A program made the position numbers and the translations under genes. Shown piece after piece: positions 1-64,000 of a stretch of 64,000 nt of DNA. The DNA is taken from positions 69,327-133,326 of the forward strand of contig NZ_AFCF02000003.1 of the NCBI RefSeq assembly GCF_000203975.2, read 5' to 3'. The notes beneath the pieces are model-generated. The model was not told where the DNA came from, did not search any database, and saw only the letters and a list, made by a program, of their open reading frames with translations. Position 1 is the stretch's first letter, and every line of letters starts with the position of its first letter. This stretch comes from Leisingera sp. ANG1 (GTDB lineage: Bacteria; Pseudomonadota; Alphaproteobacteria; Rhodobacterales; Rhodobacteraceae).

Positions 1-12
1 AAGGGCTGAGCC

Positions 13-807
13 ATGACAGGCAACCTGAATATCGCAGTTGCCCAAAGCCCTGCGGACCTTGACGGTCCGCAGGCGCGGCTGGCGTGGCTTGGCAGCTGTC
101 TGACCCGGCTGCAAGGGCAGCACACCGATCTGCTGGTGCTGCCTGAGCTGTTTCTGACCGGATATAACATCGGCAGCCGGGTTTCGGACTGGGCGGAACC
201 AGCAGACGGTCCATCGGCGCAGGTGGTCGCGGAACTCGCCCGGGAGCACCAGGTGGCGATCCACTACGGATTTGCGGAGCAATCTGGCGGTGACCTGTTT
301 AACTCAGCCTCGTGCATCGGCAAGGATGGAAACCTGCTGGCAAGCCACCGCAAACTGCTGCTGCCTCCTGGCTTTGAAGGGGACCATTTCAGCCCTGGCG
401 AAACCTACACGCTGTTCGAGCTGGAAGGGTTCAAAGCTGCCACACTGATCTGCTATGACGCCGAGTTCCCTGAAACCTTCCGGGCGGTTGCTCAAGCCGG
501 GGCAGAGCTGGTTCTGGTTCCCACCGCTTTGGGCGCGCAATGGGGTGTGGTGGCAAACACCGTCATCCCTGCGCGCGCGTTCGAAAACGGGGTGTTCGTT
601 TGCTACGCAAATTCCTGCGGGCATGAAAATGGTATGGACTATTTCGGGGGCAGCTGTGTCGTCGCGCCCAATGGGCAGGACTTGGCCAGAGCAGGGACGG
701 GCGAAGAATTGTTGAAGGCACGCATGGGAAAAGGCGCGGTTCCAATGGCCCAATCCCGATTGCCATACCTGACCGACCGGCTAAAACTCCCCGATCTGAT
801 CAACTGA
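13..807 (+). CDS. Carbon-nitrogen hydrolase (nitrilase superfamily)
   Basis: A 264-residue nitrilase-superfamily amidohydrolase. The Glu-Lys-Cys triad is visible: E45 in LPELFLTGY, K114 in HRKLLLPPG and C147 in LICYDAEFPE. Family members hydrolyse amide or carbamoyl groups in the cytoplasm; the substrate cannot be read from the sequence. Three bases upstream the window opens with a reading frame ending ...KG-TGA, so this is probably the last gene of an operon that begins outside the window. It lies beside the polyamine operon but belongs to a different subgroup from the AguB-type amidase at 4177 and is separated from it by the TetR gene, so a role in the same pathway is only a guess. Confidence 0.85.
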   Translation: MTGNLNIAVAQSPADLDGPQARLAWLGSCLTRLQGQHTDLLVLPELFLTGYNIGSRVSDWAEPADGPSAQVVAELAREHQVAIHYGFAEQSGGDLFNSASCIGKDGNLLASHRKLLLPPGFEGDHFSPGETYTLFELEGFKAATLICYDAEFPETFRAVAQAGAELVLVPTALGAQWGVVANTVIPARAFENGVFVCYANSCGHENGMDYFGGSCVVAPNGQDLARAGTGEELLKARMGKGAVPMAQSRLPYLTDRLKLPDLIN

Positions 808-992
808 AAAGATGAATGGAACCTGGCGATTGGCCATTTGTGCAACAAAAGAGGTTCACTGACTTCGAAATGGCTGAACTGGCGTACTGAATGGGAGAGT
901 CTCCAATCGGACCGTGTCAGCCAATTCGTTTGAGTTTTCCTTCAGCACTTCGGCAACCGGAAAGTGATCGTGGCAGTCATACTTGAATGAGA

Positions 993-1628
993 TCAAAAAT
1001 GATCTGGGAATAAGCTCTTTGCAATGTAAAGGCAGGTGCGCTCTGCCTTGCTGCGGTCGAATTCTTCTGCATGCAGGTGGAAGTCAGTCCACGTTCCCTC
1101 AAGGAGCGCTATCAGGCCGTCAGTTGCGAGTTCTGCGTCGGCATCAAGGTAATTCCCCTCGTCAATAAGAGTTTGGCAGAGCTCAATCATTACATCCCGC
1201 AGGCTCGCATCCCTGGAATCGATAGACTTGCGGTATTCCGGGTTCGAGTAAACCTCGGAGCGGAAGGCGAACCAAACAGCGACGTCACGCCGGTTCAGAA
1301 AGTCCGGGGAAAGATCCAGCTGGATGATCCTCCTCAACTTTTCTGCAGCGGGCAAGTCCGGGTCCAGGGCCACCTTGTTCCAGCGTTCGGAGTAACTGTT
1401 CGACAAGTCTTCGGCGACAGCCAGCAGAAGGTTTTCCTTGGTCTTGAAGTGCAGGTTGATCATGCCCCGAGACAGGCCTGAAATCTCCTGGATTGCGGCA
1501 ATGGTTGCGCCCCGGAAGCCGTGTTTGAAAATGGCTTCCGCGGCGGAATCCAACAGGTGGCGCCGATTCTTCGACTTGCTGAATTCCCTGGCATTCAGCC
1601 CTTCCTCATGCTGGCCGGTATCGCTCAC
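993..1628 (-). CDS. TetR-family transcriptional regulator (BetI-like)
   Basis: TetR/AcrR regulator with an N-terminal helix-turn-helix (motif TIAAIQEISGLSRGMINLHF) followed by a ligand-binding domain with BetI-type character (DVAVWFAFRSEVYSNPEYRK). The frame stays open up to a TTG at 1706, but the chosen start is the GTG at 1628. It begins VSDTGQHEEG and is preceded by AGAGGAG, though only two bases away, so the start is uncertain. The gene is transcribed away from the polyamine operon, and the space between holds two inverted repeats, the usual layout of a local repressor. A role in controlling the operon at 1774-10059 is inferred from this layout. Confidence 0.8.
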   Translation of the reverse strand: MSDTGQHEEGLNAREFSKSKNRRHLLDSAAEAIFKHGFRGATIAAIQEISGLSRGMINLHFKTKENLLLAVAEDLSNSYSERWNKVALDPDLPAAEKLRRIIQLDLSPDFLNRRDVAVWFAFRSEVYSNPEYRKSIDSRDASLRDVMIELCQTLIDEGNYLDADAELATDGLIALLEGTWTDFHLHAEEFDRSKAERTCLYIAKSLFPDHF

Positions 1629-1722
1629 GTCTCCTCTGGACCTCTCTGCATTGAGTGAATGACCTTGAGTTTCCAATGACTTCCCACAGCCAAAGCCTAA
1701 AGGCAAAAGCTTTTGTTGACTT

Positions 1723-1760
1723 TGAATGTATGTATGTTCAGATTGTGATAAATGTTACAA
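1723..1760. promoter_or_regulatory. Candidate operator pair and promoter of the polyamine operon
   Basis: Two adjacent inverted repeats lie between the divergent TetR and aminotransferase genes: TGAATGTATGTATGTTCA (1723-1740, 6 of 8 arm positions pair) and TTGTGATAAATGTTACAA (1743-1760, 5 of 6 arm positions pair). A TTGACT at 1716-1721 could be a -35 box, but no convincing -10 follows at normal spacing. The second repeat also resembles CRP/FNR-type half-sites. Binding by the neighbouring TetR protein is inferred from position only. Confidence 0.45.
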
Positions 1761-1773
1761 CACGGGTAAGGTC

Positions 1774-3168
1774 ATGACGCTGCTGAATACCGATTTCGAA
1801 ACCGTCCGCGATTGGGACAACGGGCATTTTGTTCACCCGTGGGAGGGGATGGCCTATATCGGCCAGAATGACCGCACCTTCACCGAAGGCGGTGAAGGCA
1901 TCTATGTCACGACGGAAACGGGCGAGCGCCTGATCGATGGACCGGCAGGCATGTGGTGCGTGCAGATCGGTTACGGAAACACTGAGATCGTCGATGCGAT
2001 GGCGGAACAGGCGCGCGAGCTGGCTTATTTCTCGCCATTCAACAACGCGAACTCCACCTCCGCACGCCTGGCCCACGAAATAGCCAAACGTACGCCGGGG
2101 GATCTGAACCACGTGTTCTTCACCACCGGTGGTTCGACCGCCGTGGACAGCGCGCTGCGGTTCATCCAGTTCCGTAACAACATTCTGGGACGGCCGGAAA
2201 AGAAAATCGTCATCTCGCGCCAGAAGGCTTATCACGGCTCGACCTATCTGTCGGCCTCGGTGAGCGGCAAGGAGCGCGACAAGGGCTGGCTGGATCAGGC
2301 GGAGCATCTGGCTCATTTCTTGCCCAACGTGAACCCTTATGTCCGCGCCGAAGGCCAGAGCATCGAGGCCTTTCTGGATGAAAAGGTGGCGGATCTGGAG
2401 AACGCCATTCTGCAGATCGGCGCTCATAAGGTGGCGGCATTCATTGCTGAGCCGATACTGTGTTCCGGCGGGGTGATTGTCCCGCCGGCGGGCTACCACA
2501 AACGCTGCCTCGAGGTGTGCCGTCGGCATGACGTGCTTTACATCTCGGATGAGGTGGTCACCGGTTTCGGCCGCCTGGGCCACTGGTTCGCCTCGGAAGA
2601 GGTGTTCGATATCGTTCCCGATATCATCACCTGCGCCAAGGGCATGACCTCAGGCTATGTGCCGATGGGTGCCTGTATCATCTCCGACCGCTTGGTCGCC
2701 GAGGTATCCGGGGACAAGTCGCAGGGCGCGACATTCTCTAACGGGTTCACTTACTCGGGCCATCCGGTCAGCGCAGCCGCTGCGCTCAAGAATATCGAGA
2801 TCATCGAACGCGAAGGCATCCTTGAGCATGTTCGAAATGTCACTCCCCATTTCGAAGCACGGCTCGGAGCCCTCGCGGACCTCCCACTTGTCGGCGATGC
2901 GCGCGGCAAGGGGCTGGTCGGCTGTGTCGAGTGCGTGGCAGATGCGTCGGCCGACGATGTGCTCGCACTCGACAAGACCGTGGGTGCGATGATCGACGCC
3001 CATTGCCAGGAAAACGGCCTCATCCTGCGCCCGATCATCAACATGTGCGTGTTCTCACCGCCGCTGGTGATCACGGACGGTCAAATCGACCAAATGTTTG
3101 ACATCCTGGAGGACGGTATCCGCAAGACAACCGACGATCTCATCAAACAGGGGGTGAACCTCGCATGA
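1774..3168 (+). CDS. Class III aminotransferase (putrescine/polyamine-type)
   Basis: A 464-residue PLP-dependent class III (omega) aminotransferase. Visible landmarks are [13 protein letters not shown] near 117-129, the cofactor Asp259 in [13 protein letters not shown] and the Schiff-base Lys289 in [13 protein letters not shown]. The frame is open from 1726, but the first 16 codons overlap the palindromic control region, and the ATG at 1774 ([11 protein letters not shown]) is preceded by TAAGG, so it is preferred. The stop overlaps the aguA start (ATGA). Beside agmatine deiminase, carbamoylputrescine amidase and a polyamine importer, transamination of putrescine to 4-aminobutanal with pyruvate as acceptor is the likely reaction (inference). 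Other omega-amino substrates remain possible. Confidence 0.85.
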
Positions 3169-4184
3169 CACAGTACCGCATGCCTCCCGAGTGGGTCCCG
3201 CATGAGCGCACCTGGATGGCCTGGCCTTGTGCCGAAGGAACCTTTGGCGACAGCCTGCCGCAAGTGCGGCGCGAATATGCTGATGTCGCCAAGGCCATCG
3301 CACAGTTCGAACCTCTGACCATGCTCTATGACCCGGAGAACTGCGATGGGCTCGGAGAGCTTGAAGGCGAAACCAATATTGAGCTGGTCGCTTGCCCGCT
3401 GGATGACAGTTGGCTGCGCGACAACGGGCCGACCTTCGTGCTGGGCGACGATGGCTCGCTTGCTGGTGTGGACTGGACCTTTGATGGTTGGGGCGGCGAG
3501 TGGCCTCACAAGAAAGATGCCAATGTTGCAGCCCGGATAATTGAGCTGGCGGGCGCAAAGCGGAACCCGTCCGCCATGGTCTACGAGGGAGGTGCGCTCA
3601 ATATTGATGGCAAAGGCACCTGCGTTGTCACGCGGCAATGCTATGAACACCGCACCCGCAATGGCGGGCCAACCCCGGAAGAGTTCGAAGCAGAGCTGTG
3701 CAGACAACTGGGCCTGTCCAAGGTCATTTGGCTGAACCGCACGCTGGAGAATGATTCGACCAATGGCCACGTCGATGTCGTTGCGGCTTTTGTGCCCGGC
3801 GGCGTCCTATGCCAGGTCAGCGCCGATCCGGAGGATTCCGACTATCAGAACCTGCTGGACAACCGCGCCATTCTGGAAGCGGAGACTGATGCGGCAGGCC
3901 AGCCGCTGACCATTTTCCAGGTGACGTCGCCGCCTGTAGACCGCAAACCGGACGGCAGCCGCCGCTTTCTGTCGTACATCAACTTCTATCTGGTGAACGG
4001 CGGCGTGATCGTCCCGCAATACGGTTTCCCCGAGCACGACCAGGAGGCGCTGGACGTCCTGTCCAGCCTGTTCCCGGACCGCATTGTCGTCGGCGTTCTG
4101 ACCAACGCGATCGCCGATGGCGGCGGCAACATCCATTGCATCACCCAGCAGCAACCCAAAGCCGGAGCCCCCGTCCATGCGTAA
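3165..4184 (+). CDS. aguA: Agmatine deiminase (first copy)
   Basis: A 339-residue peptidyl-arginine-deiminase-family enzyme that converts agmatine to N-carbamoylputrescine and ammonia. The N-terminal [16 protein letters not shown], the [10 protein letters not shown] segment, and the C-terminal [13 protein letters not shown] with nucleophile Cys325 are family hallmarks. The length suits the family. It overlaps the aminotransferase stop by four bases and the amidase start by eight, so the three genes are translationally coupled. A second, divergent copy lies at 9001. Confidence 0.93.
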
Positions 4185-5058
4185 TGTAACCCTCGCTGCC
4201 ACCCAGATGAGCTGTTCCTGGGACAAGGAAAACAATATTGCCAAGGCTGAGGAGCTCGTGCGCGACGCAGCCGGCCGCGGTGCCAATGTGATCCTGATCC
4301 AGGAACTGTTTGAGACGCCCTATTTCTGCATCGAACAGGCGCACAAACATTTCGCGCTGGCCAGCACTGTGGAAGAAAACACGGCAATCCGGCATTTTTC
4401 CTCCGTAGCCAGGGAGTTGGGGGTGGTCCTGCCGGTATCCTTCTTTGAACGTGCCGGGCAGAGCTACTTCAATTCGTTGGCAATGATTGACGCAGACGGA
4501 ACGGTAATGGGGATTTATCGTAAGTCGCATATCCCCAATGACGTCGCTTACCAGGAGAAACAGTTCTTCAGCCCCGGCGATACCGGCTTCAAGGTCTGGG
4601 ATACAGCCTTCGGGCGCGTGGGCGCGGCGATCTGCTGGGACCAGTGGTTCCCTGAAGCCGCCCGCTGCATGGTGTTGCAGGGTGCGGAAATGCTGCTTTT
4701 TCCCACCGCCATCGGCTCCGAACCGACCCGCCCGGATGCCGATTGCATTCCCCATTGGCAGACCGTGATGTGCGGCCATGCCGGTGCCAACCTGGTGCCG
4801 GTCGTTGCCAGCAACAGGGTGGGCGAGGAAGTCGCCACGGAGGACGATAAACTGCGCATGGCCTTCTTCGGCGGCTCCTTCATCGCCGACCAATTTGGCC
4901 AGAAAGTAGCCGAGGCCGAGCGCGAGGACGGTGTGGTTCTGACCGCGGAGTTCGACCTGGATGCGGTGGCCGAAACGCGCCGCTACTGGGGGGTCTTCCG
5001 GGACCGCCGGCCGGACCTCTATGGCGCGATCAGCACCTTTGATGGACGCACGGGCTGA
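4177..5058 (+). CDS. aguB: N-carbamoylputrescine amidase
   Basis: A 293-residue nitrilase-superfamily enzyme hydrolysing N-carbamoylputrescine to putrescine, CO2 and ammonia, the step after agmatine deiminase. The triad is E43 (IQELFETPYFC), K116 (YRKSHIPND) and C153 (AICWDQWFPEAAR); the ELFETPYFC signature is typical of this subgroup. The start is the ATG at 4177 inside the end of aguA. The frame is open from 4117, but the family's N-terminus fits [12 protein letters not shown]. Together with aguA and the aminotransferase it gives an agmatine to putrescine to 4-aminobutanal route. Confidence 0.92.
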   Translation: MRNVTLAATQMSCSWDKENNIAKAEELVRDAAGRGANVILIQELFETPYFCIEQAHKHFALASTVEENTAIRHFSSVARELGVVLPVSFFERAGQSYFNSLAMIDADGTVMGIYRKSHIPNDVAYQEKQFFSPGDTGFKVWDTAFGRVGAAICWDQWFPEAARCMVLQGAEMLLFPTAIGSEPTRPDADCIPHWQTVMCGHAGANLVPVVASNRVGEEVATEDDKLRMAFFGGSFIADQFGQKVAEAEREDGVVLTAEFDLDAVAETRRYWGVFRDRRPDLYGAISTFDGRTG

Positions 5059-5078
5059 CGGCCGGAGGGAGAAGCAAG

Positions 5079-5939
5079 GTGACTTTGGACAAGAATGCCA
5101 GACTGGGTCTGCTGCTGGCCACGCCGACGACGCTCTATGTTCTGTTGCTGATTGCAGCGCCTGTGGGGATGACGATTGCTTACTCCTTCTGGACCCAGGA
5201 ATTCGTGGATGTGACGCGCGACTTCACCTGGGCCAACTACCGGGAAGTCTTTACAGACCCATTGTACCGCACGCTGATCTTCCGCTCGGTCCGGATCGCT
5301 GCGATGGTGACGCTGCTGACCGTTCTGCTGGCTTACCCTGTGGCCTACCACATCGCGTTAAATGTCAAGAAAAACAAGGCGATGTGGCTGTTTCTGGTGA
5401 CCATCCCCTTCTGGACAAGCTACTTGCTGCGGGTGTTCTCTTGGAAGCTCATCCTTGCACAGAACGGGGTGGTCAATTCCGCGCTGCTGTGGCTCGGTGT
5501 CATCGACACCCCCATCGACACTCTGCTTTACAACTCCGAAGCCGTGGTGGTGACCCTGGCACACGCCTGGGCTCCCTTTGCGATCCTGCCGATCTTTGTG
5601 TCACTGGAAAAGATCGACCGCAGCTATTTGGAGGCGGCAAAAGATCTGGGGGAGGGGCCGGTGCGCAGCTTCCTGCGGGTGACCCTTCCGCTGTCGATCC
5701 CCGGCATCATCGGTGCCAGCATGATCATCTTCATTCCCACTGTTGGCGATTACGTCACCCCGGCGCTGGTTGGCGGGTCGGACGGCGCAATGGTCGCCAA
5801 CATGATCCAGGTCCAGTTCGGCAAGGCCAACAACTGGCCTTTGGGGGCGGCGCTGGCGCTGTCGGCCGTGGTCTGCGTGACTGGTGCTGCCTGCCTGCTG
5901 GTGCTTTGCCTGAAACTGATTGAAAGGAGCCTGAAATGA
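5079..5939 (+). CDS. Polyamine ABC transporter permease, PotB type
   Basis: A 286-residue inner-membrane permease with about six hydrophobic segments and the binding-protein-dependent permease EAA loop (YLEAAKDLGEGPVRSFLRVTLP, near 186-207), which docks on the ATPase. The GTG start is preceded by GGAGGGAG. It is the first of four importer genes between aguB and the second agmatine deiminase and overlaps the next permease by four bases (ATGA). Similarity is to spermidine/putrescine importers; the cargo could be agmatine, given the neighbours. Confidence 0.9.
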   Translation: MTLDKNARLGLLLATPTTLYVLLLIAAPVGMTIAYSFWTQEFVDVTRDFTWANYREVFTDPLYRTLIFRSVRIAAMVTLLTVLLAYPVAYHIALNVKKNKAMWLFLVTIPFWTSYLLRVFSWKLILAQNGVVNSALLWLGVIDTPIDTLLYNSEAVVVTLAHAWAPFAILPIFVSLEKIDRSYLEAAKDLGEGPVRSFLRVTLPLSIPGIIGASMIIFIPTVGDYVTPALVGGSDGAMVANMIQVQFGKANNWPLGAALALSAVVCVTGAACLLVLCLKLIERSLK

Positions 5940-6754
5940 ACCGCGTTGTTGCCGTGCTGTCGCGGATTGGCAGGCTGCTGCCCGCCTATGCGGTGCTCTA
6001 TATCGGGTTCTTGTACCTGCCGATCCTGCTGCTGCCGCTGTTTTCCTTCAATGACTCCAAAGTACTCGGTTTCCCGCTGACAGGCTTCACGACAAAATGG
6101 TACGCGAGCCTGGCTGAACAGACGGCCCTGTTTGAGGCTTTGAAAAACAGTCTGATCGTGGCCGTTGTTTCGGCGGTGGTGGCCACCAGCCTGGGCACGC
6201 TGATCTCACGCGCGATCACCAAGCACCGCTACCCGCTGCGCCGGACCAGCCAGACCATCGTCATGGCACCGCTGGTGATGCCCGAAATCATCATCGCCAT
6301 TTCGCTGCTGATCGTGTTCCTCGGCATCGGCATCGGCACCACGCTTTTCACCGTGATCCTGGCCCATTCGCTGCTGACCATTCCGTTCTGCGTGTCGATC
6401 ATGACATCAGCCTTCGGTCAGTTCGATGATGCGCTGGAAGAGGCCGCCGTTGACCTCGGGGAAACCTCCTGGGGCGCACTGCGGCGGGTGACGCTGCCGG
6501 TTGTCTCGCCGGGGATCATTTCCTGCCTGCTGATCAGCTTCACGGTCTCCTTCGATGAGTTCATCCTGGCCTTCTTCCTGTCCGGCAACAGCCCGACGCT
6601 GCCGGTCTATATCTGGAGCCAGGTGCGTTTCCCCGCGAAGCTGCCGAACGTGATCGCGCTCGGCTCGCTCCTCATCCTTGTTTCCATCCTGTTCCTGCTG
6701 GTGGCCGAACGCTTCCGCCACCGCAGCGAACGTTTCACCCAGCAACCCGAGTAG
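5936..6754 (+). CDS. Polyamine ABC transporter permease, PotC type
   Basis: A 272-residue second permease of the importer. It has hydrophobic segments throughout and the EAA loop ALEEAAVDLGETSWGALRRV (about 161-180). Its ATG overlaps the stop of the PotB-type gene, and the ATPase gene follows after 11 bases. In this family the two permeases form the heterodimeric channel in the inner membrane. Confidence 0.9.
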   Translation: MNRVVAVLSRIGRLLPAYAVLYIGFLYLPILLLPLFSFNDSKVLGFPLTGFTTKWYASLAEQTALFEALKNSLIVAVVSAVVATSLGTLISRAITKHRYPLRRTSQTIVMAPLVMPEIIIAISLLIVFLGIGIGTTLFTVILAHSLLTIPFCVSIMTSAFGQFDDALEEAAVDLGETSWGALRRVTLPVVSPGIISCLLISFTVSFDEFILAFFLSGNSPTLPVYIWSQVRFPAKLPNVIALGSLLILVSILFLLVAERFRHRSERFTQQPE

Positions 6755-6765
6755 GACCGCCCGGC

Positions 6766-7860
6766 ATGGATCAACAAATCGCCGTCAATATCGCCAATGT
6801 CAGCAAGTCCTTCGGCAGCTTCCAGGCTGTCAGGAACGTGAAGCTGCAGCTTAAGGAAGGGGAGTTCTTCTCGCTGCTCGGACCGTCGGGCTGCGGCAAG
6901 TCCACGCTGCTCAGAATGATCGCAGGCTTTGAGGAACCGTCGGAAGGCACCATCTCCATCGGCGGTCTGCCTATGGCCGGGATTGATGCCAACCACCGGC
7001 CAACGAATATGGTGTTTCAGAGCTACGCCATCTTTCCGCATTTGAACGTCGAGGAGAACATCATCTTCGGCCTGGCGCGCTCCGGTCTGAGTCGATCAGA
7101 AAAGCGGGCCAGGGCGGAAGACATGCTGGCCAAGGTCGGCCTGGAGGGGCTGGGCCGGCGCGGCGCGCATGAGCTGTCCGGCGGCCAGCGCCAGCGGGTG
7201 GCCCTGGCCCGGGCCCTGGTACTGGAACCCAAGGTCCTGCTGCTGGACGAGCCGATGTCGGCGCTCGACAAGAAGCTGCGCGAACAGATGCAGATGGAGC
7301 TGCGGGCATTACAGCGCTCGGTTGGGATCACCTTCCTGATGGTAACCCATGACCAGAATGAGGCGATGACGATCTCGGACCGCTGCGGCGTGATGTTCGA
7401 GGGCAGGCTCGCCCAGGTGGCTACACCGCACGAACTCTATCAGAAGCCCAATACCAAGCAGGTTGCCGATTTCATCGGCGGGATGAACTTCTTCGATGCC
7501 AGCATCAAGGCCAATGGCGGTGAAAAGCTCGAGGTCGAACTGCCCCGGTTCGGACAGCTTTCGATGGACGCGCATGGCGTTTCGGATGGCGTTGGAGCCG
7601 CAGTCACGATCGGCTTGCGGCCGGAGCGCGTTCATGTCGGCAGCAACCGTCCTGAAGGGGCCGATGTGGCGGTTCCGGCACGGGTAATCGACCGGGCCTT
7701 CTATGGCGAAACGATCCACTATTACCTGGAGTTGGAGGGCCGGGCTGACCCCCTGGTCGCTTCGGTCACCAATTTCGAACGGGCCGATCATTTTGAAATC
7801 GGCGATTCCGTGTGGTCGGGCTTCCGCGGTGGCGCCGCCGTGGCCCTGCCCCCGAAATAA
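6766..7860 (+). CDS. Polyamine ABC transporter ATP-binding protein, PotA type
   Basis: A 364-residue ATPase of the CUT1/Pot type. Walker A is LLGPSGCGKSTLL, the signature is LSGGQRQRVALARAL, Walker B is VLLLDEPMSALDKK and the switch His is in LMVTHDQNEAM. After about residue 240 comes a TOBE-type regulatory domain (IGLRPERVHV), as is normal for PotA. It energises the importer whose permeases precede it and whose binding protein follows. Confidence 0.92.
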   Translation: MDQQIAVNIANVSKSFGSFQAVRNVKLQLKEGEFFSLLGPSGCGKSTLLRMIAGFEEPSEGTISIGGLPMAGIDANHRPTNMVFQSYAIFPHLNVEENIIFGLARSGLSRSEKRARAEDMLAKVGLEGLGRRGAHELSGGQRQRVALARALVLEPKVLLLDEPMSALDKKLREQMQMELRALQRSVGITFLMVTHDQNEAMTISDRCGVMFEGRLAQVATPHELYQKPNTKQVADFIGGMNFFDASIKANGGEKLEVELPRFGQLSMDAHGVSDGVGAAVTIGLRPERVHVGSNRPEGADVAVPARVIDRAFYGETIHYYLELEGRADPLVASVTNFERADHFEIGDSVWSGFRGGAAVALPPK

Positions 7861-7887
7861 TCGAATAACCTGAGAGGAGGACTACCC

Positions 7888-8934
7888 ATGAAGATCAAAT
7901 CTCTTTCGGCCGGTCTGGCCCTGGGAACGCTGGCCGCCTTTGGCGCCAGTGCGGGCCAGATCACCGTGTTTGACTGGTCAGGCTACGACGATCCAGGCTT
8001 CTTTAACGCCTATGTCGAAAAACATGGAAGCGCCCCCGACTTCTCGTTTTTTGCGGATGACCACGAGGGCTTCAACAAGCTGCGTTCCGGTTTCAAGGCC
8101 GATCTGGCCCATCCCTGCAGTGGGTTGATCGGTAAGATGCGCGCTGCCGACCTGATCAAGCCGATTGACACCGCGCGCTTGGATGCCTGGGGCGAACTGC
8201 TTCCCACATTGGCTCAACTGCCGGAAGTGTCGTCGGACGGCCAAGTCTGGATGGTGCCTTTTGATTGGGGAAATACCGGTCTCGTCTACCGGACAGATCT
8301 CGTCGAAGGCGATATCGACCTGAAGATGCTGGCGGACCCGGCGCTGGCCGGCAAGGTTTCACTGCCGGACGTCGTCGAAGATGCCTACGGGTTTGCAGCG
8401 CTGGCTGTTGGCGTCAACGACTGGAGCGAAATGACGGATGAGAAATTCCAGGAGGCGTCGGACTTCCTGCGGGCTGTCCATAAAAACGTGCGTTTCTACT
8501 GGAGCGATCAAGGGCAGTTGGATGCGGCCATCAAGTCAGGAGAGATCCACGCCGCCTGGGCCTGGAATGCGACCGAACTGGCGCTGATCTTCGATAATGT
8601 TCCGGTGAAACTGGTGCGTGACCTTGAAGTGGGCGTTGCCAGCTGGGCTTGCGGCTATGTGCATCTCAAGGACGGCGAAGGCAGCGATGAGGACGTGTAT
8701 GACTTCCTAAACGCGCTGTCGGATGCCGAGAGCGGTAAATACCTGATCGAGGCTTGGGGCTATGCACACGCCAACGCTGGTTCCTATAGGATCGCCGATC
8801 AGGAGGCTGTGAGAGCTTACGGCTATTCCGATCCCGAAGGCTTCATGGCTGAAAGCCTGTTCGGTTTCCGCGTGCCCAACGAGATGGCTGCGAAAATGCT
8901 GAAGGAATTCGAGCGGATCAAGGCCGGTTTCTGA
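7888..8934 (+). CDS. Periplasmic polyamine-binding protein, PotD/PotF type
   Basis: A 348-residue extracytoplasmic solute-binding protein. A signal peptide (about 1-22, ending AAFGASAG) leads into QITVFDWSGYDDPGFF, the usual start of spermidine/putrescine-binding proteins. A strong GAGAGGAGG ribosome site lies eight bases upstream. A stable hairpin follows the gene (8956-8973), as is common after binding-protein genes that need more mRNA than the rest of the operon. The cargo is inferred (putrescine, spermidine or agmatine). Confidence 0.88.
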   Translation: MKIKSLSAGLALGTLAAFGASAGQITVFDWSGYDDPGFFNAYVEKHGSAPDFSFFADDHEGFNKLRSGFKADLAHPCSGLIGKMRAADLIKPIDTARLDAWGELLPTLAQLPEVSSDGQVWMVPFDWGNTGLVYRTDLVEGDIDLKMLADPALAGKVSLPDVVEDAYGFAALAVGVNDWSEMTDEKFQEASDFLRAVHKNVRFYWSDQGQLDAAIKSGEIHAAWAWNATELALIFDNVPVKLVRDLEVGVASWACGYVHLKDGEGSDEDVYDFLNALSDAESGKYLIEAWGYAHANAGSYRIADQEAVRAYGYSDPEGFMAESLFGFRVPNEMAAKMLKEFERIKAGF

Positions 8935-8955
8935 TCCGGCCGCAGATCACCCAAT

Positions 8956-8973
8956 GGCGGCGCCAGCGCCGCC
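8956..8973 (+). repeat. Intercistronic GC-rich hairpin
   Basis: Perfect 8-bp stem GGCGGCGC/GCGCCGCC with a two-base loop between the binding-protein gene and the second agmatine deiminase. It has no U-tract, so it more likely protects the upstream mRNA from 3' exonucleases or damps read-through than terminates fully. Confidence 0.5.
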
Positions 8974-9000
8974 GCAACCCTGCCACCACATGAGAGATCC

Positions 9001-10059
9001 ATGGTAAAAACACCCTACGCTGACGGTTTCCGTATGCCTGCCCGGTTTGCACCCCACGCCCGCACCTACATCGGCTGGCCGACCGAGCTGAACTACCGAA
9101 GTGACTTGGCGCGGTCCCGGGCGGAATATGCCGGTGTTGTCCGTGCGGTGGCGGAATTTGAGCCGGTGACCGTGATCGCCGACCCCGGCGACGCGGCCGA
9201 CGCGCGGGCCGCGCTTGCCGATTGCGGCAATTCCGAGATTCTGGAAATCCCGATCAACGACGCCTGGCTGCGCGACAGCGGCTGGATCTTCGTCAAGAAC
9301 GATGACGGCGAAGTCGCACTGGTCCAATTCCAGTTTAACGGCTGGGGCGGAAAATACGCCTGCGACAAGGACATGCGCGTTGCTGAACATCTTGCCGACC
9401 ATCTCGGCATCAGGCTCTATCATGCGCCGTTCATTTGCGAGGGCGGCGGCATCACTGTCGACGGCGAAGGCACGCTGATCACCACCGAACAGGTGATGCG
9501 CAATGCCAACCGGTATAACGGTGTGTCGCGGGACGATCTCGAAGGGTTGCTGCGGGATTACCTTGGCATTGAGGAGGTCATCTGGCTGGGGCTGGGGCTG
9601 GTCGAGGACGCCGGCACCGACGGCCATGCCGACAACGTGGTGGAATACCTCGCGCCGGGTGTTGTGCTGGCTCAAACGGTGACAGATCCGTCGAACCCGA
9701 ACTATCAGCTGTGCCAGGAAAACCTGCGCCGCCTCAAAGACGCCACGGACGCAAAAGGGCGCAAGCTCGAAGTGATCGAGATGCCGCGCTTGCCCTACAC
9801 CGATCCGGCCCATGGGGAGCCCATGCCGGTGCCCTATGTGAATGCCTACGCCGTCAATAATGCGCTGATCACCCCGATGCTGGGAGGGGCAGATGATGAT
9901 CAGGCCCGCGCCGAATTGGAAGGGCTGTTCCCCGGCCGCAGAATCGTGGGCGTTGACAGCACCTTCATTGCGCTCGATGGCGGCGGTATCGGCTGCATCA
10001 CACAGCAGCAGCCTGCCGGTGCTTTGGCTGCTCCATTAGGCGCTGCAGGGCAAAATTAG
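9001..10059 (+). CDS. Agmatine deiminase-family protein (second copy)
   Basis: A 352-residue peptidyl-arginine-deiminase-family protein related to, but clearly diverged from, the copy at 3165. It keeps MPARFAPHARTYIGWP, NDAWLRDSGW, the GHADN segment and the nucleophile Cys332 in GGGIGCITQQQP. The ATG at 9001 follows a short GAGAG purine run. It is the last gene of the operon and is followed by a terminator-like hairpin. Two copies in one operon suggest a second guanidine substrate or specialisation; which copy uses agmatine cannot be decided by reading. Confidence 0.88.
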   Translation: MVKTPYADGFRMPARFAPHARTYIGWPTELNYRSDLARSRAEYAGVVRAVAEFEPVTVIADPGDAADARAALADCGNSEILEIPINDAWLRDSGWIFVKNDDGEVALVQFQFNGWGGKYACDKDMRVAEHLADHLGIRLYHAPFICEGGGITVDGEGTLITTEQVMRNANRYNGVSRDDLEGLLRDYLGIEEVIWLGLGLVEDAGTDGHADNVVEYLAPGVVLAQTVTDPSNPNYQLCQENLRRLKDATDAKGRKLEVIEMPRLPYTDPAHGEPMPVPYVNAYAVNNALITPMLGGADDDQARAELEGLFPGRRIVGVDSTFIALDGGGIGCITQQQPAGALAAPLGAAGQN

Positions 10060-10062
10060 TGA

Positions 10063-10095
10063 AAGTTGGCCTCGTACGGGGCCAACTTGACTTGG
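10063..10095 (+). terminator. Terminator-like hairpin after the polyamine operon
   Basis: A 9-bp perfect stem AAGTTGGCC/GGCCAACTT (10063-10071 and 10080-10088) with an 8-base loop starts three bases after the stop codon and is followed by a T-containing but not T-rich stretch. The next 270 bases, up to the LysR gene, show no gene I can support. Confidence 0.6.
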
Positions 10096-10363
10096 TGTTT
10101 GCCTCACGCGCATCGGTAAGTTTGGGCACTGACCCGGGTCTCTCGGCAAGCAGCAGAAAAGTCCGTTTTGGAGACGCTGCACAGCGGCGCAAGGAACTCC
10201 GGCAAATGGCAGGTTAGGGCCGTCCTTTACGAACCGCTGGCTTGGTTCAAGGCGGATGCTGCGCCGCATCCGAGGTCGGCTGAGAGCCCATTTTGCAAGA
10301 TCTCGCGCGCTGCATCAATGGCAGGTTTGCTATCCTTGCTGCAGGAGCGCCTCCACAATTTTT

Positions 10364-11242
10364 CTAGGTCCATGCAACAATGTGGTCGATCAAGAGGCGC
10401 GAAAGAGAACGTCGCCGGCTGGTGCCGGGCCAGACGCCATAGGTGCCTAGATCCGGAATTGACCAGTCAGGGAGCACTTCAGCAAGGGTTCCGTTTTCCA
10501 GCTCTGGATCTGCCACCAAGGCAGGCAGTCTTTGGATCCCCAAACCTGCGCAAAGCGCAGACCGCAAGGCGGCAAAGCTATCGACAACCACGCGGCCCCG
10601 ATTGGTGTGCAATGTTCTTTGGTCTTCGCCCTTTGTGAGGACAACCTGATCAATCAGACCTTCCATGGCTACAAAATCTGCGGTTTTCAGATCATCCGGC
10701 GTTGTCACGCCCGAAAGGGTTGCCAGATAGGACGGTGCGCAAACGAGCTTTCTGCCTGCGCTGCCCAAACGGTGCGAGCGCAGATTGGAATCGGGCAAGT
10801 CCCCCACACGCAAGGCCAGATCAATCCCTTCGGCCACCAGGTCAAAATTGCGGTCAAGGTAGCGGACGGTAAGTGCCACCGCCCGGTGCTGAAACGCGAA
10901 ATCCCAGATGGCCCGTTCGTAACTGCTGCCTGCCATAAAGGCAGGCAGGGTTATAGTAAGTGCTCCGGCTGGCTCATTGCTGATGTCAACGACGCTGTTC
11001 AACCCGTCTTCAGCAGCTGCAACCATGCGCTGCGTGTGCTCAAGAAGCCTCTTGCCCTCACTGGTCAGCGAAAGCGAGCGGGTAGACCGGTAGAACAGCG
11101 TGACACCGAGCCGGTCCTCCAGCTTGGTCACATGTTGGCTGATCCCCGAAGTGGCCAGCCGCAGCCGTCGGCCCGCAGCCGAGAAACTGCCGGTTTCAGC
11201 GACAGTAGCGAAAATGGCCATGGCGCGAAGGTCATCGATCAT
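10364..11242 (-). CDS. LysR-family transcriptional regulator
   Basis: A 292-residue LysR regulator. The winged HTH occupies about 1-60 (AGRRLRLATSGISQHVTKLE), followed by an effector-binding domain with the short-form architecture seen in DmlR/AaeR-like proteins. It is divergent from the DoxX-like gene, with 92 bases between the start codons, so control of that gene and the neighbouring SnoaL-like pseudogene is likely by position. Confidence 0.88.
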   Translation of the reverse strand: MIDDLRAMAIFATVAETGSFSAAGRRLRLATSGISQHVTKLEDRLGVTLFYRSTRSLSLTSEGKRLLEHTQRMVAAAEDGLNSVVDISNEPAGALTITLPAFMAGSSYERAIWDFAFQHRAVALTVRYLDRNFDLVAEGIDLALRVGDLPDSNLRSHRLGSAGRKLVCAPSYLATLSGVTTPDDLKTADFVAMEGLIDQVVLTKGEDQRTLHTNRGRVVVDSFAALRSALCAGLGIQRLPALVADPELENGTLAEVLPDWSIPDLGTYGVWPGTSRRRSLSRLLIDHIVAWT

Positions 11243-11334
11243 CTTTCATCCTGACTGAATAATGATTTCAACATGATCCATATTTTTGAAAAGCGCTGCA
11301 ACCGCTAGCTTGTTGCCAGAAGAGGACCTTGAAC

Positions 11335-11676
11335 ATGACACTCATCAGCATCTTTGTTGGGCTTCTCTCGGCCTTTTTTCTGTTTGCCAGTTCGATCAAG
11401 ATTTTCGGCTGGCAAAAGTTTATCTTCGACACCCAATTAACGATGTTCATAAAATACGGCCTGAACCGGCAGATCATGATGCTTGTCGGTCTTGCCGAGT
11501 TGTTCGGAGCAGTTGCAATCTGGTTTCAGGGCTCAGTGTTTGGAACCTTGGGGGCACTGGCGCTCCTCGGCACCTCAATCGGCGCCGTCGGGTGCCACCT
11601 GATCTGGGACACATGGAAAGAAGGCGTTCCTGCGATGATCACAGGCATACTTTCTGCCGTTGTCGTGTGGTCGTGA
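11335..11676 (+). CDS. DoxX-like small membrane protein
   Basis: A 113-residue, four-helix hydrophobic protein of DoxX/DUF4267 character (LISIFVGLLSAFFLFASSIK, GLAELFGAVAIWF, GCHLIWDTWKEGVPAMITG). The ATG at 11335 follows AGAGGACC. The frame also opens at a TTG two codons earlier, which is less likely. The biochemical role of such proteins is mostly unknown. It faces the LysR gene and precedes a broken SnoaL-like gene. Confidence 0.7.
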   Translation: MTLISIFVGLLSAFFLFASSIKIFGWQKFIFDTQLTMFIKYGLNRQIMMLVGLAELFGAVAIWFQGSVFGTLGALALLGTSIGAVGCHLIWDTWKEGVPAMITGILSAVVVWS

Positions 11677-11734
11677 ATTCCGGCGCTCTTGGGCCTCCTC
11701 GGACTTTTCTAGTTCGCGCAGTTGGAGAAAAAAC

Positions 11735-12561
11735 ATGACAGAGAGCATCCGCGTTTCAATTGCAAAGGGTCTGTATCTGGAAGGCATTCGCGACGGCAAA
11801 ATGGCCGAGGCCCTCGAAAAGTATACAGGCGATAGATATACCCAGCACTCCACTGGCGTGCGAGACGGCAAGGAGGGGTTATTGAATTCTTCACACCCTT
11901 TCTGGAACGCAATCCTGTCCGTGACATTCAGGTAGTGCGAACCATCGAGGACGGGCGTTTCCTTTTTTGCCACGTCTACCAAAGCCTCAACAACGGCGAG
12001 GTGCAGTGGGTCACCGGCGACATATTCGACACCGATGATGAAGGCCGTATCGTTGAGCATTGGGACGTCATCGCCGAATACAAATGGCCGACTGTTTCCG
12101 GGCGCACCATGGTGGACGGCCCCACCGGGATTGAGGACCTAGACCAGAAAAAGGCGAATAAGGCCTTAGTGCAGGACTTTGCCGAAAAGGTGCTGATAGA
12201 CGGGCGCACCGATCTGGCACCCAACTACATCTCCGCCGGCCAATACGACCAGCACAACCCCGAAACAGGCGACGGGCTGGAAGGCTTGGCCAAGCACCTG
12301 AAAGAGATGATGAGGAGTGGCTAGGCCGCGCAATATGTGAAAAGTCACCGTTTGCTGAGCGAGGGCAACTTCGTGGTGATCTACAGCCATGTGAAACAAG
12401 GCGGTGATGACTGGGCCTTCTTCGATCTGTTTCGCCTCAAAGGGGGCAAGATCGTCGAGCACTGGGACATTCAGGAAAAGATCGGTCCAAAGGAGACCTG
12501 GAGAAACTCGGGCAAGTTCTATAGCCGCGTTCCACTCAAGCAGTCATTGCAAAATCGGTAA
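11735..12561 (+). pseudogene. Broken SnoaL-like (NTF2-fold) protein with frameshift and amber stop
   Basis: The ATG at 11735 follows GGAGAAA and begins MTESIRVSIAKGLYLEGIRD. After about 50 codons the homologous reading continues in another frame (FFTPFLERNPVRDIQVVRTI), so a one-base indel lies near 11880-11890. That frame meets a TAG at 12322-12324 and then continues in phase (YVKSHRLLSEGNFVVIYSHV) to a stop at 12561. Together these give a two-domain SnoaL-like protein of about 270 residues, with the repeated motif GxIVEHWD in each half. Two independent lesions make function unlikely. Confidence 0.75.
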
Positions 12562-12735
12562 CAAATTTTGGCTCCGTCCGGCACTATGTGAGTTTACCGG
12601 CCCCAAGTCCTCGCAGTCGCGGCGAACGGCAGAAACGGCGGGCTGCACCACAGAATCAGGATGCTGTTGCCAAGGTCGGGAATGGGCCGGATCATACGCA
12701 ATCAGCCTTGGATCTTCGGAGCAGTGAAAAACACG

Positions 12736-13494
12736 TCACTGAACGAACATCGGTCGCAGCATGTCATCGGTGTCAAGGTTAAGTGCGCTGCGCCAGAGCG
12801 GGCTTTTAAACACATGACACACCTGCTTGGCAGGGCCGTCTTCGCGGGTCTCGAGTAGCAACCCCGCCCATTCGAGCGGTCGTAGCACGCAAGATGAGAA
12901 CGCGGCCATCTCTCGCCACCCCTCGGTGTGCCAATCTTGTGGCTCACCATAGAAGGCTTCGAACAAAGCAGCCTCGGTCGTGCCCTGATCAGCCTCTACG
13001 TTTATCACGTTCATCCAGACGTCCCATTCTCCTATGGGGCGGTCGTCGAAGCGCGCATAGGCAGCGTGATCAATCCGGAACACAAAGTAGGGGATCAGCT
13101 TGGAAAACAAGTGGCCAGGGGCTTGTGCCAGTTGTGTACCACTCTTGGTCAGCCGAAATTCCCCCTTGAAGTGACGTCCCAGGCGCAGGGAAATCAGCAG
13201 GAAATGCAAAACCTCGAGCGGGGGAAACTCATACTCATTGATCACCTTGTTGTAGCGGAACATCTCTTCTGCACTTCTCCCCGGCCAGTCGAAATGCTCG
13301 ACGGCCCAATGGACGAAGACGCGCTTGAAGGCCTTGGTTTTGGTCAAACCGATTGATCCGTGCTTCTGCGCATATTGCAGAGTAAGCAGAGCGCCCCGAA
13401 GCAGCGGAGAATGCGCGAGGTCGGGATGGTCATCGGCGAGAGTGCGGAATTCGATCATGCCAGGATGCTGCCACAGTCCGCGCTGTAGTGCCAT
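12736..13494 (-). CDS. Protein of unknown function (possible winged-helix)
   Basis: A 252-residue soluble protein I do not recognise as a named family. It has many aromatic and basic residues (TKTKAFKRVFVHWAVEHFDW, EMFRYNKVINEYEFPP), a wing-like GEFRLTKSG segment, and no signal peptide or membrane span. The start may be the ATG at 13494 or the one twelve codons in (13458); neither has a strong ribosome site. It stands alone between two pseudogenes. Codon use looks like that of the neighbours. Confidence 0.55.
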   Translation of the reverse strand: MALQRGLWQHPGMIEFRTLADDHPDLAHSPLLRGALLTLQYAQKHGSIGLTKTKAFKRVFVHWAVEHFDWPGRSAEEMFRYNKVINEYEFPPLEVLHFLLISLRLGRHFKGEFRLTKSGTQLAQAPGHLFSKLIPYFVFRIDHAAYARFDDRPIGEWDVWMNVINVEADQGTTEAALFEAFYGEPQDWHTEGWREMAAFSSCVLRPLEWAGLLLETREDGPAKQVCHVFKSPLWRSALNLDTDDMLRPMFVQ

Positions 13495-13695
13495 GATGTC
13501 CGCACAGGGTGAATTTGGCGTTATCAGAATTTCGCGCCTGCAGCGAATGGCCAGTAAGACAGGCCGCGCGGCAACATGCGGCTTAATGCTGAATGGCAGT
13601 TGTGGGCCGTCTTTTCGGTGGATTTTGCCGCCATTGCGCAGATGTTGCGTGGTAACGAGGTTAGCTGTGAGGCCAATTTACCGGAATCGAACCAT

Positions 13696-14129
13696 TCAAA
13701 ATGGGTTTAGCGCTTCGGGCCAGCGCCTGGGATGTTCAGTAATCACCAGCAACACATCCGCCCCGGTCAGCGCCTTGCGCGCATCCTGGATCATTCGCAA
13801 ATTCAGACTGTTGATTTCTGCCGCCGAGACCGGGCGGCCGGGATTGTAATAGACCGTCACCAAGAAAGTACGCCCAAGTTTGGTGACCGACATGTCCTGC
13901 AGCGCGCCGCCATCCTCGGCGATTGCAGAACGCAGGCTTTGCCGGGCTGCAGCGATACTCTCAGGGCTAGCGCTGGCACCGGCCAGTCGCCCAGCCCAAC
14001 GCGAAAATCCCGAACATAGGAACCGATCGCCAGCAGACAAAGCAGCAGGACAGTCACTGAATCACCCACCGGTGCGACCGGCGCCAGCGGACCATCCCGG
14101 AACAAGTAGATGGCGCCCAGAGCGCGCAA
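13696..14129 (-). pseudogene. Truncated, frameshifted remnant, perhaps of a CDF-type cation transporter
   Basis: Two overlapping frames form one interrupted protein. The first has a membrane-like stretch (GDSVTVLLLCLLAIGSYVRD, then VGLGD). The second continues with LAGASASPESIAAARQ and an alpha/beta tail (SVTKLGRTFLVTVYYNPGR). The shift lies near 13980. The pattern (last membrane helix, then a small soluble domain) resembles the C-terminus of cation diffusion facilitators. The rest of such a protein is missing upstream, where only about 100 unassigned bases separate it from the LysR gene. The family assignment is tentative. Confidence 0.4.
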
Positions 14130-14227
14130 TTAATCCTTGGCGGACTTCGTACGGGCGCTATCAGAAGAAAACCGGTACGCCGCCGGGGGTGTAAAAGGCC
14201 TGGGACTGCCCGCAGCAATGTTTTCCT

Positions 14228-15142
14228 TCATTTCTTCGGGCCTATGCCAGCGGCCATGTATTCAAGCAGCTCGAGGCAGCGTTGAGCGGACGGGTTGCCC
14301 CGACCGAACCGGGTAAGCTTTGCATAGAGCCGGGTGCATCTTGAGTGCCAATCCACGGGCATTTCAACCAAGGAACCCCTGGCAAGATAGGAATCGGCAA
14401 AGCTGCGCCAACCCAGTCCCAAGCCGGCGCCGGCCGCAGCGGCCTCCAGCAAATAGACGTAGCTGTCGAACTTCTCTCTGACCTGCCAGCCAGAAAAGTC
14501 AGGATGTGCCCGTTGCCAGTCCCGCCAAGTCATCCAGCCGAAATTGTCCTTGCTCAATTCCAGCAGCGGCGGAGGGGCACAGGAACTTTCGAGCGCTGCT
14601 TTCGCCTGCTCGATCAGTTCAGGCGTGCCGACCGGTTTGATTTCCTCCTCGCAAACCACGACGTGCTCTTCCGTCGGAGGGAGTGATGAGTACTCGAATA
14701 CGATATCAGCTCCAGTATCTATTGCCGACCGGGTGAGGTTGTATTCTGCGGTCAGCAGGCGCAGCTCAACCTCCGGGCCCAGAGCTTTACGCAGCTGACC
14801 ATGGCGCGGCATCAGCAAAAGATGTGAAACCGAATGCGAACAGACCAGGGTGACCAGATTCCCGGTCCGCGCCAGGCCGCGGACCGAATCCTGCAGCATG
14901 TCGAGGCCCTGTACCGTCCCAGCATAGAATTGCTGCCCCTTTCTTGTCAGGCGGATGGGTGAGCTTCCCCGGTCAAACAGCAGTGTGCCGAAGCGGATTT
15001 CGAGATTGCGGATATGGCGGCTTATGGCGGGCTGTGACGTGTTCAACTCCTCCGCCGCGCGGGCAAACCCCTGAAGGCGGGCCACCGCTTCGAATGCAGT
15101 CAGCGCGTTGAAGGAGGGGAGAGAGTATTTCCGTTCCGGCAT
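14228..15142 (-). CDS. LysR-family regulator (GcvA-type)
   Basis: A 304-residue LysR protein. It begins MPERKYSLPSFNALTAFEAV with the HTH at about 10-65 (AAEELNTSQPAISRHIRNLE), then an effector domain (TLVCSHSVSHLLLMPRHG, GAGLGLGWRSFADSYLARG). The frame is open far upstream to 15685, but that part is antisense to the next gene, so the ATG at 15142 is used. It diverges from the three-gene cassette at 15248 with 105 bases between, and is its probable regulator. Confidence 0.88.
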   Translation of the reverse strand: MPERKYSLPSFNALTAFEAVARLQGFARAAEELNTSQPAISRHIRNLEIRFGTLLFDRGSSPIRLTRKGQQFYAGTVQGLDMLQDSVRGLARTGNLVTLVCSHSVSHLLLMPRHGQLRKALGPEVELRLLTAEYNLTRSAIDTGADIVFEYSSLPPTEEHVVVCEEEIKPVGTPELIEQAKAALESSCAPPPLLELSKDNFGWMTWRDWQRAHPDFSGWQVREKFDSYVYLLEAAAAGAGLGLGWRSFADSYLARGSLVEMPVDWHSRCTRLYAKLTRFGRGNPSAQRCLELLEYMAAGIGPKK

Positions 15143-15247
15143 ATCAGTTTCGATATGTCGCCATAGACGCAAAAGCAATGGAAATCCGCGGGGATCCCAG
15201 GGAAGCTCCTGTGTGAAAGACACCCTAACCGACCGGCAGATTGCAGC

Positions 15248-16084
15248 ATGGACGACTACGAAAAACCACGTAAATGGGCGGATCCCAAGGTAAAGCTCTT
15301 CCCGCACCAGGTGGGCTTTACCTGCCCGCCGCATGATTTCGATGCAGCCCCTTCGGACTTCCTCCGCATGGCGCCGCGCAGTGTCGGAGCCCACGGCTGG
15401 ATGCTGCATGTGCCAGATTATGCGCACCGGCTGGACCAGCGAAAAAAGAACTTCGGCATGCTTGAGGATTTTCTGGAATGCATGGCGAACAATGGTGCCG
15501 ATGTTTGCGGCCAGGTGGGGTCGAACTGGGTGCATGCCTCCGGCCTTGGGGTCGAAGGGATCCGCCAGCACTGCGAAATGCTGAGCGATAAATACGAGAC
15601 CCCGTTTCACATGGCCGGCTACGCCATGGTTGAAGCTCTGCGTGCAAGCAATGTCGAGAAGGTGGCGCTGAATGCCTGCTACCATCCTGCCAGCTGGTAT
15701 CAGGGCACCGCGGGTTTTCTGAAGGAGGCCGGGTTCGACGTGCTTTGGGCCGGGAACTTCTTTGATCAGGGCTGGTTTGCTTCTCAGCAGGAGGTCGACG
15801 ACTGCATCTGGTGTTTCGACGAAGAACTGATCTGGAAGTCATTTGAGTTTACCGCAGAGCAAGCCCCCGATGCCGATGCTTACCTGATCAACGGAATGAG
15901 CAATTACCGCCGCCCATCGGACGGGATTGCGCAGCGCCCGGTCCATTATGCCGCCGCGCTGGAGGAGCGTTTGGGCAAGCCGGTCATCGGCCATGACATC
16001 GCGCTTTACTGGCAGATTTTCAAAACTCTCGGCATTGCGCCGGAAACCCCGCTCGGCAGCCTGCTTTCATCTTTGAAGGACTGA
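15248..16084 (+). CDS. Asp/Glu racemase-fold protein (maleate isomerase/AMDase-like)
   Basis: A 278-residue protein resembling the maleate cis-trans isomerase/arylmalonate decarboxylase branch of the Asp/Glu racemase superfamily: GWMLHVPDYAHRLDQRK, GMLEDFLECMANNGADVCG, NACYHPASWYQG and LINGMSNYRRPSDG. By eye, the two positions that usually hold catalytic cysteines read Gly91 (CGQVGSN) and Met217 (NGMSNYRR), so classical two-Cys chemistry is doubtful. C87 lies close to the first site. It is first in a tight cassette, two bases before the sulfotransferase-like gene. The reaction is unknown. Confidence 0.65.
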   Translation: MDDYEKPRKWADPKVKLFPHQVGFTCPPHDFDAAPSDFLRMAPRSVGAHGWMLHVPDYAHRLDQRKKNFGMLEDFLECMANNGADVCGQVGSNWVHASGLGVEGIRQHCEMLSDKYETPFHMAGYAMVEALRASNVEKVALNACYHPASWYQGTAGFLKEAGFDVLWAGNFFDQGWFASQQEVDDCIWCFDEELIWKSFEFTAEQAPDADAYLINGMSNYRRPSDGIAQRPVHYAAALEERLGKPVIGHDIALYWQIFKTLGIAPETPLGSLLSSLKD

Positions 16085-16086
16085 TC

Positions 16087-16842
16087 ATGCATAAGATTGT
16101 TGCCCTTTGGGCCATTCCCCGTTCTACCTCCACCGCGTTTGAGTGGATGATGCGGCAGCGCGGTGATCTGGATTGCCTGCACGAGCCTTTTGGTGAGGCT
16201 TGGTATCAGGGCGAAGACCCTCTGTGGCCGCGGTTCAGGGAGGGGGAAAAAACAACGCCCGGTCTGACACTGGACAGTGTGTGGGATGATATCCGGGAAC
16301 GGGCGCGCAAGGGTCCGGTCTTCCTTAAGGACTTTCCGCACTACATCAATCACATGTGGGACGCGAAGTTCCTGTCGCAATTTACCCATGCTTTCCTGAT
16401 CCGCGATCCGGCCAAAACCATCACATCGATGCACCACAAGTGGCCCGACTTTGATGAGCTGGAAGTGGGATTTCCCGAGCAGCGGGCCCTGTTCGATCTG
16501 CTGACGGCGCTGAATGGCACACCTCCGCCGGTCGTCGACAGCGACGATCTGCTGGAATACCCGGAGGAGATGACACGGGCCTTCTGCGATGCAGTTGGCA
16601 TCCCCTTCATTCAAGAGGCGCTGACATGGGAAGCGGGTGGCGACCCCTCTGCCCACAGTTGGTGGGACGGCGGGTCGTTTCATGCAAACCTGGCCCAATC
16701 CACCGGCCTGACGCCGCAGAGGCGCAAGTACATCGATCTTGAGGACACGCCGGAATGGGTCCAACGGGTGCATCGCCGGATGAAGCCGCACTATGATCAC
16801 CTGTACAAGCACCGCATACGTGTGCTGCAACCCGCAGATTAA
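16087..16842 (+). CDS. Sulfotransferase-like P-loop protein
   Basis: A 251-residue protein with a phosphosulfate-type P-loop near the N-terminus (IPRSTSTAFEWMM, residues 10-22) and a later FLIRDPAKTITSM segment that matches the 3'-phosphate-binding Arg/Ser region of sulfotransferases. A HEPFGEAWY stretch follows the P-loop. The family moves sulfuryl groups from PAPS, but many bacterial members have no known substrate. It is coupled to the racemase-fold gene upstream and lies 18 bases before the FrhB-type gene, so it probably acts on the same small molecule (inference). Confidence 0.7.
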   Translation: MHKIVALWAIPRSTSTAFEWMMRQRGDLDCLHEPFGEAWYQGEDPLWPRFREGEKTTPGLTLDSVWDDIRERARKGPVFLKDFPHYINHMWDAKFLSQFTHAFLIRDPAKTITSMHHKWPDFDELEVGFPEQRALFDLLTALNGTPPPVVDSDDLLEYPEEMTRAFCDAVGIPFIQEALTWEAGGDPSAHSWWDGGSFHANLAQSTGLTPQRRKYIDLEDTPEWVQRVHRRMKPHYDHLYKHRIRVLQPAD

Positions 16843-16860
16843 AGCAGGAGTATTTAGAGG

Positions 16861-18060
16861 ATGCAGCAGCCCGGTTCAGTGAAAGAAGTCGTCGAAGCCG
16901 GTCTATGCATCGGCTGCGGACTGTGCGAGGCGCTGGCGCCTGAACGCTGGAAAATGGCCTTTACGCCGAAGGGCCGCCTGCGCCCGTCCAGGATAGGCGC
17001 GGGATCTGATGCGGAGATCCTGCAGGCCTGTCCAGGGGTGATCGCCCGCCCCATCAGCGAGGCCGCACCGCGGACGGACACGGTTTGGGGCGGCTATCAC
17101 CGGATGCAGGAAGCCTGGGCGGTTGATCCGGACACCAGGTTCCGGGCGGCATCTGGCGGTGTCCTGACTGCGCTGGCTGCGCATCTTCTGCGAACCGGCG
17201 AGGTGGAATTTATCCTGCATTGCGAGGCTGACCCGCAGGCGCCGATGCGTTCTAAGTGGTGTCTCAGCGATACGCCGGGGCAGGTGCTGGATCGGGCCGG
17301 GTCGCGCTATGGGCCGAGCGACACGCTGGCAGGTCTGGCCGCTGCGCTTGACTGGGATGCGCCCTTTGCTGTGGTCGCAAAACCCTGCGACGCCGGTGCG
17401 CTGCGCGAGCTTGCCAAAACCGATCAGCGGCTTACCCGCAACCTTGTGGCGGTGCTGGTTATGGTCTGCGGCGGGGCCTCGGACCTGGGCAAGTCGCAGG
17501 CCGTGCTGGATGAGTACGATCTGTCCGAGGATGACATCGCTCTGTTCCGCTACCGCGGTTATGGCAACCCAGGGCTGACCCGGATCGAAACAAGCGATGG
17601 CCGGGCCTTTCAGAAAACCTATGGCGAGATGTGGGCAGACGAAAGCGGCTGGCGCATCCAGACCCGCTGCAAGATTTGTCCCGATGCCTTGGGGGAAGCC
17701 GCGGATGTAGCAGCCGCGGATATATGGCCGGATGCCAGCCCTGATGGCGATGACGAAGGCTTCAACGGGGTGATCACACGGACAGCGGCCGGCGAGCAGC
17801 TCTTCCGTGCCGCGAGCGAAGCAGGGAGCCTGACCGCCGGCGCAGACATCACCCCCCGCCAGTTCGACTCCTTTCAGCCGCATCAGGTCCGCAAGAAACA
17901 CGCCTTGTCCGCTCGGCTCAGGGGCATGGCTGCCGCAGGCTCCCCGGTATATGAACATGAAGGTCTAAGGCTGGAAGCTCTCGACACCCACGATGCCCAG
18001 GAGGAGATGGGAACCCTGCAGCGTGTCCGCTGTGGCAAGTTCCATGAAGAACTTCCGTAG
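16861..18060 (+). CDS. Coenzyme F420 hydrogenase/dehydrogenase beta-subunit (FrhB) family protein
   Basis: A 399-residue iron-sulfur flavoprotein of the FrhB family. A ferredoxin-type cluster is formed by C16, C19 and C22 in LCIGCGLCEALAP with C57 in QACPGV. The FrhB N-terminal domain (AASGGVLTALAAHLLRTGEV) follows, then the C-terminal domain with a second Cys pair in RCKICPDALGE. In archaea FrhB reduces F420; bacterial members use FAD and ferredoxin-like donors on varied substrates. It is third in the cassette, and nothing nearby suggests F420 synthesis. Confidence 0.82.
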   Translation: MQQPGSVKEVVEAGLCIGCGLCEALAPERWKMAFTPKGRLRPSRIGAGSDAEILQACPGVIARPISEAAPRTDTVWGGYHRMQEAWAVDPDTRFRAASGGVLTALAAHLLRTGEVEFILHCEADPQAPMRSKWCLSDTPGQVLDRAGSRYGPSDTLAGLAAALDWDAPFAVVAKPCDAGALRELAKTDQRLTRNLVAVLVMVCGGASDLGKSQAVLDEYDLSEDDIALFRYRGYGNPGLTRIETSDGRAFQKTYGEMWADESGWRIQTRCKICPDALGEAADVAAADIWPDASPDGDDEGFNGVITRTAAGEQLFRAASEAGSLTAGADITPRQFDSFQPHQVRKKHALSARLRGMAAAGSPVYEHEGLRLEALDTHDAQEEMGTLQRVRCGKFHEELP

Positions 18061-18129
18061 CAGGGTCCAGCCCAAAGGATTTGACCTGCGATGAAACTGG
18101 CGTACGCCGCACAGCAGCTTGTGTTAAGG

Positions 18130-18193
18130 TCCGCCTTGGTCCGAACTGATCGTTCAGCGGGACTTCCCAGGCAGTGATGCGTACGATCTTCAT
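18130..18193 (-). pseudogene. N-terminal stub of a third enolase-superfamily gene
   Basis: Downstream of the 18225 gene on the same strand, an ATG at 18193 opens MKIVRITAWEVPLND, which has the same form as the starts of the two neighbouring enolase-superfamily genes (MKISRITVYQLDLPL, MKITRIRVFKTPLPY). After about 20 codons the similarity ends, and the frame runs antisense into the FrhB-type gene. This looks like the left-over start of a gene whose body was deleted. Confidence 0.5.
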
Positions 18194-18224
18194 CGGTGGC
18201 TTCTTCTGGTGCTGTGCGCAGTTC

Positions 18225-19346
18225 CTATCTGGCGCGGATTTCATATGAGGCGACGGGCTTTCCGAAGATGCCGGTGTCGGGAGTAACGCCCAGCCCAGGC
18301 GTATCGGGTGGCGTGGCTTTGCCCCCGATGTTGCGTGCGCCCTGGCCCGGGACCGGATCGACCCCCAGATGATAGTGGCATAGCCAGCTGTCCATGTGAT
18401 GCTCAGGCGGGGTGCTGCTGGCCAGGTGGACCGCCGCGGTGTCAGCCAGGGCGGATCCGCCTAGATCCTCGATATGCATCTTCCAGCCGACGGATACGGC
18501 GAAATCGCGCACCTGCAGGGATTTGGTCAGCCCGCCAAGCCGGTTGGGTTTGACCTTCAGCCCCGCGCAGGCATCTGTTTTCCAGGCGCGCAGATGATCG
18601 TCGAATGTGTGCAGACATTCGTCCAGCAGAACAGGTTGGCGCACATTTTGGGCGACATAGGCGCATTGTTCCAGCGTTTCGCAGGGCTGTTCGATCCAGC
18701 TGCGGGCATCCGACACGGTGTTCAGAACTTGCAATGCCACGCCCGGCAGCCAGGTCCGGTTGATGTCATAAGTCACGAATTCAGAAGGCAGCAGAGCCGA
18801 AGTTATCGCCTCGATCCGTTCGATATCGGTTTGCGGGTCGGACCCGCCTAGCTTTGCAGAATGGGTGCGGTACCCGGCGGCGCGCGCTTCGAGGATAAGA
18901 GCGATCATTTCATCGGGTGTGCCGGTGGAGATAGAGCTATTGACATGAACCGGCGCGGCTTGGGCTCCGCCCATCAGCTGCCACAGCGGCATTCCGCTGG
19001 CCTGCCCCAGAATGTCCCAGCAGGCCATGTCGACCGGGGATTTCACGTAAGGGTGGCCGGGCAGTTGTACGTCCATCAGCCGGTTTATGTGCCCAAGGCT
19101 GCGGGGGTCTTCGCCGATCAGAAACGGGGCCAGCGTTTCCAGGCCCGCACGGATGCCGGGCCCATGCGCCGGCAGATAGGTATGGCCCCACGGGCAGCCT
19201 TCGCCCCAGCCGGTAATTCCTTCATCGGTGTCGACGCGCACGAAGGTGGAATCGAGCTTTTCGAATTTCAGCCGCCCGCCGGACAGCCAGTAGGGCTTGG
19301 TGAGTGGCAAATCGAGCTGGTAGACTGTAATGCGCGAGATTTTCAT
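18225..19346 (-). CDS. Mandelate racemase/muconate lactonizing enzyme family protein
   Basis: A 373-residue enolase-superfamily enzyme. The Mg ligands are D194 (YDINRTW), E219 (WIEQPC) and D242 (LLDECL). The general-base Lys165 is in HSAKLGG and the opposite base is Lys264 in GLKVKPNRLGG. The first Lys of the usual KxK is Ser163. The reaction is proton abstraction alpha to a carboxylate, followed by epimerisation or dehydration; hydroxyproline-type substrates are used by similar marine enzymes, but this is not proven here. Its ATG overlaps the stop of the 59-codon ORF. Confidence 0.85.
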   Translation of the reverse strand: MKISRITVYQLDLPLTKPYWLSGGRLKFEKLDSTFVRVDTDEGITGWGEGCPWGHTYLPAHGPGIRAGLETLAPFLIGEDPRSLGHINRLMDVQLPGHPYVKSPVDMACWDILGQASGMPLWQLMGGAQAAPVHVNSSISTGTPDEMIALILEARAAGYRTHSAKLGGSDPQTDIERIEAITSALLPSEFVTYDINRTWLPGVALQVLNTVSDARSWIEQPCETLEQCAYVAQNVRQPVLLDECLHTFDDHLRAWKTDACAGLKVKPNRLGGLTKSLQVRDFAVSVGWKMHIEDLGGSALADTAAVHLASSTPPEHHMDSWLCHYHLGVDPVPGQGARNIGGKATPPDTPGLGVTPDTGIFGKPVASYEIRAR

Positions 19347-19522
19347 GTTGCTGTCTCCTCTGCGGGCATTTGAGGATTGTCCGCGGCGGCGTTTTCTACC
19401 GACCGCCCCTCATGGGATTGCACTTTGCTCAGCGTCATTTCAGAGAGGTGGGCTGCTAACGCTGTGCTGCAGGCCGGAAGCGGCGGTGTGAATTCTGCGG
19501 CTTCTGATTTGCTGACAGTCAT
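19343..19522 (-). CDS. Hidden 59-residue small protein, translationally coupled on both sides
   Basis: Between the two enolase-superfamily genes an ORF of 59 codons starts at an ATG that overlaps the upstream stop (GCATGA, 19519-19522) and ends at a TGA that overlaps the next ATG (ACATGA, 19343-19346). It begins MTVSKSEAAEFTPPLPACST and is acidic, with no membrane span or metal motif. Continuous four-base overlaps across five reading frames (dehydrogenase, enzyme, this ORF, enzyme) are hard to explain by chance. No homologue is known to me; it may be a small subunit or serve only to couple translation. Confidence 0.55.
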   Translation of the reverse strand: MTVSKSEAAEFTPPLPACSTALAAHLSEMTLSKVQSHEGRSVENAAADNPQMPAEETAT

Positions 19523-20637
19523 GCCGCCTGCCCCGCAAGCTCGAAAACCGGCGCCCCGAGATTGTAAAAGTCCGGCGTCACGCCCAGCCCCGGGGTGTCA
19601 GAGGCATAGAGCTTGCCATCACGCGCTGCCGGTCCGCCGATCCCGGTGCTGCGCGTGTTGTAATTCATCAGATCCGTCGAGTTGACCAGCATTTCCTCTG
19701 GCATGGAGGCGGCGAAATGCGCCACCGCCGAGGTCGTGATCTGACCTCCCCAAGAATCTTCGGAAACCACCGGTATGCCATGGTCAATCAGGAAATCACG
19801 CACCCGGCGGGCTTTGGACAGGCCGCCAAGGTTGGAGATCTTCAGACAGCAGATCTCAGCCCCGCGGTCATTCACGATGCGGCGGGCCATTTCGATGCCC
19901 GTCACGCATTCATCCAGCTTCATCGGCTGCTCTGCCACACGGCGCACCTGTTGGCATTCGTCATAGCTGTGACAGGGTTGCTCCAGGATAAAGTCCAGAT
20001 CGCGGGTCGCGCGTGCCACACGGATGGCATTGTCGACACGCCAGCCCTGGTTCGCATCGGCCATTGCCTTCTCACCCGGTTTCAGCAGCGGCACGCCGTC
20101 GCGGATGCGGTCGATGTCGGTGACCCAGTCGCCGCCCACCTTGATCTGAAACTGCCGGTAGCCCGCTGCGCGATGCAGCTCCATCTCGGCAATGGTTTCT
20201 TCCAGCACAGGTTTTTGCGGCACAACCCGGTACATCGGCGCGCCATCGGTGAGCTTGCCCCCCATCAGCATCCACACCGGCTGGTTGGTGGATTGCCCAA
20301 GAATGTCCCAGCAGGCCGCATCAAAAGGAGCCTTGGCATAGCCATGGCCCTGCACGAATTTATCCATCAGCCGCTCGATCCGGCGCAGCTGGCGCGGGTC
20401 TTCCCCGAGCAGGCGCGGCGCGGCTAGGCGGGCAAACGCCTCCACCCCTTCAGAATGGGCAACCATGTAGTTTTCACCGCAAGGAGCAAACTCGCCGCAG
20501 CCTTGCAGCCCTGCGTCAGTATCAACCACAACCACCGACGACATCGAGGTGGTTATGGCGTTGCCCGCCCCCCAGCCATAGGAGCCGCCGACATAGGGCA
20601 GCGGGGTCTTGAATACTCGAATGCGTGTTATTTTCAT
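19519..20637 (-). CDS. Mandelate racemase/muconate lactonizing enzyme family protein
   Basis: A 372-residue enolase-superfamily paralogue of the 18225 gene. The metal ligands are D194 (ADANQGW), E219 (ILEQPC) and D242 (KLDECV). The bases are Lys166 (FQIKVGGDW) and Lys266 (CCLKISNLGGL). Gln164 replaces the first Lys of KxK. The start overlaps the MDR dehydrogenase stop by four bases, and the stop overlaps the small ORF start. A pair of related enzymes in one operon suggests sequential or stereochemically different steps on related substrates (inference). Confidence 0.86.
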   Translation of the reverse strand: MKITRIRVFKTPLPYVGGSYGWGAGNAITTSMSSVVVVDTDAGLQGCGEFAPCGENYMVAHSEGVEAFARLAAPRLLGEDPRQLRRIERLMDKFVQGHGYAKAPFDAACWDILGQSTNQPVWMLMGGKLTDGAPMYRVVPQKPVLEETIAEMELHRAAGYRQFQIKVGGDWVTDIDRIRDGVPLLKPGEKAMADANQGWRVDNAIRVARATRDLDFILEQPCHSYDECQQVRRVAEQPMKLDECVTGIEMARRIVNDRGAEICCLKISNLGGLSKARRVRDFLIDHGIPVVSEDSWGGQITTSAVAHFAASMPEEMLVNSTDLMNYNTRSTGIGGPAARDGKLYASDTPGLGVTPDFYNLGAPVFELAGQAA

Positions 20638-21728
20638 GGTGTCACCACGATGTTTCCGACGTGCGATTTGGTCATGAAGGCCTGTTGCGCAGCGGCCAGA
20701 TCGCGCAGCGGATATGTTTCAGCCAGAAGCGGCTTCAGGGCGCCGGTCTCGATCATGCCGACGACGCGCTGCATGGTGCCGGGCGGGCAAATCGTCGCGC
20801 CGGTCAGCTGCAGGTCCTTGTAAACCAGCTGGCGCAGGTCGAATTCCGCCATTTGCCCGGCAATGCAGCCGGAGGTCGAATAGCGGCCGCCCTGGCGCAG
20901 TGCGTTGATCAGCGGCATGAACATTGGCGCACCCACCACATCGAGAGCGATATCCACCAGCCCAACGGCAGCCTTGCGGATTGCAGCTTCCAAATCGGGC
21001 GTGTTGCGGTCGATGACGATGGCAGCACCCAGTTCCAGAAGCAGTGCCGCCTTGGCTGGGCTGGCCACCGCGATCACCTTGCAGCCCCGCAGCCGACACA
21101 GCTGAATGGCGGCGGAGCCGACGCCGCCCGATGCGCCAGTGATCACCACGGTCTCGCCAGGGCGCGGCGCGGTGCGCTGCACAAGGTTCTCGGCGGTGGT
21201 GTAGGCGCAGGGGAAGGTGGCCAGTTCCGCATCGCTGAGTGTGCTGTTGACAGGAACCGCGTTGGCCGCACGCACTATGGTATATTCGGCAAAGCCGCCA
21301 TCGGCTTCGGATCCGAAGTAGCCGGAGTTTTCCGTGTTGAGCCAGTCACCATGGCCAAGCAGCCAAGGGTCGATCATGACCCGCTCACCGATCCGCGTTG
21401 CGTCTACGCCTTCCCCGACGCCAACGATTTCACCAGCAACATCCGCGCCCTGAATGACCGGAAAGTTCAAAGAGCCGCTGCCCCAGGTGCCGTCACCGGC
21501 ATCCGCTTCCTCGAAGCCATCGGTGCTGCCGCTGCCCAATTCTGCATCGACGGATTTGGAATACCAGGCGGTACGCGTGTTGATATCGGTGTTGTTCAGC
21601 CCGCATGCGCCGACCTTGACCAGCACTTCGCCCTTACCGGGCTGGGGCGTCGGCACATCTGTGTACACCAGCTTGTCGAGCCCGCCGTGGCCGGTCAACA
21701 CAACTGCTTTCATCGTTTTCGGGATCAT
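20634..21728 (-). CDS. MDR-family NAD(P)-dependent dehydrogenase/quinone oxidoreductase
   Basis: A 364-residue medium-chain dehydrogenase/reductase. A GroES-like domain (MKAVVLTGHGGLDKLVYTD, VKVGACGLNNTDINTRT) is followed by a Rossmann domain with GASGGVGSAAIQLCR (about 199-213). The catalytic zinc ligands are not clearly present, so it fits the quinone-oxidoreductase/enoyl-reductase branch. It is the first gene of the minus-strand operon and overlaps the next by four bases. It probably oxidises or reduces an intermediate made by the two enolase-superfamily enzymes. Confidence 0.85.
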   Translation of the reverse strand: MIPKTMKAVVLTGHGGLDKLVYTDVPTPQPGKGEVLVKVGACGLNNTDINTRTAWYSKSVDAELGSGSTDGFEEADAGDGTWGSGSLNFPVIQGADVAGEIVGVGEGVDATRIGERVMIDPWLLGHGDWLNTENSGYFGSEADGGFAEYTIVRAANAVPVNSTLSDAELATFPCAYTTAENLVQRTAPRPGETVVITGASGGVGSAAIQLCRLRGCKVIAVASPAKAALLLELGAAIVIDRNTPDLEAAIRKAAVGLVDIALDVVGAPMFMPLINALRQGGRYSTSGCIAGQMAEFDLRQLVYKDLQLTGATICPPGTMQRVVGMIETGALKPLLAETYPLRDLAAAQQAFMTKSHVGNIVVTP

Positions 21729-21774
21729 CCCGGCCTCCCTGGTTTTCTTTGATATGTCTTTCTATCGGCGTTAA

Positions 21775-21796
21775 GGAGCGGCAGCTTCGCCGCTCC
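21775..21796. terminator. Hairpin terminator between operon and pseudogene
   Basis: A perfect 8-bp stem GGAGCGGC/GCCGCTCC with a six-base loop, followed on the plus strand by TTCTT and on the minus strand by TTAA. It lies just after the tail of the FAD/GcvT pseudogene, whose transcript it would have ended. Confidence 0.5.
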
Positions 21797-21806
21797 TTCT
21801 TGCGGA

Positions 21807-22839
21807 TCATGCCGGCTGGTGAACGGCGTCGGTTGGTGGGCGCCCCGATTTCGGATCATAGGCCGGCCCACTCAGGATACGGCCCTTGCGCGGCTCACCT
21901 GCGGCGATGATCTCAACCTCCTTACCCAGCACATTCACGTGCAGTTTCACGAAGGCAAATGCGAGGATCTTGCCGACGGAGTGACCGTAGGCGACCGACG
22001 CGGTTGCACAGTCGGCAAGATCGGCATGCGTTCGAAGGAGTTTTCTAGCCAGGGCATGACGCGGTCGTAATCAGCCTCGAACAGCCAGTTTTCATATTCC
22101 CAGGGACATTCATTGTGCCAGACGGAGTTCGAGTTCTCTTTCTCGTAGATCCCGATCCGCCCCTTCTTTTGCACCATGCGGATGTAGCCCGAGGCCAACT
22201 TGTCGTCGCGGATCACCGGCAGTTCAGTGTCTAGATCCTTGAATCCGGGCACGTCCTCGGTGACGAAATAGTGGTGGGTCATCGACGTCATCGGCAGTTG
22301 CAGATCGGACCATTTGACCATCTGGCGTGCATAGGTGCCGCCGGCGTTGACGACGTGCTCGCAGATGACGGAGCCTTGCTCGGTTTCAACAACCCACTCA
22401 CCGGCGTCGTTCTGGGTGATGTTCGTCGCGCGGAATTGGCGGAAGAGTTTCACTCCCTTTTGTCGGGCGCCAGTGGCCATCGCCATTGTCACGTTGGAGG
22501 GGGCAACGAGGCCGTCGTCTGGAGTGTACAGAGCGCCAATGACACCTTCGAGGTTATAGTAAGGGTGTTTCTCGGCGATGAATTCCAGACCGACCAGTTC
22601 GATATTGAAGCCAAGCGAGCGGCCAACAGACAAGGTGTGTCGCAGCCAGTCCATTTCGTCTTCTGTGTAAGCCAGACGGAAAGAGCCACAAGCGTGCGAC
22701 GTGGAGCCTGAGGTGAGCTCCGCCTGTTCCAGCAGCACCGTTTTTTCGCCCCAGGCTTCATGACCCAATGATTGGCCTGGCCGCAGCCCAAAACGCCACC
22801 GCCGACAATGACGACCTTGGCGGTTCTTTTTTTGGACAT
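21807..22839 (-). pseudogene. Internally deleted FAD-oxidoreductase/GcvT (dimethylglycine-dehydrogenase-like) gene
   Basis: The start reads MSKKRTAKVVIVGGGVLGCG, then a one-base indel near 22765 moves the homologous frame to GHEAWGEKTVLLEQAELTSG and the FAD-domain sequence that follows. Near 22020 the FAD domain stops abruptly after FERMPIL, and in another frame the extreme C-terminus of a GcvT-type protein appears (SVAYGHSVGKILAFAFVKLH...GPAYDPKSGRPPTD), ending at the TGA at 21807. The middle, roughly 400-500 codons judged against the intact 809-residue relative at 28008, is gone. Confidence 0.8.
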
Positions 22840-22892
22840 CGCAATTTTCCTGTTCGAGAGACATGGGGTTCGATAGGCGCCCTGCTGCTACG

Positions 22893-22971
22893 TATGTACC
22901 AAAGTTACCATCAAATGGCACATATGTACATGCTTTGGATGAGCATGAATTACCCATTACACAAATGTACC
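22893..22971. promoter_or_regulatory. Three repeated TGTAC boxes upstream of the pseudogene
   Basis: TATGTACC (22893-22900), TATGTACA (22923-22930) and AATGTACC (22964-22971) lie in an AT-richer stretch just upstream of the FAD/GcvT pseudogene. They may be remnants of an operator cluster. No regulator can be named. Confidence 0.25.
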
Positions 22972-23108
22972 AATCTCTGTTTTGAGGTCGCTTTCGTCAG
23001 ATTTGGACGAGTTGACCCCTCAGCTGCGGAAGACCGCACGTTACGTAGGACATGTTGACAAAAGGGATTCACACTACCCGCTGAGCGTAATTCAAGCTGG
23101 TATCTGCG

Positions 23109-23380
23109 ATGGAGACCAGCTCGGCACGAAATTTGATGCCGGACGAGGAGTGGGTGTTCTTTGAACGGTTAATCCTATCTGTCTGAGCCCCGTACGAACG
23201 CAAGCCCACCAAACACCGCCTTGTTCTCGATGGAATTTTCTGGATCGCCCGCACCGGCGTCTCTTGGCGCGATTTGACTAAGGAGTTCGGCAAGAGGTTA
23301 AGTGTCTACCGCCAGTTCCGGCTCTGGGAACAGATCATGGGTGTTTTGAACGAAGGCGGCACCGTTCCGGACCTGCTGCG
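23109..23380 (+). pseudogene. IS5-family transposase remnant
   Basis: An ATG at 23109 opens METSSARNLMPDEEWVFFER, then a TGA stop at about 23178, then in the same frame KPTKHRLVLDGIFWIARTGV, SWRDLTKEFGKRLSVYRQF and RLWEQIMGVLNEGG. This is the N-terminal domain of IS5/IS427-type transposases. The DDE catalytic part is missing. From 23380 to 23797 I see no gene. Confidence 0.7.
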
Positions 23381-23875
23381 CTTTGAAAGAAGCGGACCTA
23401 CGGTCGCGGCTTCTTTCAGCACGGCGCTACGCCAAGCTAATCTTCTACCGTTTGCTGATCGAATTTGCCGGGACCTCCAGCCGCTTGGAAACAACGTCTA
23501 CCTTTTCTCCGAAAGCAATATCGAGTTCGGTTCCAACAACGATCTGCGCGGGGTGCAGGTGGGGACAGGCGAGGAGCTGAAGCTGGGGGCTTGCCAAGCG
23601 AGTGGCTCGCTGGCTGCTGGAGCGGTCAGGGCGCAGTATTCCCAGCTACCTCTGACGCCCCCCGCTCTGACGGGAAGGCGATGTTTTCCGGCCAGTGTTG
23701 CAGGAAAAATCCGCCAGTGGGAAAAAATTAAGGAATGCTTTGCCTGTGCCGTGTAACCTCTGTGCTTGGGTGTCCCCATGAGACAAATTGAGTTTTTTTG
23801 CCTTCCTGGCTGCGCAGTTTGCGGTATTCAGTTCCTTGCTCCGCGCTGTCTGCAGAAAAAGAGAGGAATAGCCCT

Positions 23876-24772
23876 GTGAGCTTCAAGAATGCAGTTTCAT
23901 TAACCTGCTTTTGTCTCAGCCTGCTGTTTGGTCATGTTGCGGCAGCCCGCAACCTGGTCATTGGCACGATCAGCGACGAGCCTGTAAAGGAAGCCCGGGT
24001 TTTCCTGCCTTTTGCCGAATATCTTGCAGCGCAACTGCAGGATGAGAGTATCACAGCAGGAGAAGTCAGAATTGCCCGGAACATTGCGCATATGGCGGAA
24101 TTGCTGCGCAGCGGCGAGGTCGATGTCTTTGTCGACAGCCCGCTTGTCTCGCTCGCGGTCAGGGCAAAATGCGGTAGCCGCTTGGTGGCGCGAAGATGGA
24201 AAAAGGGTGTCGCCGAATACCGGTCTGTAGTCTTTGTCCGCCGGGACAGCGGCATCCAGTCGCTGGAAGATCTCAAGGGCAGGGTCATCGCCTTTGAAGA
24301 GGCCTTCTCCTCCAGCGGTTACATCCTGCCCCGGCACACGATTGCAACGCAAGGTGTTCAGCTCACCGCGATGAGCGGCCCGCGGGCGGCGCGGCCTGCG
24401 GAGGCCACGGGCTATGTGTTTTCCGGTGATGACGAAAACACCATCGAATGGGTGCTGCGCGGGCTGGTTGATGCCGGCGCCATGTCGCTGAATGGGCTGA
24501 AAAAACGCGCCGGAGATGATTTCGGCAGCCTTGACGTGCTTGTCCAGACGGAAAGTATCCCGCGGCATGTGGTCAGTTTGTCTCCTGGGGCATCCACAGA
24601 GTTCACCGCGGCGGTGCAGGCCGTGCTGATCGACATGGATCAAAGCGATGAAGGCCGCGGGATTCTGGAAAATTTTGAAAGAACGACGAAATTCGATGCC
24701 ATACCGGATCAAACGCTGGACATGCTGGAAGAGTTTGAGACGCCGGTGACAGCCCTGATTGGCGACTATTGA
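23876..24772 (+). CDS. PhnD-like periplasmic binding protein (sensor partner)
   Basis: A 298-residue phosphate/phosphonate (PhnD)-type substrate-binding protein. A signal peptide lies at about 2-25 (SLTCFCLSLLFGHVAAA), followed by NLVIGTISDEPVKEARVFLP and the typical DVFVDSPLVSLAV and LEDLKGRVIAFEEAFSSSGY segments. The GTG at 23876 is chosen because it puts the signal peptide at the N-terminus and follows AGAGAGGA; the frame is open from 23798. No permease or ATPase follows. Instead a histidine kinase starts seven bases after the stop, so the protein is probably a periplasmic sensor rather than a transporter part. Confidence 0.85.
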   Translation: MSFKNAVSLTCFCLSLLFGHVAAARNLVIGTISDEPVKEARVFLPFAEYLAAQLQDESITAGEVRIARNIAHMAELLRSGEVDVFVDSPLVSLAVRAKCGSRLVARRWKKGVAEYRSVVFVRRDSGIQSLEDLKGRVIAFEEAFSSSGYILPRHTIATQGVQLTAMSGPRAARPAEATGYVFSGDDENTIEWVLRGLVDAGAMSLNGLKKRAGDDFGSLDVLVQTESIPRHVVSLSPGASTEFTAAVQAVLIDMDQSDEGRGILENFERTTKFDAIPDQTLDMLEEFETPVTALIGDY

Positions 24773-24779
24773 GTTTCGC

Positions 24780-26276
24780 ATGTCGGGCCTCAGGACAAAA
24801 CTGGTTGTCTACACGGTTTTGATCGTCTTTGCGGTTACAGGGGCGGTTTCGGCCATTTCGATAACTTTGGCCCACCAAGCATCAGTTGCTGCGTTCGAAC
24901 GCCATGCAAAGGTGCTGGCAAAGACACTGGGCGAGGCGGTTCTGGAACCGTTGTATGAGCTGAATGTCAAACTGATGCGCCAGCAGGTGAGCTCGGTCCT
25001 GGTCGGCGAGAGTGCCTTGCGGGTGATGATCCTGGATGCGGGCACGCGTGTTCTGACCGATGGAACCGATGAAAACCCGCTGCGGGGAAGGGAGTTCAAC
25101 GAACCCTATCTGCGGCAGGCCAGGGAACGCGCTGAATGGGTCACCTCGCTGCAGGACGGCGTGATCCGGGTTGCCGGACCGGTGCAGGCAACGGCGGACC
25201 GGCGGCTGGGGTATGTGGTGCTGGAATATTCCACCGCGCAGCTTGATGCCGAATGGATGAAGCACATCCGGCTGACCCTGCTATTGGCCGGTGTCTGTGC
25301 CGGACTTGCCTCAATAGCAGCTGTTATCATGGCGAGCTGGATAACCCGGCCGATCAAGCGGCTGACGGACTTTGCCACCAGTATCCGCCTGGGCAGTGCC
25401 ATGCGGAAAATCCCTGAGTGCGGCCACGATGAAGTCGGCCGCTTGGCAGATGCTTTCACCGACGTTCTGAGCCACTTGGATCATAGCAATGCCGAGCTCA
25501 AAGAGCTGGCAAATTCGCTTGAGCAAAAGGTAAAAGAAAGGACACAAGCGGCGGAAGCGGGCAACAAGGCGAAGTCCGAGTTTCTGGCGACAATGAGCCA
25601 TGAAATCAGGACCCCGATGAACGCGGTGCTGGGCATGGCCTCGCTGCTGGAGGAAACCAGCCTGGACGAGGAGCAGGCGCTGTATGCCAGGACGATCTCT
25701 GAATCCGGCGAAGCGCTGCTGGACATCATCAACGGGCTACTCGATTTCTCCAAGGTAGAGGCCGGGAAACTGGAGTTGCGGACTGCGCCGCTTGATCTGG
25801 AGGAGCTTCTGAGCGGGGTGGTCCGTATGCTGGCCCCCAATCCGGCGGAAAGCCGGGTCTCGCTGCGGCTGGAATATGATCCTGAGGTGCCGAAGGACAT
25901 CCTGGGGGATGAAGGGCGGATCCGGCAGATCATTGTGAACCTTGTCGGCAATGCGCTGAAATTCACCGAGGTTGGGTCGGTGACCATAAGAGTCACCGGC
26001 CGGACTGCTGGCGGCATGGCGAAGCTGCGGATCGCCGTGGCAGACACCGGGGTGGGCATTCCCGAAGACAGTCTCGAGAAGATCTTCACTGCGTTTTCCC
26101 AAGTTAACGGCACCGCTTCCCGGGATTTCGGCGGCACCGGGCTGGGTCTGGCGATCGCTTCCCGTCTCGCGCATCTGATGGGGGGCGGTATTGAGGTCCA
26201 GTCCGTGCTCGGGAAGGGGTCCACGTTCACCTTCACATGCGCCCTTGCAACCGCTGAAGATTTGGTGACGGGGTAA
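24780..26276 (+). CDS. Membrane sensor histidine kinase
   Basis: A 498-residue kinase. Transmembrane helix 1 is at about 8-30, a periplasmic domain at 31-163 and helix 2 at 164-187. HAMP occupies about 188-240, followed by a short coiled coil and a HisKA domain with H274 in TMSHEIRTPMNAVLGM. The HATPase domain has N391 (VGNALKFTE), ADTGVGIPE (421-429) and GGTGLGLAIA (451-460). There is no receiver or HPt domain. ATG 24780 is preferred to a TTG at 24759. With the PhnD-like protein it forms a ligand-sensing pair; no response regulator is nearby. Confidence 0.92.
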   Translation: MSGLRTKLVVYTVLIVFAVTGAVSAISITLAHQASVAAFERHAKVLAKTLGEAVLEPLYELNVKLMRQQVSSVLVGESALRVMILDAGTRVLTDGTDENPLRGREFNEPYLRQARERAEWVTSLQDGVIRVAGPVQATADRRLGYVVLEYSTAQLDAEWMKHIRLTLLLAGVCAGLASIAAVIMASWITRPIKRLTDFATSIRLGSAMRKIPECGHDEVGRLADAFTDVLSHLDHSNAELKELANSLEQKVKERTQAAEAGNKAKSEFLATMSHEIRTPMNAVLGMASLLEETSLDEEQALYARTISESGEALLDIINGLLDFSKVEAGKLELRTAPLDLEELLSGVVRMLAPNPAESRVSLRLEYDPEVPKDILGDEGRIRQIIVNLVGNALKFTEVGSVTIRVTGRTAGGMAKLRIAVADTGVGIPEDSLEKIFTAFSQVNGTASRDFGGTGLGLAIASRLAHLMGGGIEVQSVLGKGSTFTFTCALATAEDLVTG

Positions 26277-26448
26277 CTGCGGTGTGCAAGGCCGGAGGCC
26301 TTGGCCTGGCTGGGCGGCATTGCAGGGGCGCGGAGAAACCAAAAGCTGAACTGAGCTGGCCGACGAACCCGGTCGCTGCGGGTCGTGTGTCACTTGGATT
26401 GCGTTTGCCATTGTCCCTAGGAAAGCCATGCGGCAGGTGGAGGAAGTC

Positions 26449-26568
26449 ATGAAAGCAAAGATCAGCTTCAAGCAGCTGCAGGCCCTGGAAGCCGTGGCCA
26501 GGCATGGCAGCTTCACCCTAGCGGCAAGAGAGCTTGGCATGTCGCAGCCGACGGTCTCCAACCTCGTC
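26449..26568 (+). pseudogene. LysR regulator truncated after its HTH
   Basis: The ATG at 26449 follows GGAGG and begins MKAKISFKQLQALEAVARHG with a good LysR HTH (AARELGMSQPTVSNLV). After about 40 codons it runs directly into a piece of IS21 istA at 26569. No effector-binding domain is present. Confidence 0.75.
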
Positions 26569-26616
26569 TATAACGGCGGCTATGATGCTGTCCGGCGTTA
26601 CGCGGCCACGTGGTCC
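26569..26616 (+). mobile_element. 48-bp istA fragment at the LysR break
   Basis: This stretch matches the complement of 59063-59110, inside the IS21 istA of this window, at 46 of 48 bases; it encodes GGYDAVRRYAATWS. It marks the exact end of the LysR homology, so the break involved an IS21-type element. After it, CCATTTGCTGCCGCCGG and a near copy CCCATTGCTGCCGCCGG (about 26737) flank about 100 bases with no gene. Confidence 0.75.
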
Positions 26617-26884
26617 ATTTGCTGCCGCCGGACCTGGGTGGGTCGCCACATACAGCCGCTGTCACGCAATCGGTTTTGAATAGTCTTAGGCCGAACACAT
26701 AATGATCGGAGTGGCCCACTTGGTCATCTTTGAGCCCATTGCTGCCGCCGGCCGCCAGGCTCTCCCTCGCATGTGCAGCGCATCGCGAACGGCGCTAAGC
26801 GGCCCTTGCAAGTTCAGCTAAGGAAAAACGGCTGACGGAATGCGCTCGGCGACACAACTGCGATGTGGGAGTATTGCCGCAGAA

Positions 26885-27778
26885 CTAGCGCATCTCCTGG
26901 TGGCCTCCAGCCAGCCAGTCAAAAACCAACCGCGCCCGGTCTGATGACTGATTGTGCAGTTTGACATAGAACTCCAGCGGTGCCGTAATGGTGTCAGGCA
27001 GCAGCTTGACCAGCTTGCCGGATGCGACCAGATCTGCAGTCAAGCCCTCCCAGCCGAGCACGGCCCCCATGTCGTCCTGCGCGGCTTGCAGTGCGATGAC
27101 ATAATTGTTGACGCGGTGGGTAGACTTCAGCGGTCCTGAATAGCCCAAGGCCTGGGCCCACCCCTGCCAGTCGGTGCCGCCGGTTTCCAGCGAATCGAGA
27201 TGGATCAGCGGAACCTCCGCGATGCCTGCCACGCTGCCTATCGGGTGCTGATCGGCAAACCGCGGGCTGCACAGCGCCATGATCCGGTCCCGGAACAATG
27301 CTCTGCAGTGGCCGCTGTCGCGGGACATATCGCTGTAATGCAGGCTGAGGTCGCAGTCGCCACCCGCCTTTTCCGTATCACTGACGATCTGGGCCACCGA
27401 GATATGCTCGTAGCTGCGCCAGAAATGCGCCAGCCGCGGCGTCAGCCACAGGGAACTGACAGCGGTGCTGGAGCGGATCGTTACCGAGCTTCGACCGTGC
27501 TGGGCCCGCAGCTGTTCAAATGCATCATTGATCCCCTCAAACCCCCTTTGCAAAGCGACCAGTAAGTAAGCACCGCTTTCCGTCAGTTCGACGCCGCGGT
27601 GAAACCGGTTGAACAGGCTGCACTGTAACTCGCGCTCGAGCGTCTTGATCTGATGGCTGACCGCCGCGGGGGTGACGTTCAGCTCTGCCGCGGCCAGTTT
27701 AAAGCTGGTGTTCCGGGCGGCGGCTTCGAAGCTGACCAGGGAGCTCATCCGGGGCAAATCATAGGGGCGGTTGGGCAA
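26885..27778 (-). CDS. LysR-family regulator (GcvA-type) of the betaine operon
   Basis: A 297-residue LysR protein. It starts MPNRPYDLPRMSSLVSFEAA with the HTH to about residue 65 (AAAELNVTPAAVSHQIKTLE) and an effector domain typical of GcvA relatives (DCDLSLHYSDMS, ALCSPRFADQHP). It is transcribed away from the FAD/GcvT-MttB operon with 229 bases between, so it most likely controls that operon. I see nothing else in the divergent spacer beyond an A/T-rich stretch near 27840-27870. Confidence 0.88.
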   Translation of the reverse strand: MPNRPYDLPRMSSLVSFEAAARNTSFKLAAAELNVTPAAVSHQIKTLERELQCSLFNRFHRGVELTESGAYLLVALQRGFEGINDAFEQLRAQHGRSSVTIRSSTAVSSLWLTPRLAHFWRSYEHISVAQIVSDTEKAGGDCDLSLHYSDMSRDSGHCRALFRDRIMALCSPRFADQHPIGSVAGIAEVPLIHLDSLETGGTDWQGWAQALGYSGPLKSTHRVNNYVIALQAAQDDMGAVLGWEGLTADLVASGKLVKLLPDTITAPLEFYVKLHNQSSDRARLVFDWLAGGHQEMR

Positions 27779-28007
27779 GGCGGTTTTATCCTACTGACAA
27801 AAATGCTGCTTTCTGGCTGCATCTTTTCTCGCATTTGGGCAAATTAAACTAAGCCAAGATGAAAATTTTTACAATTGCCGAATGAGGGAATGACGCCAGA
27901 ATGCAGCATCATCCTCCGGCTCAGGATCAACACCAGCCGGGCGAGACAGTCAGGAATTCTGCCGCTGCAGCCAAGGCTGCCGGAAACCCGCAAACAGGAG
28001 TTGGACA

Positions 28008-30437
28008 ATGAAGTCGCATGCAAAAGTGGTGGTCGTCGGCGGCGGCTGTGTCGGGGCCTCGATCCTTTACGGGCTGACCCAGCATGGCTGCAGCGATGCG
28101 GTGATGCTAGAGCGCACCACGCTGACTTCGGGGTCGACCTGGCACGCGGCGGGCCTCCTGGTGACCTTCGTGCGCTCGCACAACATCTCCAAGATGACGA
28201 TGGAAACCATCCGCATCTATGGCGAGGTGGAGCAGAAGCTGGGCACCTCTGTCGGGCTGCGCCAGGTCGGCCAGCTGCGGGTCGCCAACAGCCAGAAGCG
28301 CTGGGATGAATTCCAGTCCTATATCTCCATCGCCGAAGCCGCGGGCGTGCCCTGCCGCCTGGTGAGCCCGGAGGAGATCAAGGAGATCCACCCGCTGCTG
28401 GCGCAGCACGAGAACATCCGCGGCGGCATCCTGCATGACCAGGACGGCTATGTGAACCCGGCGGACATCACCATGGGGCTGGCCAAGCTGGCCCGCGACC
28501 AGGGCGCAACCGTCTATCAGAACACCGAGGCGCAGGCCTATGAGAAGCTGGACAACGGCCATTGGAAGGTGACCACCAGCAAGGGCGAGATCACCTGCGA
28601 GCATCTGATCTTTGCCACCGGCAATTATGCCCGCGAGAACGCCCGCCGGGTGGGGCTGGACCTGCCCTGCATCCCGATCGTGCACCAGTACTGGACGACG
28701 GAGACCGTGCCGCTCTTGAAGGAGCGCCGCGCCGAAGGGCTGCCGGAGTTCCCGATCCTGCGCGACGAGGACTACGGCGCCTACCTGCGCGAGGATGTCG
28801 GCGGCTTCCAGTTCGGGCCTTATGAGTTCGAAAAGGACCTCAAGCTGTTTGCAGAGGACCGCGTGCCGCCCGAGTTCGGCGCCGACCTGCTGCCGGAGGA
28901 TTTCGAGGCGGTGGAAACCCAGTGGGAGCGCGCGCTGGAGCGGGTGCCTGCCCTGGGCGAGGTCGGCATCAAGGCCAACACCCGCGGGCCGTTCCAGATG
29001 ACCCCGGACGAGCTGCCGCTGTGCGGCCCGGCGCCGGGCCATGAAAACCTGTGGCTGGCCGAGGGCGTGCCCGGCGGCATCCTGTGGGGCGGCACCATGG
29101 GCGAGCGGCTGGCGCGCTGGATCGTCAATGGCCATCCCGGTATGGACATGTCGGAGATCGACCCGCGCCGCTTTGGCGACTATGCCTCCAAGCGCTGGAC
29201 CATGGACAAGGTGCGTGAGACCTGGGGCACCCATATGGATGCCCATGTTCCGGGCGAGGATTTCCCCAACGCGCGGCCGATGAAGACGATGCCGTCCTAC
29301 GATCTGCTGACGGCGCATGGCGCGGTCTGGACCACCTTCAACGGCTTTGAGTTCCCGCGCTGGTTTGCCAAATCGCCCGCCGAGGCCGTCCCAGAGCACA
29401 GCTTCCGCCGCACCAACCACATGGAGCTGGTGCAGGAAGAGGTGCGGCTGACCCGGGAGGAGGCTGCGTTCATCGAGATGTCGCCAATGACCAAGTTCAC
29501 CGTCCGCGGCCGCGGTGCCGCCAAATGGCTGGACGGGATCATGGCCAACAAGCTGCCCAAGGTTGGCCGCATGACCCTGGCCGTGGCGCTGAACCTGCAG
29601 GGCGGCATGGAGGGCGAATACACCATCGTCCGTTATGGCGAGAACGACTTCTACCTGGTCTCGACCCCGAACGGGCAGGTCTACAACTGGGATTATCTCT
29701 CGCGCTTGCTGCCGGATGACGGCTCGGTTGTGATGGAGGATATTTCGGAACAGCTGGGCGTGATTGCCCTGGCAGGGCCGAAGTCGCGCGAGATCCTGCA
29801 GCAGCTGACCGACAACGATCTGTCGAACGAAGCCTTCCCCTGGCTCAGCGCCCAGATGGGCGAGGTGGGCTATGCCAAGGGCGTCCACCTGCTGCGCGTC
29901 AGCTACACCGGCGAGCTGGGCTGGGAGCTGCATCACCCGGTCGGATACAACCGGCATCTGGTGGATCAGCTGCTGAAGGCAGGTGTGAAACCTTTTGGCC
30001 TGGAGGCGCTGGAATCGATGCGGCTGGAGAAGTCCTACCGCGCGATCAACCGGGAGATCTGCAAGGACATGACCCCGTTTGAGGCCGGGCTGGACCGCTT
30101 TGTGGCGCTGGAAGGGCGTGAGTTCATCGGCCGTGATGCGCTGGTCCGGCAGAAGGAGGCGGGCGGTTACAACACGCTTGTCACCCTGAAGCTGCCGTTC
30201 TGCGACACTTCGGTGATGGCAGATGAGAGCGTCTATAAGGACGGCACGCTTGTCGGCCGCGTGACCTCGGGCGGGTTCTCCTATTACTGCAACCATGACA
30301 TCGCGATGGCGCTGGTGCCGCAGGAACTCACCGCTGAGGGCACGCGCCTGCAGGTGATGGTCCACAACGAGCTGCGCGAGGCTGAGGTGATCGGCATCTG
30401 CGCGGTCGACCCAACCAGCGCACGCGCCCGGGCCTGA
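28008..30437 (+). CDS. FAD-dependent oxidoreductase with GcvT domain (dimethylglycine/sarcosine dehydrogenase family)
   Basis: An 809-residue two-part enzyme. The N-terminal DAO domain has the FAD motif VVVVGGGCVGAS (7-18) and the likely flavinylated His46 in STWHAAGLL. The middle linker domain is followed, from about residue 430, by a folate-binding GcvT domain (FTVRGRGAAKWLDGIMANKL, SYTGELGWELHHP, GLEALESMRLEKSYR) and the GcvT C-terminal barrel. The family oxidatively demethylates N-methylated glycines and passes formaldehyde to tetrahydrofolate. It is the first gene of a four-gene operon ending at 34304. Confidence 0.88.
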   Translation: MKSHAKVVVVGGGCVGASILYGLTQHGCSDAVMLERTTLTSGSTWHAAGLLVTFVRSHNISKMTMETIRIYGEVEQKLGTSVGLRQVGQLRVANSQKRWDEFQSYISIAEAAGVPCRLVSPEEIKEIHPLLAQHENIRGGILHDQDGYVNPADITMGLAKLARDQGATVYQNTEAQAYEKLDNGHWKVTTSKGEITCEHLIFATGNYARENARRVGLDLPCIPIVHQYWTTETVPLLKERRAEGLPEFPILRDEDYGAYLREDVGGFQFGPYEFEKDLKLFAEDRVPPEFGADLLPEDFEAVETQWERALERVPALGEVGIKANTRGPFQMTPDELPLCGPAPGHENLWLAEGVPGGILWGGTMGERLARWIVNGHPGMDMSEIDPRRFGDYASKRWTMDKVRETWGTHMDAHVPGEDFPNARPMKTMPSYDLLTAHGAVWTTFNGFEFPRWFAKSPAEAVPEHSFRRTNHMELVQEEVRLTREEAAFIEMSPMTKFTVRGRGAAKWLDGIMANKLPKVGRMTLAVALNLQGGMEGEYTIVRYGENDFYLVSTPNGQVYNWDYLSRLLPDDGSVVMEDISEQLGVIALAGPKSREILQQLTDNDLSNEAFPWLSAQMGEVGYAKGVHLLRVSYTGELGWELHHPVGYNRHLVDQLLKAGVKPFGLEALESMRLEKSYRAINREICKDMTPFEAGLDRFVALEGREFIGRDALVRQKEAGGYNTLVTLKLPFCDTSVMADESVYKDGTLVGRVTSGGFSYYCNHDIAMALVPQELTAEGTRLQVMVHNELREAEVIGICAVDPTSARARA

Positions 30438-30463
30438 TCCCGGCCTAGCCACAGGAGCATGAC

Positions 30464-31990
30464 ATGACGGAACTGAACACACGGGCGCCGCGCGGCGCCC
30501 GGGGCGGACGGGCTGCGCGCGTCAAAGCCCGCACCAACCCGGCCCCGGTCTATCTGCCCGCGCTGAACCGCCGGGTCGGCCCCATTGATCTTTTGGGTCC
30601 GGAAGGGGTGGAGAAGATCCACAATGCGGCGATGACGATCCTGGAAACCACCGGCATCGAGTTCCGCGACCCGGTGGCGCTGGCCGACTGGAAACGCGCC
30701 GGCGCCGATGTGCAGGGCGAGCGGGTGCGCATCGGCCGCGATATGCTGATGGAGCTGATTTCCTCGGTGCCATCGGAATGGGGCTATGCCGCCCGCAACC
30801 CGGAGCGCTCGCTGCGGGTGGGCAACCGGCACTCGGTCTTTGCCAATGCCTATGGCGCGCCTTTTGTCTATGACTTGGACGGTGTGCGTCGCCCCTCGGT
30901 GCTGGAGGATGCGCATAACTTCTTCAAGCTGAGCCAGATGAGCCAGTCGATGATGGTTCCGGGCATCCTGCCGGTGGAGCCGCAGGACGTGCCGGTGCCC
31001 GAGCGCCATCTGGAGCTGGTGCATGCGGCCCTGACGCTGACTGACAAGCCGATCAAGGGCTCGGTGCTGTCGGAGCAGGCGGCGCGCGACACGGTGGAGA
31101 TGGTGCGCATCGTCTTTGGCGAGGAATTTGTCGACAGCAACGTGGTGCTGGCAGCACTTTTGAACTGCAACACGCCGCTGGTTTGGGATGAGACCATGCT
31201 GCAGTCTTTGCGGGTCTATGCCGGTGCCAACCAGCCCTGCCTGTTGTCGCCTTTTGTCTTGGCAGGCGCCTCGGCCCCTGCCAGCCTGCAGGGCGGTGTG
31301 GCGCTGCTGATTGCCGAAAGCCTGGCGGGTATGGCCTACAGCCAGATCATCCGCCGCGGTGCGCCGATGGTGCTGGGGGTGGCGATCATGGGCGTTTCGA
31401 TGAAGACCGGCGCCCCGATGATGGGTTCGCCCGAGCCGGGGCTGATGAATCTGCTAGTGGGCCAGATGGCGCGGTTTTACGACGTGCCCTGGCGGACCTG
31501 CACCATGTGGACCGGTTCAAAATCGCCGGACATGCAGGCCGGGTTTGACACCGCCAACACCATGTGGCCGGTTCTGCTGGGCGGTGCGAACTACATCGTG
31601 CATTCGGCCGGTTTCCTGGAGGGAGCGCTGGGGGTCAGTTACTCGAAATGGGTGCAGGACACGCTGCAGCTTGAGAACTTTCACCGGTTCTTCAGCGGCC
31701 TGCAGGAGGAAAACCTGGATGCGCTGCTGGGTGATATCGAAGCGATCGGCCCCGGCGGCCATTTCCTGGGTACCGACCACACCCGCGAAAACCCGATGCA
31801 TATGAACCCGCTGCAGAACAACGACAGTTTCGAGCAGTGGGAGGCAGAAGGCGCCAAAACCGCGGAACTGGTGGGCCGCGAAGAGGCGCAGCGGATGCTG
31901 GACAGCTACGTGCAGCCGCCGATGCCGGACGACCAGCGCAGCAAGCTGGATGAATTTGTTGCCAAAAAGCGCGCGCTGTACCAAGCCTGA
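30464..31990 (+). CDS. MttB-family (trimethylamine methyltransferase-like) protein, non-pyrrolysine
   Basis: A 508-residue MttB-superfamily protein (LLGPEGVEKIHNAAMTILET, CNTPLVWDETMLQSL, GSPEPGLMNLLVGQMARFY, SYSKWVQDTLQLENF, FLGTDHTRENPMHMNPLQ). There is no in-frame TAG, so it is of the non-pyrrolysine type, which includes glycine-betaine and proline-betaine methyltransferases. Such enzymes normally pass a methyl group to a corrinoid protein; none is encoded nearby. The N-terminal 25 residues are rich in Arg, Ala and Gly. It follows the demethylase by 26 bases. A quaternary amine substrate is likely. Confidence 0.88.
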   Translation: MTELNTRAPRGARGGRAARVKARTNPAPVYLPALNRRVGPIDLLGPEGVEKIHNAAMTILETTGIEFRDPVALADWKRAGADVQGERVRIGRDMLMELISSVPSEWGYAARNPERSLRVGNRHSVFANAYGAPFVYDLDGVRRPSVLEDAHNFFKLSQMSQSMMVPGILPVEPQDVPVPERHLELVHAALTLTDKPIKGSVLSEQAARDTVEMVRIVFGEEFVDSNVVLAALLNCNTPLVWDETMLQSLRVYAGANQPCLLSPFVLAGASAPASLQGGVALLIAESLAGMAYSQIIRRGAPMVLGVAIMGVSMKTGAPMMGSPEPGLMNLLVGQMARFYDVPWRTCTMWTGSKSPDMQAGFDTANTMWPVLLGGANYIVHSAGFLEGALGVSYSKWVQDTLQLENFHRFFSGLQEENLDALLGDIEAIGPGGHFLGTDHTRENPMHMNPLQNNDSFEQWEAEGAKTAELVGREEAQRMLDSYVQPPMPDDQRSKLDEFVAKKRALYQA

Positions 31991-32046
31991 CACGAGCGGG
32001 CGCCAAGGCGCCCCTTTGACCCGACACAAGGACAGGATTTGAGCCC

Positions 32047-33066
32047 ATGACCGCATCTTCGACAAAAACGCTCTCACTCGCCGAAGTGCGGGGTTTGGCC
32101 AAATCTGTCCTTGTGGCCGCGGGGATGGACGCGGCGGGCAGCGATGTGATTGCCGATATCGTCACCTGCTCTGAGCGCGACGGCCCGCGCAGCCACGGGC
32201 TGCGGATGCTGCCGGTCTATGCGCAGAGCTTCACCTCAGGCTATGCCAATGGCGCCGCGGCGCCGTCGGTTGAAAAGATAGCGCCGGGCGTGCTGCGCGG
32301 CGATGCGGACAACGGGTATTACCAGATCGCTGCGGCGGCCGCGCGTGATGAGCTGATTGCCCTGGCGCGGGAAAACGGCATTGCCGCCTTTACCTGTTCC
32401 AATTGCCACCACCTGGGGGGGCTGCGTTTTGACACCGAACCGCTGGCCGAGGCCGGGCTGGTGGCGCTGGCGGTAATCAACTCGCTGTCGATGGTGGTGC
32501 CGCAGGGGGGCGTTAAGCCGGTATTTGGCACCAACCCGATGTCCTTTGCCTGCCCGCGCGAGGGCGGTGAACCGGTGGTCTGGGATCAGGCGGCCTCGAT
32601 GGTGGCGCTGATGGATATCCGAATGGCCGCGGCTGAGGGCCACGAGCTGCCGCGGCCGGCTGGGCTGGACCCCGAGGGCAATGCAAGCACCGACCCGAAT
32701 GCCATCCTGGAAACCCGCAGCCTGTTGCCCTTTGGTGAGCACAAGGGCGCCGCGATTGCTTTTATGATCGAAGTGCTGGGCGCGGCTTTGGCAGGCGGGA
32801 CCCTGTCCGTTGACAATCAGGAGCGTGAATCCTTCGGGGCCCTCAACATCAAGGGCGGCGCCACCCTGATTGCCATTGATCCGTCCCGTTTCGGAAATGC
32901 CGCCTTTGGCGACTACATCACCCGTATCTGCGCCGAAATTGAAGGCAATGGCGCCGCCCGGGTGCCCGGCGACGGGCGGCTGAAAAAACGCGCGGCGGCA
33001 GAAGCAGACGGCGTTGAAGTCAGCACCGAATTGCTGGCGCAGCTAAACCAGCTGGCAGGCGCCTGA
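32047..33066 (+). CDS. Ldh-family NAD(P)-dependent oxidoreductase
   Basis: A 339-residue member of the malate/L-sulfolactate/Delta1-piperideine-2-carboxylate reductase family. The catalytic-region SNCHHLGGLRF (about 118-128), the VVPQGGVKPVFGTNPMSFAC motif and LPFGEHKGAAIAFMIEVL are visible. It reduces cyclic imino acids or oxidises 2-hydroxy acids with a nicotinamide cofactor. Its stop overlaps the start of the DadA-like gene by one base. With a D-amino-acid dehydrogenase next door, a cyclic imino acid substrate from proline-type betaines is plausible (inference). Confidence 0.85.
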   Translation: MTASSTKTLSLAEVRGLAKSVLVAAGMDAAGSDVIADIVTCSERDGPRSHGLRMLPVYAQSFTSGYANGAAAPSVEKIAPGVLRGDADNGYYQIAAAAARDELIALARENGIAAFTCSNCHHLGGLRFDTEPLAEAGLVALAVINSLSMVVPQGGVKPVFGTNPMSFACPREGGEPVVWDQAASMVALMDIRMAAAEGHELPRPAGLDPEGNASTDPNAILETRSLLPFGEHKGAAIAFMIEVLGAALAGGTLSVDNQERESFGALNIKGGATLIAIDPSRFGNAAFGDYITRICAEIEGNGAARVPGDGRLKKRAAAEADGVEVSTELLAQLNQLAGA

Positions 33067-34304
33067 TGAAGCGGGTGGTGATCGCAGGCGGCGGCGTTGT
33101 CGGCATCTCCTGCGCGCTGGCGCTGCAGGCCGAGGGCCACCGCGTTACCGTGCTGGAGCCGGGACCGGTGGGCGAAGGCGCCAGCTGGGCCTCCTGCGGC
33201 TGTATTGCCGTAGGGGAAATTGTGCCGCTGTCGCAGCCGGGCATGCTGATGAAAGTGCCGGGCTGGCTGCGGGACCCCGAGGCGCCTCTGTCCCTGCGCC
33301 CGGCATCTGCACTGGGGCTGCTGCCGTGGTTTGCCCGCTTCACCGCCAATTCAATGCCCTTCCGCATGCGGACGATCGCTGCCGACCTGTCGCGGCTGAC
33401 CTTTGCTGCAACAGCCGACTTCAAGGCGCAACTGGCGGACATCGGCGCTCCGGAATTGCTGGTGGAGCGCCCGGTGATCAAGCTGTTCGATGATGAGCGC
33501 GACAAGGCTACTATGGGCGCGGCCTTTGATCTGGCGCGCGAACTTGGCTGCATCATTGACGACATCTCCGGGCAGGAAGCCCATGAGATGGATCCGGCCA
33601 TCGCCGCCGATTTCAAATATGCCTCGGTGCTGCGGGACTGGAGCTTTGTCACCTGCCCCAAGCGGCTGGTGGAAAAGCTGATGCAAACCTTTCTGCAGCG
33701 CGGCGGCACGGTGCTGCCGCTGGCCTGTGCAGGCTTTCAGCGCGACGGCGCCTGGGTTTCCGGTGTCCAAACAGCTGATGGCCAGCTGCTGCCCGCCGAT
33801 GAGGTAGTGATTGCGGCTGGCACCCAGTCCAAGGGTCTCTCCAGGCAGCTGGGCATCCCGCTTCGCCTGGAAGGCGTCATGGGTTACTCAACCGGTTTGC
33901 AGGATCCAGGCGTGAATCTGAAGCACACGGTTTTCTACCCGGCGGGCGGGTTCGGCATCACACCTTACGAGAGCGAGCTGGCGGTTGCCGGCACGGTGGA
34001 ATTTGCCAGCCTCTCTGCCGCCCCCAAATGGCGCCGGGCCGATGTGTTGGTCAAACGCGCCCACCGGGTACTGCCAGGGCTGCAGGATAGCCACCGCAGC
34101 CGCCGCATGGGCCGCCGCCCCTTCACTCCCGACACCCGCCCCATCATCGGGAGAACCGGCAAACTGGCCAATGTGACACTTGCTGCCGGTCACGGTCAGC
34201 TCGGGTTGACGTTAGGAGCCACCACCGGACGGATCATTGCGGACGTCATTGCAGGGCGGCGGCTAGGCGAGGAAATCAGCGCCTTCAGCCCGGACCGGTT
34301 TTAG
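33066..34304 (+). CDS. D-amino acid dehydrogenase-like FAD oxidoreductase
   Basis: A 412-residue DAO-family flavoenzyme. The FAD motif is VVIAGGGVVGISCALALQ (3-20), followed by GASWASCGCIAVGEIVPLSQ and a late GHGQLGLTLGATTGRIIAD, as in DadA. It oxidises D-amino acids or D-imino acids and passes electrons to the respiratory chain. It is the last gene of the operon. The pair with the Ldh-family reductase resembles hydroxyproline and proline-betaine catabolic sets, but no specific substrate can be assigned. Confidence 0.87.
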   Translation: MKRVVIAGGGVVGISCALALQAEGHRVTVLEPGPVGEGASWASCGCIAVGEIVPLSQPGMLMKVPGWLRDPEAPLSLRPASALGLLPWFARFTANSMPFRMRTIAADLSRLTFAATADFKAQLADIGAPELLVERPVIKLFDDERDKATMGAAFDLARELGCIIDDISGQEAHEMDPAIAADFKYASVLRDWSFVTCPKRLVEKLMQTFLQRGGTVLPLACAGFQRDGAWVSGVQTADGQLLPADEVVIAAGTQSKGLSRQLGIPLRLEGVMGYSTGLQDPGVNLKHTVFYPAGGFGITPYESELAVAGTVEFASLSAAPKWRRADVLVKRAHRVLPGLQDSHRSRRMGRRPFTPDTRPIIGRTGKLANVTLAAGHGQLGLTLGATTGRIIADVIAGRRLGEEISAFSPDRF

Positions 34305-34669
34305 GTTCGGACAATTCAGCATTGCCGGACTTGAGTGCGGCGCATTCAGAAGCGGCAGTTGCCGGTCGGCGCCCCCCCCGGTCTGGCCAACAACATACTT
34401 TGCCGGGTTGGCAATTATTAAACGCCGGAACGCCTTTCCTTCAGAGGCATCCCGTCCAACGTTTAAACTCCTGGCTCACGCTAGACACTTCGAACTGCGG
34501 ACCCGAAAGAACGGCGCTATTCCGCAAGCCTGCCATCTAACCGCCGCTCGTGAAATGGCTCCTTCCACTTTAACGGGCATGCTGCCGCAGGACGGCTTTG
34601 AGCTGGGAGCTGTCCTTTCCAACTGCCCCGCGAACGTCCGGTTTGTCCTGTGTGGATGACGTCTGCAAA
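34305..34669. other. Intergenic stretch without a supported gene
   Basis: 365 bases between the betaine operon and the IS3 element. Small open frames exist on both strands, but none has a ribosome site or recognisable motif. No clear terminator was found. Confidence 0.5.
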
Positions 34670-34710
34670 GTGGAGTTCGTCCCGATTTCCGGACAGTTTG
34701 ATTATTGACC

Positions 34711-35653
34711 CTATGCAGCGTTTTTCCAATCCATGTTTTCATACGCTTGCGCGGGTGTTTGATAGCCGATGGCTGAATGCCGCCTCTGACGGTTGTAGAA
34801 GACCTCAATGTATTCGAAGATCGCAGCCTTTGCCTGGGCGCGCGTTTTGAAGCGCTCCCGATGAACCAGTTCCTTTTTCAGTGATGCGAAGAAACTTTCC
34901 ATTGGTGCGTTATCCAGGCATTCGCCGGTTCGGCTCATTGATTGGATGATCTTCGCGGACCCGAGCAGCGCGCGGTATTCGCTGCCTGCATATTGCACGC
35001 CGCGATCCGAATGATGAATGAGCCCAGGAACGGGGCCACTGCGTCCCAGGGCCATGTTCAAGGCATCATAGCACAGTTCGGATCGCAGATGATCGTCCAT
35101 GGCCCAACCCACGATTTCACGCGTGGCCATGTCCTTGATGGCGGCAACGTAGAGCCATCCTTCGTTCGTATCGACGTAAGTAATGTCCACTGCCTGACAG
35201 TGCATTCGCATCGCGAATGTCACGAGAAGGGTCGAGCCAAACCCGGTTCGGAACGGTACAATTGAACTGTTGCTCCAACAGATTTGGTGAGGGTTTGAGG
35301 CTGTGATTGCTGTCTGTGGTGCGCGGCTTTCGACGCTTGTGCAGGCGCGGAGAGACCCGGTTTTCCCGCATTATTCTGGCCACACGCCGCTCGGAGACAT
35401 GGATCCCATCGGCGATCAGATCGCGGTGTATGCGCTTTGAGCCATATCGCTTCTTACTTCGAGAGAAAGCCGCTTTGATCTTGGCCAGCAGGTCTGCGTC
35501 CCGGTCGTCGCGCAACTTTTGCCGCTGATTTCGGGCTGGTTGCGACTGAGTAGAACCATAAAACCAACTGCGACCGATCCCCAGAATGCAGCACAGCAGG
35601 GAAATGGGATAAAGGGTCTTATGGGCAACGACAAATGCATGTTTCGCGGTCAT
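34711..35653 (-). pseudogene. IS3 transposase orfB, interrupted by a micro-insertion
   Basis: The N-terminal half begins MTAKHAFVVAHKTLYPISLL and includes KKRYGSKRIHRDLIADGIHV. It is in one frame up to CTVPNRVWL. The catalytic half continues in another frame with DITYVDTNEGWLYVAAIKD, IHHSDRGVQYAGSEYRALL and DNAPMESFFASLKKELVH, giving the D, D and E residues. About 46 inserted bases between VWL and DITYV shift the frame. The ATG overlaps the orfA stop, with an A-rich stretch just before that may serve for frameshifting. Confidence 0.85.
35188..35233 (+). repeat. Micro-insertion beta-4 inside IS3 orfB
   Basis: 46 bases made of two tandem hairpins, CACTG-cctga-CAGTG (35188-35202) and CATTCGC-atc-GCGAATG (35203-35219), then CACGAGAAGGGTC. 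They align along their whole length with the insertion at 57933-57979 in IS21 istA. They split orfB exactly between the VWL and DITY codons. Confidence 0.75.
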
Positions 35654-35946
35654 GTTTTCGCTGCCCTTGAGGCGAAAAAAGCGGAAGCTTTCTCGAGGAT
35701 TTCATTTTCCAGCTTCAAACGTTTGTTTTCCTTCCGCAGACGATCCAGTTCCGCCGCATCCGCCTGCTGCCTGCGCAGCGCCGCCATTGATCCTGCCGCT
35801 TCGATCTCCAAGCGCCACGTCTTCAACTGCGAGCTCGTCACTCCAAGCTCCTTGGCAACACCGCCTTGTGTGGCCCCAGGCTTATAAAGCCGACCAACAG
35901 CTGCGGCTTTGAACTCATCTGTGAACGTCCGTCTCGATTGTCCCAT
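35650..35946 (-). CDS. IS3 transposase orfA
   Basis: About 98 residues. It starts MGQSRRTFTDEFKAAAVGRL (HTH of the Tnp_1 type, with KELGVTSSQLKTWR as recognition region) and ends in a leucine-zipper-like coiled coil (ELDRLRKENKRLKLENEILE). The ATG at 35946 is preferred to one four codons upstream (35958) by similarity to IS3 OrfA starts. It appears intact. Confidence 0.85.
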   Translation of the reverse strand: MGQSRRTFTDEFKAAAVGRLYKPGATQGGVAKELGVTSSQLKTWRLEIEAAGSMAALRRQQADAAELDRLRKENKRLKLENEILEKASAFFASRAAKT

Positions 35947-36010
35947 TCCATGCTCCATTCGTGGACAGGGGTAATTTACCCCGCTGTCCGGGAACAGGGA
36001 CGAAGTTCAC

Positions 36011-36483
36011 TGTACCTTGGATTTTCTCGCTGCGTGCGCTCGCAGCACGCCGGATACCGCAGATCCAGAAAAGTACGCGCTGCCTCGCCGCGTTCAAAGC
36101 CGCCATGGGTCGAAGTTGCAGCAAAAATTGACCAGGGAAGGATCGAGGCGCCGGACAAAGCCGTCGCTCCCGTCGCCGGGGACAATGGCTGCAGGCCGCC
36201 GTATTGCGAACCTTCGTCCTTATAGCAGATCACCGGGGTCGTTCATGCTCGCCGGGCGGAAGGCAAAAGTTCGCGGCAGCCAGCCTTCCACAAATTTTGC
36301 GCCATTAAATCGGACGTTCAAATGGGAGGTCTGGCGATCTATTGAAAACGAGACATCGACCCTTTGAACGTTGCCAGCGGGCTGGAATGGCGGTTTTTGG
36401 GGCAGTATAAGGCTTGTCTCTTTCCATGCCCTTCGCAGGCTACCTAATGTTTCACTATGTGAAGAGGCCGGAGAAAGCTGCAG
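36011..36483 (+). repeat. Intergenic region with interspersed repeat, copy A
   Basis: Bases 36011-36165 resemble the complement of 49340-49470. They share, with scattered mismatches, the order TGTACCTTGGATTTTCTCGC, GGATACCGCAGATCCAGAAA, GCGCTGCCTCGCCGCGTTCA and GTTGCAGCAAAAATTGA. A shorter part also matches the complement near 56423-56455. The rest of this 473-bp gap, up to tonB, shows no gene or clear terminator. Confidence 0.5.
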
Positions 36484-37275
36484 TCAGCCGGTAAAGGTCG
36501 TCCGGAATGTAAAGCTGTAGCCGCCGGGTGCCAGGGCTTTGGGAGCACGCGGCATACGGGCTCTTTTTACCGCGGCTACTGCCGCTTGATCTAACTTGGC
36601 GTTGCCGGAGCTTCGGGTAACAGTAACGGTCATCAAACGCCCCTGGTTTGAGACCGTCAGGTGCAGCCGCACTGTCCCCTCCCCGCCGCCGCGGGGCGGG
36701 CGTTTCTGCCGCTCGATCCGTGAGATGATTGCTGCGCCCCAGCGGTTCTTGAGACTGGCAGTGCGCTTTGTATCTCCGGTGGTGGCCGCATCTGCGCCGC
36801 CGTCGCCCTTGGCCTGTTGGCGGCTGCTGCCGGCAGCTTGCTCTTGCATACTTTCCGTTGAAGGTGCGGGGGATGGGCCGGGTGCCGCTGCAGCGGGCGG
36901 AGGTGGTGGAGGCGGCGGTGATACTTGCCGCGCAGGTGCTGTGTCCGCGGCGAGTGCAGCGGCAAGCACAGGCGAACTGACAGCTGCCGGAGCGTGCGGG
37001 GCATAAGGCGCAGCCGGAGCGGCAGCCTGCACAGGCTGCTGCGGTGGGTCGGCCGGAGCCTTGGCAGGCGCTGGCGTGTGGATCTCCGGCGGACGGTTCC
37101 AGTCAGAGACCTGCTGCGTCAGCGCCTCAGAGGCGGCCGCCAGTGTCACTTGCCCGCTGCCGCTGCTGCCGAAGCCGGCTGCCCTTGTGCCGCCCTCGCG
37201 CATTGTCAGAAATGGCAAGGCGTGCAGCACAGCGGCGGCGGCAAGGCAGGCGGGGAACAAGGCGCGCCGGGTCAA
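36484..37275 (-). CDS. tonB: TonB energy-transducing protein
   Basis: A 263-residue TonB. It has a short N-terminal membrane anchor (about 5-25, ALFPACLAAAAVLHALPFL) and a long Pro/Ala-rich periplasmic spacer (about 60-145, with a run of nine prolines). The C-terminal domain (about 175-263) contains GTVRLHLTVSNQGRL and NAKLDQAAVAAVKRARMPRA. The start is a TTG overlapping the ExbD stop (TTGA), so translation is probably coupled. It couples proton motive force from ExbBD to the BtuB-type receptor encoded at the head of the same operon. Confidence 0.9.
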   Translation of the reverse strand: MTRRALFPACLAAAAVLHALPFLTMREGGTRAAGFGSSGSGQVTLAAASEALTQQVSDWNRPPEIHTPAPAKAPADPPQQPVQAAAPAAPYAPHAPAAVSSPVLAAALAADTAPARQVSPPPPPPPPAAAAPGPSPAPSTESMQEQAAGSSRQQAKGDGGADAATTGDTKRTASLKNRWGAAIISRIERQKRPPRGGGEGTVRLHLTVSNQGRLMTVTVTRSSGNAKLDQAAVAAVKRARMPRAPKALAPGGYSFTFRTTFTG

Positions 37276-37664
37276 GAGCCTGTGCCTGTCAGGCTGACAG
37301 CCTTGATGCCTGCGTCGCGCAGCCGGGAGATCAGCGCCGCAACCTCGCGGGCAGGCACCTCGGCATCGGCGCGCAGAGTTAGGACCTCAAGTTCTGCTGC
37401 CTGCGCCGCAACAGCGGCCAGGGCGTCCCCGCCTTCAGCCCCGGAGAAATGCAGCTGGCCGTCTGCGGCCATGAACAGCACCGCCTCCCGCATCGGAGGT
37501 TCACCGCTTTCCAGCTCCGGCGGGGTCACCGCAAAGGGCGCGCGTGGCGCGATTTGTGAGGACAGAAGGAAGAAGATCAGCAGCAGGAACACCACATTGA
37601 TCATCGGCAGGATTGGCTCGCCTGCTTGCCGCTTTTGGGGGGTCGAGAAATTCATGCCGCTCAC
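37272..37664 (-). CDS. exbD: ExbD-family protein (second copy)
   Basis: A 130-residue ExbD/TolR protein with a single N-terminal transmembrane helix (about 20-40) carrying the proton-path motif PMINVVFLLLIFFLL, in which Asn replaces the usual Asp (compare PMIDVVFLL in the neighbour), and a periplasmic domain. The GTG start overlaps the previous stop (GTGA). Loss of the critical Asp suggests it works as a partner in a mixed ExbD pair rather than alone. Confidence 0.85.
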   Translation of the reverse strand: MSGMNFSTPQKRQAGEPILPMINVVFLLLIFFLLSSQIAPRAPFAVTPPELESGEPPMREAVLFMAADGQLHFSGAEGGDALAAVAAQAAELEVLTLRADAEVPAREVAALISRLRDAGIKAVSLTGTGS

Positions 37665-38041
37665 TCCATCACCACCAGGCCGGTGAAGCCGGCTCCGGAC
37701 AGCAGACCAGCCGCATCCATCAGCTGCTGCAGCGAGGCGTTGGCGTCCGGTTGCAGGATGATCGCATCCGATTTCTTGTGGGTCAGCGCAGTCAACCTCT
37801 CCGCCAGGGCTTCTTCCTCCACTGGAACCCCGTTCAGCCGCAGCCCTTCAGCAGTCACCAGAACCAGCCGCGGCGGCCCCTGATAGGTGCTGCCCGCGCC
37901 GCCCATGGCCAATGGCACCACCCGGTCGCGGCCGAATTGCGAGGCGAGCATGAAGAACACCAGCAGAAGAAACACCACGTCGATCATTGGTGCGAGGCTG
38001 AGGCGCCTTTTCGCGCGCGGTGTTCCAAAGGCAAGTGTCAT
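37661..38041 (-). CDS. exbD: ExbD-family protein (first copy)
   Basis: A 126-residue ExbD with the membrane motif SLAPMIDVVFLLLVFFMLA (about 15-33), including the conserved proton-carrying Asp, and a periplasmic domain of normal length. It overlaps exbB upstream and the second exbD downstream by four bases each. It forms the ExbB-ExbD-TonB complex in the inner membrane. Confidence 0.88.
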   Translation of the reverse strand: MTLAFGTPRAKRRLSLAPMIDVVFLLLVFFMLASQFGRDRVVPLAMGGAGSTYQGPPRLVLVTAEGLRLNGVPVEEEALAERLTALTHKKSDAIILQPDANASLQQLMDAAGLLSGAGFTGLVVME

Positions 38042-38679
38042 TCTGCGGCGTGCCGCAGTGCCGGACGGGCGGCTGCCGCAGTGAACACACGGGTGGCGGC
38101 GTCCTCCATTGCGGCTTGCTCACGCTCAGCCAGCCCCTCGATCCAGGAGGCAAGAGCCGAGGCCGGGATTGCCACCGCCATGCCCGCCGCCGTGGTCAGC
38201 AGCGCCTCCCAAATGCCGCCGGCCAGCACCGAAGGGTCAGCGCCGCTGCCGCTTTCCTGCAGGGCCTGGAACGCGCCGATCATTCCCAGAACGGTGCCAA
38301 GGAGCCCGACCAGAGGTGCTATGGCGGCAATCAGCTCCAGCGGGCGCAGGCCGCGGCGGAGGCCCGCCAGCTCTGCCTTGGCAATGCGGGTGGTCTCCTT
38401 TTCCGCGGTCACCGAGCTGAACTCAGGTGTCAGACGTGCCCGCATCGCGGACTGCGTTAGCCGATCCAGCGGCGTGCGGCCCGCGCTGATAGGCGGGGTG
38501 TCCCCTGCACTCCATTGATCGAGCCAGACTTCAGCCCGTGGCTTGCGCCAGACGCCCGCCTGTGCAAGCCCGATCACCTGCCAGAAGAACAGCGCCAAGG
38601 TCAGCACCGACAGCGCCGCGATCACCCACAGGGCGGGGCCGCCGCGGGCCATGAATTCGAGGAGAGGGGCAAGGGACAT
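38038..38679 (-). CDS. exbB: ExbB/TolQ/MotA proton channel protein
   Basis: A 213-residue ExbB with three predicted membrane helices (about 12-33, 110-135, 155-180) and the conserved IAAIAPLVGLLGTVLGMIGA stretch (113-132) followed by ISEALLTTAAGM-like GGIWEALLTTAAGMAVAIPA. It forms the pentameric proton channel that drives TonB. It lies 11 bases after the DUF6925 gene in the riboswitch-led operon. Confidence 0.9.
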   Translation of the reverse strand: MSLAPLLEFMARGGPALWVIAALSVLTLALFFWQVIGLAQAGVWRKPRAEVWLDQWSAGDTPPISAGRTPLDRLTQSAMRARLTPEFSSVTAEKETTRIAKAELAGLRRGLRPLELIAAIAPLVGLLGTVLGMIGAFQALQESGSGADPSVLAGGIWEALLTTAAGMAVAIPASALASWIEGLAEREQAAMEDAATRVFTAAAARPALRHAAE

Positions 38680-38690
38680 CGCAGCCTCCG

Positions 38691-39692
38691 TCAGTGGCCC
38701 GGATTTTCCGGGTCGGTTTGCTCAGCACCGCGGTCAAAGCGTTCGGCGTAAGCCTCGGTCAACCGGTTCGGACCATGCAGCACCCGCCATTGCCGGATGC
38801 CATTGCGCCAGCCGGCCCGGCCTTCGCGGGTGTCGGGCTCTACGGCATCCTCAGCCGGAATTTCCGTCTCCAGCAGCTCCCAGACCGCCTGCTTGCCCTG
38901 GCAGTATGCTTCGGCGCCCCAAGTGCTCAGCAGTTTCCGGAACGCGTCAAAGGCGGCGCGGTTGAAGACCTTGTCCTCGCCCAGGCGGCCTATCACCGGG
39001 TTCTCAGGATGGACGCCGCAGCAGGGCACCCAGCCTTCGGGGATGGGCGTGTTGGCGGAATGAGTGCGCTCGGCACGCAGCAGTTTGGGCAGCACATGGG
39101 TGTGCGGGCCTTCGGGAGACTTGCCGCCGGTGTCGGGATCGCCGATCATTTGATAAACTTCGACCCGGCCAAGGCGGGTCAGCAGCACCCGGTGCGGATG
39201 GTGCTTCAGGATTGCCCCCATCGCTGGGTTGCCGTGCTCAAACAGCGAGCGGCCGGCGTTTTCGTTCAGCACCTCCAGCAGCTCAGGGTCGGCGGTGCGG
39301 ATGCAGAAATCCGCCTGGTACTGGCCCAACCCCATGTCGAACAACTGGGCGCCGCGGTCTTCGCCGCGCAGCGCATCTTCGTCGGGGCCAAGCGCGGTCA
39401 GCGCACCGCGCTGGTTCATCGCGGCGTCATCGTGCGGCAAGCACAGCGACACGGCTTGCGTCCAGCGGTGCGGCTTTGGACTGAGTGTCTCATAGGCGAC
39501 CGGGCGCACGCCTTCCAGGGTGTCGATGCGCACGCCGCCGCGGGGGGGTACCTGCATAAGCCCGGCATGCTCCTGCGGGGCCGAGTCGCCATAGACATGG
39601 TGGAACTCGGCAATGGCGCCAAAGGACCCCATGTTCCAGCCGCAATCTTCTTGCATCAGCGCATCTTTCAGCACCTGTTGAAGCTCAGGCAT
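38691..39692 (-). CDS. DUF6925-like protein of unknown function
   Basis: A 333-residue soluble protein with no membrane span, seemingly of the DUF6925 family. It begins MPELQQVLKDALMQEDCGWN. It has conserved-looking His/Cys/Trp patches: AEFHHVYGDSAPQEHAGLMQ, GPHTHVLPKLLRAERTHSAN and GWVPCCGVHPENPV. The ATG at 39692 is chosen because AGGAGGG precedes it; the frame is open to 39797. It overlaps cbiZ by eight bases and lies between the corrinoid-salvage and exbBD-tonB genes, so a part in corrinoid uptake or remodelling is likely. The His/Cys clusters could bind metal or corrinoid (inference). Confidence 0.7.
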   Translation of the reverse strand: MPELQQVLKDALMQEDCGWNMGSFGAIAEFHHVYGDSAPQEHAGLMQVPPRGGVRIDTLEGVRPVAYETLSPKPHRWTQAVSLCLPHDDAAMNQRGALTALGPDEDALRGEDRGAQLFDMGLGQYQADFCIRTADPELLEVLNENAGRSLFEHGNPAMGAILKHHPHRVLLTRLGRVEVYQMIGDPDTGGKSPEGPHTHVLPKLLRAERTHSANTPIPEGWVPCCGVHPENPVIGRLGEDKVFNRAAFDAFRKLLSTWGAEAYCQGKQAVWELLETEIPAEDAVEPDTREGRAGWRNGIRQWRVLHGPNRLTEAYAERFDRGAEQTDPENPGH

Positions 39693-40341
39693 GTGCTGCC
39701 CTCCTGTTGGTTGATTTCCATTCCAGGGCGCCTGTGTGGACGGCCTGGTAAACGGCTTTGCAGATGGCTTCGCCGGTGGCAGTGTGCAGCCCGGCATAGG
39801 GGTTTGCGCCAGCGGGAGCAGCTAGTGCGACGCAGTCGGTTCCGGTGCCGGTCGCCGTTCCGCTTGGCAAAATGATGTCAGCGTCCATCACTGCTGCGGT
39901 GCGGGCCTGGACCGCGATGCTCATCGCTTCGATCAGTCCGGCGTGGGTCAGCCCTTCGGAGAGGCGCAGTGCGACATTGATGGTCCCCCAGTTGCGGCTG
40001 GCGTAGTCCATCCGGCTGCCGACCCGTTCGGCATTGGACAAGCCGACAGTGGCCACCGCATGAGCGCTGATGCCTTCTACAGTGGCTGAGGCCTCGCAAT
40101 AGCGGCGCACATCCCGCGAGGTCAGGAAGGCCACGGCATCCTCGCAGCCCCTCTGCGCCAGTTCACCCGCGAACCACTCGGTGACATCCAGATCACGCGG
40201 CAGGTCGCTGTTGCGGACTTCGCGCCACAGGATGCGGCGGGCGGTAACAAGGCCGGGGCGGTTCACAGCCCAGCTCAGCACTTGCATCTCTGCGCCGAGG
40301 TCAAACTCGATCCAGGGGCGTTCCAGGGTGACCGCGCCCAT
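39685..40341 (-). CDS. cbiZ: Adenosylcobinamide amidohydrolase
   Basis: A 218-residue CbiZ. It removes the aminopropanol group from adenosylcobinamide to give adenosylcobyric acid, allowing salvage of imported incomplete corrinoids. Recognised by ERPWIEFDLGAEMQVLSWAV near the start, VATVGLSNAERVGSRMDYAS in the middle and SGTATGTGTDCVALAAPAGA near 165-184. It abuts btuD (one-base overlap) and overlaps the DUF6925 start. Confidence 0.9.
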   Translation of the reverse strand: MGAVTLERPWIEFDLGAEMQVLSWAVNRPGLVTARRILWREVRNSDLPRDLDVTEWFAGELAQRGCEDAVAFLTSRDVRRYCEASATVEGISAHAVATVGLSNAERVGSRMDYASRNWGTINVALRLSEGLTHAGLIEAMSIAVQARTAAVMDADIILPSGTATGTGTDCVALAAPAGANPYAGLHTATGEAICKAVYQAVHTGALEWKSTNRRAAHA

Positions 40342-41096
40342 TACAGAACCTCCAGCGGCTGGAACACCGGCCCTTGCGCCGTTGTCTCATGCCAGACCGA
40401 GATGCCAAAGGCGCGCGCCATCAAGTTCGGTGTCAGCACTTCGGCGGGCGGCCCGTCGGCGAGGATGCTGCCTTCGGCCAGCAGGATCAGCCTTGTGCAA
40501 TGGCGCGCCGCCAGTCCCAAGTCATGCAGCGAGACCAGCGCGGCGCGGCCTTCGGCAGCGAGGCTGGCAAAGACCTCCATAGTGGAGATCTGATGCGCCG
40601 GGTCCAGCCCGGCGGCAGGTTCATCGGCCATCAAGAGCGGCGTGTCCTGCGCCAATGCACGGGCAATCAGCGCGCGGGCCTGCTCGCCGCCGGACAGGCG
40701 GGAGGCGGCGCGCTGACGGAACGGGCTGAGCCCCATGCGCTCAATCGACTGGTCGACCAGCGCCTGATCGCCGGGCGGCAGCCGCAGCCCCTGAGGCAGA
40801 TGCGGCAGGCGGCCAAGCGCCACCAGCCGCTCTACCGGGATCGGCCAAGCGATTTCGCGCGATTGCGGCATCCAGGCCGCCGCGCGGGCGCGTTCCGCGG
40901 CACTCATCTCCGCCAGCGAGCTGTGCCCCTTCGCCGGGATCAGCCCCAGGGCGGCGCGCATCAGGCTGCTTTTGCCAGCGCCGTTTGGCCCCAGCAGGCC
41001 GACGAATTCACCTGTTTGGATTTCAAAGGACACATCGCGGAGCACCGGGCGGTTCCGCAAGGTGACGGAGAGGTTCCGGACCGAAAGCACGCTCAT
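40341..41096 (-). CDS. btuD: Vitamin B12 ABC transporter ATP-binding protein
   Basis: A 251-residue FecE/BtuD-type ATPase. Walker A is GLLGPNGAGKSSLM (33-46), the signature is RLSGGEQARALIARAL and Walker B is LLMADEPAAGLDP, with the switch His in LVSLHDLGLAARHC. It overlaps the permease gene by four bases. It powers corrinoid transport across the inner membrane; the assignment to B12 rests on the riboswitch, cbiZ and btuB context. Confidence 0.9.
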   Translation of the reverse strand: MSVLSVRNLSVTLRNRPVLRDVSFEIQTGEFVGLLGPNGAGKSSLMRAALGLIPAKGHSSLAEMSAAERARAAAWMPQSREIAWPIPVERLVALGRLPHLPQGLRLPPGDQALVDQSIERMGLSPFRQRAASRLSGGEQARALIARALAQDTPLLMADEPAAGLDPAHQISTMEVFASLAAEGRAALVSLHDLGLAARHCTRLILLAEGSILADGPPAEVLTPNLMARAFGISVWHETTAQGPVFQPLEVL

Positions 41097-42076
41097 GCCA
41101 GCCCCTTCCGCGTCTTATAGATCAGGTGCAGGAACAGCGGCGCGCCGACCAGGGCGGTGACCACTCCCAGCTTGAGGTCCCGCGACGGCAGGATTACCCG
41201 CACCGCAATGTCAGCCAGTTGCAGCATGATGGCGCCGCCAAGTGCCGAGGCCCACAGCAGCCGCGACGGCAGGCCGCCAACCAGCGGGCGCAGGATATGC
41301 GGCACCACCAAGCCGATGAAGCCGATAGCGCCCGCCACAGCAGTGGCGCCGCCGACAATGGCGGCAGTCCCGACAACCAACAGCAGCCGCAGCCGGTTCA
41401 AGTTCATCCCCATGGTCTGCGCCGCATCCTCGCCAAGGGTCAGCGCATCCAGACCCCGCGCCAGTGTCAGCAGGATCGCGCCCCCCGATAGCGCAAAGGG
41501 CAGCACCAGCCAGACATGCAGCATCGAGCGGTCCGCCAGCGAGCCCATCATCCAGAACACGATCTCATTGGCGGCAAAGGGGTTGGGCGACAAGTTCAGC
41601 ACCAGCGAGGTCAGCGCCGCCGCCATCGCTGAAATCGCAATGCCCGCCAGGATCAGCGTCAGCGAGCCGCCCTGCGGCCCGGCCAGCGCCATCACCAGAA
41701 ACACACCTGCCAGAGCACCGGCCAGCGCCGCCAGCGGCAGGCCCAAGGTGAGGCTGGCCGCCAGCCCGGTGTTGATCGCCAGCACCGCCCCCAGCGCCGC
41801 CGAGGAGGACACACCGATCAGCCCTGGCTCAGCCAGCGGGTTGCGCAGGTAGCCCTGCATCTCGGCACCCGCCAGCCCCAGCCCGCCGCCGATAATCACT
41901 GCCAGCAGCGCCCGCGGCAGCCGGATTTCCCGCATCACCAGGGTGAGCGGCCCGTAACCCTCGTCAAACAGAGCGGCCAGGCTTTCGCCGGCGCCCACAT
42001 CGGCCGGCCCCACCGTGAGCGACAGCAGGAACAGCGCCAGCACCGCTGCGGCCAGAACCAGCATCAGACGGGTCAT
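41093..42076 (-). CDS. btuC: Vitamin B12 ABC transporter permease
   Basis: A 327-residue FecCD/BtuC-type permease with about ten hydrophobic helices. It has the family motifs IRLPRALLAVIIGGGLGLAG, MQGYLRNPLAEPGLIGVSSS and GAIGFIGLVVPHILRPLVGG. ATG 42076 (MTRLMLVLAAAVLAL) has GGAGA upstream and overlaps the btuF stop by four bases; the frame is open to 42163 within btuF. Confidence 0.9.
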   Translation of the reverse strand: MTRLMLVLAAAVLALFLLSLTVGPADVGAGESLAALFDEGYGPLTLVMREIRLPRALLAVIIGGGLGLAGAEMQGYLRNPLAEPGLIGVSSSAALGAVLAINTGLAASLTLGLPLAALAGALAGVFLVMALAGPQGGSLTLILAGIAISAMAAALTSLVLNLSPNPFAANEIVFWMMGSLADRSMLHVWLVLPFALSGGAILLTLARGLDALTLGEDAAQTMGMNLNRLRLLLVVGTAAIVGGATAVAGAIGFIGLVVPHILRPLVGGLPSRLLWASALGGAIMLQLADIAVRVILPSRDLKLGVVTALVGAPLFLHLIYKTRKGLA

Positions 42077-42909
42077 TCCCGGCTCTCCTTCTCCATGAAC
42101 AGACGGCGCTCTGCGGCCAGGGTTTCCACCGCGCGCAGCACATGCGGGGTGCCGCAGACCCAATCCGCATCGCGCATCTGCCCGGCGCCGCTGCGGGCGG
42201 CCAGCTGCCGCACCACCGGATGCGCCAGATTGTCCTCACTGCGCGAGGCGCGCGGATAGGGCGACGTGCCGATCAGCAGATCCGGCGCGGCCAACGCCAG
42301 CAGTTCCAGCGGCATATGACCGGAGTGCGCATAGCCCAGTTCATCCGCGATATTGCGCAGCCCCGCCGCGCGCAGGATCCGGCCCGCGAGGGTCATACTG
42401 CCGGAAGTGAACCCGTTGGCGGCATAAAGCGCGGCGCGTGCCGCCTCCGGTCCGGCTTGCTCAAGCGTTGCCAGTCGCTTGTCGAAGTCTGCCAGCAGTG
42501 CGTGGGCCGCTTCTTCGCGGCCCAGAACCTGACCCATCTGCAAGATACGTGCGCGCACATCCTGCAGCGAGCTGGCGGGCTCGAACACCACCACCGGCAC
42601 GCCAAGACGGCGCAGCATATCCGTGGTGGCAGGTGTCGAATAGGCGCCGGCAATCACCAGGTCGGGCTGCAGCAGATAGATCTCTTCGGCCAGCCCGTGG
42701 TTGGCGGGATAGGCCATGGCCGCGTCCGCCATGGCCGAGGCGCGTGTGTCCTGCGCGATGTAGGAGACCGAGGCCAGCTGGCCGGGCGCCGCAAGCAGCA
42801 TCGCCAGCTGGTCAGTGCAGAGGTTCATCGACACCACGCGCGATGGCCCGGCAAAAGTACCGGTGGCGGCCCACAAAAGGGCCAGGGCTATGCCGGGGAG
42901 CCTGCGCAT
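42073..42909 (-). CDS. btuF: Periplasmic corrinoid-binding protein
   Basis: A 278-residue BtuF-type binding protein with a signal peptide (about 1-20, GIALALLWAATGTFA), then PSRVVSMNLCTDQLAMLLAA and LLQPDLVIAGAYSTPATTDM, as in cobalamin- and siderophore-binding proteins. It starts three bases after the btuB stop. It delivers corrinoid from the receptor to BtuCD. Confidence 0.88.
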   Translation of the reverse strand: MRRLPGIALALLWAATGTFAGPSRVVSMNLCTDQLAMLLAAPGQLASVSYIAQDTRASAMADAAMAYPANHGLAEEIYLLQPDLVIAGAYSTPATTDMLRRLGVPVVVFEPASSLQDVRARILQMGQVLGREEAAHALLADFDKRLATLEQAGPEAARAALYAANGFTSGSMTLAGRILRAAGLRNIADELGYAHSGHMPLELLALAAPDLLIGTSPYPRASRSEDNLAHPVVRQLAARSGAGQMRDADWVCGTPHVLRAVETLAAERRLFMEKESRE

Positions 42910-42912
42910 GGG

Positions 42913-44796
42913 TCAGAACGAGGCCCGCACGCCGATATAGGCGGCGCGGCCGCGCTTGGCGTAGCCCCAGACGTCGGCGTAGTCCTCGTCGAACAGGTTG
43001 GTGACGCGCCCAGTCAGCACCACGTTATCCGTCAGCTCATACTGAGCAGCCACATCAAAGGTTGTGTAATCCGGCAGCTCAGCGGTGGCAAACGAGCCAA
43101 AGAACTGGCTGTCCCAATTGCCTGCCACATGCCGGATGTCCGCGGTGACAGAGCCGCGGCCATTGAAAGTATCCAGTGTGGCACTCAGCAGAAGCTCGTG
43201 CTCCGGGCGGCGGATCTCGACCGAGCCATCGGGGTTGGTGGCGTCCAGATAGGTGTAGGACAGACGCAGATCGAGGTATTCGCTGGCTTCCAGGCTTGCT
43301 GCCAGCTCAACACCCTTGCGATCACTGTCACCGGCTTGGTTGCGGTAGGAGAACGTGGTTGCGTTCACCATGTAGCTCTCGATCTCGCCTTTCAGCGTCT
43401 CGTCGAAATAGGTCACATCAACCAGGCCGCGCCCTTGAAGGAACGGCACCTCAATCCCGAAATCGAAGCTGCGATTTTCCTCCGGCTGCAAGTTCGGATT
43501 GCCGAGATAGGTGGTGGAGCCGAATGTGCTGTTGGCAAACAGCTCAAAGTAAGAGGGGTTCACAACACCGGTTCCAGCCGAGCTGTGCAGGCGCACACCG
43601 CTGTCTGCAAAAGTGTAAGAAGCACTGGCGGTCCAGCTGGTGGCGTCTTCGAATACGCTGTTGTTGTCGTGGCGCACCCCGAGCTGCAGGTCCAGGCCGT
43701 TGGCAAAGCTGCCGCGGTATTCCAGGGCAATCGAATTGGTTTCGCGCGCAAAGGCCGGGTTGGAACTGCTGGAGTCCATTTCCCATTCCAGCATCGCGTT
43801 AAGAAGGTGGTCTGCTTGATCCGCTAACTGCCCGTCCAGGCCGAAGCTCAGCAGGTACTTTGCTGCTTCCGTTTTGGTCTCGGTCGGGGTGCCGCCATTG
43901 AAGGACCGGTCAAAGTCAGTGCGTTCGATTGACAGGCGGTGTTTCAGGCGGCCGCCCAATGTGTCCAGTTCAGCATAGACTTGCGCCAGTTGCTCATCCC
44001 GGTCACTGAATTGCGTCGGATCATCCACGACATAGCTAGCCGCATCCGTTGCGGTGAAGGAGGTGCGGTCGCTGTCATAGCGTTCATCCGACGTGCGGAA
44101 GTTGAAGCCAAGTTTCAGCCGGTCGGTGACCAGGTAGTCGCCTTTCAATTGCAGTGTATTGCGGCGGATGCCGTCTTCTTCACCGCCATCGCCCGAGGTG
44201 TCATAGCCGTCGTCATTGTCATGGGCGAAGCTGAAGGCGATACCGCCGCGCTCGGTCCGCGACGAAACCCGGGCCGAGGCCCGGTAGCCGTCGGACCCCG
44301 CTTCCGCGCTGCCGCCGTATTCCGTGCCGATGCCGCCGGACTTGGTGATGATGTTGATCACACCGGCCGAGGCGTTGGAGCCGTAGAACACCGATTGCGG
44401 GCCGCGCAGGACTTCGATCCGCTCGATATTGGCAGTGTCCAGGCCGGCCAGAATGTACTCGCTGTCACCGCCCGAGGCTTCGACGCCGTCGATCAGGATC
44501 AGTGTGTGATTGGCTTCTGCGCCGCGGATGCGGACCTGAGTAAAGCTGTCGCCGGAGCCGCTCACCATCAGGCCGGGTACCGAACGCAGCGCGTCCTGGA
44601 CGGTGGTGATGCCGCGATCATCGATCTCCTCGCTGGTCAGGACCGAGACGGAGCGGCCGTACTTCTGGGCCTCGACCGGCGTGAAGCCGCCGGAGACGAT
44701 GATCTCCCCCAGATCGGTGACTTCTTCATCCTGAGCGGTTGCGATTACAGGGGCGGCGGCCAGGGCGGCGGCCAGGGACAGGCTTGCCTTGCGCAT
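42913..44796 (-). CDS. btuB: TonB-dependent outer-membrane cobalamin receptor
   Basis: A 627-residue TonB-dependent receptor. A signal peptide (MRKASLSLAAALAAAPVIAT) is followed by a TonB box region near GEIIVSGGFTPVEAQKYGRS. The plug domain follows (TTVQDALRSVPGLMVSGSGD, VRIRGAEANHTLILIDGVEA), then a 22-strand barrel ending in YADVWGYAKRGRAAYIGVRASF with the C-terminal Phe. ATG 44796 is preceded by GGGAGGAA; the frame is open to 44865. It is the first gene after a B12 riboswitch and heads the uptake operon down to tonB. Confidence 0.93.
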   Translation of the reverse strand: MRKASLSLAAALAAAPVIATAQDEEVTDLGEIIVSGGFTPVEAQKYGRSVSVLTSEEIDDRGITTVQDALRSVPGLMVSGSGDSFTQVRIRGAEANHTLILIDGVEASGGDSEYILAGLDTANIERIEVLRGPQSVFYGSNASAGVINIITKSGGIGTEYGGSAEAGSDGYRASARVSSRTERGGIAFSFAHDNDDGYDTSGDGGEEDGIRRNTLQLKGDYLVTDRLKLGFNFRTSDERYDSDRTSFTATDAASYVVDDPTQFSDRDEQLAQVYAELDTLGGRLKHRLSIERTDFDRSFNGGTPTETKTEAAKYLLSFGLDGQLADQADHLLNAMLEWEMDSSSSNPAFARETNSIALEYRGSFANGLDLQLGVRHDNNSVFEDATSWTASASYTFADSGVRLHSSAGTGVVNPSYFELFANSTFGSTTYLGNPNLQPEENRSFDFGIEVPFLQGRGLVDVTYFDETLKGEIESYMVNATTFSYRNQAGDSDRKGVELAASLEASEYLDLRLSYTYLDATNPDGSVEIRRPEHELLLSATLDTFNGRGSVTADIRHVAGNWDSQFFGSFATAELPDYTTFDVAAQYELTDNVVLTGRVTNLFDEDYADVWGYAKRGRAAYIGVRASF

Positions 44797-44967
44797 ATTC
44801 CATTCCTCCCGGCCCACGCAGCAAGCACAGGCCAAGCGGCTGCCCATACCGGGCAGCATGTTCATAATTTTGGTCTTTGGAAGGCAATGCCCCCGCAGAC
44901 GGTGAAAACTGCCACCACTACGGAAGGTCCGTTATCTTCGGCGCGCCCCGCACCGCGATAGGGTGAT

Positions 44968-45150
44968 CATCCTGGCAGGTCTCCTGACTTGCGGGTCGAG
45001 GCTTTGCTGCGCCTTCCCGCCCCTTGGGGCAGTGGCATACCGCAGCATTGCTCTCCGCTCACAGTTGCGGGGGCAGTCACGGATTCGGCGCCTGTTGGCT
45101 ACACCTCACCGTGTTCCCTTTTAACCGGGTGGTCTCCCAGCCGGACCAGA
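44968..45150 (-). promoter_or_regulatory. Cobalamin riboswitch upstream of btuB
   Basis: On the minus strand the B12-box core GCCACTG, the long conserved run GACTGCCCCCGCAACTGTGA and the 3' element AGTCAGGAGACCTGCC are present in the right order. The 5' start GGGAACACGGTGAGG is also visible. About 170 bases separate the aptamer from btuB. A hairpin CTGCCC-ggtat-GGGCAG lies about 40 bases before the start and could be part of the expression platform. High adenosylcobalamin should switch off the operon. Confidence 0.93.
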
Positions 45151-45479
45151 ATGGTCGGGGCTTAGGCAAACTGAACTTATTCTGTCAAGCGGGAGAATTC
45201 GCAACCTGAGTAGAAATGGCCTTGGGCTGGCATCCATATCGCCGAATTTGCCTTTCCAATTTTTCAAGTGACGATGATTGATTACGCATACAAAAAACTT
45301 CGAAAGGCAGCGGTGTTTCCCCGTTCCTCTGATAGGAACATGCCTGCCTATTGATCCCTGCAGCACTGCAGGAGAAAAACCATCGGCACCGGACGGCCAA
45401 GTGAACAGAACATGATTCTCTTGACTCAGAAATTTCGGTTTGCCATTCAGCCAAGGTGACCGGTTCCGCGAGTGTTTCA
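45151..45479. other. Spacer between two divergent riboswitches
   Basis: 329 bases that must hold the promoters for the btuB and cobalt-importer transcripts. TTGACT at 45421-45426 is a possible -35 box for the plus-strand unit, but the region where a -10 should lie (CATTCA) is poor. No gene is supported here. Confidence 0.4.
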
Positions 45480-45650
45480 ATGCGCAGCGGAAGAAATAGG
45501 GAACACGGTGCGGCGTACCCAAAAGGGACCAAATCCGTGACTGCCCCCGCAACTGTGAGCGGTGAGTGACGCTGAATACGCCACTGGGAACATCCCCGGG
45601 AAGGCCAGCCGAGCCAGGACCCGCGAGTCAGGAGACCTGCCGGACACGGG
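45480..45650 (+). promoter_or_regulatory. Cobalamin riboswitch upstream of the cobalt ECF importer
   Basis: The plus strand shows GGGAACACGGTGCGG (45499-45513), TCCGTGACTGCCCCCGCAAC (around 45534-45555), CGCCACTGGG and GAGTCAGGAGACCTGCCGG (about 45625-45643), the ordered core of a B12 aptamer. It lies about 150 bases before the DUF4198 gene. The B12 control marks the downstream metal importer as a cobalt rather than nickel system. Confidence 0.93.
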
Positions 45651-45801
45651 GACTGAGGCTCCGCTTGCGGGGTTACTGCCCTTTTCCACCGGACGCCGGG
45701 GTGCGCGTCTGGCGCGTGTGCCGTTCAGGCGTTTCCGTGCCGCTACTCCCCGTTGTTCATTCCTGATTGCAGGTGCGCCTGTATCGTCGAATGAGGACGA
45801 A

Positions 45802-46587
45802 ATGAAACTGAACTACCTGGCCGCTGCTCTGGCCGTTTCCCTGCCGGTTACCGCTTCGGCGCATTTCCAGCTGAACTACACTGAACAAGCGCTGATCGAA
45901 AAGCCCGGCGACGTGCCGATGGGCCTGGTGTTCTGGCACCCGATGGCCAACGGCCATGCGATGGACATGGGCAAGCCGGAAGAGTTTTTCATGATCCACA
46001 AAGGTGAAAAGACCGACCTGTCGGACCGCCTGGAACCCGCCACCTTCAAAGGGGCTGAAAACGAAGCTTCGGCTTACAAGGCCTCGGTCCCGGTCAAGCG
46101 GTCCGGCGACTATGTCGTGGTGACGGTCCCTTCGCCTTACTACGAGGAAAGTGAAGACATCTATATCCAGCAGATCTCCAAGGTCGTGCTGAACCGCAAC
46201 ACGCTGCCCACAGACTGGGACCAGCCGGCTGGCCTGGCGACCGAGATCCTGCCGCTGAACAAGCCCTATAACGTCATCGTAGGCTCCACCTTTTCCGGTC
46301 AGGTTCTGGCGGACGGCAAGCCGGTTCCGGGTGCCGAGATCGAAGTCGAGTTCATGGCGTCGGAGCCGGATCTGGAAAAATTCTCAACCACTGATCCCAC
46401 CGTGGGTGAGATGCCGGGCGGCGCAATTGTTGCCATCGCCGACCAGAACGGCGTTTTTTCCTTTGGCATTCCGAAAGCAGGCTACTGGGGCTTTGCGGCA
46501 CTCGGGTCCGGTCCGGCGACCGAGCACGACGGCAAGGAACTCAGCCAGGATGCTGTTCTGTGGATCCACGCAGAAGAGCTGAAGTGA
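45802..46587 (+). CDS. DUF4198 periplasmic component of the cobalt importer
   Basis: A 261-residue DUF4198-family protein with a signal peptide (1-20, MKLNYLAAALAVSLPVTASA). The mature N-terminus HFQLNYTEQA and a His/Met-rich FWHPMANGHAMDMGKP stretch are suited to metal capture. ATG 45802 follows GAGGACG; the frame is open upstream through the riboswitch. Such proteins accompany CbiM/NikM ECF transporters in Proteobacteria. It is the first gene of the unit, 10 bases before cbiM. Confidence 0.85.
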   Translation: MKLNYLAAALAVSLPVTASAHFQLNYTEQALIEKPGDVPMGLVFWHPMANGHAMDMGKPEEFFMIHKGEKTDLSDRLEPATFKGAENEASAYKASVPVKRSGDYVVVTVPSPYYEESEDIYIQQISKVVLNRNTLPTDWDQPAGLATEILPLNKPYNVIVGSTFSGQVLADGKPVPGAEIEVEFMASEPDLEKFSTTDPTVGEMPGGAIVAIADQNGVFSFGIPKAGYWGFAALGSGPATEHDGKELSQDAVLWIHAEELK

Positions 46588-46597
46588 AAGTAGACCG

Positions 46598-47215
46598 ATG
46601 CATATCGTAGACGGCGCACTGTCGAACCCGGTTGTGATCGGCGGCGCGGTTTCCGCCGTCGGCGGTATTGCCATGGGTCTGCGCAACCTGCCGCTGGAGC
46701 GGATTCCCGCGGCGGGTGTTCTGTCGGCCAGTTTCTTTGTGGCCTCCCTGATCCATGTCCCGATCGGGCCCAGTTCGGTTCACCTGATCCTAAATGGCCT
46801 TGCCGGGCTGGTGCTGGGCTGGGCCGCGTTCCCGGCTTTGTTTGTCGGGCTTCTCCTGCAGGCGGTCTTCTTCGGCTTCGGCGGGCTGACCGTGTTGGGC
46901 GTGAACGCCGTGAATATTGCCCTGCCCGCTGTTCTGGTCGGCCTGATGTTCCGGCCGCTGGTGGCGCGCGGCTCGCCGCTGCAGGGGGCTATCTGGGGCG
47001 GCATTGGCGGCGGTGCAGCAATTGCCTTCACAACCCTCGCAGTCGCAGTATCGCTGATGCTGTCCGGTGATGAGTTCATCCTTGCCGCCAAGCTTGTGTT
47101 CTTTTCCCATATCCCAGTGATGCTGATCGAGGCGCTGTTGTCCGGCGCCGCCATTTTCCTGGCCCGGCGGGTGAAGCCCGAACTGTTTGTTGACACGAAA
47201 GGAAGCCTGGCATGA
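46598..47215 (+). CDS. cbiM: Cobalt ECF transporter S component
   Basis: A 205-residue integral membrane CbiM. The N-terminus MHIVDGALSNP carries the His2 that coordinates the metal in this family, and the GPSSVHLILNGLAGLVLGWA segment is also typical. About six membrane helices are visible. It overlaps the CbiL-like gene by four bases. B12 riboswitch control points to Co2+. Confidence 0.92.
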   Translation: MHIVDGALSNPVVIGGAVSAVGGIAMGLRNLPLERIPAAGVLSASFFVASLIHVPIGPSSVHLILNGLAGLVLGWAAFPALFVGLLLQAVFFGFGGLTVLGVNAVNIALPAVLVGLMFRPLVARGSPLQGAIWGGIGGGAAIAFTTLAVAVSLMLSGDEFILAAKLVFFSHIPVMLIEALLSGAAIFLARRVKPELFVDTKGSLA

Positions 47216-47796
47216 TCCGCTCCTGCGTGCTGATCCTTGCCCTGCTGGCACCGCTGCCGGCATTGGCGCACAATGTGATTTCCTCGGTGTTTCCATCTGG
47301 ATCGGACATTGAGGGCGAGGTCGGCTTTTCCAATGGTGATATGGCTGCGGACTTGCTGATCGAGGTCTTTGACGAGGCTGGCGGCAAACTGGGTGAAACC
47401 AGGACCGACGCTGACGGCTTCTTCCTGTTCACCCCGTCAGAACCGGTGACGCATATCTTCCGCGGCGACCTTGGTGCCGGCCATGTTGCCGAAGTGATCA
47501 TGGACGCCGCAGAGGTCGCACAGATCATGGGCCAAAGCCCAAGCATGGCAGCGCTTGCGGCGACTAGCACCGCAGACGTCACTTCGGCCTCCAGGTCTGC
47601 CGGTTTGTCCGATCAGGCCCGCGCTGAGCTTGCCACCATGATGCGCAATGAATTGCGCCCGCTTCGGCAGGAGCTTACCGCGTTTAAGAACAAGTCCGAT
47701 TTTCAGTCTGTTCTTGGCGGCATCGGCTACATCTTTGGTCTTTTTGGTCTGGGCTTTTACATCGCTGCGCGGCGCAGAATCGGTGGCAAAGCATGA
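47212..47796 (+). CDS. CbiL/NikL-like accessory membrane protein
   Basis: A 194-residue protein. A signal peptide (MIRSCVLILALLAPLPALA) is followed by HNVISSVFPSGSDIEGEVGF, a small beta-domain (about 20-95), a helical linker (DQARAELATMMRNELRPLRQ) and one C-terminal membrane helix (about 165-187). This layout is that of NikL/CbiL components of metal ECF importers. It overlaps both cbiM and cbiQ by four bases. Confidence 0.82.
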   Translation: MIRSCVLILALLAPLPALAHNVISSVFPSGSDIEGEVGFSNGDMAADLLIEVFDEAGGKLGETRTDADGFFLFTPSEPVTHIFRGDLGAGHVAEVIMDAAEVAQIMGQSPSMAALAATSTADVTSASRSAGLSDQARAELATMMRNELRPLRQELTAFKNKSDFQSVLGGIGYIFGLFGLGFYIAARRRIGGKA

Positions 47797-48581
47797 CCTA
47801 TGTCCTGACAGGCGCCGAAAGGCCGCTCAGTGGCATCGGTGCCTTCCGCGCCAAGGTCACCGCGCTTGACCCGCGGATGCGCATCGTAATGACCGCGGTC
47901 TATGCCGTTGTGGTGGTCTCCCTTAGCAACCTTTGGGTGCTGTCAGCTGCGCTTGGCCTGTCGATGTGGCTACTGGCTTTCTCCGGGCTGCCGCCCCGGA
48001 AGACGCTGAAGCGGATGGCGATGATGGACAGTTTCATCATCTTCATGCTGGTGCTGCTGCCGTTCACTGTTCCGGGCACCCCAGTCCTTTCTGTTTGGGG
48101 GCTGGAGGCGAGCTGGGAAGGCCTGCGGCGCGCGGCCGAGATTGCCCTGACCGCAAATGCCGTCATCCTGGCGGTCATGACGCTGGTCGGGTCCATGGAG
48201 CCCGTGACGATGGGACATGCTCTCTTTGCCCTCAAGACGCCGGAGCGGCTGGTGCATCTGATGATGTTCACTATCCGCTACATCGATGTCCTGCGCGAGG
48301 AATACCAGCGCCTGAGCACCTCGATGAAGCTGCGCGGCTTCCGCCCCGGCACCAACTGGCACACCTACCGCAGCTACGGCTATCTGGTGGGGATGATGCT
48401 GGTGCGCGCCATTGAACGGTCGGAACGCATTCTGGCGGCGATGAAATGCCGGGGCTTCTCCGGCCGTATCATCCTCCTGGAAGACTTCCGCCTGCGCAGG
48501 GCGGACCTGTTGTTTGCCGCGGCACTTACCGCCGCCCTTGCCGCCCTGATCTGGGCAGAGGCCTTTTATGCCGCTTCTTGA
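47793..48581 (+). CDS. cbiQ: Cobalt ECF transporter T component
   Basis: A 262-residue CbiQ-type transmembrane coupling protein with about five membrane helices and the two Ala-Arg-Gly-like coupling motifs on the C-terminal side (STSMKLRGFRPGT and ERSERILAAMKCRGFSGRI), which dock to CbiO. It overlaps the CbiL-like gene by four bases and cbiO by fourteen. Confidence 0.9.
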   Translation: MTYVLTGAERPLSGIGAFRAKVTALDPRMRIVMTAVYAVVVVSLSNLWVLSAALGLSMWLLAFSGLPPRKTLKRMAMMDSFIIFMLVLLPFTVPGTPVLSVWGLEASWEGLRRAAEIALTANAVILAVMTLVGSMEPVTMGHALFALKTPERLVHLMMFTIRYIDVLREEYQRLSTSMKLRGFRPGTNWHTYRSYGYLVGMMLVRAIERSERILAAMKCRGFSGRIILLEDFRLRRADLLFAAALTAALAALIWAEAFYAAS

Positions 48582-49218
48582 TCTGAATGATATTCATTTT
48601 GCCTACCCTGGGCTTGATCCGGTGCTGGAAGGCGCCTCGATGAAGCTCAATGCGGGAGAACGGCTGTCGATTGTCGGACCAAATGGAGCAGGGAAATCCA
48701 CGCTCCTAAAAATCATCATGGGATTGATTGCACCCGATAGCGGTTCTGTCACAGCATTCGGAAAACCTTGCAACAGCGAACCGGACTTTCACGAAGTGCG
48801 CCGCCGTGTGGGGTTCGTTTTCCAGGACGCCGATGACCAGCTGTTCTGCCCGACTGTGGCCGAAGATGTCGCCTTCGGCCCGCTGAACCTAGGCAAGTCC
48901 AAGCAGGAAGCTCTGGCGGTGGTTGATGCAATACTGTCACGCCTGCGGCTGATGCACCTGCGTGACCGGGTCACCCACAAGCTGTCGGGCGGTGAGAAAC
49001 GGCTGGTGACGCTGGCCACGGTTCTGGCAATGGAACCGGAAGTGCTCATACTCGATGAGCCGACCAACGCGCTGGATCCAGAAAATTATGCACGGCTGGC
49101 TGAGATTCTGAAAGAGCTTGACCAGGCGGTTCTGCTGGTCAGCCATGATCCTGAGTTCCGTGAACAGATTGCTCCAACAGGGTATCACCTGATGGAGCGG
49201 ACACTTACAAGGGTATAG
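48568..49218 (+). CDS. cbiO: Cobalt ECF transporter ATPase
   Basis: A 216-residue ATPase. Walker A is IVGPNGAGKSTLLKI (35-49), the Q-loop region is GFVFQDADDQLFCPTVAEDV, the signature is KLSGGEKRLVTLATVL and Walker B is VLILDEPTNALDP, with the switch His in LLVSHDPEF. It is shorter than typical CbiO (about 270) because it ends soon after the switch His, which is common for alphaproteobacterial copies. It is the last gene of the importer. Confidence 0.9.
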   Translation: MPLLDLNDIHFAYPGLDPVLEGASMKLNAGERLSIVGPNGAGKSTLLKIIMGLIAPDSGSVTAFGKPCNSEPDFHEVRRRVGFVFQDADDQLFCPTVAEDVAFGPLNLGKSKQEALAVVDAILSRLRLMHLRDRVTHKLSGGEKRLVTLATVLAMEPEVLILDEPTNALDPENYARLAEILKELDQAVLLVSHDPEFREQIAPTGYHLMERTLTRV

Positions 49219-49272
49219 CGGTTTTTTGGCTGAACAGGGCTTTAGCACACACGCTTCCTGCTAAAAAACCGC
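49218..49272 (+). terminator. Inverted repeat at the end of the cobalt importer operon
   Basis: GCGGTTTTTT (49218-49227) pairs with AAAAAACCGC (49263-49272) across a 35-base loop that starts at the cbiO stop codon. It is a plausible 3' structure with U-rich and A-rich arms, but the loop is long for a standard terminator. Confidence 0.4.
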
Positions 49273-49753
49273 CGCTCCTGGTTAGCCATGCTGCGAATGC
49301 GGCCAATATCCGCAAAGTCCGGTCCCTGATCCGTCTCTGATCAACCTATGCTGCAACGCCGATCAATGGCCGCGTTGAACGCCGCGGGGCAGCGCGCAAT
49401 TTTCTGCATCTGCGATATCCAGTGTGCAGCAAGCGCGCGCAGCTAGAAATGCCAATGAGCAAGTTGGGCTCACAGTCAAATTTCGCCGTCTGCCACACGA
49501 ACATCTGCTGCCGATACGGGAACGTCTGGTCACCGTTCCAGGTCGCACGATTTCAAGGACTTGGCCGTAACTCTGGGTGGCCGCTTCTGTTGCCTCAGAG
49601 CCATCGGATTCGCCGCGTGAGCAGTCAGCAAAAGAGAGCCCCTTTGCGGTCAAAAGTTGGCTCGCCGCCTGCGCCATTTTCATACTTCGTGATCAGCAAA
49701 AAGCCGTCGTTTATGGTATTTCCAATGAAAGACTATGTTGTGAGGCAACTAGC
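49273..49753 (-). repeat. Intergenic region with interspersed repeat, copy B
   Basis: The complement of about 49340-49470 aligns with 36011-36165 (copy A) through GGATATCGCAGATGCAGAAA, GCGCTGCCCCGCGGCGTTCA and GTTGCAGCATAGGTTGATCA, at roughly 70 percent identity by eye. Its other edge (GAGCCCAACTTG) matches copy C. No gene is supported in the remaining stretch up to 49753. Confidence 0.5.
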
Positions 49754-50656
49754 CTACATTTGTTTGCTTGGCTCCCGTCCAGGTGATCTTCCTTTTGCAC
49801 GGTCTTTGAATGTAATCGCCCACATCGCGGCCAGGATCATCAGCGTCGAAAGGTAGAAAGCACCGTCTGGGACAAGCCGGAACAGCATGAAATCCGCTAA
49901 AACGGCAAAAATCAGCGACAGATACTCGAATGGTGCGAGTTTTGAGATTTCGCTGTGCTGCAGAGCAAGGGTCATCATGATATGGGCAATGCCACCTGCA
50001 ATTCCTGCACCGCAGAGGTAGACCAGCTGCAGAAAGTCAGGCTGGACCCAGCCCCAAAACACAGAAACTCCCCCAGCCACTGCACAGGTCAGTGCAAAGT
50101 AGAAGGCTATGGCTCCGGCGTTTTCCGTTTGAGCAAGGCTGCGGATCTGAATTTTGGCACCGGCCGTGAAGATCGCCATGGCGAAGGCCAGGCCTGCTCC
50201 GATCAAATAGGGTTGATCCGGTGTCGCAGCAGTCAAGCCAGGCAGCACTAGAACGAGCATTCCCAGGAACCCCAGGACAACGGCAAACCAGCGCATCCCG
50301 TTCACTTGTTCACCCAATAAGAATCGCGCCAGAACCACTGCCAGGACCGGGGCCAGATAGCCTATGATCGACGCATGGGCGAGCGGCAGGTATTTTAGCG
50401 AAGCAAATGAGGCGAACAGCGCAGTGCAGCCCAGTAGGCAGCGGGCAATATGGGACAGGGGTCGTTTAGTCCGCAAACCGCTAGGAAAGTCCCGTGTCCA
50501 CATCAGGAACAGAACCAGTGGTATCAGGGCGACGGCGCTTCGAAAAAACACCACCTGGCCTAACGGGACCTCGTCGGCAAGCAGCTTCACAAACACGACC
50601 ATGACTGTGAAAAACAAGGTTGCGCCGATGCGCAGTGCGATACCTGTGGCTTCCAT
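49754..50656 (-). CDS. EamA/DMT-family transporter
   Basis: A 300-residue, ten-helix drug/metabolite-type exporter with two EamA repeats (FRSAVALIPLVLFLMW, YLAPVLAVVLARFLLGEQVN in the first; ALQHSEISKLAPFEYLSLIF in the second). It is the last gene of the B12-riboswitch-led Nik-type operon, 19 bases after the permease gene. DMT proteins export metabolites; in some metallophore systems (pseudopaline) a DMT protein exports the chelator, so a similar role is possible here (inference). Confidence 0.82.
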   Translation of the reverse strand: MEATGIALRIGATLFFTVMVVFVKLLADEVPLGQVVFFRSAVALIPLVLFLMWTRDFPSGLRTKRPLSHIARCLLGCTALFASFASLKYLPLAHASIIGYLAPVLAVVLARFLLGEQVNGMRWFAVVLGFLGMLVLVLPGLTAATPDQPYLIGAGLAFAMAIFTAGAKIQIRSLAQTENAGAIAFYFALTCAVAGGVSVFWGWVQPDFLQLVYLCGAGIAGGIAHIMMTLALQHSEISKLAPFEYLSLIFAVLADFMLFRLVPDGAFYLSTLMILAAMWAITFKDRAKGRSPGREPSKQM

Positions 50657-50675
50657 TGTTTTGCCTCTTGGTGGG

Positions 50676-51521
50676 TTATCTGGTCTGTGCCAGTACGTCT
50701 CGGAGCCTGTCTCCAGCCAGATTGATTGCCAGCACGGAAACCAGCACGGCCAGACCCGGAAAAATCATAATGTGAGGAGCGGTCTGCATATAGGGTTTGC
50801 CATCCAGCAGCATGGCCCCCCATTCGGCGGTGGGCGGCTGCACTCCGAACCCCAGAAAGCTGAGCCCAGACACTGCAAGGATCGTGCGTGACCAGCTGCT
50901 GGTCCAAAGAACCAGCAGTGATGGCAGCACATTCGGCAGAATGTGGCGCCACAGGATCAGCCAGTCAGTCAGGCCGTTCAGGCGGGCCTGAATAACAAAA
51001 TCCCGTTCTCCGATGGTCAACCCCAGACTGCGGGCAAGCCGCGCGAATTTCATCCAACTGACCAGAGACAGGGCAACCACTAGGTTGACAGTGCTGGGGC
51101 CGAACAGCCCGGCAAAGGCAACCGCTGCGATAAGCTCCGGAAAGGCAAAGAAACTGTCTGTCACTCGCATCAGCAGGGCGTCGGGGAAGGAACCGGAACG
51201 GGCAGCCAGCAGCCCGACGAGCGTCCCTGCGATCAGCCCCGCCAATGACACCACAAGCGCCAGCCCCAGAGACCAGAACGCACCATAAAGCAGCCGGGTG
51301 CCAATATCGCGGCCCAGATGGTCTGTGCCGAACCAGTGTGCAGGTTCAGGCGGCGCCAGTCGGTTGAGAAAATCCGCCTGTGCCGGCTGGTAGGGTGTCA
51401 ACCACAATCCGATGCACAGCCCCAGTGCCAGCACCGCCAGTACCAGACCTGTTCTGCGCTTGAACCGGGACAGCGGGCTGTCCGGCAGCTTGGCGCCTTT
51501 TTGTAGGAGAACCTCACTCAT
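50676..51521 (-). CDS. Nik/Dpp-type ABC permease C
   Basis: A 281-residue permease with a cytoplasmic start (PLSRFKRRTGLVLAVLALGL), the OppC/NikC-type loop WFGTDHLGRDIGTRLLYGAF and an EAA-like region RDFVIQARLNGLTDWLILWR. Its length matches NikC (about 277) well. It overlaps permease B by four bases. Confidence 0.85.
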   Translation of the reverse strand: MSEVLLQKGAKLPDSPLSRFKRRTGLVLAVLALGLCIGLWLTPYQPAQADFLNRLAPPEPAHWFGTDHLGRDIGTRLLYGAFWSLGLALVVSLAGLIAGTLVGLLAARSGSFPDALLMRVTDSFFAFPELIAAVAFAGLFGPSTVNLVVALSLVSWMKFARLARSLGLTIGERDFVIQARLNGLTDWLILWRHILPNVLPSLLVLWTSSWSRTILAVSGLSFLGFGVQPPTAEWGAMLLDGKPYMQTAPHIMIFPGLAVLVSVLAINLAGDRLRDVLAQTR

Positions 51522-52465
51522 ACCCTCTGCTCCTGCGTGCGGGTCGCCGGGTCACTGGCGGCCTGCAGTGCCTCAGCCAGTGAATTGATCACGACATAAG
51601 CAACGGCAAAGAACATCACCAGAAACATCACCATAGGCAGGTCGCGCGACAGCACGGAGCCAGCCAGCAAAGACCCCAGCCCAGACCGGGCAAAGGTCAG
51701 CTCGACGATGATCGCGCCTTCCAGCAGGCTAGCAAAGTCGATCGCAATCATGGTCACAGCGGGCACCATCGCGTGGCGCAGCACGTGCCGAAAGAAGATC
51801 TCGCTCTCGGAAATGCCGCGCAGGCGCAGGGTTTCGACAAATGGCTGATTGGCCGCCTCCAGCATGAAGCTGCGAAGCAGACGGGTCTGCGAGGCCATCA
51901 CCCAGAACGCCAGCGTCAGCGCTGGCAGCACCAGATGCGCGGGCGTGCCGGTGCCATATGACGGGAACCACCCCAGATGCACGGCAAAGCCCAGGATCAG
52001 CAGCAAGCCCAGCCAGTAGCTCGGCATGGCTGCGCCGACTGAGGAGAGCATCACGGCAGCCCGGTCCAGCCATGTCCCCGGGTGGCGCACCGCAAGACTG
52101 GCCAACAGAAACGCAACAGCCAGCCCCAGCCCCAGAGACGTTAGCGACAGGGTCACTGTTTCACCAAGATTGCCAATGAAAATGTCCCAGACCGACGTTT
52201 GCGAGGCATACGACAGGCCAAAATCACCGCGCAGCACATTGCCAAACCAATAGAGGTACTGGAGCCAGAACGGCTCCTCTAAGTGGAACTCGGCGCGAAT
52301 GGCCTGGAGCAGTTCTGGTGGGAAGGCAATTTCTTCGGGGTAGCGCGCATGGGCAATAGCCTCAGCTCGGTCGCCGGGGGAGAAATAGCTGAGCGTGAAG
52401 GTAATCAGGCTGATCCCCAACAGAACAAAGGCAAGGCCCGGCAGGCGCGACAGAAAATACTTCAT
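51518..52465 (-). CDS. Nik/Dpp-type ABC permease B
   Basis: A 315-residue permease, the length of NikB. It has an N-terminal helix (RLPGLAFVLLGISLITFTLS), the domain SLGLGLAVAFLLASLAVRHP and the EAA-like loop PFVETLRLRGISESEIFFRH. It overlaps its neighbours on both sides by four bases. Together with permease C it forms the inner-membrane channel. Confidence 0.87.
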   Translation of the reverse strand: MKYFLSRLPGLAFVLLGISLITFTLSYFSPGDRAEAIAHARYPEEIAFPPELLQAIRAEFHLEEPFWLQYLYWFGNVLRGDFGLSYASQTSVWDIFIGNLGETVTLSLTSLGLGLAVAFLLASLAVRHPGTWLDRAAVMLSSVGAAMPSYWLGLLLILGFAVHLGWFPSYGTGTPAHLVLPALTLAFWVMASQTRLLRSFMLEAANQPFVETLRLRGISESEIFFRHVLRHAMVPAVTMIAIDFASLLEGAIIVELTFARSGLGSLLAGSVLSRDLPMVMFLVMFFAVAYVVINSLAEALQAASDPATRTQEQRV

Positions 52466-53250
52466 GCGGCCTCACTGGCGTGGCTCAATGTGCCGAGGCT
52501 GCGGGCGGCCTCGATCAGGTTTTCCGCATAGGGGCTGGCCGGTGCGGCAATGAACTCATCGCATGGCTGATAGGCTTCGACCTGCCCCATGCGCAGAACC
52601 AGAACCTTATCAGCATAGGCCGCGGCGAACCCCAGATCATGGGTGACCACAAGATATGCGGTCTGCGTCTTGCGCCGCAGCACTTCCATTTGGCGGGCGA
52701 TCTTCTTTTGCACCAGAGCATCCAGCGCGCTCAGCGGCTCATCAAAAAAGATGAGCTTGGGCCGGGCGATCAAGGCCCGCGCCAGACAGGCCCGCTGTGC
52801 CTGACCCAGAGAGACCTGACCAGGGAACCTGCTGTAAAACTCCGATCCCAGCTGGACATCTTCCAGTGCGGCAAGAACGGCACTCTTGCGCTCCTGGACG
52901 GTCAGGTTTTGGCGGTAAAGGCTTTCCTGTATAGAGGCGCCAAGTGTCAGCCGCGGGTTCAGAGCAGCCAATGGATCCTGCATTACCCAGCGGGTCTGCG
53001 GCAGGCCAGGGTGCGTTGGCACAGCCCCGGTGATATCCGTGCCAGAGGGCGTGAACACTAGCCTGCGGCAAGTTGCGGGCAGAAACCCCTGCACGGCTTT
53101 CAGCAAGGTAGACTTACCTGCGCCGCTTTCTCCGATGACACATAGCATTCCACCCTGCTGGATGTCACAGGAAACATCTTGCAACAGCACTTTGTCTCCG
53201 GCCCTGACTGTCAGGCCTTCGAGTTGAAAGACCGGGTCATTCGGCGGCAT
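52462..53250 (-). CDS. Nik/Dpp-type ABC ATPase (NikE-like)
   Basis: A 262-residue ATPase. Walker A is CVIGESGAGKSTLLKAV, Walker B is LIFFDEPLSALD and the switch His is in YLVVTHDLGFA. The signature motif is degenerate (QVSLGQAQRACLARAL in place of LSGGQ). The short length resembles NikE (about 268) rather than DppF (about 330). It overlaps the partner ATPase gene by 14 bases. Confidence 0.85.
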   Translation of the reverse strand: MPPNDPVFQLEGLTVRAGDKVLLQDVSCDIQQGGMLCVIGESGAGKSTLLKAVQGFLPATCRRLVFTPSGTDITGAVPTHPGLPQTRWVMQDPLAALNPRLTLGASIQESLYRQNLTVQERKSAVLAALEDVQLGSEFYSRFPGQVSLGQAQRACLARALIARPKLIFFDEPLSALDALVQKKIARQMEVLRRKTQTAYLVVTHDLGFAAAYADKVLVLRMGQVEAYQPCDEFIAAPASPYAENLIEAARSLGTLSHASEAA

Positions 53251-53998
53251 GGCTGATCTCTGGCTTGGCTTTGTCCCAGCAGCGGTGCGCCACTAGCTCG
53301 CGGGAATAGGTATGCTGCGGGTTGGACAAAAGGATGTCAGAAACTCCGCTCTCAACAATCCGGCCGCGCTGCATAATTGCAATCCGTCCTGCAAATCGTG
53401 CGGCCAGCGCCAGGTCGTGGGTCACCATCATCACCGCGATCTCATGTTCCGCGGCGATGCGCCGGGTTTCCTGCAGCACCTGCGATGCAATCAGCGGATC
53501 CAGCGCTGAGGTCGGCTCGTCCAGGATCAAAAGTTTCGGAGCATCCATCAGGGCCATCGCCAGCAACAGACGCTGCTGCATACCTCGACTCCACTGATGC
53601 GGGTAGCTACCGCCCGGATCCGGCAGGCCAAGGGCCGATAGAATGTCCCGCTGATGTGAGGTGTGTTTTACCCTTTTGCGGCGGGCCAGCTGGTCCCATT
53701 GCCAGCGCAGGCGGCGCAGCGGATCAAAGCCATGGGCCGGGCTTTGCGGCACATATGCAATGCCATCCAGAGTGGTTTTTGCGGGCGAGGCAAAAGCACG
53801 CTGCGCGCCGTTGAACAGAATGTGCCCGCTGGTCGGACGCGCAGGGCGGGTCAGGCCCATCACGGCCCGCAAAAGAGTAGATTTGCCCGCACCGGAGCCG
53901 CCCACAACCGCCAGCCATTCTGTCGGCGCCATCTCAAGACTGACATCATGCAGAATACCCTGCCCGCCAATTTCGGCGGACAGGGCCTCGATTTTCAT
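53237..53998 (-). CDS. Nik/Dpp-type ABC ATPase (NikD-like)
   Basis: A 253-residue ATPase with Walker A AVVGGSGAGKSTLLRAVMG, Walker B LLILDEPTSALDP and switch His in VMMVTHDLALA. The signature reads QWSRGMQQRLLLAMAL, close to the SGGMxQR form of NikD but with Arg for the first Gly. ATG 53998 (MKIEALSAEIGGQ) is used; the frame is open to 54088 inside the binding-protein gene. The length fits NikD (about 254). Confidence 0.85.
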   Translation of the reverse strand: MKIEALSAEIGGQGILHDVSLEMAPTEWLAVVGGSGAGKSTLLRAVMGLTRPARPTSGHILFNGAQRAFASPAKTTLDGIAYVPQSPAHGFDPLRRLRWQWDQLARRKRVKHTSHQRDILSALGLPDPGGSYPHQWSRGMQQRLLLAMALMDAPKLLILDEPTSALDPLIASQVLQETRRIAAEHEIAVMMVTHDLALAARFAGRIAIMQRGRIVESGVSDILLSNPQHTYSRELVAHRCWDKAKPEISHAAE

Positions 53999-54011
53999 CA
54001 AAGGTGCCTGT

Positions 54012-55571
54012 TTACTCGGCAATCGCCAGCTCCGGGCTCGCCAGATAGGTTTCTGCCGGGTGGATGCGGTAGCCCTCAACCTTGCCATTGCCGACCGAAA
54101 CCTGTGTCTTGTGGAACAGCGGGATCACCGGAAGGTCACGGTTGATAATGGCTTGAACCTCGGCATAGACCGGTTTGCGCTCTTCGCTTGAAAACAGGCT
54201 ACGGCCCTTTTTAAGCAGTGCGTCCAGCTCAGGGTTGGAGTAGCCGGAAACATTATAGCTGCCATCCGTCGCCACCAATGTGCTGGGGAAGTAATCCGGA
54301 TCGCCTTGCGGGGCGGTGCCCCAGGCCTGTAGGTGCAGGTCGATTTCGCCAGCTTTAAGTGCCTCGTTGTTTGCGCCGAATTCACCCATTGCGATTTCCG
54401 CGCCCAGACCGATCTGCTGCAGCATGATCTGCGAGATTTCCAGTGTCGGCCGCAGCGCAGCCCGGCCTTCGTAGCTACGGATCTTCAGCACGATGTCTTC
54501 GCCGTTCAGCTCCCGGATGCCATTGCCGTCACTGTCGGTAATTCCCGCCTCATCCAGCATGGCCAGCGCTTTGGCCGGGTCATAGGACAGGCTGATATCG
54601 CCGTTTACCCAGGATTTCATGCTGGCTGGGAAGATGCCATTGGCCGACTGCCCACCGACACCTGCCAGGGTCGCCGCAACGATGGTGTCACGGTCCAGGC
54701 CCAGCGAAACGGCATTCAGAAGCGTCTGGTTGGACAGTGGACCGTCATTCACCCGTGGCTGCAAGAAGAACAGTCGCGCGGTTGCCTCCGAGAACAGCTG
54801 GCCTTTGCCTTCTTCAAGCAGCTTGGCGAAATCCGGTTCCGGGTAGTTGGTGACCAGATCAACATCACCCGCCTGCAGTGCCAGTGCCGCAACCGAAGGG
54901 TCGCTGATCGCGTCGATCACCAGACGGTCAAGTTTCGGCGCGCCGCCCCAGTAATCGGCAAACCCAGTGGTCACATAAGTTTTGTCCGTTTCCGCATTTT
55001 CAAAGACAAACGGACCAGTGCCCACCAGCGGCATTGCATCGGTGCCGTCTTTCATGACAGCCGCCGACGGTTCGGTCAGCGACCACAGGAAAGCTGAGTT
55101 CGGTGCACTGGTGCGGAAGACCAGCGTTTTATCGTCAACCAGCTCGATGGATTCGATGTTCAGAAGCTTGACCAGGCGCGGGTTATTCCCGGGGTGGCCC
55201 TCTTCGCTCAGCTTTTCAAACGACTCTTTGACAGCCTGGGCGGTGACCGCAGAGCCATCATGGAATTTTACACCCTCGCGCAGGGTGATTTTCCATTCCC
55301 GTTCAGACAGGTTTTCAAAACCGGTGGCAAGGCGCGGCTGAAGGGTCATGTCATAGCCGATACCAATCAGCGTTTCCGACACGCCTGCCCGGTTGCTGAG
55401 CCAGCCATTCTGGCGGGCACGGGGATCAGGAATGCTGCTTTTGGGGCCAAACGGCGCGGCAATCACCATTTCCAATTTGGTTTCTGCGGCTGCAGGGCTC
55501 AAAAGCGCCGCAGCGGCGAGGCAGGTTGCGGCGAGGGTTTTGGTCCAGAAAGCGCGTGAATAATTCGGCAT
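54012..55571 (-). CDS. Nik/Dpp-type periplasmic binding protein (NikA-like)
   Basis: A 519-residue family-5 solute-binding protein with a signal peptide (FWTKTLAATCLAAAALLSPA) followed by ETKLEMVIAAPFGPKSSIPD, then the family segments WKITLREGVKFHDGSAVTAQ and AINRDLPVIPLFHKTQ-like IINRDLPVIPLFHKTQVSV. The length matches NikA (524). ATG 55571 is used. It heads a five-gene importer (A, D, E, B, C) plus a DMT gene behind a B12 riboswitch, so cobalt or a cobalt chelate, rather than a peptide, is the likely cargo (inference). Confidence 0.87.
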   Translation of the reverse strand: MPNYSRAFWTKTLAATCLAAAALLSPAAAETKLEMVIAAPFGPKSSIPDPRARQNGWLSNRAGVSETLIGIGYDMTLQPRLATGFENLSEREWKITLREGVKFHDGSAVTAQAVKESFEKLSEEGHPGNNPRLVKLLNIESIELVDDKTLVFRTSAPNSAFLWSLTEPSAAVMKDGTDAMPLVGTGPFVFENAETDKTYVTTGFADYWGGAPKLDRLVIDAISDPSVAALALQAGDVDLVTNYPEPDFAKLLEEGKGQLFSEATARLFFLQPRVNDGPLSNQTLLNAVSLGLDRDTIVAATLAGVGGQSANGIFPASMKSWVNGDISLSYDPAKALAMLDEAGITDSDGNGIRELNGEDIVLKIRSYEGRAALRPTLEISQIMLQQIGLGAEIAMGEFGANNEALKAGEIDLHLQAWGTAPQGDPDYFPSTLVATDGSYNVSGYSNPELDALLKKGRSLFSSEERKPVYAEVQAIINRDLPVIPLFHKTQVSVGNGKVEGYRIHPAETYLASPELAIAE

Positions 55572-55718
55572 GTCCTTGGTCCTTAGGTTTCTGACAAGGG
55601 AATTTTGGGGTGAGGTGTACAAGTTATGTGATAATATAACAAGCGCTGATTCAGTGGACAGCTGCGTCAGCTCAGGTGTTAGGCAGGCAGCTGCGGAACC
55701 TGCATGGACAAGATGATG

Positions 55719-55805
55719 TCAGGGACGGCAACCGCACCTGCGGCTACGTCCAAGCAAGCCCAAACAGTGGGAGCAAGTTTCCGAGATACGCAGGATGCGT
55801 GCCAT
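55719..55805 (-). CDS. Cys-rich 28-residue leader ORF in the riboswitch leader
   Basis: Between the third riboswitch and the NikA-like gene, an ATG at 55805 is preceded by GGAAGGAGG four bases away, the strongest ribosome site in the leader. It opens a 28-codon ORF beginning MARILRISETC. Cysteines stand at 11, 14, 24 and 26 with His13 (CSHC...CGC). It ends 147 bases before the binding-protein start. The Cys pairs suit metal binding or a translation-sensing leader. It could also be chance; no homologue is known to me. Confidence 0.4.
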   Translation of the reverse strand: MARILRISETCSHCLGLLGRSRRCGCRP

Positions 55806-55849
55806 GAGGCCTCCTTCCAGGACGCCCCGTCCCGGTGTGGTTGAAATCG

Positions 55850-56005
55850 CGATGGCAGGTCTCCTGACTTGCGGGTCTTGGCTGCGCCATCCTTCCCAGC
55901 CATACGGCCAGTGGGTGCTTGGCGTCGCTATCCGCTTACAGTTGCGGGGGCAGTCACGGATTTAGCGCCTGTTGGCTACACCTCACCGTGTTCCCTTTTC
56001 ATCCT
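55850..56005 (-). promoter_or_regulatory. Cobalamin riboswitch upstream of the Nik-type ABC operon
   Basis: The minus strand carries GGGAACACGGTGAGG, the run TCCGTGACTGCCCCCGCAAC, GCCACTGGCCG-like GGCCGTATGGC and AGTCAGGAGACCTGCCATC in the order of a B12 aptamer, very similar to the one before btuB. The leader from aptamer to the NikA-like start is about 280 bases and contains the Cys-rich small ORF. Confidence 0.92.
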
Positions 56006-56767
56006 CTCAGCATTTTGCCTTGAGGAACCATCGAAAGCAGGTAGGCGAACGCTGACAGAATTGTCAATTGCCCCGAACCAATAGGTAAGGGCTCGAGGTG
56101 GGCCAAAAGCTGCAAGTTTCAAGAGGGTCAGTTTCAATGGAAATGACCTTTGCAGCTAATGGTTCAGCCAAATTGCCTCAGTAGCCTGTATTGTAATGAA
56201 CCGGCCTGTCAGGCAGTGCCTCTATTAAGTTGGCTTCCCTGCGCGAAGCCGACACTCGGGGCACCCCTAGCTGCAATTGGGGCGGAAGTCAGCTCCGTCC
56301 GGCGACCTGTGGATTCGGGTGACAGATCTCTCTGCAGCATGCTTGAACGGCTGTTTTTTACGCCGCTCAGCGGCGCCCAAAATGATGCAGTTGCGACGAT
56401 TTTGTTGCGGCGAGCACGCGCAGCGAAGAAATCCAAGGTACAAGTTGGGCTCGAACCTGCCGTCCACTGCATGAAGCTGCGACGTCAGCTGCCTGCGTAA
56501 AGAGGGCACAGGATGGCGCCTTGGCTGCGTTTGCAGCGAAAACCGGCCTGTCTTGGGTCAGAAATGCTTGACAATTGGGGTGGAAATGCCTGGCAGGTGC
56601 AGGCAATTTTTCCTTAAAAACAGTCAGCATCGGGTCAGCTTTGCCTGACGTTTGACACAAATTGTCGGGCGACACATAGTTTTGCCATTTGCGACAGAAC
56701 CTTTCCTTTTTCGTGTCTCCAACATCCCCGCTCGCGCCTCCTGTTCCGCCAGTGGTTTCAATCGGCA
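56006..56767 (-). repeat. Intergenic region with interspersed repeat, copy C
   Basis: The complement of about 56423-56462 reads GAGCCCAACTTG (shared with copy B), then TGTACCTTGGATTT and CGCTGCG (shared with copy A). The rest of this 762-bp gap between riboswitch and IS21 shows no supported gene. Confidence 0.4.
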
Positions 56768-57491
56768 TGGAACTTTGACCCCCTATAGGCATCCAAAATT
56801 GACCCCCTGTTTGACGTGCGGTTAGCTGGCCCGATGCGGTGTAGCCTCCACCAAGCGAAGCCGTATCGTGCCAGCGTCGGCTCGACTATTCTCGGGTTTT
56901 GAAGCGCCAGCTCTCGTTGCCCGTTTCGACGATGTCGCAATGGTGGGTAAGGCGGTCGAGCAGCGCGGTAGTCATCTTGGCGTCGCCGAAGACCGAGGGC
57001 CATTCGCCGAAGTCGAGGTTGGTCTTCACGATGATCGATGTGCGCTCGTAGAGGCGGCTGATGAGATGGAACAATAGCTGACCACCGGTTTGTGCGAAGG
57101 GGAGATAGCCAAGCTCGTCGAGGATCAGGAAGTCGAGACGGCACAGCAGATCTGCCGTGCGCCCCTGTCGGTCGGCGCGGGCTTCCGCATCGAGTTTGTT
57201 CACCAGGTCCACAACGTTGAAGAAGCGCCCCCGTCTGCCGCGGCGGATGCACGCCCGAGCGATGCTGACGGCAAGGTGGGATTTACCGGTCCCTGTGCCG
57301 CCGATCAGCACGACATTGCGTTGCTGCGCCAGAAACTCTCCGGTCGCCAGATCACGGACCAGCGCCTCGTTGACCGGCGTGCCTTCGAAGCTGAACTCAT
57401 CGACCTCTTTCGCCAGGGGCAGCTTGGCAATCGTCATCTGGTATTTGATCGAGCGCGCCTGCTTCTCACTGATCTCGGCGTTCAGCAGATC

Positions 57492-57538
57492 GCCCCCTCT
57501 CGGCAGTATGCTGCGCATGCGCCTGCCGGGCAATGGAT
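57492..57538 (-). repeat. Micro-insertion beta-1 in istB
   Basis: 47 bases between the codons for PQQI and DLLNAE. In the gene's direction they read CCATTGCCCGGCAGGCGC, then GCAGCATACTGCC, then GAGAGGGGGC. They align with beta-2, beta-3 and beta-4 and shift the istB frame. Confidence 0.75.
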
Positions 57539-57622
57539 GATCTGTTGCGGTTCGTGCTGACGCTTCACCGCCGTGGCGATGGTCTCATCGTAGGCGGCCT
57601 TCATGCCGTAGAGCTTCAGCTG

Positions 57623-57658
57623 GCTCGTCGTGCCGGAGGCACGCCTACGGCGTGACGC
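57623..57658 (-). repeat. Micro-insertion gamma-1 in istB (in frame)
   Basis: 36 bases that add 12 codons (ASRRRRASGTTS) between VLD and QLKLYG. They hold two overlapping hairpins, CACGCC-gta-GGCGTG and GTGCC-tcc-GGCAC. They share GACGCGTCACGC and GTGCCTC-GGCACGACG with gamma-2. Confidence 0.7.
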
Positions 57659-57742
57659 GTCCAGCACCTGTGATCTTTCCACGGATGTGTCTCCTTAGGC
57701 GGTCATAGCGTTTGCAGTCGGCCACGGGCTCGCAGGTCAGTC

Positions 57743-57776
57743 GCGTCGTGCCAGAGGCACGAATTCAGCGTGACGC
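57743..57776 (-). repeat. Micro-insertion gamma-2 near the end of istA
   Basis: About 34 bases after the TPDA codons. In the gene's direction they read GCGTCACGCTGAATTCGTGC, then CTCTGGCACGAC. They match gamma-1 in both outer blocks and bring a TGA stop into the istA frame. Confidence 0.7.
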
Positions 57777-57932
57777 GTCCGGCGTATCGATGGTCAGCGG
57801 CGGCTCACGATGCCGGGCCAGAATGTTGGTGACGACCGAGGCCGCGGAGGCCCCTTCGTTCAGCGCTTCGGCACAGGCAGCATCCACTGCATCCAGCCCA
57901 TCGGTGGGGATCATGCTCAGGATCTGGACCAT

Positions 57933-57979
57933 CCACTGCCCGGCAGGGCATTGCGCAGCAATGTCCCGAGAGGGGGCTG
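57933..57979 (+). repeat. Micro-insertion beta-2 in istA
   Basis: About 47 bases between KVPNGD and MVQILSM. On the plus strand: CCACTGCCCGGCAGGGC, CATTGC-gca-GCAATG, then TCCCGAGAGGGGGC. This is the best-preserved beta copy and the closest to beta-4 in the IS3 element. Confidence 0.78.
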
Positions 57980-58072
57980 GTCGCCATTGGGCACCTTGCC
58001 CAGTTTGCGCTGAATGCGCCTGATCGCTGATGGCAGCTCCCTGTCCTTGAAGGGAGCCCCATTCCTGAGGGC

Positions 58073-58113
58073 GTCCCGCTGCCCGGCAGCGCATGCGTGC
58101 ATGCGCGAGAGGG
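58073..58113 (+). repeat. Micro-insertion beta-3 in istA
   Basis: About 41 bases between VLARKP and ALRNGAPF. On the plus strand: CGCTGCCCGGCAGCGCATGC, GTGCATGCG, then CGAGAGGGGG. It is two bases or more shorter in the middle arm than beta-2. Confidence 0.75.
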
Positions 58114-58560
58114 GGCTTGCGGGCCAGCACCGGGATGTAGTGCAGCGGATCGTAGATGGCCTTGTCGCGCCCGAAGGCTCGTTCATGCCGCCCTACGATC
58201 TTGCCGTCCTGCCAGAACTCGACCCGCTTGGCATAGGCGCGGATCTCGACTGGCCGGCCGACGGCGCGGCCATCCACCGAGTAGCGGTTCTTGTCGAACC
58301 GGACGAGACAGGTCTTCGAGACTGATGCCGGAACAGCGTGGAAACCATCAAAGGGGCTGACGTATGGCACCAGACTCGCCCGCTCATCCTCGAAGACCTC
58401 CCAGATCGTGCGGTCTCGAAGCTCTTGGTGCGGATGAGATTTGGCCCAGGCGGCGCAGCGATCCTCGAGCCAGGCGTTTAGTTCGGCGTAACTCTTAAAC
58501 TTGGGCCTGGGCACGAAGAAGCGACGCCGGACAACGCCTGCCTGGTTCTCGACCTGTCCA

Positions 58561-58600
58561 CTCGCCATTGGGCTCGAACCAATGGCGCCTCAATGGCTCG
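58561..58600 (+). repeat. Micro-insertion alpha-4 in istA
   Basis: About 40 bases between ASGWE and GQVENQ, next to the catalytic Glu codon. The stem is CGCCATTGG/CCAATGGCG with loop GCTCGAA, then CCTCAATGGCTCG. Confidence 0.78.
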
Positions 58601-58725
58601 TTCCCAGCCCGATGCTGGTGTGCAGGCAACGGGATCGACAAGATAATGCCCGCACATCTGCTGGAAGCGCCGATTGCAGGCCCGGTCGCGGCCAACGAAG
58701 ATCGTGTCTGCCGCCGTCTTCGCGT

Positions 58726-58761
58726 CCATTGTCCTCGGACCAGTGGCGGACAATTTCCGCT
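58726..58761 (+). repeat. Micro-insertion alpha-3 in istA
   Basis: About 36 bases directly after the codons for RGIYD, the second catalytic Asp. On the plus strand: CCATTGTCCTCGGACCAGTG, then GCGGACAATTTCCGCT. A near-identical insertion occupies the same codon position in the second IS21 istA at 60029. Confidence 0.78.
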
Positions 58762-58827
58762 GTCGTAGATCCCGCGCGTGCAGGCCCCGCCGAAGAAGGC
58801 GAAGGCCTTGTCATGGGCATCGAACAT

Positions 58828-58870
58828 CGAGCCATTGGGAGCGCCATTGGTCCAAGCGGCAATGGCGAGG
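58828..58870 (-). repeat. Micro-insertion alpha-2 in istA
   Basis: 43 bases between PRETQE and MFDAHD, in the opposite orientation to alpha-1, -3 and -4. On the minus strand: CCTCGCCATTGCCGCTTGGA, CCAATGGCGC, then TCCCAATGGCTCG. Confidence 0.76.
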
Positions 58871-59342
58871 CTCCTGCGTCTCGCGCGGATAGGCCCGGAC
58901 AAACAGCATGCGGCTGTGGCAGAGCCGGACATGCGCTACATTCACAGTGGTGGTCGCACCTTCGATCACAACAATCTCGTGGCTCCAGTCAAATTGGTAG
59001 GCCTCGCCCGGATCGAAAATCAGCGGGACATAGGCGGCCGCGGTGGCCTCTTGTTCTTCCTTGGACCACGTGGCCGCGTAACGCCGGACAGCGTCATAGC
59101 CGCCGTCATATCCAAGGGCTCTCAGTTCTTCGAAGATCCGGATGCGGGTTAACCGCTCGCGCTTTGGCTTCCTCGCATTCGCCGCCAACATCTCTTCGAG
59201 CTTGTCTTTCCATGGCCCGATCTTTGGCAGAGGCTGAACGCGGCGTTCGTAGGTTGCTTCCGTCACACCAGACCGGATCACCTTCCGCACCGTATTCCGC
59301 GATACCCGCAGTTCCCGGCAGATTTGCTTGATCGGCTTGTTC

Positions 59343-59380
59343 GGCATTGGCCTCGGACCAATGGCGGCTCAATGCCTCAA
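59343..59380 (+). repeat. Micro-insertion alpha-1 in istA
   Basis: 38 bases between the codons for AYFQ and NKPIKQ near the istA N-terminus. On the plus strand: GGCATTGGCCTCGGACCAAT, GGCGGCTCAATGCCTCAA. The stem is CATTGG/CCAATG. Confidence 0.76.
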
Positions 59381-59557
59381 TCCTGAAAATACGCCCGCCG
59401 GATCTTTGCTATCGTCTCCACGACCAACATCCCACTCTGTGCTCCCCGATAACCTCGAGGGCATGATTCACATCAGTGTAAGGGGGTCATCTTTGGACGC
59501 CGATTTCCCCGCTACGGGGTCAAAATTGCATGCCTGTTCACACGTTCGGGTGCTGTT

Positions 59558-60105
59558 GTGCCCCGGTTTCAGGTCCCGCAGCGTCCGAGCAAGCTGGATC
59601 CATTCGCGGACAAGCTGTCTGCTTGGCTTGCCGCGCAATCGCGCAAGCCCCGCAAGCAGCGGCGCACGGTTAAGCAGCTGCATGTGGACCTGGCGGCTCT
59701 CGGCTTTACCGGCTCGTACGGGCGGGTGGCGGCCTTCATGCGGGCATGGCGCGCGGTACGCCAGCGCGTTCAGCAGTCGTCAGGCCGCGGCACGTTTGTT
59801 CCGCTGGCGTTTCAGCCGGGCGAAGCCTCCCAATTCGACTGGAGCGAAGACTGGGCGATTCTCGGTGGAGAGCGCACCAAGCTCCAGATTGCCCATATCA
59901 AGCTGTCGCACAGCCGGGCCTTCCTGGTCTGAGCCTACCTTCTGCAATCCCATGAGATGCTGTTCGACGCGCACTAGTATGCGCTCCGGGTCTCCGGCGG
60001 CGTGCCCCAGCGCGGGATTAATGACAGTGGGAATTGCCCGCCACTGGTTCAAGGGCAATGACCGCGCACACAGCGGTTGAACGGGTCGGCAAAGGCGTTG
60101 AGCTG
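59558..60105 (+). pseudogene. Second IS21-type istA, truncated and decayed
   Basis: A different IS21 subgroup on the plus strand: RPSKLDPFADKLSAWLAAQS, FVPLAFQPGEASQFDWSEDW and KLQIAHIKLSHSRAFLV, then a TGA at 59930, AYLLQSHEMLFDAH, a TAG, and RVSGGVPQRGIND. An alpha insertion follows the Asp codon, and RTAVERVGKGVE resumes in frame. Both the N-terminus and the C-terminal half are missing. It abuts the end of the first IS21, which may have landed in it. Confidence 0.8.
60029..60061 (-). repeat. Micro-insertion alpha-5 in the second istA
   Basis: About 33 bases. On the plus strand: TGGGAATTGCCCGCCACTGG, TTCAAGGGCAATGA. They align with the complement of alpha-3 and lie after the same RGI(Y/N)D codons in a distinct istA. 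Confidence 0.75.
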
Positions 60106-60496
60106 ACTAAAAAGTCTAGTTCAGCCTGGACCATCTGAACGAATCATTGGTGCTTTAGTTTGAGGGCAGCTGTCGAGTGCCCCACAGTGTATCCAATCCT
60201 CAAGGGCTTTTCATGCCCAGACAGTTTGGGAATGTCCCGAATGACTAGCAGTGCAAACAATACTGTATGTTGCCACAGGTTTGCACAGGCGAAACCGCGT
60301 CGATCAGGGTTTTTCTTCAGGGCTTTGCCGCGAAAGCCCCGTGAGTTGTCTATTTTGATTTCAGCTGCTGGTTAGCTGCAACCGAAGCAGGGGTAAGTCA
60401 CAGAATTCTTTTTCCGAACTTGTTGTTGTGAGCATTCTGATGGGGAAGACCGGTAGGGCAGCAGCCCGCGCCGGAGTGTCAGAAGAGGGTTTGGAA
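60106..60496 (+). other. Intergenic stretch without a supported gene
   Basis: About 390 bases between the istA remnant and the monooxygenase. A frame joined to the next gene opens at 60428, but the family's N-terminus fits the ATG at 60497. No terminator or operator stands out. Confidence 0.45.
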
Positions 60497-61771
60497 ATGG
60501 CTGTAGAAAAGGTAGACACGCTAGTTGTTGGTGCCGGGCAGGCCGGTGTGGCCATGAGCGAGCATCTGACCAGCCACGGCGTACCGCATCTGGTGCTGGA
60601 AAAAAACCGGATTGCAGAGGCCTGGCGGACCGGGCGCTGGGACTCGCTGGTTGCCAACGGCCCCGCTTGGCATGACCGTTTCCCGAACCTGGAGTACGAA
60701 GGAACTGACCCTGAGGCCTTTCCGGCCAAAGAGAGGGTTGCGGACTACATGGTTGAATATGCGGAACGGTTCAATGCGCCGATCCGCACCGGAGTTGAAG
60801 TGACCAGGGCCGGGCGTATTGACGGCACCGGCGGTTTCCGGGTCGAAACCTCGGATGGTGTGATCGAGACAAAGCGGATTGTGGCGGCAACCGGCGCATT
60901 CCAGCATCCTGTGATCCCGCCTGTGGTGCCCGAGGGCGCAGGGGTGAACCAGCTTCACTCTTTCCACTACCGCAATCCGGATCAGCTGCCCGAAGGTGCA
61001 GTGCTGGTGGTCGGGGCGGGGTCATCCGGTGCGCAGATCGCCGATGAGCTGAACCGGGCAGGCCGCAAGGTTTATCTTTCGGTGGGGCCGCATGACCGCC
61101 CGCCGCGGATGTACCGGGGCCGCGACTTTGTCTGGTGGCTGGGGGTGCTGGGCCTGTGGGATCAGGCTGCGCTGGAGCCGGGCAAGGAGCATGTGACGAT
61201 TTCCGTCAGCGGCGCCTATGGCGGTCAGACCATGGATTTCCGCCGCCTGGCAGGCGAGGGGGTGACGCTGCTGGGCCTGACCGAGTCCTATGACAATGGA
61301 ACCATGAAGTTTGCCGGCGATCTTCCGGAAAACATTGCCAATGGTGATGCCGACTATTTGAAGATGTTGGACTTGGCAGATGCTTATGTCGAACGCACTG
61401 GTGTTGATCTGCCAGAGGAGCCGGAGGCGCGCAAGGCCTTCCCTGACCCGGACAGCCTGACCAACCCGGTACGCGAGCTGGATCTTGCGGCAGAAGGCAT
61501 CACTACCATCCTTTGGGCCACCGGCTTCCGCCAGGATTTCACCTGGATGAAAGTGGATGCCTTCGACGAACGCGGCCGCCCGCTGCATCAGCGCGGAGTT
61601 TCGGCAGAGCCGGGGGTCTACTTCTTGGGCTTACCCTGGCAGTCTCGGCGCGGCTCGACCTTTATCTGGGGGGTCTGGCATGATGCCAAGCATGTGGCTG
61701 ACCAGATCGCTATCCAGCGCCACTACGAGGGCTATCGTGGCCCCAGCGAACGCCGCGCCGACGTGCTCTGA
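60497..61771 (+). CDS. FAD/NAD(P)-dependent monooxygenase-type oxidoreductase (FMO/CzcO-like)
   Basis: A 424-residue flavoprotein with two dinucleotide motifs: FAD site GAGQAG (12-17) and NADPH site GAGSSG (173-178). It carries the FMO-like HSFHYRNPDQLP segment between them and a late ATGFRQDFTW. ATG 60497 is chosen because it puts the FAD motif at the normal distance from the start and AGAGGG precedes it. Members oxygenate amines, sulfides or ketones. It is followed by ridA, DUF1028 and an aldehyde dehydrogenase, suggesting breakdown of an amine. Confidence 0.85.
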   Translation: MAVEKVDTLVVGAGQAGVAMSEHLTSHGVPHLVLEKNRIAEAWRTGRWDSLVANGPAWHDRFPNLEYEGTDPEAFPAKERVADYMVEYAERFNAPIRTGVEVTRAGRIDGTGGFRVETSDGVIETKRIVAATGAFQHPVIPPVVPEGAGVNQLHSFHYRNPDQLPEGAVLVVGAGSSGAQIADELNRAGRKVYLSVGPHDRPPRMYRGRDFVWWLGVLGLWDQAALEPGKEHVTISVSGAYGGQTMDFRRLAGEGVTLLGLTESYDNGTMKFAGDLPENIANGDADYLKMLDLADAYVERTGVDLPEEPEARKAFPDPDSLTNPVRELDLAAEGITTILWATGFRQDFTWMKVDAFDERGRPLHQRGVSAEPGVYFLGLPWQSRRGSTFIWGVWHDAKHVADQIAIQRHYEGYRGPSERRADVL

Positions 61772-61901
61772 GCGCGGCGCTTAGCAGCAGCCTAAGCAAG
61801 GGGTAGCCAGACGGTAGTTTTGCTGCCCCGACGTGTGTGCGACAGTCACTAGAAAAACAACGCTGGCCGCACACGTAATCCCGCCATGCCAGGAGGACAT
61901 C

Positions 61902-62318
61902 ATGGCCCATACCCGTATCCGCAAGTTCAACACATCGGACACTTATCCGGAACAGAACCTGGACAATGATCTGTGCCAGGCGGTGGTGACACACGGCGGC
62001 AAAACCGTTTACCTGCGCGGCCAGTGCCCGCAGAACCTGGACGATGCGAAGAACATTGAAAGCCACGACCCGGTGGAGCAGACCCACAAGGTGATGCAGA
62101 ACATCCAGCAGCTGATTGAAGAGTGCGGTGGCACAATGGAGCATCTGGTGAAGGTCGTCGTCTACATCACCGATGTGCGCCACCGCGAGGCGGTTTACCG
62201 CACCATGGGCGAATACATTAAAGGGGTGCATCCGGTGTCGACCGGCCTGGTTGTGCAGGCGCTGGCGCGGCCCGAGTGGCTGGTGGAGATCGACGGCACC
62301 GCGGTTATTCCGGACTGA
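61902..62318 (+). CDS. RidA/YjgF-family protein
   Basis: A 138-residue RidA-superfamily protein. ATG 61902 is preceded by AGGAGGAC. Family segments are TVYLRGQCPQNLDD, CGGTMEHLVKVVVYITDV and TGLVVQALARPEWLVEIDGT. RidA proteins hydrolyse reactive enamine/imine intermediates. The usual Arg105-equivalent substrate residue appears as ARPEW, so activity is plausible. It lies 130 bases after the monooxygenase gene. Confidence 0.88.
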   Translation: MAHTRIRKFNTSDTYPEQNLDNDLCQAVVTHGGKTVYLRGQCPQNLDDAKNIESHDPVEQTHKVMQNIQQLIEECGGTMEHLVKVVVYITDVRHREAVYRTMGEYIKGVHPVSTGLVVQALARPEWLVEIDGTAVIPD

Positions 62319-62439
62319 TCCGGAAGCGGGAAGGGGGCTGTCTGCCCCTCTTGAGCCTGCGGCTCAATTCACCCCCGAGGATATTTCCGGCCAGATGAAG
62401 AATGGATCCGTTTCCAGTGGCTGGTGAGGAGGAAAGACG

Positions 62440-63114
62440 ATGACATTTTCGCTTGTGGCGCGCTGCGCGGAAACGGGCATGTTCGGGGTGGCGATTTCGT
62501 CCTCCTCTCCGGCGGTGGCAGCACGCTGTTCATTTGCGCGGGCGGGTGTTGGCGCTGCCGCAAGCCAGAATGTAACCGATCCAAGCCTCGGTCCGCTGGC
62601 ACTGGACCTGATGGAGCAGGGCATGAGCGCCGCTGAAGCGGTTGCGGAAGTTCAGCGGCGCGGCAGGTTCATTGAATACCGGCAAGTGCTGGCCGTAGAC
62701 AAAAGCGGCGACACGGCCATTCACTCCGGGCCGAACTCCCTGGGCATCTGGACGCAAGCAGAAGGCCAGGATGTGGCCTCGGGTGGCAACCTGCTGGCCA
62801 ACGATGGCGTATGCCAGGCCATTGTGGACGGGTTCGCGGCTTCAACCGGCCATCTTGGCGACCGGCTGATTGCCGCGATGCGGGCCGGGCTGGCAGCTGG
62901 CGGCGAGGCCGGGCCGGTGCATTCTGCGGGCATGAAACTGGTCGACAAGGTGAGCTGGCCGGTGGCCGACCTGCGCTGTGATTGGACCGGGGATTGCCCG
63001 ATCGAAAACATTGCTGCGGCCTGGGATATCTACAAGCCGCAGCTGGATGCCTATGTCCAGCGCGCGCTCGACCCGCGCGAGGCGCCGTCTTACGGCGTGC
63101 CGGGCGACGAATAA
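62440..63114 (+). CDS. DUF1028 protein (Ntn-hydrolase-like)
   Basis: A 224-residue DUF1028 protein, beginning MTFSLVARCAETGMFGVAIS, with ARAGVGAAASQNVTDPSLGP and GNLLANDGVCQAIVDGF. The family has the Ntn-hydrolase fold and is often found beside RidA and amidohydrolase genes; its reaction is not established. The start has AGGAGGA upstream. It is 14 bases before the aldehyde dehydrogenase. Confidence 0.87.
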   Translation: MTFSLVARCAETGMFGVAISSSSPAVAARCSFARAGVGAAASQNVTDPSLGPLALDLMEQGMSAAEAVAEVQRRGRFIEYRQVLAVDKSGDTAIHSGPNSLGIWTQAEGQDVASGGNLLANDGVCQAIVDGFAASTGHLGDRLIAAMRAGLAAGGEAGPVHSAGMKLVDKVSWPVADLRCDWTGDCPIENIAAAWDIYKPQLDAYVQRALDPREAPSYGVPGDE

Positions 63115-63128
63115 ACAGGAGTGGGACT

Positions 63129-64000
63129 ATGCTGGACTATACATTTGACGACTGGAAATCCCGTGCAGCGGCTCTCTCATTCCGCAGCCAGGCTTTCATT
63201 GATGGCAAATTTACCGACGCTGTGTCGGGTAAGACTTTTGCAAGTGTGAACCCGGCGACGGGCGAAGTGCTGGCGCAAGTAGCCGAATGTGATGCAGAGG
63301 ATGTGGACCGTGCGGTGGCTGTCGGCCGCCGCGCGTTTGAGGACGGACGCTGGTCGCGGATGGCGCCGGGTGACCGCAAGGCGGTGATGCTGAAGCTGGC
63401 GGATCTGATCCGGGAAAATCTGGAGGAGATGGCGCTGCTGGACAGCCTGGACATGGGCAAGCTGGTGACCGATGCGGCCACCATCGACGCGCCCGGGTCG
63501 GCGCATTTTTTTCAGTGGTATGCCGAGGCCATCGACAAGGTCTATGACGAGGTGGCGCCGACCGGGCCGGGTGATCTGGCATTGGTGTCGCGCGTGCCGT
63601 TAGGTATTGTGGGCGCGGTAACACCCTGGAACTTCCCGCTGGACATGGCGACCTGGAAAGCGGCGGCGGCGCTGGCGGCCGGGAACTCCGTGGTACTGAA
63701 ACCGGCGGAGCAGTCGCCGCTGTCTGCACTGCGGCTGGCCGAGCTGGCGGCAGAGGCCGGGGTGCCGGACGGGGTATTCAACGTGGTGCCGGGCTATGGT
63801 GCCACTGCGGGTAAGGCGCTGGGGCTGCATATGGATGTGGACTGCCTCGCCTTCACTGGCTCCACCGCCATTGGCAAGATGTTCATGCAGTATTCCGGGC
63901 AGTCGAACCTGAAACAGGTTTGGCCTGAAACCGGCGGCAAAAGCCCAAATCTGGTATTCGCCGACTGCGAGGACCTGGATGCAGCTGCCGACATGGCTGC
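63129..64000 (+). CDS. Aldehyde dehydrogenase, PuuC-like (cut by window end)
   Basis: The first 290 residues of an NAD(P)-dependent aldehyde dehydrogenase: MLDYTFDDWKSRAAALSFRS, FIDGKFTDAVSGKTFASVNP, GAVTPWNFPLDMATWK with catalytic-region Asn, VLKPAEQSPLSALRLAELA, FTGSTAIGK and PETGGKSPNLVFADC. The catalytic Cys lies beyond the window. Closest in style to gamma-glutamyl-gamma-aminobutyraldehyde (PuuC) dehydrogenases, which fits an amine-degradation cassette and could also serve the aminobutanal made by the operon at 1774 (inference). Confidence 0.88.
   Translation, partial: MLDYTFDDWKSRAAALSFRSQAFIDGKFTDAVSGKTFASVNPATGEVLAQVAECDAEDVDRAVAVGRRAFEDGRWSRMAPGDRKAVMLKLADLIRENLEEMALLDSLDMGKLVTDAATIDAPGSAHFFQWYAEAIDKVYDEVAPTGPGDLALVSRVPLGIVGAVTPWNFPLDMATWKAAAALAAGNSVVLKPAEQSPLSALRLAELAAEAGVPDGVFNVVPGYGATAGKALGLHMDVDCLAFTGSTAIGKMFMQYSGQSNLKQVWPETGGKSPNLVFADCEDLDAAADMA

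Follow-up and report, generated by a model that had tools for sequence, protein, structure and literature searches.

The closest described precedents for the inserts reported here appear to be the GC clusters of yeast mitochondria and the pneumococcal RUP. The yeast mitochondrial GC42 is a mobile, palindromic, non-coding element of 42 nt with a two-base target, AG, and an unknown enzyme (accessible part of PMC4478555). On our reading it shares with the present inserts the character of a short, mobile, non-coding palindrome with a short target, but it is mitochondrial, a target-site duplication has been proposed for it, and transposase targeting is not mentioned in the accessible part of that paper. 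RUP, a small non-autonomous element present in more than six IS families, inactivates transposases (accessible part of PMC2229807). The elements proposed here would likewise be small, non-autonomous and lodged inside IS transposases, but RUP measures 107 bp and targets TA, whereas the present hairpins span 27-44 bp and lie without duplication. The ends of RUP resemble IS630-Spn1, its proposed mover.

REP and REPIN sequences, tagged with GTAG or CGTC, are palindromes of 20-40 bp, and some REPs lie within genes (accessible part of PMC3733652). The consensus of one family described below, gamma, also starts with CGTC, and neither tag is present at the ends of the alpha and beta consensus. REPs are, however, mostly extragenic and of high copy number, whereas transposases are the main location of alpha and beta, and beta gave 1-16 matches per genome at E ≤ 1e-4 (seven genomes); a Y1 gene was mostly not found in beta-bearing genomes. 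The Rickettsia palindromic elements (RPE), of 105-146 bp (accessible part of PMC2229807), lie in assorted genes (accessible part of PMC3733652) and resemble the present elements as palindromic inserts within alphaproteobacterial genes; here, by contrast, seven of the nine inserts in the window (the whole 64,000-nt stretch of DNA analysed) shift the reading frame, and most host genes encode transposases. The literature searched (subscription papers lay mostly outside it) yielded no account of such elements from Rhodobacterales, and the accessible part of PMC12306157 names neither Rhodobacter nor Roseobacter.

The three families, alpha, beta and gamma, are likely to be ultra-short, non-coding, hairpin-forming mobile elements that are non-autonomous and site-specific and inactivate transposases, and could count as some of the smallest units of mobile DNA in bacteria. 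With transposases as their main location, and with many alleles both filled and empty, the RUP-era question of whether mini-elements restrain ISs becomes testable across the order.

Nine inserts in one IS21 element

The first-pass annotation of the window had described nine inserts of about 34-47 bp in an IS21 element, with approximate positions. All nine were recovered close to those positions (Table 1) as clean insertions relative to copies with empty sites, the homologous sites lacking the segments in six of the nine aligned relatives; the net sizes were smaller than first given, at 27-41 bp. Copies of a family aligned in both orientations, as had been noted, with beta1 and alpha3 inverted relative to their fellows. 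Each of the nine sites is known as both a filled and an empty allele. Five of the nine inserts are missing from the closest relative, and in more distant relatives identical positions are occupied by members of the same family.

Table 1. Features of the window, with positions counted from its first nucleotide.
Feature	Position	Strand	Basis and remarks
IS21-type insertion sequence (ISPkr1-like), host of the nine inserts	56768..59530	-	Full-length alignment to relatives annotated IS21/ISPkr1-like; IstB and IS21 transposase models
istB, broken by beta1 and, close to its start, gamma1	56886..57682	-	NF038214 IstB, E=1.8e-72 on 56886-57533; extent by alignment
istA (ends approximate, overlaps istB), broken by gamma1, gamma2, beta2, beta3 and alpha1-4	57585..59430	-	NF033546 on two fragments; extent by alignment
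beta1, 41 bp net	57495..57535	-	Alignment and model match; common to Leisingera sp. M527
gamma1, 27 bp net (hairpin with flanks 57626-57657)	57629..57655	+	Site filled in Antarctobacter (24 bp) and Sagittula, empty in Leisingera
gamma2, 27 bp net (hairpin with flanks 57744-57775)	57745..57771	+	Site filled in Sagittula, empty in Leisingera
beta2, 41 bp net	57934..57974	+	Site filled in Antarctobacter and Sagittula, empty in Leisingera
beta3, 37 bp net	58077..58113	+	Deletion in Leisingera, its edge resembling a remnant
alpha1 hairpin with terminal dinucleotides, 42 nt, 38 bp net	58560..58601	+	Alignment, model match, end-dinucleotide test
alpha2 hairpin with terminal dinucleotides, 39 nt, 35 bp net	58722..58760	+	Site filled in L089 and L096; different version in Leisingera
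alpha3 hairpin with terminal dinucleotides, 44 nt, 40 bp net	58827..58870	-	Alignment, model match, end-dinucleotide test
alpha4 hairpin with terminal dinucleotides, 42 nt, 38 bp net	59339..59380	+	Alignment, model match, end-dinucleotide test; also in IS21-end fragment G000:C14:306148-306207
Further beta copy within IS3-type transposase	35188..35230	+	E = 2e-7; Pfam rve and HTH_21 in frames either side
Weak alpha-like match, ~100 bp past a second, broken IS21 istA fragment (59558-59932, NF033546)	60032..60060	-	15.6 bits, E=0.001

When the insert columns were omitted, istA and istB were restored end to end against IS21 relatives (reference, 764 codons), as the first-pass annotation had anticipated. 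Its claim of read-through with no other stop or shift held for stops, none of which was internal; the sole frame difference was an in-frame 6-bp deletion. Gradual decay was ruled out, as had been argued from the pattern, the lesions being well-defined, homologous inserts that relatives lack. Omega between the window copy and that of Leisingera was 0.32 for istA and 0.17 for istB, against 0.02-0.10 for the remaining pairs, which suggests that this lineage is partly decayed. Relatives that have inserts in common with the window copy are also broken by further lesions, and the extra bases of alpha and beta were not seen in a working gene. In Leisingera, Antarctobacter and Sagittula the filled copies of IS21 are without an annotated transposase, and hairpin inserts may explain these and some other IS copies of that kind.

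On the 64-kb window the beta model gave E-values of 5e-15, 6e-12 and 6e-6, the alpha model 2e-12, 1e-9, 3e-8 and 3e-4, and the gamma model (R1; its structure string was incorrect and its scores lean on sequence) 1e-14 and 2e-12, the training alignments having included six of the nine segments (beta1, beta2, alpha1, alpha4, gamma1 and gamma2, and not beta3, alpha2 or alpha3). The nine segments are not a chance pattern; stronger evidence than these E-values comes from the empty sites and from matches to other genomes. No curated Rfam family matched 56700-59600 up to E=1.

Structure, target and context of the families

All three families, hairpins of about 27 to 44 letters, are dispersed through (mostly marine) Rhodobacterales, the tallies being lower bounds with at most four candidates scored per genome, the window's own included. 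Two beta and seven alpha stretches were present in viral contigs.

Beta copies are mostly 41 nt long, with variants of 34-43, and the stem covaries (14 double-change cells vs. a shuffled mean of 1.4; 0/500 shuffles). The beta target is about CRTC^G, its bases being neither duplicated nor removed, so that the target-site duplication of a MITE was not seen for this family. In alpha, read from alignments, four target nt are replaced by a hairpin whose outermost dinucleotides are mutually complementary; the end dinucleotides were complementary in 19 of 24 copies against 5.0 expected (0/2000), 24 of the 33 copies having been used and the nine without the usual TC...TC body excluded. Filled/empty polymorphism and a short target word, both marks of the GC clusters, are present.

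Transposase genes from many IS families are the main location of alpha and beta, the preference of a RUP-like MITE. The beta pattern scan fixes 30 of 39 positions, insert identities are biased upward, and the counts are of matches listed; among these a panel transposase adjoined 82 of 118 beta places (L280 was counted as two places, and L283 failed the stricter pattern). The panel was partly built from element flanks, and circularity is avoided by the Pfam tests only. In these, 127 peptides from beside 34 of the remaining 36 places (L280 was left out; L314 lacked a frame of 30 aa) matched ten families, all of them transposases. There were 23 matches, so that at least 11 of the 34 loci matched nothing, and at least 13 of the 118 places are without any transposase evidence. 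Random points on the window's contig (100 of 112 peptides used, overlapping repeat points dropped) matched 59 Pfam families, with no transposase among the 25 listed. Transposases made up 14 of 14 families in beta flanks and 17 of 18 in alpha flanks, counted without L037, L067, L097 and L108 (the window's own IS21) and L109 and with L113 (own) kept. Panel matches at random points numbered 3/500 on chromosomes, 12/500 on C14 and 73/500 on the IS-rich plasmid pDSHI04. The panel check of per-genome matches covered loci for 45 of 65 (30/50 beta, 15/15 alpha).

Some copies look intergenic (L117, L122 and L123, judged by frames) and L093 and L095 had no transposase match. Gamma context is mixed, several further copies looking intergenic. 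The model search and context scoring proposed by the first-pass annotation bore out a concentration in transposases for alpha and beta and agreed less well for gamma; an even spread over intergenic DNA, which it had named as the contrary outcome, was not seen for the first two families.

Recurrence, copying and competing explanations

Different stem subtypes occupy one site. Filled pairs sharing a site, read on the transposase strand, gave dS 1.54 and omega 0.05 (L074/L075), dS 0.5-1.3 and omega 0.09-0.15 (L079/L091), and dS 0.61 and omega 0.12 (L050/L053, for which 0.12 and 0.25 were obtained, one from a wrong-strand reading). Omega was 1.27 for L084/L085, 0.3-0.5 for some same-site pairs, 0.33-0.49 for pairs with L160 and 0.26-0.53 for near-identical copies within one genome, and pairs of the L137/L138 type gave ~0.9 or 0.23-0.28, depending on the strand read; the coding strand was not fixed in the 50 rows of this comparison, which are non-independent and some of which read the opposite strand. 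That the same base was hit in diverged, constrained transposases, often by different subtypes, indicates that insertion recurs; a single old insertion followed by neutral drift is disfavoured by the low omega at high dS. In one genome (G134), three IS5 copies that are 84-86% identical are filled at one site by an identical insert, with flank differences a few bases off the insert junction; these could reflect gene conversion with very short tracts, a point against the reading preferred here. The earlier suggestion that active small elements, or a host process, repeatedly hit transposases is supported by the filled and empty alleles, the same-base recurrence, the IS5 triple and the transposase context.

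We propose that these non-autonomous elements would be moved by an activity supplied in trans, a beta hairpin entering at about CRTC^G with no target base gained or lost and an alpha hairpin taking the place of four target nt. Most inserts would shift the frame and inactivate the transposase. Mobilisation by intact relatives would allow filled ISs to go on spreading, and IS spread would also disperse the inserts. The mobilising enzyme was not found; the covarying stems, target word, alpha end dinucleotides and recurrent sites are handles for finding it.

Insertion might also be unbiased, elements landing anywhere, harmful copies being lost and IS-borne ones copied by the IS through selection and hitchhiking. 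Transposases are dispensable, a genome may contain several near-identical copies of a filled IS, and one site is filled across genera among the matches listed, all of which would suit such a course. It predicts, however, more copies in intergenic DNA than in transposases, and the 115 flank pairs fell into 68 site clusters, 43 with a transposase match at the junction, too many separate events for copying alone; we regard it as rather unlikely.

A dedicated, sequence-guided process of Rhodobacterales, host- or element-encoded, is an unlikely though arguable explanation. It would recognise transposase genes across unrelated IS families and install one of several hairpins, often at catalytic or conserved motifs, limiting IS activity as a writing-type defence or acting as an IS-specialised parasite. 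Consistent with this are the unrelated IS families whose transposases hold alpha and beta, the nine inserts within a single IS, and repeated insertion at MI^D (IS5), KIE^RWH and LTD^ITY (IS3), IYDN^M (IS21) and the Walker A of IstB, which we take to be conserved motif positions. The catalytic-site pattern is, however, post hoc, many inserts lying elsewhere, no gene encoding such a process was found, and the multicopy state of filled ISs indicates that their spread is not stopped.

Movement of REP/REPIN-type elements by a Y1 (HUH) REP transposase seems improbable. Small hairpins, a short left target word and the absence of duplication agree with it, and Y1_Tnp was commoner in beta-bearing genomes (11/62 vs. 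7/136, Fisher p=0.007), but copies lie mainly inside transposases rather than extragenically, and Y1_Tnp was not found in the window's own genome or in 51 of the 62 beta-bearing genomes, which leaves it unsupported as a general mover.

Removal or skipping of the inserts at the RNA or translation level (byp-like), leaving a functional transposase, is very improbable. Inserts apart, filled transposases are open and under constraint, there has been recent movement of filled ISs, and the IS3 beta insert of the window's genome is in frame in 3/3 copies, but both orientations are common (17 same and 26 opposite to the gene at 43 distinct sites), and a filled IS5 of G035 with an extra nonsense codon is nevertheless present in three places.

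Insertions in the IS21 element

Contig C14 (490,815 bases of the 4.59-Mb genome) carries the window. The interrupted element was of the IS21 type, its pieces matching the IstB and IS21 transposase models in a profile search; relatives with annotated istA and istB were located on plasmids of Paracoccus and Sulfitobacter. In an alignment with nine relatives all nine extra segments proved to be clean insertions, as the first-pass annotation had proposed, and six of the relatives lacked all of them. Net lengths were 27–41 bp instead of the approximately 34–47 bp claimed, and seven of the nine were not multiples of three. With the insert columns removed, istA and istB contained no internal stop, as expected of otherwise open genes, and a single 6-bp in-frame deletion.

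Features of the IS21 element and hairpin copies in the same genome (G000)
Feature	Location	Net insert length (bp)	Remarks
IS21-type element	window:56768-59530
beta1		41
beta2		41
beta3		37
gamma1		27
gamma2		27
alpha1		38
alpha2		35
alpha3		40
alpha4		38
Truncated istA fragment	window:59558-60060		second IS21-type, adjoins main element; weak alpha-like match ~100 bp past its open frame
L002	G000:C14:305996-306231		236-bp end fragment of same IS21, 98% identical, includes alpha4
L122	G000:C1:1054385		34-nt beta-like hairpin, apparently intergenic
L123	G000:C17:183540		34-nt beta-like hairpin, apparently intergenic
L124	G000:C17:165755		34-nt beta-like hairpin
L117	G000:C5:13552		beta-like hairpin; surroundings resemble, by eye, a tRNA-gene neighbourhood

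Genomic context and distribution

Reading frames open at the insert junctions were compared with Pfam. Beta flanks matched 14 families, all transposase domains (29 loci, 111 peptides), and alpha flanks 18 families, of which 17 were transposase or transposase-type helix-turn-helix domains and the sole exception was the FCD domain (29 loci, 110 peptides). Gamma flanks were mixed, with RlmJ and ABC families alongside transposases (14 loci, 54 peptides). The suspected preference for transposases over other genes was thus found, in the main, for alpha and beta and less well for gamma.

Loci were also scored with a transposase panel, a protein set made in part from the flanks of the elements themselves. 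Matches were found on both sides of the junction, on one side, near or not at all for 12, 7, 4 and 6 of the 29 beta loci, for 14, 6, 3 and 6 of the 29 alpha loci, and for 25, 11, 6 and 3 of the 45 loci of a seven-genome survey (multicopy repeats included). A few loci scored 'none' were recognisable otherwise: L051 and L073 belong to the panel and were barred from matching themselves, and the DNA of L068 shows it to be the end of an IS21. Random points had a junction match in 3/500 cases on chromosomes, 12/500 on C14 and 73/500 on the IS-rich plasmid pDSHI04. The 118 beta places listed from the species-genome scan (below) were scored as 50, 32, 10 and 26 in the same order. Pfam analysis of 34 of the 36 near-or-none places returned ten families, transposases throughout, among them the IS66 and Mutator types missing from the panel; at least 11 of the 34 had no Pfam match. 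Random C14 points treated likewise gave 59 families, with no transposase among the 25 listed. Within the 453 kb of C14 scanned, every beta match (five) and every alpha match (eight) at E≤0.01, together with the two gamma places, fell in or next to IS sequence.

Among 198 genomes of the family, matches at E≤0.001 were obtained in at least 62 (beta), 34 (alpha) and 11 (gamma) genomes, and in seven genomes searched with the models beta was matched 50 times and alpha 15 times (E≤1e-4). Across 84,980 species genomes the beta pattern occurred in at least 118 stretches. Of 80 record titles among the beta matches listed, 78 name what we take to be Rhodobacterales taxa; the others were an alphaproteobacterial bin without classification and an Enemella record that is probably misnamed. 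Two beta and seven alpha stretches (L363–L371) lay within viral-collection contigs. The 34-nt hairpins L122–L124, on other contigs of the window's genome, have a common CCCGTCC flank with GAGGC on the opposite side, and are possibly source copies or terminators.

Recurrence at the same bases

The IS21 of Leisingera sp. M527, by far the closest relative (88.7%), contained beta1, alpha2 and alpha4, with an apparent beta3 remnant at the edge of a deletion, and lacked gamma1, gamma2, beta2, alpha1 and alpha3. The more distant elements of Sagittula (gamma1, gamma2, beta2) and Antarctobacter (gamma1, beta2) carried inserts at the same positions as the element of the window. Around these common sites the window's own sequence is of the Leisingera type, so that separate insertions are the simplest reading. 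The relatives sharing inserts were themselves disrupted by further stops or deletions; none held the inserts as part of a working gene.

In genome G134, one and the same 41-bp insert separated the same two codons (MI^D, ^ marking the insertion point) in three IS5 copies of 84–86% mutual identity. Gene conversion could have spread it, but the flanks differ only a few bases away from the junction and very short tracts would be needed; separate origins are the simpler explanation. Single sites were also occupied by different stem subtypes, which, with the IS21 and IS5 cases, supports the earlier suggestion of repeated landing in transposases. Four pairs filled at the same site (L074/L075, L079/L091, L050/L053 and L046/L057) had dS of 0.5–1.5 and omega of 0.05–0.17 on the transposase reading strand, and L137/L138 had omega of 0.28. 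Low omega at such dS indicates recent or continuing selection on the host transposases.

Filled ISs occurred in multiple copies. Genome G035 contained three on one contig, apparently pDSHI04 of Dinoroseobacter shibae, identical over 919–923 bp, each with two beta inserts and a common extra nonsense codon; an insert-free relative annotated as IS5 transposase lay on the same plasmid, and movement in trans is therefore plausible. An IS3 of genome G075 (L137, contig G075:C1) carried beta inserts at five points, of which four were called by the model and one was recognised by eye. It was present as two full copies, matching at 99.1% over 1,479 bp, and as two partial copies; one copy was on another contig. 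An IS3 with an in-frame alpha insert was present in the window's genome in three copies, 99.9% identical.

Anatomy, known systems and mechanism

The beta hairpin was supported by covariation: 98.5% of stem cells were paired, both-side changes affected 6 pairs (14 cells), and 0/500 shuffles scored equally high. Its left flank preferred C, A or G, T, C, followed by G (53, then 115 contexts). Filled and empty IS5 alleles differed by a net gain of 41 bp, with no target base duplicated or lost. Dinucleotides flanking the alpha TC...TC body were mutually complementary in 19/24 copies against 5.0 expected, nine differently shaped copies being excluded. Counted as element, they imply (by eye) replacement of 4 target nt at each of the four IS21 insertions. 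These end bases differ among copies with pairing kept, and may be a clue to mechanism. The gamma net insert of 27 bp was exact in Sagittula.

In the portions of the sources used here, the closest system in size and behaviour was GC42 of yeast mitochondria, a 42-nt palindrome (PMC4478555). The closest in effect was RUP of pneumococcus, carried by more than six IS families and raised in review as a possible limit on transposases (PMC2229807); REPs are described as chiefly extragenic (PMC3733652). On this comparison the inserts were filed among the small non-autonomous palindromic elements, as a variant belonging to none of these families.

The inserting activity would have to cope with a very small hairpin, read short words and make no duplication. 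Single-strand (HUH) transposition has comparable traits. Y1_Tnp was not found in the window's genome, nor in 51 of the 62 beta-bearing genomes; it was somewhat enriched among beta-bearing genomes (11/62 vs 7/136, p=0.007). At 43 sites both orientations relative to the gene occurred, 17 of one and 26 of the other, an argument against a role in RNA. Several recurrent sites adjoined catalytic or conserved motifs, a post hoc observation.
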